Below, in pieces: positions 1 through 48,754 of a stretch of DNA of 48,754 nucleotides (the first letter of the stretch is position 1; each line of letters opens with the position of its first letter). The notes under the pieces were generated by a model. The model did no database searches, was not told the DNA's origin, and saw only the letters and a list, made by a program, of their open reading frames with translations. Source of the DNA: Candidatus Limnocylindrales bacterium (lineage in GTDB: Bacteria > Desulfobacterota > Binatia > UBA1149 > CAITLU01); the NCBI GenBank assembly GCA_035571835.1, contig DATNBU010000022.1:1-48754 (forward strand). The letters are read 5' to 3'. The position numbers and the translations under genes are program-made.

Positions 1-2270
1 TCGACGATACGATGGAGTCGATCCTGGACTGGTACCGCAAGGAAGGCGTCATCTTCAAAGGCGGCTCCGGCTCGGGCGTGAACCTTTCGAACATCCGCTC
101 GTCGCGTGAGCCGCTGGTCGGCGGCGGAACGGCTTCCGGTCCGGTTTCGTTCATGCGCGCAGCCGATGCCTCTGCCGGCGTCATCAAGTCGGGCGGCAAA
201 ACCCGCCGCGCGGCGAAGATGGTCGTTCTCAACATCGATCATCCCGACATCGAGGACTTCATCCGCTGCAAGGGCGACGAGGAGAAGAAGGCCTGGGCGC
301 TGATCGACGCGGGCTATAACGGCGCGATCGACGGCGAAGCGTACGGGTCGGTGTTCTTCCAGAACGCGAACAACTCGGTGCGCGTCACCGACGAGTTCAT
401 GAAGGCCGTCGAGAACGACGCCAACTGGCACACGAAGAACGTGACCGACGGCAAGCCGAACGCAGCGATCCGGGCCCGGCAGCTGTGGCAGCTGATCGCC
501 GAGCAGGCGCATTTCTGCGGCGATCCCGGACTGCAGTTCGATACCACCATCAACGACTGGCACACGTGCCCGAACACGGGACGCATCAACGCATCCAATC
601 CGTGCAGCGAGTACATGCATCTCGACAACTCGGCCTGCAATCTGGCGTCGCTGAACCTCATGAAGTTCACCGACCCGAGCGGCCGCTTCGATGTCGACGG
701 CTTCAAGCACGCGGTCGACGTCATCATTACGGCCCAGGACATCGTGGTCGCGAAATCCAGCTATCCGACGCCGGAAATCGAGAAAACCTCGCACGAGTAC
801 CGCCAGCTCGGCCTCGGCTATGCAAACCTCGGCGCGCTGCTCATGTCGATGGGTCTTCCGTACGATTCCGACGCGGGCCGCACGTTCTCGGCGGCCGTCA
901 CGTCGCTGATGTGCGGCGAGGCGTACGTGCAGTCGGCGCGGATCGCCGGTGCGCTCGGCCCCTACGCCGGCTTCGCCGCCAACCGCGAGCCGCAGATCCG
1001 CGTCCTCGACAAGCACCGCGAGAAGTCGCGCGCGATCGACTCGGCCTACGTGCCGCTCGACCTGCTGTCGGCCAGCCGGGAAGTGTGGGACGAAGCTGCG
1101 ACGATGGGCCGCGAGCACGGCGTGCGCAATTCCCAGGTCACGGTGCTCGCGCCGACCGGCACGATCGCGTTCATGATGGATTGCGACACCACCGGCGTGG
1201 AGCCCGACATCGCGCTGGTCAAGTACAAGAAGCTCGTCGGCGGCGGGATGCTCAAGTTCGTCAACACGACGGTCACGCGCGCGCTTCGCAAGCTCGGCTA
1301 CGAGACCCGCGAGGTCGCCGACATCCTCGAGCACATCGACGAGAACGACACGATCGAAGGCGCCCCGCATCTGAAGGCCGAGCACCTCGCGGTCTTCGAC
1401 TGCGCGTTCAAGCCGCGCTCCGGCGTGCGCTCGATCGAGCCCGGCGGCCACGTCCGCATGATGGGCGCGGTCCAGCCGTTCCTGTCCGGCGCCATCAGCA
1501 AGACCGTCAACATGCCGCCCGAGGCGACCGTCGAAGACGTCAGCCGCATCTACCTGGAGTCGTGGAAGCTCGGGCTCAAGGCGGTCGCGATCTATCGCGA
1601 CGGCTGCAAGAAGAGCCAGCCGCTCAACACCGGCGCGACCGCCGAAAAGGCCGCGGCCGACGAGGCGGTAAGGCCGCAGCGGCGGCGCCTGCCGGCCGAT
1701 TGCCGCTCGATCCGGCACAAATTCGATGTGGCCGGGCACGAAGGCTACATCCACGTCGGCTTCTTCGACGACGGCGCGCCTGGCGAGATCTTCATCAAGA
1801 TGGCCAAGGAAGGCAGCACGATCTCGGGCCTGATGGACACGATCGCGACGCTGACGTCGATGTCGATGCAGTACGGCGTGCCGCTCGAGGCGCTCGTCAA
1901 CAAGTTCGCCCACGTCCGCTTCGAGCCGTCGGGTTTCACCAAGAACCCGGACATCCCGGTCGCGAAGTCGCTGACGGACTACATCTTCCGCTTCCTCGGT
2001 ACGCGTTTCGGTGGAGAGGCCGGCGCGGCGACGGCGGCGGCAGCAGTCGCGGCGGAAACGGCAGTGGCTCACGCTGCGCAGGCCCGTCAGGCGGCTGCGC
2101 CGGCGCGCCCGAAGCTCGAGCTTCTCGAAGGCGGACAGCAGGGCAAACCGACGGACTTCATCCTGTCGCAGAGCGATGCGCCGACGTGCTCGGACTGCGG
2201 CTCGATCATGATCCGCAACGGCGCCTGCTATAAGTGCCACAACTGCGGAGCCACCAGCGGTTGCTCGTAA
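1..2270 (+). CDS. nrdJ: Adenosylcobalamin-dependent (class II) ribonucleotide reductase, 3' part
   Basis: Reduces ribonucleotides to deoxyribonucleotides in the cytoplasm using an adenosylcobalamin-generated thiyl radical. The reading frame is open to the left edge (codons before the ATG at 12 read D-D-T), so the N-terminal part lies outside the window. Counting from that ATG, NPCSE carries the thiyl-radical Cys198 with Asn and Glu neighbours, and ACNLASLNL carries Cys209, the redox partner; the 11-residue spacing is typical of NrdJ. GSGSGVNLS (about residues 19-27) and APTGTIAF (about 378-385) are further family motifs. An Ala-rich linker (about 676-705) leads to a C-terminal zinc-ribbon-like tail with paired CxxC motifs, common in long NrdJ proteins. 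The enzyme makes the cell dependent on B12, which fits the BtuFCD-like importer at 32.9-35.9 kb. The family call is secure. Confidence 0.95.
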   Translation, partial: DDTMESILDWYRKEGVIFKGGSGSGVNLSNIRSSREPLVGGGTASGPVSFMRAADASAGVIKSGGKTRRAAKMVVLNIDHPDIEDFIRCKGDEEKKAWALIDAGYNGAIDGEAYGSVFFQNANNSVRVTDEFMKAVENDANWHTKNVTDGKPNAAIRARQLWQLIAEQAHFCGDPGLQFDTTINDWHTCPNTGRINASNPCSEYMHLDNSACNLASLNLMKFTDPSGRFDVDGFKHAVDVIITAQDIVVAKSSYPTPEIEKTSHEYRQLGLGYANLGALLMSMGLPYDSDAGRTFSAAVTSLMCGEAYVQSARIAGALGPYAGFAANREPQIRVLDKHREKSRAIDSAYVPLDLLSASREVWDEAATMGREHGVRNSQVTVLAPTGTIAFMMDCDTTGVEPDIALVKYKKLVGGGMLKFVNTTVTRALRKLGYETREVADILEHIDENDTIEGAPHLKAEHLAVFDCAFKPRSGVRSIEPGGHVRMMGAVQPFLSGAISKTVNMPPEATVEDVSRIYLESWKLGLKAVAIYRDGCKKSQPLNTGATAEKAAADEAVRPQRRRLPADCRSIRHKFDVAGHEGYIHVGFFDDGAPGEIFIKMAKEGSTISGLMDTIATLTSMSMQYGVPLEALVNKFAHVRFEPSGFTKNPDIPVAKSLTDYIFRFLGTRFGGEAGAATAAAAVAAETAVAHAAQARQAAAPARPKLELLEGGQQGKPTDFILSQSDAPTCSDCGSIMIRNGACYKCHNCGATSGCS

Positions 2271-2331
2271 GCAATCGCCGATGGGCGAACGTGCAGGGGA
2301 ATCGTAAGAGCGACGCGCGGAAGACGGCAGG

Positions 2332-4030
<1,699 letters not shown>

Positions 4031-4066
4031 CGTCATCTTTGCGCACATCACATCCGGGAATCGTCA

Positions 4067-4161
4067 TGCACGTGCACGAATGCACGTTCTCGGGTGTGTT
4101 TTTGTTGACTACCTTGTCACAGGCTCACTATAATTCGTTTTGTATGCACGGGAGTGCATAC
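4067..4161 (+). promoter_or_regulatory. Sigma-70-type promoter with clustered TGCAC half-sites and a start-site palindrome
   Basis: TTGACT at 4105-4110 and a perfect TATAAT at 4129-4134 are separated by 18 bp, predicting transcription start near 4141. Just there lies a perfect 8-bp inverted repeat, GTATGCAC (4142-4149) and GTGCATAC (4154-4161), with a 4-nt spacer. Further TGCAC/GTGCA half-sites occur at 4067, 4072 (together the palindrome TGCACGTGCA, 4067-4076) and 4081. The promoter serves the lysine-rich gene at 4220. The half-sites could be an operator, or the palindrome could form a 5' RNA hairpin. Confidence 0.75.
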
Positions 4162-4219
4162 GCGTTCGATGCTTCGCCTGCGAGGGTGATCGCGGATAAC
4201 AGCTGAAGGAGGCAAACCA

Positions 4220-4432
4220 ATGGCTGGAAGAAAGAAGGCATCGAAGAAGAAGGCTGGCAAGAAAAAGGCCGGCAAGAAGAAGGCGACCAAGAAGAAGGCT
4301 GGCAAGAAAAAGGCCACCAAGAAGAAGGCCGGCAAGAAGAAGGCCGGCAAGCGCAGGGCGAAGAAGGCCGCTGCACCCGCTGCCGAGGGTGCTGCCCCGA
4401 AGCGCCGCAAGAAAGCGAAGTCCCGCAAGTAG
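4220..4432 (+). CDS. Lysine-rich histone H1-like DNA-binding protein
   Basis: Seventy-residue protein made almost entirely of Lys, Ala, Gly and Arg. Residues 5-45 are built from short KKAGK/KKATK repeats, followed by an Ala-rich hinge (KKAAAPAAEGAAP) and a basic tail. There is no folded domain; composition resembles the C-terminal tails of histone H1 and bacterial H1-like nucleoid proteins, so nonspecific DNA or RNA binding is the likely role (inference). GAAGGAGG lies 8-9 bases before the ATG. The gene is monocistronic, with a strong promoter upstream and an intrinsic terminator downstream, which suggests high expression. The near-identical codon runs (aagaagaaggc) also make the DNA internally repetitive. 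Confidence 0.85.
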   Translation: MAGRKKASKKKAGKKKAGKKKATKKKAGKKKATKKKAGKKKAGKRRAKKAAAPAAEGAAPKRRKKAKSRK

Positions 4433-4550
4433 GACTTGGTCCGAAAGAACAACGACCTGATCCGTTAACAAAAAAGGTACGTCCGCCCGGTTCGTACCAC
4501 CGCCAAACACCCTCACAGGCGAACACCGAACCCGTAAAGGGTTCGCAAGA

Positions 4551-4580
4551 AGCCCCCCGGAACCCCGGGGGGCTTTTTGT
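4551..4580 (+). terminator. Rho-independent terminator after the lysine-rich gene
   Basis: A perfect 10-bp stem, AGCCCCCCGG (4551-4560) and CCGGGGGGCT (4565-4574), with a 4-nt loop and a T run to 4578. A second small hairpin, CGAACCC/GGGTTCG (4527-4545), sits just upstream. Together these close the transcript of the 4220 gene. Confidence 0.92.
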
Positions 4581-4736
4581 TGGGGCAGCGGGAGTGAAAA
4601 TCGCCTCAATCCGGCTTCCTGTCATGGCATGCCGGGACGCCCGTTCATCGGAAGTTCTACTTCCCGCTTTGACAAGATCCGAAGCGTCCCCTAGGAAAGC
4701 CGGAAATTCGACCCCTTCGGAGGATCAGGAGATACC
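4581..4736 (+). promoter_or_regulatory. Intergenic region with a probable promoter for the SCP2-domain gene
   Basis: The 304-bp gap 4433-4736 holds the terminator above and then this upstream region. TTGACA at 4669-4674 is a perfect -35 hexamer; 17 bp downstream is TAGGAA (4692-4697), a weak -10. CGGAGGATCAGGAG just before the ATG at 4737 supplies the ribosome binding site. No small gene is evident in the gap. Confidence 0.45.
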
Positions 4737-5075
4737 ATGGCAGACGTACCTACCAGCGCTCAGCAAGTTTTCGACATGATGCCCTCGCGTTTCAACGCGG
4801 CGGCGGCGTCCGGCGTGAACGCCACGTACCAGTTCGACCTCACCGGCGATAACGGTGGAACCTGGCAGGTCGCAGTTGCCAACGGCACCTGCAACGTCGC
4901 GCAGGGCACGCCGAACGACAAGCCGAACATCACGATCACGATGGCGGCGAGCGATTACCTCGACATGATCACGGGCAAGCTCAATCCGCAGATGGCATTC
5001 ATGGGCGGAAAGCTGAAGATCAAGGGCGACATGAGCCTCGCGCTCAAAATGCAGCAGATCTTCCCGAACGCCTGA
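4737..5075 (+). CDS. SCP2 sterol-binding domain protein
   Basis: A 112-residue stand-alone SCP2 (sterol carrier protein 2) fold. The N-terminal helix with the phrase VFDMMPSRFN, the central beta strands (YQFDLTGDNGGTWQVAV, PNITITMAASDYLDM) and the C-terminal MAFMGGKLKIKGDMSLALKM segment are characteristic. Such proteins bind lipids or acyl chains in a hydrophobic tunnel; the ligand here is unknown. No signal peptide, so cytoplasmic. A strong Shine-Dalgarno sequence, its own promoter and a terminator immediately downstream indicate a monocistronic, probably well-expressed gene. Lipid-metabolism genes elsewhere in the window (acyl-CoA dehydrogenase, CoA-transferase, PhyH) fit a lipid-handling role, though no direct link is visible. 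Confidence 0.9.
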   Translation: MADVPTSAQQVFDMMPSRFNAAAASGVNATYQFDLTGDNGGTWQVAVANGTCNVAQGTPNDKPNITITMAASDYLDMITGKLNPQMAFMGGKLKIKGDMSLALKMQQIFPNA

Positions 5076-5134
5076 CAACCGACTGTTTGCGGCGCACCGC
5101 TCGGCGCGCCGGCAATCGGGACAGCAAGCAAAGA

Positions 5135-5165
5135 AAGGGAGCTTCGAAGGAAGCTCCCTTTTTTT
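5135..5165 (+). terminator. Rho-independent terminator after the SCP2 gene
   Basis: A perfect 10-bp stem, AAGGGAGCTT (5135-5144) and AAGCTCCCTT (5151-5160), with a 6-nt loop and a continuous T run to 5165. Confidence 0.93.
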
Positions 5166-5246
5166 GCGCTCCGCTGCGCCGGGCTTCTTGAATGGCCGTT
5201 TCTTGACGGGCGTCCCTCCTGAACATTACGGCGCACGGAGGTCCCC

Positions 5247-5666
5247 ATGACGCATCTTCACCAACGCAGAATTCTGGCCGCGGCGTTCGCGGGCGTTCTC
5301 GCGACCGGCTCCGCCGCATTTGCGCAGACGACGGGCGGCGGAGCATCCGGTGCCGGCAGCACCGGTTCCATGGGCAGTGCCCCCGGCACGATGGGAACAG
5401 CACCCGGAGGCGCTCCCGGACAGCTCGGAACTGCGCCAAACAGCGCTCCGGGCCAGCTCGGCGCGCCTCCGCCGCTCGGAGCGACTCCGGGACTGTCCGG
5501 CACCGCACCCGGCATGCAGAATCCTCCTGGTGCAACGACCAACTCCGATCTTGGACGGCGTCTCGGCACCACCAGCCCTGATCCCGGCCGGCATCTCGGT
5601 ACGACGACCAACGCGGATGTCGGCCGGCGACTTGGCACGACAAACAATGCCGACGTCGGTCGCTAG
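5247..5666 (+). CDS. Secreted low-complexity Gly/Pro/Thr repeat protein
   Basis: A 139-residue protein with a clear signal peptide (basic MTHLHQRR, hydrophobic ILAAAFAGVLATGSAAFA, cleavage after AFA-Q). The mature part is low complexity. A Gly/Ala/Pro/Ser region with APG and QLG phrases (about residues 30-95) is followed by imperfect 11-12-residue tandem repeats of the type TTNSDLGRRLG (about 99-139). CGGAGG lies just upstream of the ATG. No known domain is recognised and no function can be assigned; a periplasmic or surface-associated disordered protein is likely. It lies downstream of a terminator, so it is probably transcribed separately from the SCP2 gene. Confidence 0.7.
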   Translation: MTHLHQRRILAAAFAGVLATGSAAFAQTTGGGASGAGSTGSMGSAPGTMGTAPGGAPGQLGTAPNSAPGQLGAPPPLGATPGLSGTAPGMQNPPGATTNSDLGRRLGTTSPDPGRHLGTTTNADVGRRLGTTNNADVGR

Positions 5667-5829
5667 GCAGCGGTCATAGAAGCTCGCTGCGGAGATCTGT
5701 CGACTCCGTAGCGCAGCTCTGCGGGCACCTGCGCCGCTACGCGCCCCGGCTGCGATCTATTCGTCGCGCGCATGCGCTCAATCCACCACCGCGTCGAACA
5801 GCCCCGATCGCGAGGCGTCGTACTGTTCG

Positions 5830-8025
5830 ATGCCTGCCGGCAACCGCAGCGGGCGATCGCGCGCCCTGCGCGTCGTTCTTGGAATCTTCGGTGTTCTCTT
5901 CACCGCTGTGCTCGTCGTTGTCATCGCACTCGCAGCCAACTGGAAACGTGCCCTTCCGTATCTGATCACGTCGACCACCGGACGGGAGTTCGTAATTCGC
6001 GGGCCCGGGCACCTGCGCATCCTGACCTGGCATCCTCACCTCGTGCTCGAAGACGTCACGTTCGGCAACGCTCCGTGGAGCAAGCAGAAGGAAATGGTCG
6101 AGGTCGGCCGCTTCCGGATCGGGCTCGCGCTTCGCCGCCTGCTGCACGGCGACATCGTCTTCCCGCGCCTCATGCTGGACCGCGCAATCGTCCGCCTCGA
6201 AGCGCAGAAGGACGGAACCAATAACTGGACGCTATGGCCGACCAAAGCGGCGACGCCGGATGACCGCACCGAAGTACCGGCGATCAAGAACGTGATGATC
6301 CGCAGCGCGCACCTGACGTACTTTCGTCAAGGTGCGCCCGAGTCGGACATCGACCTCCAGCTCAGCCAGGCCAGGGGCACGGTGGCAGCCAACGTGAGGC
6401 TCGATGCCCGCGGGCGCTACCAGAAAATGGACGCGAGGCTGGTGCTCAATGCCGGCTCGATCGCCGCGCTGCACGACGAGAAGACGCCGTATCCGCTCGA
6501 CGTTTCGATTACGGCCGGCGACACGTCGGCGACCATCAAGGGACATCTCCGCGGACCGCTCGACCAGGGCGGTCTCGACGTGCAGATGAACATCAAGGGC
6601 AGCTCGATGGCGAAGCTGTTTCCGCTGATCGGCGTGGTGCTCCCGGATTCTCCGCCGTACAGCCTCGCCGGCCGGCTCGAGCACGAGACCAGCACGTGGC
6701 GCTACCGGGACTTCAACGGAAAAATGGGCGACAGCGATCTGTCGGGAGATCTCGCGGTCGCGCTCGGCGGCAAGCGGCCGATCATGACCGCCGACTTCCG
6801 GTCGAAGAATCTCGACTTCGACGACCTTGCCGGACTCGTCGGCGCGCCTCCGAGCGCGAAGCCGGGCGAGACGGCATCGGCCGAGCAGAAGGCCGAGGTT
6901 GCCCAGCAGGTGCGTTCGGGCCTCGTGCTGCCCGACACGTCGATCGACGTGCCGCGACTGCAGGCCATGGATATCGATGCACGGCTGCGTGCCGATCACG
7001 TCAATCCGCCGAACCATCTGCCGATCGACAAGCTCGACCTCAAATTCCTTCTGAAGGACGGGGTCCTGCAAGCAGCGCCGGCGACGTTCGACGTCGCCAA
7101 TGGCCGCGTGGAGCTCAACGCAACCCTGCATGCCGACGGCGGCCAGCCGCGCGTCGAAGGCGACCTCAGCGCGCGCGGCGTACGCATCGCCCGCATCCTC
7201 GGAGACACGCCGTTTACCGACGAGACGCACGGGTCGCTCGGCGGACAGATCAAGCTCGCCATGCGCGGCCGATCGGTGCGCGAGATGGCTGCCACCGCCG
7301 ACGGCAGCATCCGCCTGGCACTCGCCGACGCACGCGTCAGCCATCTTCTGGTTGAGCTGGCCGGGCTCGACGTGATGCAGTCGCTCGGTGTGGTTTTCCG
7401 CGGCGACGAGCCGATCCCGGTTCGCTGTGCCGCCTTCGACCTGACCGCAAAGGACGGCGACGTCCGCAGCAACATGTTCGTCATCGATACCGACGACACC
7501 AACATCACGGCCGACGTGCACCTGAACCTTGCGACCGAGAAGCTCGACATGTCGATCTCGCCGCATCCGAAGGACATCAGCCTGCTGGCGCTTCGCCAGC
7601 GTCTTCGCGTCGAGGGCCGGCTTGCCAATCTCGATTACTATCCCGATCCGCTCCGGCTCGGGCCGGTCGGCGGCTTCATGGAGAAGGTCGATTACCTGCT
7701 CGCGCCGATCGTCGGGCTGCTGACGCCTTTCGATATCGGCATCGGCGACAAGGACGACAACGGCTGCGCGGCCTTCCTCAAAGACCACACCGGCGGCAAT
7801 CCGGAGCTCGCCGCGGCCGCCAGGGCGGCGGCGTCTGCGAAGGGGGCGGAGGTGCGGAATCCACCGTCGAAGAAAACACGCCCGGGATCGGGCAAGTCGA
7901 TCACCGGCAAGTCGGTCGACATCAAGAAGGCTTTTTCCAAGCTGATCCCGAAAAGAAAGGTCAGCCGCCCAGAACCGGCGCCAGCTCGTCCTTCGCCGAG
8001 AGAATCCAGTCGTGCACATCGGTGA
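5830..8025 (+). CDS. AsmA family protein
   Basis: A 731-residue protein with a single N-terminal membrane anchor (about residues 14-36, VVLGIFGVLFTAVLVVVIAL) and a long periplasmic AsmA-type region. The phrase YLITSTTGREFVIRGPGHLRI matches the N-terminal AsmA repeat, and SGDLAVALGGKRPIMTADFRS and the C-terminal KLDMSISPHPKDISLLALRQ segment match its C-terminal part. AsmA-like proteins are implicated in phospholipid or outer-membrane homeostasis as bridge-like lipid-transfer proteins. The tail after about residue 665 is Ala/Lys-rich and ends in a Pro/Arg/Ser stretch that overlaps the 3' end of the convergent epimerase gene by 65 bp. The start at 5830 has only a weak Shine-Dalgarno sequence. 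Confidence 0.88.
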   Translation: MPAGNRSGRSRALRVVLGIFGVLFTAVLVVVIALAANWKRALPYLITSTTGREFVIRGPGHLRILTWHPHLVLEDVTFGNAPWSKQKEMVEVGRFRIGLALRRLLHGDIVFPRLMLDRAIVRLEAQKDGTNNWTLWPTKAATPDDRTEVPAIKNVMIRSAHLTYFRQGAPESDIDLQLSQARGTVAANVRLDARGRYQKMDARLVLNAGSIAALHDEKTPYPLDVSITAGDTSATIKGHLRGPLDQGGLDVQMNIKGSSMAKLFPLIGVVLPDSPPYSLAGRLEHETSTWRYRDFNGKMGDSDLSGDLAVALGGKRPIMTADFRSKNLDFDDLAGLVGAPPSAKPGETASAEQKAEVAQQVRSGLVLPDTSIDVPRLQAMDIDARLRADHVNPPNHLPIDKLDLKFLLKDGVLQAAPATFDVANGRVELNATLHADGGQPRVEGDLSARGVRIARILGDTPFTDETHGSLGGQIKLAMRGRSVREMAATADGSIRLALADARVSHLLVELAGLDVMQSLGVVFRGDEPIPVRCAAFDLTAKDGDVRSNMFVIDTDDTNITADVHLNLATEKLDMSISPHPKDISLLALRQRLRVEGRLANLDYYPDPLRLGPVGGFMEKVDYLLAPIVGLLTPFDIGIGDKDDNGCAAFLKDHTGGNPELAAAARAAASAKGAEVRNPPSKKTRPGSGKSITGKSVDIKKAFSKLIPKRKVSRPEPAPARPSPRESSRAHR

Positions 8026-9034
8026 CGATCTGTTCCATCGAGCGCGCCGGCGTCCAGCCGGTCGCCGAACGAATGCGCGAGTTGTCGGTGATGTAGACCG
8101 GCACATCCGCGGGACGGTTCTCGGCCGTTGATCCGATCTCGATCGTGCGTCCGGTGATGCGCCGGCAAAGATCGGTCAGCTCGACCAGCGAGGTCGAGCA
8201 GCTGCGGCCTCCGCCGACGGCGAACACGCCTCCGCGCAGCGACTCGAAGCGCGCGAGCTGGATCTCGACCAGATCGCAGAGATCGTCGATGTGCAGCACG
8301 TCGCGCACCTGCTTGCCGGTTCCGCCGTAACCGATGTAGTCGAGCCTGCCGCCGTAGACGTGGCGGGCTACCCAGAGCACGACGACGCCCTGATCGATCT
8401 TTCCCATCTGCCACGGACCCGAAAGGACCCCGCAGCGATCGACGATGGCATCGAGGCCGTGGGCCGCCGCGTATTCCTCGATGAACATTTCCGACGCGAG
8501 CTTGGTCGCGCCGTAGATCGAGCGCACGCCGCCGAGCGGAAACTCCTCCGAAATGCCGCGAGCCGACGCTCCGGCGATCGTCTGCTCGCCGTCGAGCTCG
8601 AAGCGCGTCGCGGTTTCGACGAGCCGAAGTCCGGACAGCGTGGCCACCGGATAGACCCGGCTCGTCGACAGGAAGAGCATTTTCGAGCCGTGCTCGCGGC
8701 AGTACTCGAGCAGGTTCAGCGTGCCGACCAGGTTGGTGTCGAGCACGTAGCGCAGGTCCGGCCCGTAGCTCGCAAGAACCGATGGCTCGGCAGCACATTC
8801 GATCAGCAGGTCGCACGCTGGAAGCGCCGCGATGTCGTCGGTGCTGCGCACGTCACCACGGACGAATTCGACACCGGCGGCCTCGAGGCGCGGAAGGTTC
8901 AGCTCCGAGCCTTTGCGCCGGAGGTTGTCGAACGCGATCACGCGCGCGGCGGGGTCGCTCTGCTTGCGATCGAGCGCGAGCGCCGATCCCACGAACCCGG
9001 CGCCGCCGGTCACGACGATGGTCGCCGGCCGCAT
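7961..9034 (-). CDS. NAD-dependent epimerase/dehydratase (extended SDR), nucleotide-sugar type
   Basis: A 357-residue extended SDR, last gene of a four-gene leftward glycan cassette. It has the nucleotide-binding motif VTGGAGFVGS (residues 8-17), the active-site Tyr174 and Lys178 in YGATK, and an upstream Ser-rich strand (FLSTSRVYP). It probably epimerises or dehydrates an NDP-sugar; the substrate cannot be read from sequence. I chose the ATG at 9034 because MRPATIVVTGGAG is the natural N-terminus. It lies 5 bp after the methyltransferase stop codon. Its 3' end overlaps the convergent AsmA gene. Confidence 0.88.
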   Translation of the reverse strand: MRPATIVVTGGAGFVGSALALDRKQSDPAARVIAFDNLRRKGSELNLPRLEAAGVEFVRGDVRSTDDIAALPACDLLIECAAEPSVLASYGPDLRYVLDTNLVGTLNLLEYCREHGSKMLFLSTSRVYPVATLSGLRLVETATRFELDGEQTIAGASARGISEEFPLGGVRSIYGATKLASEMFIEEYAAAHGLDAIVDRCGVLSGPWQMGKIDQGVVVLWVARHVYGGRLDYIGYGGTGKQVRDVLHIDDLCDLVEIQLARFESLRGGVFAVGGGRSCSTSLVELTDLCRRITGRTIEIGSTAENRPADVPVYITDNSRIRSATGWTPARSMEQIVTDVHDWILSAKDELAPVLGG

Positions 9035-9039
9035 CGTTT

Positions 9040-9693
9040 CTACTTCTCGGCAACCACGAGGAACTGCTTGCCGAGGATTTTCCAGACCGCCGGCACCTTG
9101 AGGTACAGACGCACCAGCCACGGATGCTGCGGAATGCGGCTCCTCGTCGTGTAGGGCAGGAATCTCGGAATCATCTTGTGGATGCGGAAGCCCGAGTTGA
9201 CCAGCAGCTCGGCAAGGCTCCGCTCGGTCATCGGGACCAGGTGATCCCAGAAGTCCCAGTACGCGCCGCCCACGTAGCGGACGTTCGGCTGCAGCATGAT
9301 GAAGCGTCCCCCGGGACGAAGCTTGCGCCGGACTTCTTCGACCACGCTGCGGACCTCGTCCTTGCTTGCGAGATGCTCGAAGAAGTTCGATTCGAATGCG
9401 ACGTCGACCGATTCGTCCGCGATCGAATCCATCCGGAGGCACGACTGGTTGAAGAACGTGACGTCGGGCCGCAGGAACTTCTTCGCGTCGGGATTGATGT
9501 CGATGGCAATGCGCTCGCGGCAGCGGACCGCGTTGATGAACTCGCCGTATCCGCACGCGATGTCGAGGACGGTCGCATCGGCACCGACGAGATCATCGAA
9601 AAAGCCTTCGCACAGTGCCTGCCAGATCCTCTGTCGGCCGGCGTGATCCGATTCGGGAAAGCGCTCGCTGTAGAGCTTCGAGATGTCGGTCAT
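9040..9693 (-). CDS. Class I SAM-dependent methyltransferase in a glycan cassette
   Basis: A 217-residue Rossmann-fold methyltransferase. Motif I is VLDIACGYGEF (about residues 42-52), followed by the acidic strand AIDINPD and the post-motif VDVAFESNFFEHL. The substrate is unknown; its position between a GT2 glycosyltransferase and a sugar epimerase suggests methylation of a sugar or sugar-lipid intermediate. The ATG at 9693 overlaps the TGA of the glycosyltransferase gene (ATGA), pointing to translational coupling. No membrane segment is evident. Confidence 0.85.
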   Translation of the reverse strand: MTDISKLYSERFPESDHAGRQRIWQALCEGFFDDLVGADATVLDIACGYGEFINAVRCRERIAIDINPDAKKFLRPDVTFFNQSCLRMDSIADESVDVAFESNFFEHLASKDEVRSVVEEVRRKLRPGGRFIMLQPNVRYVGGAYWDFWDHLVPMTERSLAELLVNSGFRIHKMIPRFLPYTTRSRIPQHPWLVRLYLKVPAVWKILGKQFLVVAEK

Positions 9694-10457
9694 CCGTGGC
9701 GCCTCGTGCGCGTGCGGCCCTTCACCATCTCGGCGTGGATGTCGTCGGCGATCAGCAGGCGTTCGAGCCAGACCTTGAGCAGCGTCGCGAGATACTTTCG
9801 TCCCATCTGACGTAGCCGCAAATTGGAGACTCCCCATGTCCGGCCCGACCAGCTGATCGGGATCTCCGAGATCCGGTAGCCGCGGATCACGCAGCCGAGC
9901 GACAGCTCGATGGTGATGTTGAAATGGCACGCCTGCAGCGGGCCGAGCCCTTCGATCGCTTCGCGGCGGTAGACCTTGAATGCATTGGTCAGGTCGTTGA
10001 AGCGCGTCAGGAACATTACCTGGAGCGCGCGGTTGACGATGCGGTTGACCGCCAGCTTGACCGGCGGGTAGGCGACCACCGTGCTGCCCTGACGGAAGCG
10101 CGAACCGAACACGCAGTCGTAGCCTTTTTCGAGCTCGCGAAAGCAGCGCACGAGGTCTGCCGGCTCGTCCGACCGGTCGGCCATGACGATCGCGACCGCG
10201 TCGCCGGAGAAGTTCTCGAGACCGGCGCGGATTGCACGGCCGAACCCGTTCGGCGGAAGGTTGTTGACGAGCACGATCTCCGGATCGGTCTTCATGCGCT
10301 CGAGGACGATGTCTTCGGTCTGGTCGTGGCTGTTGTCGTTGACGACGACGAGCTCGAAGTCGATCCGTTCACCGCGCAGCACCGGAAGAAACGCATCGAG
10401 CGTCCCCGGCAGGTTCTTCTCTTCGTTGTAGACCGGAATGATGACCGACAGCTTCAC
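9690..10457 (-). CDS. Family 2 glycosyltransferase (polyprenyl-phosphate glycosyltransferase-like)
   Basis: A 255-residue GT-A glycosyltransferase. The N-terminus MKLSVIIPVYNEEKNLP, the VVVNDNSHDQTED segment and the MADRSDEPADL acidic motif around residue 93 match GT2 enzymes of the dolichyl/undecaprenyl-phosphate sugar transferase type. It likely moves a sugar from an NDP-sugar to a lipid carrier or sugar acceptor at the inner face of the membrane. No multi-TM C-terminal domain is present. It is the second gene of the cassette, 19 bp after the upstream epimerase gene and overlapping the methyltransferase gene by 4 bp. Confidence 0.9.
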   Translation of the reverse strand: MKLSVIIPVYNEEKNLPGTLDAFLPVLRGERIDFELVVVNDNSHDQTEDIVLERMKTDPEIVLVNNLPPNGFGRAIRAGLENFSGDAVAIVMADRSDEPADLVRCFRELEKGYDCVFGSRFRQGSTVVAYPPVKLAVNRIVNRALQVMFLTRFNDLTNAFKVYRREAIEGLGPLQACHFNITIELSLGCVIRGYRISEIPISWSGRTWGVSNLRLRQMGRKYLATLLKVWLERLLIADDIHAEMVKGRTRTRRHG

Positions 10458-10476
10458 GTGTCGCTACCGGTGGCGG

Positions 10477-11532
10477 TCACGAGACTTTGGCAGCATCGTA
10501 AACGGCGGGGACCAGCTCCTCGAGGATGCGGTCGAAGCTGCGCGTGAGCTGCCACGACGGATAGTCGCGGCGGAATTTCGACAGGTCCGAGATGTAGCAG
10601 ATGTGGTCGCCCTTGCGCGCCTCGTCGTGGTAGCTCGTGTCCATCCGGCGGCCGAGCATCGCTTCGATCTTTGCGATGCACTCGAGCACGCTCGCCGCGT
10701 TGTCGCGGCCGCCGCCGAGATTGTAGACCTCGCCGGGCCGCGGATTCTCCGCGAATGCCCAGATCGCCTGCATCACGTCGTAACTGTGGATCTGGTCGCG
10801 GACCTGCTTGCCCTTGTAGCCGAAGATCCGGTAGTGCTCGCCCGCCACGGCGACCTTCGCGAGGTAGTTGAGGAAGCCGTGCAGCTCGACGCCGGAATGC
10901 GAGGGGCCGGTCAGGCAGCCGCCGCGAAACGTTCCGGTGCGCAGCCCGAAGTAGCGGCCGTACTCCTGCGTCATCACGTCGGCCGCGACCTTGCTGGCGC
11001 CGAACACGCTGTGCAGGTTCTGGTCGATCGACTGGGTTTCGCGGATGCCGTCGTAGTCGGCCGGATCGGCGTAGTCGTAGCGGGTCTCGGTCTCGACGAG
11101 CGGCAGGGTGTTGGGGCTGTCGCCGTAGACCTTGTTCGTGCTCATCAGCACGAAGACGGCCTCCGGCGCGCAAAGGCGCGTGGCTTCGAGAAGGTTGATC
11201 GTGCCGACCGCATTGACGTCGAAGTCGTCGAGCGGACGCGTCGCAGCGAGATCGTGGCTCGGCTGCGACGCGCAGTGGATCACGAGCTCCGGGCGGATCT
11301 CACGCCAAAGGTCCATCATGCGCGAGCGGTCGCGGATGTCGGCGTCGACATGGGTGAAGCGCTTCGTGTTCTCGCGCAGTCTCGCGAGCATCCAGCGTGT
11401 GTCGCCCTTCTCGCCGAAGAAGTCGCGACGCATGTTGTTGTCGATGCCGTGGACGGTGTGGCCCTGGCCGTCGCACCACAGCACGGCTTCCGAGCCGATC
11501 AGACCGCTCGAGCCTGTGACGAGGATTCGCAA
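10477..11532 (-). CDS. NAD-dependent epimerase (CDP-paratose 2-epimerase-like) with Phe at the SDR Tyr position
   Basis: A 351-residue extended SDR, first gene of the leftward cassette. [10 protein letters not shown] (residues 5-14) binds NAD. The body, including the [20 protein letters not shown] segment, resembles CDP-tyvelose/paratose 2-epimerases and similar nucleotide-sugar epimerases. The usual YxxxK reads FGASK (Phe177...Lys181), with the codon clearly TTC, so the standard catalytic tyrosine is absent. This may be a feature of the subfamily or may indicate altered chemistry. It starts the cassette that runs on to GT2, methyltransferase and second epimerase. The ATG at 11532 is the natural start. 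Confidence 0.88.
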
Positions 11533-11595
11533 AGCGGGCGGAGTTTAGCGGGCGGTGGCAGCAAGGCAAGGAAGCCCGGATGCGCTACGCCGGTA

Positions 11596-12945
11596 TTACG
11601 CGACGCCCAGACTCCGCCGCGGCACGTCGCGCAGCAGCACCTCGACCGTCGTTTCCCCGAAGCTTCCCTTGTTCATCTTCTCGAGGCCTGCGCGCACTTC
11701 GCGGCGGGTCATCAGGATGCCGTAGGAGCCGAGGATCTGCTTGACGATGTCGTAGTGCGTGTCGATCGTCTGCGTGACCGACGAGTAGCCGTAGCGGCCG
11801 GCGCGCGGGCCGTCCCACAGCGCGAGCGGATTCATCGAGAACATGTGCACGTCGGTCTCCGCCGGCTCGATCAGGATGATGTCGCCGCGGAACTTGGGAT
11901 CTTCCTGGTACTGGCGGATGCCGTACTGCAGGCGCGTGTGCAGCAGCGTGCGGAACACCTGGTTGATCACGCCCGTCATGCCGCTGTCGGCGATCGGCGT
12001 ACCTTCGGTGACCCACTGGCCGGTTTCCATGTCGAACCTGCGGTGCACGCGGTTGTTGAACGGGCGGAACGGGTTGTAGCAGATGACGAGATCCGCACCC
12101 TGCTCGATGGCAACGTCGATGTTGGCGGTGTGCCGCACTCCGCCGTCGACGTAGTCGGTGCCGTTGATGCGCGCCGGCTTGTAGAAGCCGGGCAGGGCGG
12201 TCGACGCCTGGATGGCCTCGGAGATCTTCGCCGATGCGTCCTGGTTGTGGCCGAAGACGACGCGCTCGGCGGTGTCGAGGTTCATCGCGCAGATATAGAG
12301 CTCTTTGCCGATGCGATCGTGGAACTGCTTGAAGTCGTTCGGGATGCCGTTGCGCTCGAAATTGTCGCGCAGGTAGTGCTCGATCGTCGAGTTGTCGAAC
12401 AGGCCCGACGGCAGGTAGTCCTGCGGCATCGGGATGCGGTTGGCGAGGATCTCGCGGACGATCGGCGCGGCGACATCCTGAAGCGTCGAAAGCGACGGCT
12501 GTTTCTGAAACACGCGCAGCGCCGGACGCAGGCGGTCGACGAGGTGCGGCGAGCGCGAAATCATCTTCTGCAGCGTGCGCGGCATGAACAGCGCAAGGTC
12601 GGCGATGAATTCGGCCGGCTTTCTCAGAAGCTCTTCGTAGTTCGGATTGTAGAAGTGGCGCGGCATGAACTGCGAGACGATCGACGACGATCCGTCGAGC
12701 GCGCGCAGTGTTTCGGAAGGCGGCACGCCGGCCGCGAGCGGCGCGGAAAGAAGCGCGCCTGCGCTCAGTCCGACGTAAAGATCGAAATCCGTCGTCTTGC
12801 GATTGATGAGGAAATCGTCGAGCGCTTTCAGTCCGCCGAGCTTGAATGCTCCACCGGTGACGGCACCCCCTGCCAGCACCAGCGCAACTTTCGGATTCTT
12901 CTTTCGGGTGGACAGGTCACTCTTCTGAATGATCGTGATTCCCAT
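11596..12945 (-). CDS. Patatin-like phospholipase
   Basis: A 449-residue patatin-domain serine acyl hydrolase. The oxyanion-hole loop is GGAVTGGAF (about 26-34), the nucleophile elbow is GLSAG with Ser61, and the catalytic Asp is in DGG (267-269, YVDGGVRH). It should hydrolyse phospholipid or other acyl esters by a Ser-Asp dyad. No signal peptide is seen. The ATG at 12945 follows a good AAGGGGG Shine-Dalgarno sequence; an in-frame upstream ATG at 12984 lacks one. It lies 66 bp downstream of murU on the same strand and may be cotranscribed with amgK-murU, although a functional link is not obvious. Confidence 0.92.
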   Translation of the reverse strand: MGITIIQKSDLSTRKKNPKVALVLAGGAVTGGAFKLGGLKALDDFLINRKTTDFDLYVGLSAGALLSAPLAAGVPPSETLRALDGSSSIVSQFMPRHFYNPNYEELLRKPAEFIADLALFMPRTLQKMISRSPHLVDRLRPALRVFQKQPSLSTLQDVAAPIVREILANRIPMPQDYLPSGLFDNSTIEHYLRDNFERNGIPNDFKQFHDRIGKELYICAMNLDTAERVVFGHNQDASAKISEAIQASTALPGFYKPARINGTDYVDGGVRHTANIDVAIEQGADLVICYNPFRPFNNRVHRRFDMETGQWVTEGTPIADSGMTGVINQVFRTLLHTRLQYGIRQYQEDPKFRGDIILIEPAETDVHMFSMNPLALWDGPRAGRYGYSSVTQTIDTHYDIVKQILGSYGILMTRREVRAGLEKMNKGSFGETTVEVLLRDVPRRSLGVA

Positions 12946-13011
12946 TTGGCCCCCTTCGTCCCGATCGCGTGCCCAAACCCCCAACCTGAGCGTTGATCTT
13001 AACGTTCGACG

Positions 13012-13740
13012 CTACGCGTTGTCCAGCGACCGTTTTTGCATTGCACCGATCCGTTTTGCCGCCTGTTCGAGCTCGGCCGGAGTTCCGACCGTGATCCATG
13101 CGCCGTCGAACGGCAGGCCGGTAATCTTCTCTCCGGCATCGAGCATGGCCGGATAGGAAAGTTTCGTGATCGAAAACGGACCTTCGTAGTCGAGATATCG
13201 AAAAACCGCCGGTTCGAGCACCTGGACACCGGTGTACATCCACGGCTCGAGCGGCGCCTGCATTCCCTGCCGCGCGCGTCCGAGAAATCGTCCGACACGT
13301 CCGTCGCTCTCGGTTTCGATGATACCGAACGATTCCATCCTGGGGTCCTTGCGCAGGAGCATCGTTGCGATTGCGCCGCTCGCACGGTGAACGCGCACGA
13401 TCTCCGTGAGGTCGACGTCCACGATCGTATCCGAATTCATCGTGACGAAAGTGCTGCCGTCGAGATAACGGCGTGCGTCACGAATTCCGCCGCCGGTGTC
13501 CTGCAGGATGTCTTCCTGGCTGTAATGTACGCGAACGCCGAAACGCGACCCGTCGCCGACGTGCGCGCGGATCTGCTCACCGAGATGATGAAGATTGATC
13601 ACGACCTCGTCGATTCCGGCGCGCTGCACGGAATCGAGCGCATATTCGATGAGCGGTTTTCCGCCGACGACCACGAGCGGTTTCGGCGTCGTGTCGGTAA
13701 GCGGGCGAAGCCGTTCGCCGCGCCCGGCCGCCAGGATCAT
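13012..13740 (-). CDS. murU: MurNAc-1-phosphate uridylyltransferase-like nucleotidyltransferase
   Basis: A 242-residue nucleotidyltransferase beginning MILAAGRGERLRPLTDTTPK, the signature NTP-binding loop of sugar-1-phosphate nucleotidyltransferases. TGGGI (82-86) and MNSDT (101-105, with the metal-binding Asp104) follow. MurU makes UDP-MurNAc from MurNAc-1-phosphate in the peptidoglycan recycling route that bypasses MurA. The assignment rests on both the sequence and the upstream AmgK-like kinase gene, 61 bp away, the usual partner. The start at 13740 leaves the motif at the very N-terminus as expected; the Shine-Dalgarno sequence is weak. A different sugar-phosphate substrate remains possible. 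Confidence 0.8.
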   Translation of the reverse strand: MILAAGRGERLRPLTDTTPKPLVVVGGKPLIEYALDSVQRAGIDEVVINLHHLGEQIRAHVGDGSRFGVRVHYSQEDILQDTGGGIRDARRYLDGSTFVTMNSDTIVDVDLTEIVRVHRASGAIATMLLRKDPRMESFGIIETESDGRVGRFLGRARQGMQAPLEPWMYTGVQVLEPAVFRYLDYEGPFSITKLSYPAMLDAGEKITGLPFDGAWITVGTPAELEQAAKRIGAMQKRSLDNA

Positions 13741-13801
13741 CGCGCGAAGCCCGCCGGTTTCGTCGGCATTGCCGCTTTTGCCGTTGCTGCGTGCGGCCAA
13801 C

Positions 13802-14980
13802 CTAGATCCGTTTTCCGGCGGCGGTGCGCGGCTGGTCCGGCGTGCGCGCGGGATCGCGTCCGGCGATCTCGAAGAGCTCGGCCGTCGCACCGACGCCTTC
13901 GCTGGTTGCAAGCAGGCGGCGCGCTGTCCGGCAGACCGCCGGTAGAAAACCGAGATAGTGCGGCTTGCCCTTCACTTCGTTCAGATAGTGAAAGCGACCG
14001 ACGACCTTGAGCACGCGCTGAAGCGCGACGAGGCGGTACGCGGCGCGCGTCGCATCGATGCTCGCGAGCCGTCCCGCCTGCTGGCGGGAGAAGTAGCGCG
14101 CGAGCAGCGTCTCTTCGAGATCGGGCGTGATGCGCTCGGGCGTGATGCGATCGGTCAGCAGCGACGCCACGTCGTAGAGCGCGGGCGCGAGCAGCGCATC
14201 CTGGAAATCGATCAGCCGAAGCTTTCCGCCGTGCACGTGGATGTTCCACGCATGATAGTCGCGGTGCGAGAACACCTGCGGCAGCGCGGCGAGGCGCGCC
14301 GCGACGGCGGCAAGCTCCTGCCGGCTCGCCGCGACCAGTGCCTGCGGTGCGTCCCTGTCGATGCCGTACTCGAGGAAATGCTCGAACTCCCACGCGAAGA
14401 GCCGCTCGTCGAAGGACTGTGCGAAGGCATAGCAGCCGCTGCCGTCGTCCACGGCGCGTGCCTGCAGATCGGCGAGCAGGTCGAGCGCGCTCGCGAAGAG
14501 CTCTTCGGTGCGCTTCGGATCACTGCCGGCCGCGTCCCAGAGCGGAACATCGCCGACGTCTTCCAGTACGAGGAATCGCCGATCCTGCGAAAGGGCATGA
14601 ATCGCGGGGACGGCCTCGGTCCGGCCCGCCAGAAAACGGCCGACGTTGACGAACGCGAGCTCCTTCGGGCCATCCTTGCCGAAAACGCCGAGCTCCTCGG
14701 ACGAAAGCGCGACCGCAGCATCCTGAAGAATCATCACGACCACGCTGTGGGGCGCGGCGCCGCCCGCGAGGTGGGCGCGGGCGTAGCTTCGCGTCGATGC
14801 ATCCCCGCGCATCGGAGCGATCGATGCGACTCGGGCTCCCGGCCACGTCTGCCGGGCGACGCGGTCGCAGAACTCCCTCGCGTCTTCGAGGCCGGCGACC
14901 GGAGCGATGATCGGAGGCGTCGCGGGAGGCATACTGGGAGGCATGCTGGGCGGCATTCTGGGAACCATCTTGGCAGGCAT
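13802..14980 (-). CDS. amgK: AmgK-like N-acetylmuramate/N-acetylglucosamine kinase (APH fold)
   Basis: A 392-residue aminoglycoside-phosphotransferase-fold kinase. The catalytic loop is HRDYHAWN (239-246) and the metal-binding motif is IDFQDA (257-262), the form typical of AmgK, which phosphorylates C1 of MurNAc. With murU directly downstream this gives a cell-wall recycling pair. The N-terminus is uncertain: several in-frame ATGs occur in a short repeat reading MPPSMPPSMPPATPP (residues about 9-23), and the conserved kinase part begins only near residue 32. I chose the ATG at 14980. Transcription is divergent from nuoA across 179 bp. Confidence 0.82.
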   Translation of the reverse strand: MPAKMVPRMPPSMPPSMPPATPPIIAPVAGLEDAREFCDRVARQTWPGARVASIAPMRGDASTRSYARAHLAGGAAPHSVVVMILQDAAVALSSEELGVFGKDGPKELAFVNVGRFLAGRTEAVPAIHALSQDRRFLVLEDVGDVPLWDAAGSDPKRTEELFASALDLLADLQARAVDDGSGCYAFAQSFDERLFAWEFEHFLEYGIDRDAPQALVAASRQELAAVAARLAALPQVFSHRDYHAWNIHVHGGKLRLIDFQDALLAPALYDVASLLTDRITPERITPDLEETLLARYFSRQQAGRLASIDATRAAYRLVALQRVLKVVGRFHYLNEVKGKPHYLGFLPAVCRTARRLLATSEGVGATAELFEIAGRDPARTPDQPRTAAGKRI

Positions 14981-15067
14981 CTCGCGGGTTTCGTACACAG
15001 CCACCTCCGGCGCGGCAAGCCTGTGTTCTGCGCAATCCTCGCCGGTTCGGATGGCGCCCCGGCTTTT

Positions 15068-15096
15068 TTGACATCGTGTCACGGGCTGGCGATAAG
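15068..15096 (+). promoter_or_regulatory. Probable promoter of the nuo operon
   Basis: TTGACA at 15068-15073, 17 bp spacer, then GATAAG at 15091-15096 (four of six matches to TATAAT). It predicts a leader of about 57 nt before the nuoA ATG at 15160. It lies in the amgK/nuoA divergent gap, which holds no other evident feature. Confidence 0.6.
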
Positions 15097-15159
15097 GCCG
15101 GGTTGCCGCCGGTCGAAAGGGGGCACAACTGCCCGCTTTTCCACTGGTACCCGATCGCA

Positions 15160-15516
15160 ATGATGACCGACTACATCCCGGTACTGATTTCGCTCATCAT
15201 CGGCGGCGTCATCGTCGGTGCGATGACGAACCTCAATCGCCTGCTCGGCCCGAAACGTCCGACCGACATCAAAAGCGCGGCCTTCGAATGCGGAAACGAG
15301 CCGACCGGGCCGGGGTGGGGGCGTTTTTCGATCAAGTTCTACATGGTGGCCATCCTCTTCATCGTTTTCGATGTGGAGGTCGTGTTCATGTACCCGTGGG
15401 CGGTCATCTACCGGGAGCTCGGGATGTTCGGCTTCGTCGAAATGATGACGTTCGTCGCGATCCTGCTCGTGGGTTACGCCTACGCGTGGCGCAAGGGAGC
15501 GCTCGAATGGCGCTAG
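15160..15516 (+). CDS. nuoA: NADH-quinone oxidoreductase subunit A
   Basis: A 118-residue membrane subunit with three TM helices. The loop after TM1 has [11 protein letters not shown], followed by [21 protein letters not shown] and a third helix near the C-terminus, as in other NuoA proteins. Part of the quinone-proximal membrane arm of complex I. Two adjacent ATG codons (15160 and 15163) are possible starts. The 3' end overlaps nuoC by 10 bp. nuoB, which normally follows nuoA, is absent here. Confidence 0.95.
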
Positions 15517-16028
15517 ACGTCCAGGATCTGGCCGCGAAGGTGGCCGCCGCCGTTCCTGCCAGCGACGCCCGTGCGGTCGAAGGATCGCTCATGCCGATGA
15601 TTCTCGTCGGCTCGACGGAGATGCCCGAAGTCCTCCGGTACCTTCGCGACGCCCCCGGCCTCGAGTTCAAGCTGTTCGTCGATGCGACCGCGATCGACCG
15701 CGAGGCCCCGCAGGGCCTTCTCGAAGTCGTCTACATCGTGCGGTCGATCAGCGACTGGTCGGCCATGGTCGTGGTCAAGACCGTCGTCGATGCGGCCGAG
15801 GCGGTCATGCCGACGTCCTCCCACGTGTACGCCGGCGTCAACTGGGCCGAGCGCGAGATCTGGGACATGTTCGGCGTCGTCTTCGAAGGCCACCCGGATC
15901 CGCGTCGCATCCTGATGTACCCGGAGTTCGAGGGCCATCCGCTTCGCAAGAGCTACCCGTACCAGAAGCGCCAGCCGCTCACGCCCGAGCGCGATCCGCT
16001 GGCCAATCCGTGGCCCAGAAAACAGTGA
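15507..16028 (+). CDS. nuoC: NADH-quinone oxidoreductase subunit C
   Basis: A 173-residue peripheral (Q-module) subunit. The 30-kDa-subunit signature is present as [20 protein letters not shown] (about residues 113-132), followed by PLRKSYP. It stands as a separate gene, not fused to nuoD. It starts within the last codons of nuoA, preceded by AAGGGAG. It packs with NuoD and NuoB in complex I; no NuoB gene lies in this operon. Confidence 0.96.
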
Positions 16029-16056
16029 CGGCACGCGAGATCACTGAGCGCGAACG

Positions 16057-17271
16057 ATGAGCACCGAAGAAACCCGAAAGAATCTCGCCATGGCCTCCGA
16101 CCCGCTGTCGGAGATCATGGAGCTGCAGATGGGCCCTTCGCATCCGGCATGCCACGGGACCGTCAAGTTCGACCTTCGCCTCGACGGCGAGAACATTATT
16201 TCGATGGACACGACGCTCGGCTACCTGCACCGCGGCTTCGAGAAGATGTGCGAGCAGGGCACGTGGACGCAGGCGATCCCGTACACCGACCGTCTCAACT
16301 ACGCGTCGCCGCAGATCAACAACATGATCTTCTGCGAGGGCGTCGAGCGCCTCTGCGGAATCCAGGCTCCCGAGCGCGCGCAGTACATCCGCGTGATCCT
16401 GTCGGAATGCTCGCGCATCGCCGATCACCTGACCTGCCTCGGCATGTCGGTGACCGAGCTCGGCGCGATCTCGGCCGGCTTCTACATGAACGAAGCGCGC
16501 GAGATGTACTACAACCTGAACGCGCACGTGACCGGTGCGCGCGTTACGGTCAGCTACGGGCGCGTCGGCGGCCTGACGCGCGACGTGCCGCCGAACTTCG
16601 AGCAGGAAGTGCGCGCGGCGATCAAGCGCACCGAGGAAGTGCTCATCGACAGCGAGAAGCTGCTCGAGCGCAACCGCATCTTCGCCGACCGCATGAACAA
16701 CATCGGCGTGCTCACCAGCGAGCAAGCGCTGTCGTACGGCCTGACCGGCCCGCTGCTGCGCGCGACCGGCGTTTCCTACGACGTGCGCAAGGCCGCACCG
16801 TACATGCTCTACGACCGCTTCGACTTCGAGGTTCCGGTCGGCACCAAGGGCGACAACTTTGACCGCTTCTCGGTCCGTTTCGAGGAGATGAAGCAGTCGA
16901 TCCGCATCATCGACCAGGCCTTCAAGCAGATGCCGGCGGGACGCGTCAGCGTGGACGACCCGCGCTACGTGCTGCCCGACAAGAAAGACGTCTACGAGAA
17001 CATCGAAGGCCTGATGAACCACTTCAAGATCGTCATCGAGGGCGTGCGCGTGCCCGCCGGTGAGATCTACTTCGCGGGCGAAGGCGCCAACGGCGAGCTC
17101 GGCTTCTACATCGTCAGCGACGGCAGCGGGCGCCCGTATCGCGTGCGTGTGCGTCCTCCGTGCTGGTACGGAATGGCCGCGCTCGAAGAGATGTGCCGCG
17201 GCCACATGGTCTCGGACCTCACGGCGATCTTCGGACTCGTCAACATGATCGGCGGGGAATGCGACCGCTGA
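16057..17271 (+). CDS. nuoD: NADH-quinone oxidoreductase subunit D
   Basis: A 404-residue 49-kDa-type subunit that forms the quinone-binding cavity with NuoB. The N-terminal GPSHPACHG segment keeps both histidines of the quinone-site loop, PYTDRLNY supplies the quinone-headgroup Tyr region, and RPPCWYGMAALEEMCRGHMV and the C-terminal GGECDR are family features. There are no Fe-S ligands, as expected. It follows nuoC after 28 bp. A second in-frame ATG 11 codons downstream (MASDPLSE) is an alternative start. Confidence 0.96.
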   Translation: MSTEETRKNLAMASDPLSEIMELQMGPSHPACHGTVKFDLRLDGENIISMDTTLGYLHRGFEKMCEQGTWTQAIPYTDRLNYASPQINNMIFCEGVERLCGIQAPERAQYIRVILSECSRIADHLTCLGMSVTELGAISAGFYMNEAREMYYNLNAHVTGARVTVSYGRVGGLTRDVPPNFEQEVRAAIKRTEEVLIDSEKLLERNRIFADRMNNIGVLTSEQALSYGLTGPLLRATGVSYDVRKAAPYMLYDRFDFEVPVGTKGDNFDRFSVRFEEMKQSIRIIDQAFKQMPAGRVSVDDPRYVLPDKKDVYENIEGLMNHFKIVIEGVRVPAGEIYFAGEGANGELGFYIVSDGSGRPYRVRVRPPCWYGMAALEEMCRGHMVSDLTAIFGLVNMIGGECDR

Positions 17272-17299
17272 CGCGCGTCGCGGATCGAACGGACAACCG

Positions 17300-17827
17300 A
17301 TGGCTCAGCATTCGACAACCGACGCCGCCGTGGACACGGGCCCGGTCTCCTTCGGCCCGAGGGCGATGGCGGAGTACAACGAGATCCTCACCCGGTATCC
17401 CGAGCGCCGCGCCGCGCTGATGCCGGTGCTGTGGCTCGCGCAGCGCGAGTTCGGCTGGATCAGCCCATCCGTACAGACGTACGTGGCCGGCCTGATGGAT
17501 CTGCCGCAGGCCTGGGTCGAAGGCGTGGTCAGCTTCTACACGATGTACTGGCGGCGCCCGATGGGACGCTCGCACATCGCGATCTGCACCAACCTGTCGT
17601 GCTACCTGCGCGGCGCCGAAGACATCTATGACGCGGTCTGCCGGCGCACCGGCGTTGCCGCGGGCGAAGTTTCGGCAGACGGCAAATGGTCGATCGAGCG
17701 CGCCGAGTGCCTCGGATCGTGCGACACCGCGCCGATGCTGCAGCTCAACAACGACCGCTACGTCGAGAACCTCACGGTCGAGAGCGCCGTCGCGCTGATC
17801 GACAAACTGGATAGAGGCGGGAAATAG
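17300..17827 (+). CDS. nuoE: NADH-quinone oxidoreductase subunit E
   Basis: A 175-residue thioredoxin-like [2Fe-2S] subunit of the NADH-oxidising module. Ligands are Cys96 and Cys101 (CTNLSC) and Cys137 and Cys141 (CLGSC), the usual C-x4-C and C-x3-C pairs. The N-terminal helical domain contains the AQREFGWIS and VVSFYTMY phrases. It normally works with NuoF, but the gene that follows here is nuoH; nuoF and nuoG are not in the operon. Spacing to nuoH is 4 bp. Confidence 0.95.
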   Translation: MAQHSTTDAAVDTGPVSFGPRAMAEYNEILTRYPERRAALMPVLWLAQREFGWISPSVQTYVAGLMDLPQAWVEGVVSFYTMYWRRPMGRSHIAICTNLSCYLRGAEDIYDAVCRRTGVAAGEVSADGKWSIERAECLGSCDTAPMLQLNNDRYVENLTVESAVALIDKLDRGGK

Positions 17828-17831
17828 CAGC

Positions 17832-18947
17832 GTGAGCGACACCCTCCTCTTCGACTGGATCATTCCGGGCGCCAAGTCGTTCATCGTGATCTTCATGGTG
17901 CTCAACCTGGCGGCGATGCTGCTGTGGATCGAGCGCAAGGGCAGCGCGCTCATCCAGAACCGCGTCGGCGCCAACCGCGCCAGCATCCTCGGCATCATGC
18001 CGTTCAATCTCGGCTTCGTGAACACGCTGATCGCCGATCCGATGAAGCTCTTCACCAAGGAAGAGTTCGTGCCGGAAGGTGCCGACAAGTTCGTGCACGC
18101 GATTGCGCCGTTCCTCGCGCTGTTTCCGGCGGTCGTGACGATGGTCGCGGTTCCATTCGGCGACACCGCGGAGATCTTCGGCAGGACGGTGGAGCTGCAG
18201 GCGGTGCGCCTCGACGTCGGCGTGCTGTACGTCTCGGCGCTGGTGTCGATGGGCGTCTACGGCGTCGCGCTTGCCGGCTGGGCGTCGAACAACCGCTGGG
18301 CGCTTCTCGGAAGCATCCGCGGCAGCGCGCAGATGATCTCGTACGAGCTCGCGATGGGGGTCGCGCTGGTCAGCATGATCCTGTTCTACGGGTCGCTCGA
18401 TCTTCAGGCGATGGTGCGCCAGCAGGGCGGGCTGTTTCTCGGGTTTCTCCCGAACTGGGGAATCTTCTACCAGCCGGTCGCGTTCCTGATCATCTTCGTC
18501 GCCGGCATCGCCGAGTCGAAGCGCGTGCCGTTCGATCTGCCCGAGTGCGAGTCCGAGCTGATCGCCGGCTACTTCACCGAATATTCGGGCGGCAAGCAGG
18601 CCTCGTTCATGCTGTCCGACTTCGCCGAGAGCGTGATGGTCGCCGGGCTGGTGACGACGCTGTTCTTCGGCGGCTGGCAGGTCCCGTACCTCTCGAAGGC
18701 CGGCCTCGCGCTTCCCGGCATGGCGACGCTTGCGGTTCCGGCGCTGGCGGTGACGCTGCTGCAGGTCGGCGCGTTCATGCTGAAGGTGCTGTTCTTCTGC
18801 TGGCTGCAGATCCTGATCCGCTGGACGATCCCGCGCTTCCGCTACGACCAGCTCATGCGCCTCGGCTGGCAGGGCATGGTCCCCATCGCGATCGCCAACC
18901 TGATCCTGACCGCCGCGCTCATCCTCTATTTCGAGAAACCGGTATGA
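17832..18947 (+). CDS. nuoH: NADH-quinone oxidoreductase subunit H
   Basis: A 371-residue membrane subunit of about eight TM helices linking the quinone cavity to the proton-pumping arm. The first loop reads [18 protein letters not shown], and the acidic loop [20 protein letters not shown] carries the conserved glutamates of the E-channel. Starts with GTG at 17832, 4 bp after nuoE, and ends in ATGA overlapping the nuoJ start. nuoI, often next to nuoH, is missing here. Confidence 0.96.
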
Positions 18948-19465
18948 GCCCGTTCCTCTTCTATCCGATGGCGACCGCCTCGGTCATTTTCGCACTTGCC
19001 GTCGTGCTCGCGAAAAGCCCCGTGCGCAGCGCGCTCGCGCTGGTGGCGGTGATGTCGCTGCTGGCGGTCTTCTTCGCGTTCCTGCAGGCCCATCTGCTGG
19101 CCGCGCTGCAGATCATCGTCTACGCCGGCGCCGTGATGGTGCTGTTCCTATTCGTGATCACGCTGCTCAACCTCGAGTCCGACCACGGCATCGGCGAGAA
19201 GCCGAAGGTCACGGCGGCGGGCTTCGCCGCCGGCGCGATCATTGCCGGCGGGCTCGCACTCGCGATGGCGCGCGTCGTCCAGCCGGCCGGAGCGCTGCTG
19301 CCGGCCGAATTCGGCACCACCGTCGTGCTCGCGCGGCAGATGTTCGGGCGCTACCTCGTTGCGTTCGAGCTCACGTCGCTGCTGCTGCTGGTTGCCGTCG
19401 TCGGATCGGTCGTGCTCGCCAAGCGCAGCGCGGCCGAGAATGCCGAGGAGGTCACGGGACATTGA
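18944..19465 (+). CDS. nuoJ: NADH-quinone oxidoreductase subunit J
   Basis: A 173-residue membrane subunit with about five TM helices. TM3 reads [18 protein letters not shown] and keeps the Tyr and Gly around the pi-bulge that couples quinone chemistry to pumping. Overlaps nuoH (ATGA) and nuoK (TTGA). Useful as an internal comparison for the degenerate NuoJ-NuoK fusion at 35871. Confidence 0.95.
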
Positions 19466-19779
19466 GCGCCGCCGGTACCATCGGACTCACGCACTGGCTG
19501 GTGCTGTCGGCAATCCTGATGGCGATCGGCGCCATCGGCGTCGTCGTGCGCAGGAACGTGCTGATCATCTTCATGTCGGTCGAGCTGATGCTGAACGCGG
19601 CCAACCTCGCGTTCGTGGCCGCGGCCCACAACACCGGGGCGATGAACGGACAGTCGATCGTCTTCTTCGTGATGACGGTCGCAGCCGCGGAAGCGGCCGT
19701 CGGCCTCGCCGTGATCCTCGCGCTGTTCCGCAATCGCCAGACCATCGCCGCCGACGAAATCGCCCTGCTCAAGTGGTGA
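19462..19779 (+). CDS. nuoK: NADH-quinone oxidoreductase subunit K
   Basis: A 105-residue three-helix membrane subunit. Both proton-path glutamates are present: Glu41 in [12 protein letters not shown] and Glu77 in [12 protein letters not shown]. Starts with TTG at 19462 overlapping the nuoJ stop; no better start exists and the N-terminus matches the family. Followed after 18 bp by nuoL. Confidence 0.95.
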
Positions 19780-19797
19780 GCTGACAGGTATTCCGGA

Positions 19798-21740
<1,943 letters not shown>

Positions 21741-21744
<4 letters not shown>

Positions 21745-23348
21745 CCAGGCATCTGCTGACGCTTCTGGTGTTCACCCCGGCCATTGGCGCGCTTCTGGTC
21801 GCGCTGGTACCGAACCGCTCGCGCGCGCTGATGAGCTGGCTGGCCGTCGCCGTCTCGCTCGTCCCCGCGTTCTTCGCGTTCGAGCTGTGGAACCTGTTCG
21901 ACCGCAAGTACGGCGATTTCCAGTTCGTCGAGCATTTCGGCTGGCTGCCGGGGATCGGAGCGTCCTACTTCGTCGGCATCGACGGCATCTCGCTGCTGCT
22001 GGTTGCACTGACCGTGTTCCTGACGCCGCTCGTGCTGGTTTCGGCGATGGACACCGTCCACACCAAGGTCAAAGGCTACCTGGTCGCGATGCTGCTGCTC
22101 GAGACCACGATGCTCGGCACGCTCGTCGCGCTCGACCTGCTGCTGTTCTACGTGTTCTGGGAGCTGATGCTGGTGCCGATGTTCCTGATCATCGGCGTCT
22201 GGGGCGGCGAGCGGCGCATGTACGCGTCGATCAAGTTCCTGCTGTTCACGATGGTCGGGTCGCTGCCGATGCTGGCCGCGATCCTTTACCTCGTCTTCGC
22301 GCATACGCAGGCGGCCGGGGTGCCGAGCTTCGCGCTCACCGACCTTTACGGCACGGCGATGCCGACGTCGGCGGCTACGCTGTGCTTCCTTGCGTTCTTC
22401 CTCGCGTTCGCGGTCAAGGTGCCGATGTTTCCGCTGCACACGTGGCTCCCCGACGCGCACGTGGAGGCTCCGACCGGCGGCTCGGTGATCCTCGCCGGCG
22501 TGCTGCTCAAGATGGGCACGTACGGGTTCCTGCGCTTCGTGATCCCGCTGTTCCCGAACGTGATGGCAGCTTCGGCGACCTGGATCGCGGTGCTGGCCGT
22601 CATCGGCATCGTCTACGGCGCGCTGGTCGCGATGGTCCAGCCCGACATGAAGAAGCTCGTGGCGTACTCTTCGGTGAGTCACCTCGGCTTCGTGATGCTC
22701 GGGATCGCGTCGCTGAACACGCCCGGCGTCGAAGGCGCGGTCTACCAGATGCTGAACCACGGCGTCTCGACCGGAGCACTCTTCCTTCTCGTCGGCGTCG
22801 TCTACGAAAGGCGACACACGCGCCTGATCTCCGAGTACGGCGGCCTGTGGAAGCCGCTCCCGGTCTACGCCGTCTGCTTTCTGCTGATCATGCTGTCGTC
22901 GATCGGGCTTCCGGGCATGAACGGATTCGTCGGCGAGTTCCTGATCCTGCTCGGCGGGTTCCGCTTCGACCACGTGCTCGGCGCGATCGCCGCCAGCGGC
23001 GTCGTGCTCGGCGCAGCCTACATGCTGTGGATGTACCAGCGCGTGATGTTCGGCGAGGTCACCAACGAGAAGAACCTGGCGATGAAGGACATGAGTGGGC
23101 GTGAGCTCGCCGTGATCGTCCCGCTGATCGTGCTCGCGTTCGTGATGGGCGTTTACCCGAAGCCGTTCTTCGACACGATGCATGCGTCGGTGGCGACGGC
23201 GATCCACCGCATTCCGCCGGCGGCGATGGCCGCGGCCGGACACGTCGGCGATGCACGTCCTGCAAAAGTGCGCCTGCCGGGCACGCCCACATCCGTGACG
23301 TACGAAGCGCCGTCGGGCGCCGGGCACGCCGCCGGAGCAACGGAGTAA
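21741..23348 (+). CDS. nuoM: NADH-quinone oxidoreductase subunit M
   Basis: A 535-residue antiporter-like subunit. TM5 Glu is in FYVFWELMLVPMF, TM7 Lys in FAVKVPMFPLHTWLPDAHVE, and TM8 Lys in GVLLKMGTYGFLRF. The C-terminus carries a soluble Ala/Pro/Gly-rich tail of about 50 residues beyond the last helix. Starts with GTG at 21741 inside the nuoL stop region. Confidence 0.97.
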
Positions 23349-23349
23349 C

Positions 23350-24810
23350 ATGCCGCAGCCGATGTCATTCCAGTCGCTTCTGCCCGTGCTTCCGCTGCTT
23401 GCGGGAAGCGCGTGGGCCATGCTCGTGCTCGTCGTCGAGATGTTTTCGACGTCCCGGCGGTTCACCGGCGTCGCGTGGCTGTCGATCCTCGGCCTGGTCG
23501 GAATCGCCGCGCTGGCGCTGCAGCCGTATCCGCCGGGCGTCTATGTAAACGCGCTTGCCTACGACAGTTATACGACGTTCTTCACCGTGCTGACGTGCGC
23601 GTTCGGAATCGGGGCGATGGTGCTGTCGATCGACTATCTTCCAGCGGCCGGCATCAACAAGGGCGAATATTATCCGCTGATGCTGTTCGCCGTGCTCGGC
23701 GTCGTGATCATGGCTGCGGCCACCGACCTGATCGTGATGTTCGTCGGGCTCGAGACGATGTCGATGGCGGTCTACGTGCTGGCCGGCATCCTGCGCAACG
23801 ACGTGCGCTCGAACGAGGCCTCGCTCAAGTACTTCCTGCTCGGGGCTTTCGCGTCGGCGATTCTTCTCTACGGAATCGCGACGCTGTTCGCGATGACCGG
23901 CTCGACGACGCTGGCGGACATCTCGGCGTCTCTCGCCCGTCCCGGCATCTCGCCGAACGACCACCTCGTGATGGTTCTCGGCGCCGGCTTCGTGCTGGTC
24001 GGGCTCGGCTTCAAGATCGCCGCCGTGCCGTTCCACCTGTGGACGCCGGACGTCTACGAGGGCGCGCCCACGTCGGTTACCGCGTTCATGGCCACTGCGG
24101 TCAAGGCGGGCGGTTTCGCGGCGCTGCTCCGCACGGCGATGGTCGGCCTCGCGCCGCTGCATCCGGATCTCGAAGGCGTGCTGTGGGCGCTGTCGGCGAT
24201 CACGATGACGGCCGGCAACCTGATCGCGCTTCGCCAGCAGAGCCTCAAGCGCATGCTCGCGTACTCGTCGATCGCGCACACCGGATACCTGCTGATGGGC
24301 GTCGTCGCCGGCACGTCCGCGGGTGCGGAAGCTGTCCTCTTCTACCTGGTCGCGTACGGCGCGATGAACATGATCGCGTTCGGCGTGATGATCGCGCTCG
24401 CCAATGGGCCCCGGTCGGCCGAGAAGATATCCGACTACGCCGGGCTCTCGAAGGCGCATCCGATGCTCGCCGCGGCGATGACGATCTCGATGCTGTCGCT
24501 GACCGGCATGCCGCCGCTGTTCGGCTTCGTCGGAAAGCTCTACCTGTTCCAGACCGCGCTTGCGCACGGCCTCGTCGTGCTGGTCGTCGTGGCATGCTTC
24601 AACAGCGTGCTGTCGGCGGCGTACTACCTCGGCGTGGTGCGCACGATGTATTTCGAAGCGCCGGCCGAAGGCAACGTGCTTGCCAGGCCGTCGGTGCTGG
24701 CGTGCGCCGTGGTTTCGGTCGCGACCGTCGTCACGGTCGTCGCCGGCGTCGTGCCGGCGGGAATCCTCGGAGCGGTGGCGCGCGTGTTCAAGAACGTGCT
24801 GGCAGGGTAG
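23350..24810 (+). CDS. nuoN: NADH-quinone oxidoreductase subunit N
   Basis: A 486-residue antiporter-like subunit and last gene of the nuo operon. Key charged residues are intact: Glu135 (FVGLETMSM), Lys222 (GLGFKIAAVPFHLWTPD), Lys252 (TAVKAGGFAALL) and Lys396 (GFVGKLYLF). One base separates it from nuoM. It serves as the reference for the diverged NuoN-like protein at 36602. Confidence 0.97.
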   Translation: MPQPMSFQSLLPVLPLLAGSAWAMLVLVVEMFSTSRRFTGVAWLSILGLVGIAALALQPYPPGVYVNALAYDSYTTFFTVLTCAFGIGAMVLSIDYLPAAGINKGEYYPLMLFAVLGVVIMAAATDLIVMFVGLETMSMAVYVLAGILRNDVRSNEASLKYFLLGAFASAILLYGIATLFAMTGSTTLADISASLARPGISPNDHLVMVLGAGFVLVGLGFKIAAVPFHLWTPDVYEGAPTSVTAFMATAVKAGGFAALLRTAMVGLAPLHPDLEGVLWALSAITMTAGNLIALRQQSLKRMLAYSSIAHTGYLLMGVVAGTSAGAEAVLFYLVAYGAMNMIAFGVMIALANGPRSAEKISDYAGLSKAHPMLAAAMTISMLSLTGMPPLFGFVGKLYLFQTALAHGLVVLVVVACFNSVLSAAYYLGVVRTMYFEAPAEGNVLARPSVLACAVVSVATVVTVVAGVVPAGILGAVARVFKNVLAG

Positions 24811-24869
24811 GCCCTGCCGCGCCGACGACGGCGATGGCATTAGATCCTGCCGAGCCATAGCAGTCGCAC

Positions 24870-27263
24870 GTGACCTCCCGTCGTGACCTTGCCCCGGCCG
24901 CCGGCGTCTTCCTGGTCGCGCTCGCGTATCTTCTCGTTCTGCGTCCCTACGGATTCCAGCTCGAGGACGAAGGCACGCACCTGTTCTGGTTCGACCGCGT
25001 CATGCGCGGCCAGCAGCCGTACGTCGACTTCCACACCGGCTACACGCCCGGCTTCTTCGCGTTCGGCAAGGCGGTGTTCTCGCTGTTCGGCGAGTCGGCG
25101 ACGGCACTTCGCGCGGTGCTGGCGGTCGTCAACGCTTTGACAGCGGCCGGCATGGCCGAGCTTACGCGCCGTATCACCGGATCGTGGATCGCGTGGGTAC
25201 CGCCGCTGCTGTGGCTCGCGTTCGTGCCGGTCTTCACCGGGGAGTTCGCGGCGTTCAACGTCCCCTATCCGACGTGGGCGGTCACGTTCGCATGGGCTCT
25301 GCTCGCATTTGCCATGCTCGCGTGGATCGAGTCTCGCCAGGCCGCGCTGCTCGTCGGCGCCGGCGCAGCCGCGGCGCTCGCGATGTGGTTCCGCCCGAAC
25401 TCGGGCGCGTTCGCGCTCGCCGCCGCGACGTGGCTCGTCGTTGCAGCAAGCTCGCGACGTTCGTTGCTCGACCGGATTGCCGCGCCGCTGGCAGCGGTGT
25501 TCATGGCGGCCGGCGTCTGGTACACGTTCGAATTTCGCGTGGCGGGGATGGACGCGCTCGTCCACCTGGTGCCGATGTTTGCCATCGCTGCGCTGCTCGC
25601 GGGTCCGGTGGCGCGGCGACTTCCACGCCGGGATACAGCCGGCACAGCGGCATCGCTGGCCTGCCTCGGTGCGGCGTTCGCGATCCCGACTCTGGCGTGG
25701 GCGCTCCCATTGTGGCTGTCGCTCGGCCGCGACCGTTTCCTGTACGAAGTCTTTCTCGTCGGCGCGGACTACCAGACGCTGTACTACAAACCGCATCCGC
25801 CGGCCGAGCCGTACGCTCTGCTGATCGTGGCGACGCTGATCGCAGTCGCGGTCGGCGGCCGTTTCGTCGCCGCGCGACGCGTACGGCCGCTGCCGATTCT
25901 GCTCACGGTTGCAGCCGTCGGCGCAATCACGAAGCTGGTCGTATTCCGCGAGGGTCTCGCTCCGGAAGGCCTCGTTCATTCGATCGTCGCGCAACTCGAG
26001 AACGCGTCGTTCTGGCTTGCCGCGGTCACCAGCTTCGGCGCCGCCGGCTGGCTGTGGCGGGTCGGCGCCGACGAGCTCGGGCGCTCGCCGCGCACGCGCG
26101 CGCTGCTGGTGCTGACGCCGATCGCGACGGCGATGTACATGCAGATGTTCCCGCGCAGCGATTTCATGCACCAGATCACGTCGGTGCCGCTGACGATGGT
26201 TGTCGCATGCGGCCTTCTCGACCGGACGGCGGCGTGGTGGAGCCGCGGCCACTGGCCGAACCGCTGGAACGCGGAATTCATCGTGCGGCTCAAGGTGCTC
26301 ACGGCTGCGGCCGCGACCGTCGCCATCGGTTTCGTCGACAATCTCGGCGGGCCGATCCAGTCGATGATGCGCGCCGCGCCGGTAACGCCGATGCCTGCGC
26401 GACTCGACGTTCGCGTCGAAGCCGCCGCCGGCGACGAAGTCGAGTCGATCGCATCGACCGTCGCGTTCCTTCGTGCCCGAACCGACGAAGGCGAGGCGCT
26501 GTGGTCGTTCCCGGCGACGAGCGGGCTCTTGTTCGCGGCCGGCCGGGCAAACGTCGCGCCTCACGATTACTGGTACCCCGGCCGCCCCGACCGGGCCGAG
26601 GAGGCGCGCGTGCTCGGGCTGCTCGCGATCGCGCGTCCGCGCTTCATCGTCACGCTGAACAAGGGATGGAATTTCCTCGACGAGTCGCCCGCGTATTTCT
26701 CGCAGCTTCGAGCCTTCGTGGTGCGCGAATATGGGCTGGCCGCGCGTTACGGGCGCTACGACATTCTCGGCAGGCGCGACGTGATCGGTGGCGATGCTTC
26801 GCTGCCTGACATTTCACCGATGCCCGCGGGAACCGCCTCGGGTCGCGACAGCGTCATCCAGCCGAACCTCGAACGGCGCCGCCAGGCCGCGTGGCGATGG
26901 ATGGAATCGATGACGCCGGAAGAAGCGCAGGCGGCTGCACTTCCTGAAGACCGGCATGGCGCGCTGCTTCTTCTTCGAGCACTGCGCGACGGCGGGGACA
27001 TGCGCGGCGCCGCGTGGGCGATCCTCGGATACGAATCGAAGGATCCGCGCATCCGGCGCGAAGCCGTCGACGCGATGCTGGCGCTTTCGCGCGCGAATCG
27101 CGCTGCGAGGACTCGTTTTGCTGACGATTTCAATGCAGCCGTCTACCGGCCGTTCGTCGCCCAACTTGCCGCTGCTGCGAACGAGCTGAGCAGGATCGAG
27201 CTTCTCCGGCCATTCGCGAGCGATGTGGCCGAGCTCGCCGCGGCCGGAGACTCCGCGAACTGA
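24870..27263 (+). CDS. GT-C-type membrane glycosyltransferase (GT39/ArnT-like)
   Basis: A 797-residue polytopic membrane protein. After the first helix (AAGVFLVALAYLLVLRPYG) comes the acidic motif LEDEGTHLFWFDRV in a periplasmic loop, as in lipid-linked sugar transferases of the GT-C class, followed by about ten further hydrophobic segments to about residue 490 and a soluble C-terminal region of about 300 residues. It probably transfers a sugar from a polyprenyl-phosphate donor on the periplasmic side; the acceptor is unknown. Starts with GTG at 24870, 59 bp after nuoN, with a weak Shine-Dalgarno sequence. It might be read through from the nuo operon but is not functionally related. Confidence 0.78.
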   Translation: MTSRRDLAPAAGVFLVALAYLLVLRPYGFQLEDEGTHLFWFDRVMRGQQPYVDFHTGYTPGFFAFGKAVFSLFGESATALRAVLAVVNALTAAGMAELTRRITGSWIAWVPPLLWLAFVPVFTGEFAAFNVPYPTWAVTFAWALLAFAMLAWIESRQAALLVGAGAAAALAMWFRPNSGAFALAAATWLVVAASSRRSLLDRIAAPLAAVFMAAGVWYTFEFRVAGMDALVHLVPMFAIAALLAGPVARRLPRRDTAGTAASLACLGAAFAIPTLAWALPLWLSLGRDRFLYEVFLVGADYQTLYYKPHPPAEPYALLIVATLIAVAVGGRFVAARRVRPLPILLTVAAVGAITKLVVFREGLAPEGLVHSIVAQLENASFWLAAVTSFGAAGWLWRVGADELGRSPRTRALLVLTPIATAMYMQMFPRSDFMHQITSVPLTMVVACGLLDRTAAWWSRGHWPNRWNAEFIVRLKVLTAAAATVAIGFVDNLGGPIQSMMRAAPVTPMPARLDVRVEAAAGDEVESIASTVAFLRARTDEGEALWSFPATSGLLFAAGRANVAPHDYWYPGRPDRAEEARVLGLLAIARPRFIVTLNKGWNFLDESPAYFSQLRAFVVREYGLAARYGRYDILGRRDVIGGDASLPDISPMPAGTASGRDSVIQPNLERRRQAAWRWMESMTPEEAQAAALPEDRHGALLLLRALRDGGDMRGAAWAILGYESKDPRIRREAVDAMLALSRANRAARTRFADDFNAAVYRPFVAQLAAAANELSRIELLRPFASDVAELAAAGDSAN

Positions 27264-27412
27264 CGTTTCCCGCTGCATCCGGGTTTGCCGGTCTGACAAC
27301 GGCCGGAATAGGACAACCGCGTCGAATGCGCGCGTCCGCGATGGACATCGTTCGCGGCAACCAGAAGTATCGCGCTCAATCGATCAGGACCCGCACCGGG
27401 TCCGGGGGAAGC

Positions 27413-29791
27413 ATGAAAACCAAGTCCATTCTGCACGTGTTTGCCGCGTTCATCACGCAGGCAACGCTGGTCGCTCTCGTGTTGTCCGCTGCGACTGCGC
27501 ACGCTGCCGATCCGAAGCTGGATCGCACGGTTCTCCCGATCGCCGAGCCGGACTACCCGCACAGCGACGTTTTCGATGCGCGAAATGCAAAAATGCCGCC
27601 TCGCTTTCAGGTCAAGGCGCCGGCGGGAGCTCCCAACGTCCTCATCGTGCTGATCGACGACATGGGCTTCGGCATGTCGGGCGCGTTCGGCGGCCCGCTC
27701 CACATGCCGACGGTCGAGCATCTGGCCGCCGAGGGTCTGCGGTACAACCAGTTTCACACGACGTCGCTGTGCTCGCCGACGCGCACCGCGCTGCTCAGCG
27801 GACGCAATCACCACATGAACAACATGGGCGTGATCACCGAATTCGCGAGTGGTTTCCCCGGCTACACGGGACAGCGGCCGAACGACGTCGCGCCGCTTGC
27901 CGAGATGCTGCGCCTGAATGGCTACAGCACCGGTTTCTTCGGCAAGAATCATGAGACCGCGGCGTGGGAAGTCAGCCCGTCGGGTCCGACCGACCGCTGG
28001 CCGACGCGTTCCGGCTTCGACAAGTTCTACGGCTTCATTGGCGGCGAAACCAACCAGTGGGCGCCGATGCTCTACGACGGCCTGACGCAGATCGAGACGC
28101 CGCATACCGCGAACTACAACTTCATGACCGACATGACCGACAAGGCGATCGCCTGGATGCAGTTCCAGAAGGCGCTGACGCCGGACAAGCCGTTCTTCCT
28201 GTATTTCGCGCCGGGAGCGACGCACGCCCCGCACCACGTGCCGAAGTCGTGGATCGAAAAATACAAGGGCAAGTTCGACGGCGGCTGGGACAAGATGCGC
28301 GAAGAGACGCTTGCCCGTCAGATCCGTCTCGGCATCGTCCCGGCGGATACCAGGCTCGCGCCCAAGCCGCCCGGCATCAAGGACTGGGACACGCTGAATG
28401 CCGACGAAAAGAAGCTGTTTACGCGCCAGATGGAAACGTTCGCCGGCTTTGCCGAGTACGCGGATACCGAAGCCGGCCGTCTCGTCGATGCGATCAAGGA
28501 GACCGGTGAGTATGACAACACGCTGATCGTCTACATCGTCGGCGACAACGGGACGAGCGCCGAAGGCGGCATGGACGGCGTGTTCAACGAGTACACGTAT
28601 TTCAACGGCGTTGCCGAGACCGTCGCCGATCAGCTCAAGTATTATGACCAGTGGGGAGGCCCGATGACGTATCCCCACATGGCGGCGGGCTGGGCGATCG
28701 CCGGCGATACGCCGTTTACGTGGGCGAAGCAGGTCGCATCGGACTTCGGCGGAACGCGCAACGGCATGGTCATGAGCTGGCCGAGCCGCATCAAGGCCAA
28801 AGGCGAGATCCGCAGCCAGTTCCACCACGTGATCGACATCGCGCCGACGATCCTCGAAGCCGCCTCTCTTCCCGAGCCGAAATCGGTCAACGGCACCAGG
28901 CAGTCGCCGATCGAAGGCGTCAGCATGGTCTACTCGTTCGACGACGCCGGCGCGGCGTCAAAGCGGCATACGCAATATTTCGAAATGTTCGGAAATCGCG
29001 CGATCTACTCCGACGGCTGGTTTGCACGCGTGATCCACCGCGCGCCATGGGAGATGAAACCGCGGGCCACTCTCGAGAACGACACATGGGCCCTGTACGA
29101 CACCCGCAGCGATTTCAGCCTGTCGCATGACGTGGCGGCGGAGAATCCCGGCAAGGCGAAGGAGCTCGAGAAGCTGTTTCTCAAGGAGGCCGAGAAATAC
29201 CGCGTGCTGCCGCTCGACGACCGCACCATGGAGCGCGGTGTGGCGAAGCTCGCCGGACGCCCGGACCTCATGGACGGCCGCACTACCCTGACGCTTCATG
29301 CCGGCATGAAGGGAATGTCCGAGAACGTCTTCATCAACGTCAAGGACACCTCGCATACGATCACCGCCGAGGTGGAGGTGCCGCGCGGCAAGGCGAACGG
29401 CGTCATTATCGCCCAAGGCGGACGTTTTGGCGGCTGGAGCCTTTACCTCGACAATGGCAAGCCGACCTACACGTACAACTATCTCGGCCTGGAGCGTTCC
29501 ACCGTGCAGGCGCCCGCGGTCCTCGGTGCAGGTAAGTCCACGGTGCGCTTCGACTTCGCGTACGACGGCGGCGGACTCGGCAAGGGCGGCATGGCTTCGC
29601 TTTCGGTCAACGGCAAGCCGGTCGGCCAGAAGCGACTCGAACGCACGCAGGCGGTGATTTTTTCCGCCGATGAGACCGCCGACGTCGGCGTGGATGATGC
29701 GACACCGGTCGTCGAAACCTACGCGAAGGACAGCGCGTTTACCGGCAGGATCGACAAGGTCACGGTCGAGGTGAAACCGGCGGCGCACTGA
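27413..29791 (+). CDS. Secreted arylsulfatase
   Basis: A 792-residue type I sulfatase with a signal peptide (MKTKSILHVF...SAATAHAAD). The formylglycine signature CSPTR (Cys120-Arg124) is in TTSLCSPTRTALLSGRN; the metal-binding DD pair is at residues 82-83 (LIDDMGFG). It hydrolyses sulfate esters, probably in the periplasm, and needs a formylglycine-generating enzyme that is not in this window. The C-terminal third has extra beta-rich segments as in other long (about 780-residue) bacterial arylsulfatases. The ATG at 27413 follows GGGGGAAG; an upstream in-frame ATG at 27326 would bury the signal peptide. A 7-bp hairpin GGACCCG/CGGGTCC (27387-27403) abuts the ribosome binding site. Confidence 0.93.
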   Translation: MKTKSILHVFAAFITQATLVALVLSAATAHAADPKLDRTVLPIAEPDYPHSDVFDARNAKMPPRFQVKAPAGAPNVLIVLIDDMGFGMSGAFGGPLHMPTVEHLAAEGLRYNQFHTTSLCSPTRTALLSGRNHHMNNMGVITEFASGFPGYTGQRPNDVAPLAEMLRLNGYSTGFFGKNHETAAWEVSPSGPTDRWPTRSGFDKFYGFIGGETNQWAPMLYDGLTQIETPHTANYNFMTDMTDKAIAWMQFQKALTPDKPFFLYFAPGATHAPHHVPKSWIEKYKGKFDGGWDKMREETLARQIRLGIVPADTRLAPKPPGIKDWDTLNADEKKLFTRQMETFAGFAEYADTEAGRLVDAIKETGEYDNTLIVYIVGDNGTSAEGGMDGVFNEYTYFNGVAETVADQLKYYDQWGGPMTYPHMAAGWAIAGDTPFTWAKQVASDFGGTRNGMVMSWPSRIKAKGEIRSQFHHVIDIAPTILEAASLPEPKSVNGTRQSPIEGVSMVYSFDDAGAASKRHTQYFEMFGNRAIYSDGWFARVIHRAPWEMKPRATLENDTWALYDTRSDFSLSHDVAAENPGKAKELEKLFLKEAEKYRVLPLDDRTMERGVAKLAGRPDLMDGRTTLTLHAGMKGMSENVFINVKDTSHTITAEVEVPRGKANGVIIAQGGRFGGWSLYLDNGKPTYTYNYLGLERSTVQAPAVLGAGKSTVRFDFAYDGGGLGKGGMASLSVNGKPVGQKRLERTQAVIFSADETADVGVDDATPVVETYAKDSAFTGRIDKVTVEVKPAAH

Positions 29792-29844
29792 GCGGTCCGC
29801 CGGCTGTTCGCGTCGCGCACGGAAACAGACGCGCCCGGACCGAG

Positions 29845-30633
29845 CTACGCGTTGCGGATCAGCACGCCGCCGTCGACGACGAGCACGGAGCCTGTCACGA
29901 ACGTCATCGCCGGCAGGCAGAAGTTGAGCGTTGCGTGCGCAACCTCTTCCGGCTCGCCGTAACGTCCGAGCGCCGTGCGCCTTTTCGCAAAGATCATCTT
30001 GGCTTCGTCCGGGATTGCATCGGTCATGCCGGTGCGGATCGGGCCGGGCGCGATGCAGTTGACGGTGATCGCCTCGCTTCCGAGCTCGACCGCAAGCGAT
30101 CGCGTCAGGCCGATCACGCCGTGCTTGGCGGCGGTGTACGCGGCTCCATATTTGGTCGCGCCGAAGCCTTCGGTCGACGCGATGTTGACGATGCGCGGGG
30201 TCGCCGACTTGCGCAGGAACGGAAGCGCCGCGCGCACGACGCGGGTCTGGCCGGTCAGCAACACGTCGAGCGACTTCGCCCAGTTCTCTTCGAAATCGGT
30301 CGCATCGATCGGCGTCATCCAGACGGCGCCGGCATTGTTGACGACGATGTCGAGGCCGCCGAAATGTGCCGCGCCCTCGCCGACGACCTTCGCGACGGCC
30401 GCGCTGTCGGTGACGTCCATCTCCCAGCCCCTCGCCGAACCGCCCGCAGACGAGATCTCGCGGACAACGGCTGCTACGCGGTCGCTGCCGACATCGGTCA
30501 CGATCACATGCGCGCCTTCGTCGGCAAACAGGTGCGCGGTGGCCCGCCCCATGCCGGATGCAGCGCCGGTAACCAGCGCAATTTTTCCCGCGACCGAGCG
30601 GCTGAGCTTCGAAAGACGAGCCTTCTGTTCCAT
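29845..30633 (-). CDS. Short-chain dehydrogenase/reductase
   Basis: A 262-residue classical SDR. The cofactor motif is TGAASGMG (22-29), NNAG is at 99-102, and the catalytic Ser153, Tyr166 and Lys170 (YTAAK) are present, with CIAPGPIRTG after them. It should be an NAD(P)-dependent alcohol/ketone oxidoreductase; the substrate is unknown. The ATG at 30633 follows AGAGGA; an upstream start at 30747 is less likely. Divergent from the RidA-like gene; converges with the arylsulfatase gene, with a 7-bp inverted repeat CGGTCCG/CGGACCG in the 53-bp gap. Confidence 0.92.
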   Translation of the reverse strand: MEQKARLSKLSRSVAGKIALVTGAASGMGRATAHLFADEGAHVIVTDVGSDRVAAVVREISSAGGSARGWEMDVTDSAAVAKVVGEGAAHFGGLDIVVNNAGAVWMTPIDATDFEENWAKSLDVLLTGQTRVVRAALPFLRKSATPRIVNIASTEGFGATKYGAAYTAAKHGVIGLTRSLAVELGSEAITVNCIAPGPIRTGMTDAIPDEAKMIFAKRRTALGRYGEPEEVAHATLNFCLPAMTFVTGSVLVVDGGVLIRNA

Positions 30634-30778
30634 GACGTCCTCTGCGACGGATGCGCGCGCCGGGACGGCGCTGCGCAGGTCGGCTGGCGGTGCATAGCGG
30701 TGGGCGGACGGGCGGCCAAGCGGACGTCGCGCCCGAACCGGTCGCACCGGATTCGGAACCCGCTAGTCTGCCGCGGCC

Positions 30779-31171
30779 ATGACCGAACGCCGCAGCGTCT
30801 ATTCCGGAACCCGGTGGGAGCCGCTGGTTGCATACTGCCGCGCAAAGCGCGTCGGAAGCTTCATCGCGGTCTCCGGTACCGTCGCCGCCGACGAGCACGG
30901 CAACGCAGTCGCGCCGGGCGACGTCCATGCCCAGACGCTCTACGCCCTGGCGAAGATCGAACGGGCGCTCGCTGAGCTCGGCGCCGGCATGAGCGACGTC
31001 GTCCGCACCCGATGCTTCCTTACCGACCTGTCGCGCTTCGACGAGTTCGCACGCGCCCACCGCGAAGTGTTCTCCGGCATCGATCCCGCAGCGACGGCCG
31101 TGGAAGTGTCGCGCCTCGTCGCTCCGGAGTATGTGGTCGAGATCGAAGTCGATGCGATCGTCACCGACTGA
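30779..31171 (+). CDS. RidA/YjgF family protein lacking the catalytic arginine
   Basis: A 130-residue Rid-family protein (YCRAKRVGSFIAVSGTVA, VVRTRCFLTDLSRFDEF, VEVSRLVAPEYVVEIEVDAI). In canonical RidA the PAR segment before VEV supplies the arginine that binds the 2-imino acid; here the segment reads DPAATAVEV with Ala105. It is therefore more likely one of the noncatalytic or differently acting Rid subfamilies than a 2-iminopropanoate deaminase. Divergent from the SDR gene and 51 bp upstream of the DsbA-like gene on the same strand. Confidence 0.85.
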   Translation: MTERRSVYSGTRWEPLVAYCRAKRVGSFIAVSGTVAADEHGNAVAPGDVHAQTLYALAKIERALAELGAGMSDVVRTRCFLTDLSRFDEFARAHREVFSGIDPAATAVEVSRLVAPEYVVEIEVDAIVTD

Positions 31172-31222
31172 CCGCGCAGCCGGGTCGACGTGGAAGGCAC
31201 GGCGCTGTAAACCGGAGCGAGC

Positions 31223-32557
31223 ATGTCTTTGAAGTCGACCATCGCGCCTCGCGTCGCCGGGATGATCACGAGCACGCGCACGCGCGACCTGCGGCGCCGT
31301 GCCGTCGAGCTCCGCCGTTACCTTGGCGGCGGCCGGCACCGCGTCCACTATTTTCACCAGGTCGACGATCCGTACAGCCATCTTGCCGCACAGCTCCTCG
31401 AGCCGTTTCTCGAACGGTACGACGTCGAGCTCGACGTGCACCTGGTCGGTCCTCCGGCTGATGCGGCAGCTCCCGATCGCGAGCGTCTCGTCGAGTATTC
31501 CCGCGTGGACGCCTCGCGCGTCGCCGCGGAACGCGGCCTCGTGTTTCGCGATCCGGGCGCGCAGCCGGCCGATGCTCTCGTCATGCTTGCAACGCGCCTG
31601 CTGGCGACAGCGCCGTCGCCGCGGGCGTTCGCGGCGCTTGCCCCCAAGGTCGGCGAAGCGCTGTGGGATCACGACGACGAGACGCTCCACGCGCTCGTCC
31701 GCGATCAGCCTCGCGCAGCGTCGGTGGACGTCCGGTCGGTCCTCGCTGCCGGCGAGCAGCTTCGGACCAGTCTCGGGCACTATCTGGGCGCGGTGTTCTG
31801 TTACGGCGGGGAATCGTACTGGGGTGTCGACCGGCTCGGGTATCTCGAGAACCGGCTCGTCGGCCTCGGCGCCGCGCGCGATGCGAACGCGCTGCTGCTC
31901 GCACCGCGCATCGACGTCACGGGCGATACCATCGGCGCCGGCGGCGCGGCGATGACGCTTGAATATTTCGTCTCGCTGCGCAGCCCGTACAGCTACATCT
32001 CGATGCCGCGCACGTATGCGCTGGCGGCGAGGACCGGCGTCGAGCTGAAGCTCCGGCCGGTGCTTCCGATGGTCATGCGCGGGCTCGCCGTTCCCGCGGC
32101 CAAACGCTGGTACATCACGCTCGACTCCAAGCGCGAAGCCGATTCGATCGGCGTTCCGTTCGGAAGGATCGCCGATCCCGTGGGACGTCCGGTCGAGCGC
32201 GCGTTCTCGCTCTATCCGTACGCTGCGTCGAAAGGGCGCGCCGCCGAATACCTCCACTCGTTCTGCCGCGCAGCGTTCGCCGAAGGCGTGGCGACCGGCA
32301 CCGATGAAGGACTCCGGCACGTGATCGAAGGAGCCGGCCTGCCGTGGGCCGATGCCATGCGCCACGCCGACCAGGACGGCTGGCGCGCCGAGCTCGAAAC
32401 GAACCGCGAAGAGATGCTCGCGATGGGCCTGTGGGGCGTGCCGAGCTATCGCCTGCGCGGCCCCGCCGGCCATGCGGATTTCTGCACGTGGGGCCAGGAC
32501 CGGATTCACCAGGTCGAATCGGAAATCCGTCTGCGCGCCGCGCAAAATCCTGCGTGA
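31223..32557 (+). CDS. Tandem DsbA/kappa-GST-like protein (HCCA-isomerase fold, two copies)
   Basis: A 444-residue protein with two thioredoxin-like DsbA-family domains. Domain 1 (about 40-210) opens VHYFHQVDDPYSHLAAQLL, and domain 2 (about 247-440) opens LEYFVSLRSPYSYISMP; both carry the PYS motif (Ser52 and Ser257) seen in kappa-class GST and 2-hydroxychromene-2-carboxylate isomerase. Neither has a CxxC, so a thiol oxidase role is unlikely. Domain 2 retains the cis-proline loop (GVPSYR). A glutathione-dependent isomerase or transferase is the best guess. Two such domains in one chain is unusual. No signal peptide. Confidence 0.8.
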   Translation: MSLKSTIAPRVAGMITSTRTRDLRRRAVELRRYLGGGRHRVHYFHQVDDPYSHLAAQLLEPFLERYDVELDVHLVGPPADAAAPDRERLVEYSRVDASRVAAERGLVFRDPGAQPADALVMLATRLLATAPSPRAFAALAPKVGEALWDHDDETLHALVRDQPRAASVDVRSVLAAGEQLRTSLGHYLGAVFCYGGESYWGVDRLGYLENRLVGLGAARDANALLLAPRIDVTGDTIGAGGAAMTLEYFVSLRSPYSYISMPRTYALAARTGVELKLRPVLPMVMRGLAVPAAKRWYITLDSKREADSIGVPFGRIADPVGRPVERAFSLYPYAASKGRAAEYLHSFCRAAFAEGVATGTDEGLRHVIEGAGLPWADAMRHADQDGWRAELETNREEMLAMGLWGVPSYRLRGPAGHADFCTWGQDRIHQVESEIRLRAAQNPA

Positions 32558-32875
32558 CGATTCGAGGCAGAGCCACGTCGGGCGGCCGGCGCGACCGGAA
32601 AGTTGAGCAGCAAGACGGGCTGTGGCGGACGATGCGTGCCGGGCGGCGTCCGCAAATAAAAAAGCCGGGCAGTTGCTGGGGGGAAGACAACTGCCCGGCT
32701 TGGCAACCGGAGACCGTGGGTGAGGGGGAGGGACCCTCCCAACGGCCTTTTTTCCCGGTCGAAGAACGGCGTGCGGGGACGCCGTTCTCAGTGCCGGTCG
32801 GTGGAAGATAAAGGAGGGGAAACTCCCACTCGTCCGGCTTCGGGAACGTAGACGGGAGCAGCAGGGCTTCATTCG
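32558..32875 (+). promoter_or_regulatory. Hairpin-rich 318-bp leader upstream of the B12-importer-like operon
   Basis: No gene is seen in this gap. It contains several stems: AAGCCGGGCAGTTG/CAACTGCCCGGCTT (32662-32701), GGGAG/CTCCC (32726-32740) followed by TTTTTT at 32748-32753, and AGAACGGCG/CGCCGTTCT (32763-32788). CCGGAGACC at 32707-32715 resembles the B12-box core of cobalamin riboswitches, but the other conserved segments are not recognisable. The rightward hairpin plus T6 could be an attenuator. A cis-regulatory RNA is plausible but unproven. Confidence 0.4.
32655..32701 (-). terminator. Intrinsic terminator oriented leftward
   Basis: A perfect 14-bp inverted repeat with a 12-nt loop. 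Reading leftward, the stem is followed by TTTTTTATTT; reading rightward there is no T run. It therefore fits termination of a minus-strand transcript, although no leftward gene lies nearby to the right. Confidence 0.7.
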
Positions 32876-33955
32876 ATGACAGAAACGATTTTTTCGACGA
32901 CGCCGCGCCGCGAGCGTGCAGTTTTCCCGGCTTTTCGGGGTTTTACGACGCGTGCGGTGACCGCGGCCGCTCTCGCTTCTGCTGCAGTCGTCACGTGGAA
33001 TCTTGCAGCCGTGACATGCGCCCGCGCCGCTGAGGGGGCCGCGCCGAAGCGGATCATCTCGCTCGCGCCCGCGATTACCGAGACGCTGTTCGCGCTCGGT
33101 CTCGGCGCCCGGGTGGTCGGTGTCTCGACGTACTGCGATTATCCGCCGGACGCAGCCGCGCTTCCGAAGGTCGGAACGTTTACCGAGCCGGTCGCCGAAG
33201 TCATCGTCGCGCTCCACCCCGATCTGGTTCTGACTTCTCCGAGCCCCGGAAACGAAACTGCCGTGCGCGCCATCGAGCGCACCGGCGTACGCGTGGCGGT
33301 GGTGCAGAGTGAAGGAGCAATTGCCGAAGCACGCAGCGCCATGCTCGACATTGCGCGCAACGTCGGCGCGATCGACGAAGGCAACCGCCTCGTTGCCGAG
33401 CTCGACGCGCGTCTCGCGGCACTGAAGGCCCGCGCGCGCGATCTTCCGCACCTGCGTGCTGCCGTAGTGATCGGCCGCGAGCCGCTCGTGCTGGCGGGTC
33501 CGGCGAGCTACCTCGGCGAGCTTGTCGAGCTTGCCGGCGGCGTCAATGTCGCGGCAGCAATCGGGGGTCGCTGGCCGCGCGTCGGAATGGAGTTCCTGGT
33601 CGCAGCCAGACCCGACGTGCTGATCGATCTGACCTCGGCGATGGGCGGAGCTCTGAAGGAGACCGCAGCTGCAAGGACCAGCGAAACCGCGAAGAACAGC
33701 GAAGCCGCGGAAACAGACGCCACCGCACAAAATCCCGCGGCATCATGGCTCGAGCTCGGGTCCGTTCCCGCGGTGGCCAACGGCCGCATCATAACGGAGC
33801 GCGATTCGATGATGCTGCGCCCGGGCCCGCGGATGGCCGATGCGGCCGACACGCTGTTCGCGGCGTTGCATCCCGCTTTGCGAAGCGACGCAGCGACGAT
33901 GCCTGGAACCTCTGCACCCGTTCCCGACGCATCCGGCGACACGGCAGGACGCTGA
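32876..33955 (+). CDS. btuF: BtuF-like periplasmic corrinoid-binding protein of an ABC importer
   Basis: A 359-residue type III periplasmic binding protein with a long N-terminal signal segment (hydrophobic residues about 26-45). The start of the mature domain, KRIISLAPAITETLFALG, then VVGVSTYCDYP and VGTFTEPVAEVIVALHPDLVL are BtuF-like. It probably delivers vitamin B12 or another corrinoid to the permease; heme or siderophore specificity cannot be excluded. An Ala/Thr/Glu-rich insertion (about 262-285) and a disordered C-terminal tail are unusual for the family. The upstream leader is hairpin-rich. The permease start lies 4 bp after the stop. Confidence 0.8.
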   Translation: MTETIFSTTPRRERAVFPAFRGFTTRAVTAAALASAAVVTWNLAAVTCARAAEGAAPKRIISLAPAITETLFALGLGARVVGVSTYCDYPPDAAALPKVGTFTEPVAEVIVALHPDLVLTSPSPGNETAVRAIERTGVRVAVVQSEGAIAEARSAMLDIARNVGAIDEGNRLVAELDARLAALKARARDLPHLRAAVVIGREPLVLAGPASYLGELVELAGGVNVAAAIGGRWPRVGMEFLVAARPDVLIDLTSAMGGALKETAAARTSETAKNSEAAETDATAQNPAASWLELGSVPAVANGRIITERDSMMLRPGPRMADAADTLFAALHPALRSDAATMPGTSAPVPDASGDTAGR

Positions 33956-33959
33956 CCGG

Positions 33960-34970
33960 ATGCCCGGCCGTCTGACCCCGACAAGGCTTGCGAGCGGTGT
34001 GGCGGCGACGGCGCTCGGAGCGGCCGTTGCAATCGCGATCGCGCTCACGGTCGGGAGCGTGCCCGTCGACTTTCACGCGCTCGTCGCGGGCGATCCCGGC
34101 ATGCGCACGATTTTCTTCGACCTGCGGCTTCCGCGCGTGCTGCTCGCGGCGATCGTCGGCGCAGCGCTGGCCGTATCCGGCGCAGCGCTGCAGCCGACCC
34201 TGCGCAATCCGCTCGCGAGCCCGGAGATCATCGGCGTCTCCGGCGGAGCCGCAATCGCTGCGGTGCTTGCGCTGGCGTTTCTTCCGGCCGGAGCGATGTC
34301 GAACGGCCTCGTGCCGGTCATCGCGTTCGCCGGTGCAACGGCATCGAGCCTGCTCGTGTTCCAGCTCGCGCACGTGCGCGGACGGCTCGACCCGTACACG
34401 CAGGTGCTTGTCGGCGTGACGTTCAATACGTTCGCGGCGGCGCTGATCCTGCTCGTGCACGCGCTCGTCGATCTCAAACGCTCCCACTCGATCGTGTTCT
34501 GGATGATGGGCGGCATCGCGATCGAGCCGTATCCGGTGGTCGCGCTCGCGGCTGCGCTGGTCGCAGCAGCGACGTTTGCGCTGCTGCGCGACGCCCGCTC
34601 GCTCGACCTGCTGGCGCTCGGCGACGAAGCCGCGCGTTCGCTCGGCGCCGACGCCGATTCGGTGCGCCGGCGCGTGTTCCTGGCATCGTCGCTGCTGGTT
34701 GGTGCGGTCGTCTCGCTTTGCGGCATCATCACGTTCGCGGGGCTCGTCGTTCCGCACGTGCTGCGCCGCCTGCTCGGAAGCGACAACCGCCTGCTGCTTC
34801 CCGCATCGTTCTTCGGCGGCGCTGCGTTTCTCGTCGCATGCGATGCGCTTGCGCGATGGGTCGCCGCGCCGGCCGAGCTGCCGGTCGGCGCAATCACGGC
34901 GCTCGCCGGTGCGCCGTTCTTCGTCTACCTGCTGCGTCGCGGCCGTGAGAAGCACGGAGGCCTGGCATGA
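33960..34970 (+). CDS. btuC: FecCD/BtuC-family ABC importer permease
   Basis: A 336-residue permease with about ten TM helices. LRLPRVLLAAIVGAALAVSGAALQPTLRNPLASPEIIGVSGGA is the family's core region, and GIITFAGLVVPHVLRRLLG the loop that contacts the ATPase. It moves B12 or a metal-chelate across the inner membrane together with the neighbouring binding protein and ATPase. The ATG at 33960 gives the expected length; a longer frame upstream overlaps the binding-protein gene. Confidence 0.9.
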   Translation: MPGRLTPTRLASGVAATALGAAVAIAIALTVGSVPVDFHALVAGDPGMRTIFFDLRLPRVLLAAIVGAALAVSGAALQPTLRNPLASPEIIGVSGGAAIAAVLALAFLPAGAMSNGLVPVIAFAGATASSLLVFQLAHVRGRLDPYTQVLVGVTFNTFAAALILLVHALVDLKRSHSIVFWMMGGIAIEPYPVVALAAALVAAATFALLRDARSLDLLALGDEAARSLGADADSVRRRVFLASSLLVGAVVSLCGIITFAGLVVPHVLRRLLGSDNRLLLPASFFGGAAFLVACDALARWVAAPAELPVGAITALAGAPFFVYLLRRGREKHGGLA

Positions 34971-35022
34971 GCCACGCTGCGTCCAATGTTCGCAGCGTTC
35001 CGATGGCCGGGAGCGATCCCCG

Positions 35023-35874
35023 ATGACGCGCGGCAGGCTGCACTTTGATGCTGTCTGCTACTCGCACGAAGCGCAGAGGCGCGGCGGAGCGCCGCCGTGC
35101 CTTTCGGACATCCGCTTGTCCGTCGAGCCAAGTCGAAGCCTTGCCATCGTCGGACCGAACGGATCCGGCAAGACCACGCTGCTGCGGCTCGCGGCGGGAG
35201 AGATCAAGGCCGCGTCGGGCCGCATCGAGATCTGCGGGCTCGATCCGTCGCGGGCGCCGCGCCGCGAGATGGCCCGGCGCATCGCAGTCGTTGCAGCGCA
35301 CGCGTCGGTCGGCTTCGGGTATACGGTCGAGGAAGTCGTGCTGATGGGGCGCGCGCCGTGGGTCGAAGGCTACGGGCTCGAGTCGGACGAGGACGTGGCG
35401 ATTGCGCGCGACGCGATGACGGCGCTCGACGTCGCGCATCTCTCCCACCGGATCTTCGACAGCCTTTCGAGCGGCGAGCGCCAGCGTGCGGCGGTTGCGC
35501 GCGCGCTCGCGCAGCAGCCGGAGCTGCTGCTGCTCGACGAGCCCGGTGCGTTCCTCGACATCAAGCACCAGATCGAGCTCTACGACGTGTTGCTCGAGCG
35601 CAGCCGCGCGGCCGGACTGACCGTCGTCTCCGTGCTGCATGATCTCAATCTCGCGGCGCTCTATTTCGAGGACGTCGCGATGATCCGCGACGGACGCATC
35701 TTCGCGTACGGCGCGCCGGACGACGTGATCACATACGCGAACGTGCGAGCCGTTTTCGATACCGACGTTTACGTCGACCGCAATCATCTGACGGGCCACC
35801 TGAATGTGCTTCCGCTGCGTCGAGGCATGGCTCGTGCAGCCGAAGGCGGGCGGCAACGGGAATCGTCCGAATGA
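35023..35874 (+). CDS. btuD: BtuD-like ABC importer ATPase
   Basis: A 283-residue ABC ATPase. Walker A is GPNGSGKT (44-51), the signature LSSGERQR (148-155), Walker B LLLLDE (168-173), and the H-loop is in VLHDLN. It energises the BtuC-like permease. The ATG at 35023 lies 52 bp after the permease stop. The TGA overlaps the ATG of the NuoJ-NuoK-like gene (ATGA at 35871), so the downstream membrane genes are probably translationally coupled to the importer. Confidence 0.92.
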   Translation: MTRGRLHFDAVCYSHEAQRRGGAPPCLSDIRLSVEPSRSLAIVGPNGSGKTTLLRLAAGEIKAASGRIEICGLDPSRAPRREMARRIAVVAAHASVGFGYTVEEVVLMGRAPWVEGYGLESDEDVAIARDAMTALDVAHLSHRIFDSLSSGERQRAAVARALAQQPELLLLDEPGAFLDIKHQIELYDVLLERSRAAGLTVVSVLHDLNLAALYFEDVAMIRDGRIFAYGAPDDVITYANVRAVFDTDVYVDRNHLTGHLNVLPLRRGMARAAEGGRQRESSE

Positions 35875-36605
35875 ACGCCGCCGACGTCGCGTTCGCCATC
35901 CTTGCAGCCGCTCTCGTGGGCGCGGCCCTGGCGGCGACGTTCGTTGCGGACACTCGGCGCGGAGCGAATGCCGTTTATGCATGCGGGCTCACGCTCGCCG
36001 CGATGCTGGCGGCGCTCGGCGCGTTCGCAGCCGCCGCGCTGCAGGCCTTTGTCGTCCTGGCTGCCGCTGCGCTGCAGCGGCGTGCGGACGCGAACGCCGT
36101 CGAGTCGACGAATGTCCCCATGCTTCGGGACGACGCGGAAACGCCGCGCGCGCGAAGCCTGGGCAGTGTCGCGCTCGTGCTCGCATTCTTCGCCCTTGCA
36201 GCCCACGCGCTCCTGATTGCGCGCTGGCCGCTCGATCCGATGAGCGCGGCGGCCGGCCCGCAGCACGTGAGTCTCTCGCACTACGTTTTTGTCAGCCTGC
36301 TGCTGTTCACGATCGGGATGCTCGCGATCGTGCTCCAGCGCACCGCGCGCGCGGCATGGATCGGAGTGGGATTGATGAGCGGCGCGTCGGTGCTGGCCAT
36401 TGCCGCCGTCGCGCGGTTCGTCGGCGGTGCGGGCGACGGACGGCTTCTGGCAGCGCTCGTGGTCGTGATGTCGTCGGTTGCGCCGCTCGTGGCCATCCGG
36501 CTCGGCAGCCTCGATCTCGATGCGAAGGCGGCCGGGCGATTCGCCAATGGCCTGGCCGGAGCCCTCGTCGGAATCACCATCGCTCTTCTGACGGACACGT
36601 GGTGA
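35871..36605 (+). CDS. Degenerate NuoJ-NuoK fusion protein, proton-path glutamates absent
   Basis: A 244-residue polytopic membrane protein. Residues about 6-70 align with NuoJ, sharing the ALQ-x2-V phrase of TM3, but the Tyr and Gly of the NuoJ pi-bulge are Val and Ala. Residues about 134-215 align almost without gaps with the NuoK encoded at 19462 (SHYVFVSLLLFTIGMLAIVLQR against [20 protein letters not shown]). Both NuoK glutamates are replaced: Glu41 by Gly167 and Glu77 by Ala204. A charged, probably cytoplasmic or periplasmic linker of about 30 residues joins the halves. It overlaps both neighbours (ATGA with the ATPase, GTGA with the NuoN-like gene). It is unlikely to pump protons as in complex I; a structural or coupling role is inferred. 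Confidence 0.7.
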   Translation: MNAADVAFAILAAALVGAALAATFVADTRRGANAVYACGLTLAAMLAALGAFAAAALQAFVVLAAAALQRRADANAVESTNVPMLRDDAETPRARSLGSVALVLAFFALAAHALLIARWPLDPMSAAAGPQHVSLSHYVFVSLLLFTIGMLAIVLQRTARAAWIGVGLMSGASVLAIAAVARFVGGAGDGRLLAALVVVMSSVAPLVAIRLGSLDLDAKAAGRFANGLAGALVGITIALLTDTW

Positions 36606-38119
36606 TCACCGGCGTTCCGCAAACCCTGCAGCCGCTGCTCGCCGACCTCGTTCTGTGCGCGGGCATTCTTGCGCTGGTGGTGTGCGCGCAGGTCGTCTCG
36701 CTTCGCGCGCGCAGCGCGGACGTTGCGCTGCTCGTCTTCGCGGCGACCGCCGTCGCGTCGGTCGCATCGATGGACGCGCAGCCGGGCTGGGCGGTTCCAC
36801 GAATGCTCGTCGTCGATCCGTTCGGGTCGTTCTTCCAATTCACGCTGTCGATGATGGCGATGGCAGAGGTATGGCTGGCCGCGCGCTCGCGTGCGGAGCC
36901 GGCGGGAACGTCGCGCTGGTCGGCAACGGCGCTTGCCGCATCGCTGCTTGGAATGTTCACGATGGTCAGCGCGGCCAACGTCGTTACGGCATGGCTGGGA
37001 TTCGAAATGGTGAGCATGGCGTGGGCGCTGTGGATCGGCACGCAGCGCGGCGCCGCGCTCGCCGAAGCGGCCGCAGCCCTGCTGCAGGCCGTGGCGGCAT
37101 CCGCGACGGCGCTGCTCGGCTTCGCGCTGCTCTACGGGCTGACCGGCACGCTCGAATACGCGGGCCTCGGCTCGAGGCTGCCGCTCGCGCTCGCCATGCC
37201 CGGCGGCAGGGCAGTGCTCTACACGGGCCTGGTTCTGGTGCTGGCCGGGTTCGCATCACGGATCGCGGTCGTCGCTTGGCAGCCATGGCGGGCCGATCTG
37301 ACGGAGAATGCACCGCTCGCGGTATCGGCGTGGCTCGAGACGGCCGGCACGATCGCCGTGCTCGCGATGATCGCGCGCTTCCTGCGCGCCACGCTGGTCG
37401 CGTCGTTCGCAAGCGGCTACTGGATCGCACTTCCCGGAATCCGCTGGCCGCACGTGATCTCGGTCGCGGCCATGGTGACGATGACGATGGGCAACCTGGC
37501 CGCCGTTCGCGCCGACAATCTGCGCCGCATGATCGCATGGCTGTCGGTTGCGCAGTCCGGCTACCTGATGATGGGACTGGCGGCCGCGAGCGATCGCGGC
37601 CTCGAGGCCATGCTCACGCACGGTGTCGTGTACGCGCTGATGCTGATGGGAGCGCTCGCGTGCCTGGCGCCGGTGCTCGAGCAGGTCGGGCACGCAGGCG
37701 GACCGGACATCGACGTGCTGCGCGGTCTTGCGCGGCGTGGAGGAAGCTGCCGGATGCTGTCGGCCGCGCTCGTCGTATTCTTCCTGTCGCTCGCGGCTGT
37801 GCCACCGCTGGCCGGATTTGCGGGCAAGGCGCGGCTGTTCACCGCGGTGTTCGGTTCGAACGACCTGCTGCTTGCCGCGATCGGCGGTCTCAACAGCGTG
37901 CTGGGCCTCGTCTGCAGCGTGCGCGTCAGCGCCATGCTGTTCGAGCGAACCGGCGCAGAGGACGCGGACCCTGGCCGTCGGCGACAGCGCCCCGTCGAGC
38001 TCGACGCCGACGCGATGCTGCTGATCGCGCTGCTGCTGGCGGGGACGATCGGCATCGGGCTGTGGCCGGACGCACTGGTGTCGTTCGCGTCGCGATCGGT
38101 GGCGTTCTTCGGTGGATGA
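36602..38119 (+). CDS. Diverged NuoN-like antiporter subunit
   Basis: A 505-residue polytopic protein related to NuoN (486 residues at 23350). Shared features are WLGFEMVSMAWAL (Glu135 kept), the NLRRMIAWLSVAQSGYLMMG segment and VPPLAGFAGKARLF (Lys409 kept). Two key residues differ: the TM7 Lys is Arg220 (SRIAVVAWQPWRADL) and the TM8 Lys is Thr250. The NuoN His in IAHTGY is Gln here. Starts with GTG at 36602 within the stop of the preceding gene, so it forms one coupled unit with the NuoJ-NuoK-like gene and the importer. Function unknown; a complex-I-derived ion-translocating or scaffolding partner is inferred. Confidence 0.78.
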   Translation: MITGVPQTLQPLLADLVLCAGILALVVCAQVVSLRARSADVALLVFAATAVASVASMDAQPGWAVPRMLVVDPFGSFFQFTLSMMAMAEVWLAARSRAEPAGTSRWSATALAASLLGMFTMVSAANVVTAWLGFEMVSMAWALWIGTQRGAALAEAAAALLQAVAASATALLGFALLYGLTGTLEYAGLGSRLPLALAMPGGRAVLYTGLVLVLAGFASRIAVVAWQPWRADLTENAPLAVSAWLETAGTIAVLAMIARFLRATLVASFASGYWIALPGIRWPHVISVAAMVTMTMGNLAAVRADNLRRMIAWLSVAQSGYLMMGLAAASDRGLEAMLTHGVVYALMLMGALACLAPVLEQVGHAGGPDIDVLRGLARRGGSCRMLSAALVVFFLSLAAVPPLAGFAGKARLFTAVFGSNDLLLAAIGGLNSVLGLVCSVRVSAMLFERTGAEDADPGRRRQRPVELDADAMLLIALLLAGTIGIGLWPDALVSFASRSVAFFGG

Positions 38120-38186
38120 GGCAATCTGCCGCGCCGTAGTGGCCCGGGTCCGTCGGGCGGGCGCGACGCACGGAAGGGGTATCGCA

Positions 38187-39068
38187 GTGAATCGAAACGC
38201 ATTCGTGAGTCGTCTGGCCGCCGCCGCGCGGCTTTCTCTTCCGCTGGCTATCCTGGGCATTGGCGTGCTGCTTCCGCAGTGCGGGCCGAGCGATGCAACC
38301 GAGACCGTCGGGTTCGTGCTCGACCGCAACGTGGGTCGCATCAAGAGCATCGATTTCAAGGTCAACGCTTCGTCGGGAAACTTCACGAAATCCGACGGAG
38401 GTTGCGATCCGAGCAATGCGGCGGCCGGCACGAACATCGTGATTGCCGGATCGTCTTCGGCGGCGACGGTTGCCGTAGCGACTTCCAGTGGGCTCGTTGC
38501 GGCCAGCTCCTCTTCCACGTCGACCGAAGAGCCCACGACCACGACCAGCACGACGACGACGACGCACACCACCAACACGACCGCCAGCACGTCTTCGACC
38601 ACGACGACGATCGGCAGCGGAAAGCCCGAATTCGATTCGAACTCGGACGGCGGTCAGCTGACCATCCACATCTCCAACCCGAACGGGATTCCTTCGGGCT
38701 CGGCGCTGGCGTTCTGCCGCTTCCAGGGCAGTGCCAGCGAAACCGACTTCGACATCACCACCACGAGCTGCACGCTGGCGAACGGTGCGTCGTGCGACCT
38801 CACCCATCCGGCAGCAGTCGTGACGGTCAGTACGACCACGACGACGACGGTTACGACGACGACGGTCACACTGCTCGACATCGGCGAGGGTTGCTCAGCA
38901 AACAGCGAGTGCAGCAGCAGCCACTGTGTCAGCGAAGTCTGCTGCAGGACCGCGTGCGACGGTAGCTGCGGTGCGTGCATCCTGGAGTTGACAGGACTAC
39001 CCGATGGAACGTGCGGGACCTGTTCCGTAACGGCTTGCGACAACAACGGGGACTGCGTCCTCCCGTAG
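38187..39068 (+). CDS. Secreted protein with Thr-rich linkers and a Cys-rich C-terminal domain
   Basis: A 293-residue protein with a signal peptide (about residues 8-30, SRLAAAARLSLPLAILGIGVLL). A globular part (about 36-130) is followed by Thr/Ser-rich runs (about 133-165 and 236-257), likely extended linkers. The C-terminus (about 262-293) is Cys-rich and opens CSANSECSSSHCVSEVCC, resembling the Cys-rich motifs of secreted proteins in Myxococcota-like bacteria. A surface or outer-membrane location is probable; a Cys follows the hydrophobic core (LPQCG) but does not form a convincing lipobox. GGAAGGGG precedes the GTG start. Function unknown. Confidence 0.72.
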   Translation: MNRNAFVSRLAAAARLSLPLAILGIGVLLPQCGPSDATETVGFVLDRNVGRIKSIDFKVNASSGNFTKSDGGCDPSNAAAGTNIVIAGSSSAATVAVATSSGLVAASSSSTSTEEPTTTTSTTTTTHTTNTTASTSSTTTTIGSGKPEFDSNSDGGQLTIHISNPNGIPSGSALAFCRFQGSASETDFDITTTSCTLANGASCDLTHPAAVVTVSTTTTTTVTTTTVTLLDIGEGCSANSECSSSHCVSEVCCRTACDGSCGACILELTGLPDGTCGTCSVTACDNNGDCVLP

Positions 39069-39102
39069 GTGCCGCCGCCCTGAGCGTGAAGCTGGAAAGC
39101 AG

Positions 39103-39957
39103 TCAGCCGAGCAGCGCCGCAAACGTCTTCGCGAACGTATGCGTGTCGCCCGGCCAGCGCGCGGAAACATAGTTTCCGTCGCGCACGACGAACGCCGGCC
39201 GTTCGTCGTCGAAACGATCGCGGCTGGTGCCGCCGGTTTTCCGCTTCGCATCGGGGTCGTTCGGGGCGACGTCGAGGAAGTCGGACGGCGACGACAGCAC
39301 GCGCGTGACTTCGGCCTCGACGCTCCGGTATCCGGGCGCTTCGCCGGGATTCTCCATGTACGTCCGGTAGTAGTTCGGATCCCAGAAACGGGCGATGCGG
39401 CCGACCTTCCAGCCTGCATTTTCGAGCGCCCACGTCAGCGCCGTCGTCTTTCTGCCGAACAGCACGGACCTTCCCGAGCGCGCATCGATGCTGCGCGCCG
39501 CAAGCACGACACCGTGGCAGATCGCACCCACCGGTTTTCCAGCTGCGAAAAATGCGGCGACGAGTCGCTGGAGAACGTCGCTTTCGAGATACTCGCGCAT
39601 TCCGCGGGCGCGGTGGCCGCCGGGCAGGATCAGCCCGTCGAATGCGTTCGCGTCGAGCGAATCCCATCGAAGCGGCGCCGCATACGCAGGGTCGGCCGTC
39701 ATCGCGGCGTAAGCAGCCCGGCCTTCGGAGTCGGCGCGAAGAACTGCGCCGACGAGCCTCAGCTTCTTTAGCAGCGGGATTCGTCCCCACGGATCGAGTC
39801 CTTCGCCGGTAACCATCACGTCGTCGGCAACGGCCGCACGACCATCGGGCGTCGCAAACGACACCTCGTGGCCGAGCCTGCGAAGAACTTTCCAGCTCAC
39901 GGCCGCTTCGGTCGGATCGAAGTCGCGGCGAGGCAGCGGGATGAGGACGCGGGCCAT
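39103..39957 (-). CDS. DJ-1/PfpI family (type 1 glutamine amidotransferase-like) protein
   Basis: A 284-residue DJ-1/PfpI-fold protein. The nucleophile Cys147 is in GAICHG and the GLILPGGHRARGM loop precedes it. It is longer than typical PfpI proteins (about 170-230), with extra sequence after the Cys (YRTYMENPGEAPGY and ASRDRFDDERPAFV-like regions). Members act as proteases, deglycases, chaperones or hydratases; activity here is unknown. The ATG overlaps the stop of the response-regulator gene by one base (TAATG), indicating coupled translation. Confidence 0.82.
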   Translation of the reverse strand: MARVLIPLPRRDFDPTEAAVSWKVLRRLGHEVSFATPDGRAAVADDVMVTGEGLDPWGRIPLLKKLRLVGAVLRADSEGRAAYAAMTADPAYAAPLRWDSLDANAFDGLILPGGHRARGMREYLESDVLQRLVAAFFAAGKPVGAICHGVVLAARSIDARSGRSVLFGRKTTALTWALENAGWKVGRIARFWDPNYYRTYMENPGEAPGYRSVEAEVTRVLSSPSDFLDVAPNDPDAKRKTGGTSRDRFDDERPAFVVRDGNYVSARWPGDTHTFAKTFAALLG

Positions 39958-40400
39958 TACGCGCCGGTGATGATCTCGACGCGATATCCGGTCACGGTGG
40001 TGACGAGCTCCATGAACGCGTCGAACGTGACGGGCTTGCTGATGAACGAGCTTCCGCCGAGCTCGTAGGTCTGGTGCACGTCCTCCTCGGCCCGCGACGT
40101 CGTCAGCACGAAGATCGGGATGTCGCGGAACGACGGATCCGCCTTGATCTCGGCAAGCACCTCGCGCCCGTCCTTGCGCGGCATGTTGAGGTCGAGAAGG
40201 ATCAGGCCCGGCCGCGGTGACGTCCACGGCTCGGCGAAGCGACCCTGACGGCGCAGGTAGTCCATGACTTCCTGGCCGTTCTTGACGAAGCGCAGCTCGT
40301 TGGCCAGGCGCCGGTCTTCGAAAGTTTCACGGGTGAGCATCTGATCTTCTTCATCGTCGTCGGCGATGAGGATCACGATCGGCTGGCGGTCGACGTTCAA
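39957..40400 (-). CDS. Single-domain response regulator (Rcp1/CheY-like receiver)
   Basis: A 147-residue receiver domain with no output domain. Acidic pocket residues are Asp14 and Asp15 (ADDD), the phosphoacceptor is Asp70 (LILLDLNMP), with Thr100 (VLTTS) and Lys122 (ISKPV). The length and NMPRKDG phrasing resemble Rcp1-type regulators that pair with phytochrome or other hybrid kinases. It starts with TTG at 40400 after AAGGAGA. The 5' leader carries two perfect hairpins (40442-40460 and 40479-40497). No kinase gene is nearby. Confidence 0.9.
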   Translation of the reverse strand: MNVDRQPIVILIADDDEEDQMLTRETFEDRRLANELRFVKNGQEVMDYLRRQGRFAEPWTSPRPGLILLDLNMPRKDGREVLAEIKADPSFRDIPIFVLTTSRAEEDVHQTYELGGSSFISKPVTFDAFMELVTTVTGYRVEIITGA

Positions 40401-40688
40401 AGGGCGTCTCCTTCGCTTTCGGAACCGGTTTTGACAGGCATCGCGAAGCGAAACTTCGCGCGCGAAAGCAAGGCGTACCGGGCTCCGCGGGAGCCCGAGC
40501 CTCCGAACGCGGAATCCTTACCATACCCCCGCAGTCGAGGATAGGTCGCGCTCGAAAACGCATCGGTTCGACTCGGCATCGTCAGCACGGTTTATGGAAT
40601 GCGGCGGGTCCGGCGCAAGTGCCGGCATAGCGACTGTCGCAAATCCGTGCCGTCTGCCGCACGGGCGACGGAAGAAGAAGGGAAATTC
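40401..40688. other. Divergent intergenic region between response-regulator and CoA-transferase genes
   Basis: Contains two perfect hairpins on either strand: CGCGAAG/CTTCGCG (40442-40460) and CGGGCTCC/GGAGCCCG (40479-40497). The Shine-Dalgarno for the leftward TTG start lies at its left end and GAAGGGA for the rightward start at its right end. No gene or clear promoter is visible. Confidence 0.5.
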
Positions 40689-41900
40689 ATGCTCGATGGC
40701 GTGCGGGTAGTAGAGCTCGGGGTCTGGGTGGCCGGTCCGGCGGCCGGTGGAATCCTGGCGGACTGGGGGGCGGACGTGATCAAGGTCGAGCCTCCGGCCG
40801 GAGACCCGATGCGAGGGTTCTTCCAGTCGGCCATCGGATCGGACGCCGCCCACAATCCTCCGTTTGACCTCGACAACCGCGGCAAGCGCAGCGTGGTTCT
40901 CGACCTCCAGACCGATGCGGGCAAGGCCGCCCTCGGCGCCATTCTCGAAACTGCCGACGTGTTCGTCTCGAACATGCGCCCCGGCGCGCTCGCGCGTCTC
41001 GGGCTCGATCACGAGTCGCTGCTGTCGCGCTATCCCCGCCTCGTCTACGCGAGCGTGACCGGTTACGGCCTCGAAGGCAGCGAGAAGGACCGCGCCGGCT
41101 ACGACGTCGGTGCATTCTGGGCGCGCACCGGCGTGGCCGACCTGTTCCGCGTCGGCGGCGAGCCGCCGCTCGCGCTGCGCGGGGGCTTCGGCGATCACGT
41201 CACCGGCATCGCGACCGTTGCCGGAATTCTCGGTGCGCTGCTCGAGCGCGCGAAAACCGGACGCGGGCGTCTCGTCGAGACGTCACTGATGCGAACCGGG
41301 ATGTACTGCATCGGCTGGGATCTCGGCATCCAGCTCGTCTACGACAAGCTGCGCGGAACGCTTCCGCGAACCGAGAGCGACAACCCGATGGTCAACTGCT
41401 ACCAGGCCGGCTGCGGCGCGTGGTTCTGGTTGATCGGCCTCGAGGGCGACCGCCATTTTCCGATCCTGTGCAAGGCGATCGAGCGGCCGGAGCTGCCCTC
41501 CGACGAACGCTTCTCGTCGCCGAAGGCGCGCCGCATCAATCGCAGGGAGCTCATCCGCACGCTCGACGGCATCTTTCGCGAACGTGCGCGCGACGTCTGG
41601 GCAGACAGCTTCGATCGCGAAGGCGTCTGGTGGGTTCCGGTGCAGTCGCCGGCCGAAGCCGTCTGCGATGCGCAGGCTCTTGCCAACGGCGCGGTCTGCG
41701 ACGTTGCCGGAACCGGCGCGGACGCGAACGATTTCCGTGCGATCGCTTCGCCGGTCGGTTTTCGCGACGGTGGCGAGCGATTTCCGCCGGCGCGGCTCGG
41801 ACCGGTACCGCCCGTCGGCGCGCACACCGAGGAAGTCCTTCGCGAAGCGGGACTCTCGGCGGACGCGATCGCCGCGACGATGCGCGCGCGCAAATCCTGA
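40689..41900 (+). CDS. CaiB/BaiF family CoA-transferase (type III)
   Basis: A 403-residue family III CoA-transferase. The N-terminus GVRVVELGVWVAGPAAGGILADWGADVIKVEPP and the NRGKRSVVLDL segment are characteristic; the catalytic aspartate is Asp139 in GYDVGAFWA. Transfers CoA between organic acids, commonly in breakdown of aromatic, carnitine-type or steroid-type acids. GAAGGGA lies just upstream of the ATG. It stands alone, though acyl-CoA dehydrogenase and PhyH genes lie further right. Confidence 0.93.
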   Translation: MLDGVRVVELGVWVAGPAAGGILADWGADVIKVEPPAGDPMRGFFQSAIGSDAAHNPPFDLDNRGKRSVVLDLQTDAGKAALGAILETADVFVSNMRPGALARLGLDHESLLSRYPRLVYASVTGYGLEGSEKDRAGYDVGAFWARTGVADLFRVGGEPPLALRGGFGDHVTGIATVAGILGALLERAKTGRGRLVETSLMRTGMYCIGWDLGIQLVYDKLRGTLPRTESDNPMVNCYQAGCGAWFWLIGLEGDRHFPILCKAIERPELPSDERFSSPKARRINRRELIRTLDGIFRERARDVWADSFDREGVWWVPVQSPAEAVCDAQALANGAVCDVAGTGADANDFRAIASPVGFRDGGERFPPARLGPVPPVGAHTEEVLREAGLSADAIAATMRARKS

Positions 41901-42003
41901 AGCGGATCGCGACCGTTTGTCGCCGATTCCCGGCGATCGCCCGGAAGGTTTCGCCGGTACGCCGCGAATGAGTGGAACGCCGGGCATCGGGACGCTAAGC
42001 TCT

Positions 42004-42123
42004 GCGGTGGATGAGGTGCCGCGGTACGCGGTGCAACCGGTGGAGCGGCACGCGGTGCATGAGGTGCCGCGGTACGCGGTGGATGAGGTGGAGCGGTATG
42101 CGGTGGATGCAGCGGAGGAGGTG
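42004..42123. repeat. 24-bp tandem repeat array
   Basis: Four 24-bp units (starts 42004, 42028, 42052, 42076) beginning GCGGTG and ending in CGG-TAC/CAC/TAT, plus a degenerate fifth unit from 42100. The period is a multiple of three, and the frame starting at 42004 reads an AVDEVPRY-type octapeptide repeat without a convincing start. It lies between the CoA-transferase and the SLT-like lipoprotein, ending 8 bp before the latter's GTG start. Confidence 0.85.
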
Positions 42124-42130
42124 GAGGAGG

Positions 42131-42784
42131 GTGCCGAGCCGGCTCGTTTCCGTTCGCGCAGCGGCGTGCTCCGGTCCCCGGCTCGCGCTGCTTACGGCGC
42201 TTATCCCGATTCTCGTCGCCGGCTGCTCCGCCACCAAACCACCGCACCGCATCGACGATGCGTGCGCGATCTTCCGCGAGAAGAAAGACTGGTACAGCGA
42301 CGCGCTCGAAGCGCGCAAGCGCTGGGGCATCTCGATCCCGATCCAGCTCGCGTTCATCCGCCAGGAGTCGTCGTTCGACGGTGATGCACGGCCGCCACGG
42401 CACATGATCCTCGGCTTCATTCCGGGTTCGCGTCCGTCGAACGCGCACGGCTACGCGCAGGCGCTCGAATCGACGTGGGACGAATACCGCAAGGCGGTCG
42501 GCGCGCGAGGTGCCGACCGCGACGAGTTCGCCGACGCCGTCGATTTCATCGGCTGGTACAACGCGCGCACGTCGAAGATGTGCGGCATCGCCAAAGACGA
42601 TGCGTTCCGGCTCTACCTTGCGTACCACGAAGGACCGGTGGGATACCGGCGCGGCACGCACCGCAACAAGAAATGGCTTCTCGGCACGGCCGAACGCGTG
42701 GCGACGCGAGCAGCCCGCTACGACCTGCAGCTTTCGCGCTGCGAGCAGGAGCTGATGCCGCGGCGCCGCGGCTGGTTCTTCTGA
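42131..42784 (+). CDS. Transglycosylase SLT-domain-like lipoprotein
   Basis: A 217-residue protein with a lipoprotein signal peptide (LALLTALIPILVAGC, lipobox Cys32) and a lysozyme-like SLT domain. The catalytic Glu79 is in FIRQESSF, HGYAQALESTW is the family's second motif, and LAYHEGPVGY the third. It should cleave peptidoglycan glycan strands as a membrane-anchored lytic enzyme. I chose the GTG at 42131 because the signal peptide begins there; in-frame ATGs upstream (from 42011) fall in the tandem repeat array and would add a strange Arg/Trp/Cys-rich leader. Confidence 0.82.
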   Translation: MPSRLVSVRAAACSGPRLALLTALIPILVAGCSATKPPHRIDDACAIFREKKDWYSDALEARKRWGISIPIQLAFIRQESSFDGDARPPRHMILGFIPGSRPSNAHGYAQALESTWDEYRKAVGARGADRDEFADAVDFIGWYNARTSKMCGIAKDDAFRLYLAYHEGPVGYRRGTHRNKKWLLGTAERVATRAARYDLQLSRCEQELMPRRRGWFF

Positions 42785-42927
42785 CCGGTCACGCTGCGCA
42801 ATCTGTGCAAGCCGGCCACTGAGCCCGGTCGCGCGAACTTTGGTTTTTGCGCAAGCGCGCGGCAAGCCGCGTCGCGCCGGCCTCGTCAGTTGCGCAAGGT
42901 GCCGGATCGCGACAGAGATCCGGCCCG

Positions 42928-43983
42928 ATGCCTTCCCTGGTCGAAACTGCGCTCAACTCCGTCGTCGTTTTCCTGGTCGGACTGCCCGATCCGGTCGTTA
43001 CGCTGCTGGCCGGCAGGCCCGAGGTGCGCGATGGCCAGACGCTCGATCCGCAGCTTCAGCTCCTGCTGAGACTGCTGGCTGCGGCCGGGCTGCCGCGGCT
43101 CGAATCGATGGAGCCGGCCGCTGCGCGCAAGTACTTCGAAGATTCGGCGGGCACGCTGGCCGCGACCTCCGGCGAGATGGCCCGCGTGACGGATCGGAAA
43201 ATTCCCACGCCGGACGGAGAGCTTCCGCTGCGCATCTACGTGCCGCGCTCGGGAAAATCGCCGCATCCGATCCTGGTCTACTATCACGGCGGCGGCTGGA
43301 CGATCGGCTCGCTCGACACGCACGATGCGGTTGCGCGCGCGTTCGCCGACCAGGCCGAATGCATCGTCGTCTCGGTCGACTACCGCATGGGACCCGAGAA
43401 CCGCTTTCCCGCCGCCGTCGACGACGCGCTGGCTGCGTTTGCCTGGGTCGCGGAGCACGCTGCGGAGCTCGGAGGCGATCCGGACCGTCTCGCCGTCGGC
43501 GGCGACAGTGCCGGCGGAAATCTTTCGGCAGTGGTCGCGCAGCAGACGCTCGCACGCGGCGTGCGCTGCCCGGACTTCCAGCTGCTGATCTATCCCGTCA
43601 CCGATCTCGGCGAAGAAGCCGAGTCGTACGAGCTGTTCGCCGACGGCTTCTACCTGACGCGCGGCTCGATGCGATGGTTCGCAGGCCACTACGCCGGCGA
43701 CGGCTCGCGCATCGACCCGCGCATGTCACCGCTTCGCGCGGAAAAGCTCCAGGGTCTCCCGTCGACGTTCCTGATGACCGCCGGTTACGATCCGCTTCGC
43801 GACGAAGGCAAGGCCTATGCGCAGAAGCTGCTCGACGCCGGCGTCGACGTCGAGTACCGCAACTACGACAGCCTGATCCACGGTTTCATCTCGATGTCCG
43901 GCGTCGTGCGCGAAGCGCGCCGCGCGTTCTCCGATGCGGTGGCCGCGCTGCGCGCCGGCCTCGGCGTCGATCGCGAAAGCTGA
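42928..43983 (+). CDS. Alpha/beta hydrolase, hormone-sensitive lipase (esterase family IV) type
   Basis: A 351-residue esterase. The oxyanion-hole motif is HGGG (120-123), the nucleophile Ser194 is in GDSAGG, and Asp288 (GYDPL) and His318 (LIHGF) complete the triad. The N-terminal cap region is about 90 residues. Acts on short to medium acyl esters. Its stop codon begins a copy of the palindromic repeat shared with the acyl-CoA dehydrogenase gene. Upstream there is a 143-bp gap with no gene. Confidence 0.92.
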   Translation: MPSLVETALNSVVVFLVGLPDPVVTLLAGRPEVRDGQTLDPQLQLLLRLLAAAGLPRLESMEPAAARKYFEDSAGTLAATSGEMARVTDRKIPTPDGELPLRIYVPRSGKSPHPILVYYHGGGWTIGSLDTHDAVARAFADQAECIVVSVDYRMGPENRFPAAVDDALAAFAWVAEHAAELGGDPDRLAVGGDSAGGNLSAVVAQQTLARGVRCPDFQLLIYPVTDLGEEAESYELFADGFYLTRGSMRWFAGHYAGDGSRIDPRMSPLRAEKLQGLPSTFLMTAGYDPLRDEGKAYAQKLLDAGVDVEYRNYDSLIHGFISMSGVVREARRAFSDAVAALRAGLGVDRES

Positions 43984-44022
43984 AAAAGGGGACAGGTACA
44001 TTTAAAATTCCTCTGTCTTTTC
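43981..44022 (+). repeat. Palindromic dispersed repeat, copy 1
   Basis: Starts exactly at the stop codon of the esterase gene. It matches copy 2 (45254-45295) at 39 of 42 positions, with the first 28 bases identical. It contains GACAG...CTGTC arms and is AT-rich, unlike the surrounding GC-rich DNA. Confidence 0.9.
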
Positions 44023-44065
44023 ACGCGGACCTGCGCGAGTAGCGCGGAATGCAGAACAGAAGCTG

Positions 44066-45256
44066 ATGAACGACCTCGAAGACTTTCGCGAAGGCACGCG
44101 CCGCTGGCTCGCCGAGAACTGTCCGCGGTCCCTCGTCGGCCGCGAGACGACGCCGTTCGACGGCTGCTGGGGCGGCAGCCGCTACGACTGGGAGCCGGAC
44201 GAAAAGCTCTGGCTCGAGCGCATGGCCGCGCGCGGCTGGACCGCGCCGAGATGGCCGTCCGAATTCGGCGGCGGCGATCTCGACGAAGACCGTGCGCGCA
44301 TCCTGCGCGAAGAGATGGCACGCGCGGGCATTCCTCCGCCGCTCGTCGGCTTCGGGCTTACAATGATCGGACCGGCGCTGCTCGCGTTCGGAACCGACGA
44401 GCAGAAGCGCGAGCATCTTCCGGCGATCACGTCGGGACGCGTCCGCTGGTGCCAGGGTTACAGCGAGCCCGGCGCCGGCTCGGACCTTGCCGGCCTGCGC
44501 ACGTCGGCGGTTCGCGACGGCGACGAGTTCATCGTCGAAGGCCAGAAGTGCTGGACGTCGCATGCCGACGAGTCGGACTGGATGTTCCTGCTCGCGCGCA
44601 CCGACCCCGCCGCAAAGAAGCAATCCGGAATCACGTTCCTGCTGCTCGATCTCGCATCGCCGGGCGTCAGCATCCGCCCGACGCAGCTGATCAGCGGCAA
44701 ATCACCGTTCTGCGAGACGTTCTTCGACGGGGTGCGAATCCCCGTGCGCAACGTCGTCGGCGGCATCAACAACGGATGGACGGTCGGCAAGGCCGTGCTC
44801 GAGTTCGAGCGTTCGACGCACGGAGAGGTCTTCAGCACGGCCGGCACGTCCGAGGAAAGCCCGCTGGTCGTCGCCGCACGTCGTTACATCGGAACCGAAG
44901 ACGGCCGCATCCGTTCGCCCCAGGTCCGCAGCGAGATCGCGCAGAGCGAGATGGACCGGCGCTGCTTCGAGCTCACCATTCGAAGGTTGGCCGGACAGCG
45001 CGCTCCCGGAGAGAAACCGGGCGCCGAAAGCTCGCTGCTCAAGTGGTATGCGTCCGAGTTCAACATGCGGCGAAATCATCTGCTGACGTCGATCGCCGGC
45101 CCGCAGGCTCTCGGCTGGGAAGGCGAAGGCTTCGACGACGACGAGCTCGAGGCTACGCGCGACTGGCTGCGCTCGCGCGGCAACTCGATCGAAGGCGGAA
45201 CCAGCGAGATCCAGCTCGGCGTCGTCGCCAAACGCATCCTCGGCCTCCCCGACTGA
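44066..45256 (+). CDS. Acyl-CoA dehydrogenase
   Basis: A 396-residue flavoprotein of the acyl-CoA dehydrogenase family. YSEPGAGSDLAGLRT is the FAD/substrate motif in the middle domain, GQKCWTSHAD the following strand, and the C-terminal SIEGGTSEIQLGVVAKRILGLP signature is present. Oxidises an acyl-CoA (possibly a branched or cyclic acyl group), passing electrons to ETF. The start at 44066 has a weak Shine-Dalgarno sequence. Its stop codon begins copy 2 of the palindromic repeat. Confidence 0.94.
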   Translation: MNDLEDFREGTRRWLAENCPRSLVGRETTPFDGCWGGSRYDWEPDEKLWLERMAARGWTAPRWPSEFGGGDLDEDRARILREEMARAGIPPPLVGFGLTMIGPALLAFGTDEQKREHLPAITSGRVRWCQGYSEPGAGSDLAGLRTSAVRDGDEFIVEGQKCWTSHADESDWMFLLARTDPAAKKQSGITFLLLDLASPGVSIRPTQLISGKSPFCETFFDGVRIPVRNVVGGINNGWTVGKAVLEFERSTHGEVFSTAGTSEESPLVVAARRYIGTEDGRIRSPQVRSEIAQSEMDRRCFELTIRRLAGQRAPGEKPGAESSLLKWYASEFNMRRNHLLTSIAGPQALGWEGEGFDDDELEATRDWLRSRGNSIEGGTSEIQLGVVAKRILGLPD

Positions 45257-45295
45257 AAAAGGGGACAGGTACATTTAAAATACCTGTGTGTTTTC
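45254..45295 (+). repeat. Palindromic dispersed repeat, copy 2
   Basis: Starts exactly at the stop codon of the acyl-CoA dehydrogenase gene. It has perfect arms ACAGGTA (45265-45271) and TACCTGT (45281-45287) around a 9-nt loop, followed by TTTT. Shares 39 of 42 bases with copy 1, 1273 bp away. Confidence 0.9.
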
Positions 45296-45346
45296 GCGGG
45301 CTGGTGCGGCCGGCGTCTCCGTGCGCAAGCGAGCCCGGCCGATCGG

Positions 45347-45805
45347 TCAGTTCGGCAGCGACTTGATGACCCCGAGCGCCTCGTCGATGTGTTTCGTCGC
45401 CTGCAGCTGCGAATCGAACACGTGGCGCACCGTCCCCTGCTTGTCGATCACGTACGTGACGCGCCCCGGAAGAATCCACAGCGTGGCCGGCACGCCGTAC
45501 GTCTTGCGCAGCCTGTTGCCCTCGTCCGCGAGCAGCGTGAACGGCAGCCGGTGATGGGTGGCGAACGACTGGTGCTTGTCGACCGAATCGCCGCTGACGC
45601 CGATCACCTCGGCGCCGGCCTTGACGAAATCCTCGTACGAATCGCGGAAGCTGCACGCTTCCTTGGTGCAGCCCGGCGTCTCATCCTTCGGATAGAAATA
45701 GAGCACCACGGCTTTCTTCCCGCGAAAATCGGCAAGCGAGACGTCCTTGCCGTTCTGGTCGCGCAGCTTGAAGTCGGGAGCCTTGTCACCAACAGCGATG
45801 CCCAT
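45347..45805 (-). CDS. bcp: Peroxiredoxin of the BCP/PrxQ type
   Basis: A 152-residue thiol peroxidase. The peroxidatic Cys46 and resolving Cys51 are in TPGCTKEAC, the C-x4-C spacing of PrxQ/BCP proteins. Reduces hydroperoxides with thioredoxin as partner; cytoplasmic. It lies 24 bp downstream of the methyltransferase gene on the same strand, so the two are probably cotranscribed. Confidence 0.94.
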   Translation of the reverse strand: MGIAVGDKAPDFKLRDQNGKDVSLADFRGKKAVVLYFYPKDETPGCTKEACSFRDSYEDFVKAGAEVIGVSGDSVDKHQSFATHHRLPFTLLADEGNRLRKTYGVPATLWILPGRVTYVIDKQGTVRHVFDSQLQATKHIDEALGVIKSLPN

Positions 45806-45829
45806 GATGTTGTCGTCCTCCGGAGCGGG

Positions 45830-46447
45830 TTACGCCTTCGAGGCGCTTCCCCAGTAGTTGAAAGTCAGCGGTCGCGGGCCGGGCAGATACATCGTCTCGA
45901 TCTCGTCGAGATGAAGTCCGGCGTCTTCGAGCAGCTTCGGCACGTTGCGATTGATGTTGCAGCCGCCCGCGAGCTTGCCCCACAGCGGATTGAGCCGGTT
46001 CTGCCACTTGCGAACCGATGCATCGGGAGCGACGCCGTGCTCGCTGAAATACATGCTCGCCCCGGGCCGCAGCACGCGACGCATCTCGAGAAGCGCCGAA
46101 TGCACGTCGGGAATCGTGCACATCGTGTACGTGATCACGATGCTGTCGACGCTGTCGTCGGGAAGCGGAATGCGTTCGCTCGAAAGCGCGAGCCAGTCGA
46201 CGTCGATCCCCGCTTCGGCCGCGCGCTGGCGCGCCCACACGTTGAGCTCGGGCGACGGATCGAGCCCGAGCACCTTGTCGACCTTGCTCTTGTCGTAGAA
46301 CGAAAGGTTCAGGCCCGAGCCGATGCCGACTTCGAGCACGCGCCCGTGGGCGAGCGGGACCACCTTCGCGCGCTGGCGCATGATCGGTTTGTCGCGCATC
46401 GCGAAATCCAGAAGCCGCGGCAGCACGTAGCGCGAGTACAGGCCCAT
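45830..46447 (-). CDS. Class I SAM-dependent methyltransferase (UbiE/METTL7-like)
   Basis: A 205-residue methyltransferase with motif I VLEVGIGSGLNLSFYD (about residues 37-52), then LGLDPSPEL and the VDSIVITYTMCTIPD post-motif. Resembles UbiE/METTL7-type enzymes; substrate unknown. Divergent from the PhyH gene across a 174-bp gap that contains a tandem repeat. Likely the first gene of a two-gene unit with bcp. Confidence 0.87.
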   Translation of the reverse strand: MGLYSRYVLPRLLDFAMRDKPIMRQRAKVVPLAHGRVLEVGIGSGLNLSFYDKSKVDKVLGLDPSPELNVWARQRAAEAGIDVDWLALSSERIPLPDDSVDSIVITYTMCTIPDVHSALLEMRRVLRPGASMYFSEHGVAPDASVRKWQNRLNPLWGKLAGGCNINRNVPKLLEDAGLHLDEIETMYLPGPRPLTFNYWGSASKA

Positions 46448-46506
46448 CCCCGCCAGTCATGTCTGTGACCGCGGCGTCTGGCAAGGGGATGCCGTTGCCC
46501 GACGGA

Positions 46507-46558
46507 CCGCGGCCGGTTGCGATAGGCCGCGCCCGCGGCCGGTTGCATAGGCCGCGGG
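46507..46558. repeat. 26-bp tandem duplication
   Basis: CCGCGGCCGGTTGC at 46507-46520 recurs at 46533-46546, each followed by ATAGGCCGCG with one base (G) inserted in the first copy. The unit is itself partly palindromic (GCGGCC). It lies in the methyltransferase/PhyH divergent gap. Confidence 0.75.
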
Positions 46559-46621
46559 CGCGGCCGATGAAGTGCCCGGCGGTGGCGGAGCAATCTGCCC
46601 GCACCCGAGGAGGGCCGTTCC

Positions 46622-47485
46622 ATGACGATACCGAGATTCCAGGCAACGGCCGACGCCTCCGCGATCCGCGACGCCATCGCCGAATTCGGCTGCGCGATCG
46701 TCGAACGCCTCGTCTCCGAGCGCGACATGGCTGCCGCACGCGAAGAGCTTTCGCCGTGGCTCGAAGCGACCGATATCGGTCCGGATTCGTTTTCCGGATT
46801 TCATACGCGGCGCACCGGCGGCCTCATCGGGCGCTCGGCCGCGTGCCGCGATCTCGTCATGCATCCGAAGGTCACGGACGTCGTCTCGGGCGTGCTCTCG
46901 CACGCGACGAGCTGGCAGCTTCACCTGACGCAGGTCATCGCGATCGGTCCCGGCGAAGCAGGCCAGGTGATCCATCGCGACCAGTGGGGATTCGATTTCT
47001 TCCCGTTCCCGCCGGGTTTCGAAGTCCAGTGCAACACGATGTGGGCGATGAGCGATTTCACCGAGGCCAACGGCGGCACGCGCGTGATTCCCGGCAGCAA
47101 CAAGTTCGAGGACCGGCTCGAGTTCACGCCCGAGCAGACCGAAGCTACCGAAATGCCGGTGGGGTCGGTGCTGTTCTACACCGGCTCGACGTATCACGGC
47201 GGCGGAGCGAATCGCTCGGATGCCGTGCGCTACGGCGTCAACATCACGTACGCGCTGAGCTGGCTGCGCCAGGAAGAGAACCAGTATCTCGCCGTGCCGC
47301 AGGACATTGCGCGCACGCTGCCGGACGAGCTGCTGCGCGTGATGGGCTACCAGCGCGGCAGTTACGCGCTCGGTTATGTCGACGATCTTCGCGATCCGCT
47401 GACGGTGCTGAAAGGCGAAGGACACGAGAGCGGGCTCGGCGATCTCGAAGCCACGATGGCGCGGCTGGAATCGCTGCGGCGCTGA
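46622..47485 (+). CDS. Phytanoyl-CoA dioxygenase (PhyH) family protein
   Basis: A 287-residue Fe(II)/2-oxoglutarate-dependent dioxygenase. The HxD motif is His118 and Asp120 (IHRDQWGF), the distal ligand is His192 (STYHGGGAN), and a nearby Arg (198 or 203) should bind 2-oxoglutarate. Hydroxylates an unknown substrate. CGAGGAGGG precedes the ATG. The neighbouring CoA-dependent genes do not identify its substrate. Confidence 0.92.
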   Translation: MTIPRFQATADASAIRDAIAEFGCAIVERLVSERDMAAAREELSPWLEATDIGPDSFSGFHTRRTGGLIGRSAACRDLVMHPKVTDVVSGVLSHATSWQLHLTQVIAIGPGEAGQVIHRDQWGFDFFPFPPGFEVQCNTMWAMSDFTEANGGTRVIPGSNKFEDRLEFTPEQTEATEMPVGSVLFYTGSTYHGGGANRSDAVRYGVNITYALSWLRQEENQYLAVPQDIARTLPDELLRVMGYQRGSYALGYVDDLRDPLTVLKGEGHESGLGDLEATMARLESLRR

Positions 47486-47543
47486 GCGATGCGCCGCGCA
47501 GCCGACTGTGGCGGCTGCGCGGCGATCGTAAGCGGGCAGGCTT

Positions 47544-48754
47544 CTAGCGGACCTGCACGACCTGCTGGAACGTCGGACGGTTCACCCACGGCATCGGATC
47601 GACCTCGGCGAGGCCGAACGGACGGAACTCGATGTCTTCGGCCGTCGGGTCGACCGTCCAGTCGGCGGGATCCGAAGACGAGAACTGCGCCGTCAGCGCG
47701 GCGACCGCATCCTGAAGGCTCGCGACCAGCGCCGCACGGCATCCGGCCTCGGTACCGTCCGCACATTTGAGCACGCTGTACGGAGTCGTCACCGGCTCGC
47801 CGAGCGCCATCTTGAACGTCTTCTTGAGCAGGCCGTAGTAGCCCGACTGGTATGCCGAGCCGATCTCCGACGGCTTGTTGTCGAACCCCATCGGAATGTC
47901 GCCGTAGTACGGGGACAGCTGCGGGCCGAGCGTCGCGTCGATCATCGGCTCGAACCACGCATCCATGATCGCGACGGCACTGGCGTTGTCGTACTCGCCG
48001 TCGTGATTGCGGTCGCGCCGCTGCGTGCCGGCGGTGACCCAGTCGTTGAGCACGTCGAGCACGGTCTCGAGGCCCGGCTCGGTGCCGATCATGTCGAGCG
48101 CGAGCGGCAGGATCTCCTGGCCGCGAAGGTCGGTGTATCCGGCCGTGGCCATCACCTCGACCACGTCGCCGGCGTCGAGCGGTGCGCTGACGAGAGCTTC
48201 CTCGATCGCCTTGTCGAGCATTGCGACGCGATAGGTGGATGTGTAGCCGTAGTTGTTGTCGGCCGCATGCCAGTCGTGCGCCGGCTTGTTGTTCCACGAC
48301 GTGGCGTAGCCCTTGGGAGGATTGAGCTCCTGCGGATGCGCTTCGGTCGGTACGAACTCGCCGGCCGCCCATTCCCACTCGCCGGTTCCCCAGCTCGGCA
48401 GGTTGTAGTCGACGCCGGCCGCGCGGATCGGGAGCAGTCCGGAGTGGTAGTAGAAGAGATCGCTCTTGTTCACGTAGAGCCAGTTGAAGCTGCCCGGCGC
48501 CTTGCTGATCGACTTGAGGAACTTGGTCGGCGACGCGGTATTCTTGTTGATCTTCTCGAACGCGAGCGCGTTCTGGCCTTCCTTGAAGAAGCTCGCGCGC
48601 TGCTGCGTGAGCGCAACCGGTGCGCCGTCGACGGTCGCACGCGCGAACACGTTGCCGTGCACGGTTCGCTGCACGACGGCGCGAACGTTGTCGGGATTGG
48701 AGTCGCAGAAGTTCGGGTCGTTCTGGCCGCCGCCGGCGCACCAGGTGTCGGTGC
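47544..48754 (-). CDS. Penicillin acylase family protein, C-terminal part
   Basis: The frame is open to the right edge of the window, so the signal peptide, alpha subunit and catalytic Ser of this Ntn hydrolase lie outside. The visible 403 residues are from the beta subunit: RTVHGNVFARATVDGAPVAL, FNWLYVNKSDLFYYHSGLLP and SWNNKPAHDW are family phrases. Two cysteines in the first visible part (TWCAGGGQNDPNFC) may form a disulfide loop. Members hydrolyse amides such as acyl-homoserine lactones or beta-lactam side chains; the substrate is unknown. A GTG at 48674 is not the true start. Confidence 0.87.
   Translation of the reverse strand, partial: TDTWCAGGGQNDPNFCDSNPDNVRAVVQRTVHGNVFARATVDGAPVALTQQRASFFKEGQNALAFEKINKNTASPTKFLKSISKAPGSFNWLYVNKSDLFYYHSGLLPIRAAGVDYNLPSWGTGEWEWAAGEFVPTEAHPQELNPPKGYATSWNNKPAHDWHAADNNYGYTSTYRVAMLDKAIEEALVSAPLDAGDVVEVMATAGYTDLRGQEILPLALDMIGTEPGLETVLDVLNDWVTAGTQRRDRNHDGEYDNASAVAIMDAWFEPMIDATLGPQLSPYYGDIPMGFDNKPSEIGSAYQSGYYGLLKKTFKMALGEPVTTPYSVLKCADGTEAGCRAALVASLQDAVAALTAQFSSSDPADWTVDPTAEDIEFRPFGLAEVDPMPWVNRPTFQQVVQVR

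Follow-up and report, generated by a model that had tools for sequence, protein, structure and literature searches.

The window analyzed here, a 48,754-nt stretch of DNA from a Candidatus Limnocylindrales bacterium, raises the question of what has become of a gene that resembles nuoK of complex I, has lost both glutamates of the proton path and lies directly behind genes for a BtuFCD-like importer. The initial annotation read it as a NuoJ-NuoK fusion (JK) and described its residues correctly, but overlooked both a NuoN-like partner gene (N-like) and an operon that has been lost from the locus. Our preferred reading, to which we assign a probability of about 60%, is that JK and N-like are the remnant of a dismantled complex I, nuo-2, of which the J-K-N block is left, probably as a membrane pair that does not pump. 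The features concerned are given below in window coordinates.

15160 to 24810, forward strand: canonical complex I operon (nuo-1), in which A, C, D, E, H, J, K, L, M and N were seen
32876 to 33955, forward strand: BtuF-like substrate-binding protein (Peripla_BP_2), conserved left flank
33960 to 34970, forward strand: BtuC-like permease (FecCD family), start codon picked by eye
35023 to 35874, forward strand: BtuD-like ATPase, ATG start picked by eye
35871 to 35874, forward strand: overlap of the btuD stop and the JK start, ATGA, 4 nt (GTGA in the sister species)
35871 to 36605, forward strand: JK, putative NuoJ-NuoK fusion remnant, 244 aa in an open frame; the K half spans roughly residues 132-220, with Gly167 and Ala204 in place of the glutamates, and a further C-terminal helix is predicted at 218-240
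36602 to 36605, forward strand: overlap of the JK stop and the N-like start, GTGA, 4 nt (GTGA in the sister species)
36602 to 38119, forward strand: N-like, NuoN-like gene and putative partner of JK, GTG start, 505 aa; TM7 Lys replaced by Arg220, TM8 Lys by Thr250 and His by Gln318, with TM12 Lys409 and TM5 Glu135 kept
38112 to 39068, forward strand: Thr-rich putative lipoprotein with a CGP motif, right flank, start uncertain

The reading frame at 35871-36605 is open as described, and alignment to the window's own NuoK confirmed a K half in which Gly167 and Ala204 stand in place of Glu41 and Glu77. As judged by profiles, the resemblance of this half to NuoK is real but weak. JK matched the NCBIfam NuoK model (NF004320) over residues 134-204 with E=8.4e-7 and 29 bits, below the cut-off of 57 and against 110.6 bits for the window's own NuoK, and the Pfam Oxidored_q2 model (PF00420) with E=0.011 and 15.9 bits, below the cut-off of 26.1. 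When a two-row profile, comprising JK of the window and its homolog from the sister species (G001), was compared with an 11-row NuoK profile using hhalign, residues 131-203 matched with 97% probability (E=3.4e-11), while a NuoA profile run as a control gave 2%. In a MAFFT alignment with 59 other NuoK proteins (62 loci with a NuoK match minus three dropped for length), the Glu41 position was Glu in all 59 and Gly in the window's JK, and the Glu77 position was Glu in 58 and Ala in the window's JK. The lone exception at Glu77, a NuoK from candidate division KSB1 (L150:6079-6387), has Ala there and is encoded near J, L, M and N. Loss of the glutamates in homologs, raised in the initial annotation, was seen in JK of G001, the only other genome found with the gene, where the two positions are Ser and Pro. 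The substitutions themselves are not conserved (Gly/Ser and Ala/Pro), which points to a lost constraint rather than to a conserved swap.

The first half of JK is weakly identified as NuoJ by sequence, and the call was based mainly on gene order. No NuoJ match was found at E<=1 in Pfam (PF00499) or NCBIfam, and hhalign aligned this half to a NuoJ profile with E=0.0039 and 8.6% probability, colinear over columns 1-140. Of the fusion proposed originally, the K part was thus borne out by both profile and position, and the J part by position only. The remark that the pi-bulge Tyr/Gly is lacking also held, since the YVGG stretch falls in a 6-residue gap in both species. The last NuoJ helix is likewise absent from the alignment of both, and a C-terminal stretch beyond the K part is present in both, modeled as a helix in the window protein. 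A combined alignment of JK with NuoJ and NuoK rows placed NuoJ on the K half and was left aside.

In structure prediction, the JK model reached a pLDDT of 68 and a pTM of 0.49. Its K part, for which NuoK rows were included in the input, had a pLDDT of 81-86 over residues 131-180 and 59-68 over residues 181-220; the J half, built without homologs, had 61-79 over residues 1-80 and 56-66 over residues 81-130. The top five Foldseek chains for the K half, which we take to be NuoK-type, had probabilities of 0.99-1.00 and rmsd of 1.5-2.0 over 79-80 columns, at E values of 0.27-0.49. The VIA comparison of the K half gave Z 8.3, rmsd 2.8 and 85 aligned residues, with unrelated helical chains at Z 7.9. 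Prediction leans toward a NuoK-like K half as originally proposed, albeit steered by the NuoK rows and with no match at E<=0.001. No NuoJ fold was recognized for the J half among the structure matches listed.

N-like matched the NuoN model TIGR01770 over residues 13-491 (E=1.3e-57) with 195.9 bits, below the cut-off of 332.6 (162.8 bits for N-like of G001), and PF00361 nearly full length with 124 bits, above the cut-off of 21.5. Its model, built with NuoN rows in the input, had a pLDDT of 86 and a pTM of 0.90, and the ten best Foldseek rows had TMq values of 0.81-0.86 and E values of 1.9e-19 or better. The best of these matches are presumably complex I N-type chains, and the predicted product has a confident N-type fold. 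PMC10212512 names LysTM7, LysTM8, LysTM12 and GluTM5 as the key residues of each antiporter-like subunit, and helices of N-like were assigned by motif following that source. N-like of G001 has Arg at TM7, Ser at TM8, Lys at TM12 and Ala at TM5, and the histidine is Gln in both species. Retention of the TM12 Lys, together with the TM5 Glu in the window, means that some ion movement by N-like is possible.

Comparison with related genomes indicated where the pair came from. The genus of the window is represented in this analysis by two genomes, that of the window (G000; 98.36% complete, 46 contigs) and G001. G004, of the same family, and G007, of the same order, carry a nuo-1 operon ending in L-M-N, followed by btuF-btuC and then by nuo-2, an 11-subunit operon of the order nuoA-B-C-D-H-I-J-K-L-M-N. 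In G002, G005, and G006 (same family), btuF-btuC again preceded a nuo-2 operon, and in G003 the M-N end of nuo-2 lay at a contig edge. D adjoined H in the nuo-2 operons, leaving no space for nuoE, F, and G. A BtuD-like ORF stood between btuC and nuoA in G005 and G007, at distances of 78 and 107 nt from nuoA, respectively, and was not in frame in the other genomes. In both the window and G001, btuF-C-D was followed by JK and N-like with no other nuo-2 gene at the locus, and the distance from the btuD stop to the N stop was 2.2-2.3 kb, compared with 10.7 kb in G005. The three btu genes matched the FecCD, Peripla_BP_2, and ABC_tran families, with scores below cut-off for the BtuC and BtuF models. 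On the right flank, lipoprotein-like genes with the CGP motif were found after N in the window and G001 and beside nuo-2 N in G003 and G005; BLAST showed a weak likeness of the window and G001 genes to that of G005 (E 0.18 and 0.003, respectively), which was otherwise judged by eye, and the window gene had no Pfam match at E<=0.001. Two TAG codons interrupt the frame of the nuo-2 N of G004 (L057:1321-2790, reverse strand), whose protein is well conserved apart from these; they reflect either an assembly error or early decay.

Those of the missing subunits that were searched for were not found elsewhere. NuoH of the nuo-2 type was absent from G000 and G001 and found in all four other genomes searched, and NuoB of this type was absent from the same two and found in both others searched. 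Genome-wide searches covered B and H in G000 and G001 and L and M in G000, while the absence of A, C, D, and I refers to the locus. The only PF00361 matches across G000 were N-like and the L, M, and N of nuo-1. Neither B nor I of nuo-2, used as queries, matched anything in the window; the sole PF01058 (NuoB) match of its genome lies on contig C13. The nuo-1 operon, in which E adjoins H with no room for F or G, was retained in both genomes.

In the NuoN tree, built from 23 rows, the two N-like proteins fell in a clade with the nuo-2 N of G002, G006, and G005 (support 100/100), and joining the pair to nuo-1 N was rejected (p=0.017). An origin of JK-N from the window's own nuo-1 operon is supported by neither synteny nor tree. 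Two features of the tree call for caution: the stem of the pair measures 2.17 changes per site and was flagged by the program for its long branch and odd composition, and the nuo-2 N of G003 and G004, members of the same family, lie outside the clade; both count against the preferred reading. The tree was calculated without G002_N1 and without G008, G010, and G021, which are close to rows kept; G004_N1 was included as a tblastn match. Five nuo-2 NuoN proteins have 270 invariant columns in common, and the residue was kept in both N-like proteins at 89, in one at 71, and in neither at 110. By the same type of count, the window's N-like kept 130 of 271 such columns and its nuo-1 N 140 of 271, so that N-like is about as distant from nuo-2 N as nuo-1 N is, which also counts against the preferred reading.

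Both genes have changed far faster than the neighbors chosen for comparison. Between G000 and G001, JK was 36% and N-like 47% identical in protein sequence, compared with 59-94% for 18 neighboring genes, and dN/dS was 0.60 (95%, 0.44-0.82) for JK and 0.55 (0.44-0.68) for N-like, compared with 0.08-0.32 for the neighbors; these 18 were hand-picked from the genes common to G001, with nuo-1 nuoC, J, and M not included. Such rapid change, together with the loss of key residues and their differing replacements in the two species, would also be expected of slow decay, in which JK-N is a non-functional relic whose frames stay open since high G+C makes stops rare. The J half of JK, with a dN/dS of 0.72 (95%, 0.42-1.07), is compatible with neutrality, and in neutral simulations 25 to 33% of JK copies (25% at the best third-position divergence) and up to 17% of N copies were free of stops. 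Another base composition gave lower proportions, a point against decay: among 200 neutral copies of each gene, none of N and 17 of JK were stop-free.

Against decay, the N-like omega of 0.55 was below every neutral replicate at all three divergences simulated, with 60 replicates at each (lowest value 0.56), and its second-position identity was above every replicate at all three. We conclude from these comparisons that weak purifying selection acts on N-like. The outcome for JK was mixed, and purifying selection on it is suggested: at the two lower divergences its omega fell under every replicate but, at the divergence best matching its third positions, it lay inside the neutral range (0.60, against a mean of 0.82 and a minimum of 0.42), where second-position identity, at 0.62, exceeded all 60 (maximum 0.58); no replicate reached this identity at either of the two higher divergences, whereas at the lowest some did (maximum 0.66). 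A first simulation of 20 pairs with the other base composition likewise supported N-like (lowest 0.64) and left JK borderline (lowest 0.57). Both frames are open in both genomes and both junctions are 4-nt overlaps, which further weakens the case for decay, and we consider it improbable, although it ranks second after the retained membrane pair. A recent pseudogene is made less likely by G001, which shares both the glutamate loss and the open frames; with the same layout in two species whose proteins are 36-47% identical and without stops, a recent pseudogene or an assembly join was rejected.

The history implied by the preferred reading, JK-N as the remnant of nuo-2, can be put together from the gene order, the other genes missing at the locus, the overlaps and the ancestry of N, all of them shown here. 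The genus ancestor would have lost nuoA-B-C-D-H-I and nuoL-M from this locus; its nuoJ would have lost its last helix and been fused to nuoK, and nuoN would have closed up behind, giving the present junctions of 4-nt start/stop overlaps, with the order of these events being our reconstruction. Since the quinone-side and iron-sulfur genes are gone from the locus and key residues of K and N have been replaced, JK-N is not the old redox-driven pump. With these residues lost, proton transfer by the known route in JK-N is very unlikely, so that a loss of pumping is suggested. J, K, and N are neighbors in the complex I membrane arm, and since they are adjacent there, JK and N would most likely still form a membrane pair. 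This pair may be made in step with the BtuFCD-like importer through translational coupling and weak purifying selection may preserve it for its fold in the membrane, not for proton transfer. The original proposal that a conserved fold with lost residues signals a new role is unsupported as stated: the two species differ in the replacing residues, the dN/dS of the J half is compatible with neutrality, and the dismantling of nuo-2 is simpler, with lysines of N-like lost too.

A bolder version, which we hold only tentatively, is that JK and N, non-pumping by the known route, were taken over as an importer accessory or membrane scaffold translationally coupled to the btu genes; if true, this would be a bioenergetic machine without its engine, the core membrane-arm block being kept for another use. 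More doubtful, and third in our ranking, is an importer-linked new function in which JK-N serves the BtuFCD-like importer, or some other membrane process, as a dedicated component and owes its fast evolution to adaptation. The overlap with btuD in both species, where G005 and G007 have a gap before nuoA, and the extra C-terminal stretch of both JK proteins would fit such a role, as would the identical new residue found in both N-like proteins at 45 of the 110 sites where both have lost the nuo-2 residue. However, the position beside the btu genes is ancestral, common new residues are expected from a long shared stem, omega is below 1 overall, and no other Pfam or NCBIfam family scored above cut-off in JK or N-like. 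That JK-N supplies exchangeable or extra membrane subunits to the remaining nuo-1 complex I is highly improbable, for although nuo-1 persists in both genomes and the predicted fold of N-like is still N-type, J, K, and N are already encoded within nuo-1, its K with both glutamates, and N-like belongs to the nuo-2 lineage.

The pair has a narrow distribution. Among 148 genomes of the class, with at most 17 candidates scored per genome, G000 and G001 were the only two that the two-JK profile matched over its full length; another 100 genomes matched at E<=1e-6 from profile position 97 on, that is, in the K part, and 46 gave none. A search of 58 genomes with the single JK protein gave the same picture. 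Occurrence in just two of 148 genomes counts against the preferred reading. A first scan of named public genomes returned no relative. In a second, with alignment, the best 80 of 545 NuoN loci were inspected, and among these K adjoined N at one of 62 loci with both in view. This acidobacterial locus (L155:974-3273) reads nuoI-J-K-N, so that neither L nor M separates K from N; its J and K are unfused, and K retains both glutamates. No described case of a J-K-N remnant was found in the literature covered, in which subscription journals are mostly not represented.

The finding is lineage-specific and any function putative. It offers a before-and-after view of the dismantling of a multi-subunit pump, with the whole operon in related genera and a two-gene remnant here, and the loosened constraint on that remnant is measured against nearby genes. 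A function for the pair, if there is one, would reveal which portion of the membrane arm of complex I can be useful without redox drive.

Among known systems, complex I is reported to be encoded by Binatota (PMC8262859), and an 11-subunit complex I-like enzyme without NuoEFG is known, e.g., that of Desulfitobacterium hafniense (PMC11238625); gene order points to an enzyme of this kind as the ancestor, since complete operons of that make-up occupy this place in related genera. In contrast, the window locus is without A, B, C, D, H, I, L, and M, has J and K fused and has lost proton-path residues. With NuoK/ND4L (PF00420), JK shares a profile match, and its modeled K half leans toward NuoK-type chains, but it scores below both cut-offs, has lost the glutamates, is fused to a putative NuoJ remnant and carries an extra C-terminal stretch. 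N-like shares with NuoN/ND2 (TIGR01770) a full-length match, a predicted N-type fold and the TM12 Lys, but scores below the cut-off, has lost the TM7 and TM8 lysines and has no L or M adjoining. Mrp-type antiporters likewise combine a NuoK-like protein (C) and a NuoN-like protein (D) in a complex that has no redox arm, and Mrp C and D chains also turned up, further down, in the structure matches of JK and N-like. As differences, N-like scored higher with NuoN models than with MrpD, key residues are lost, and no Mrp genes were noticed adjoining the pair.
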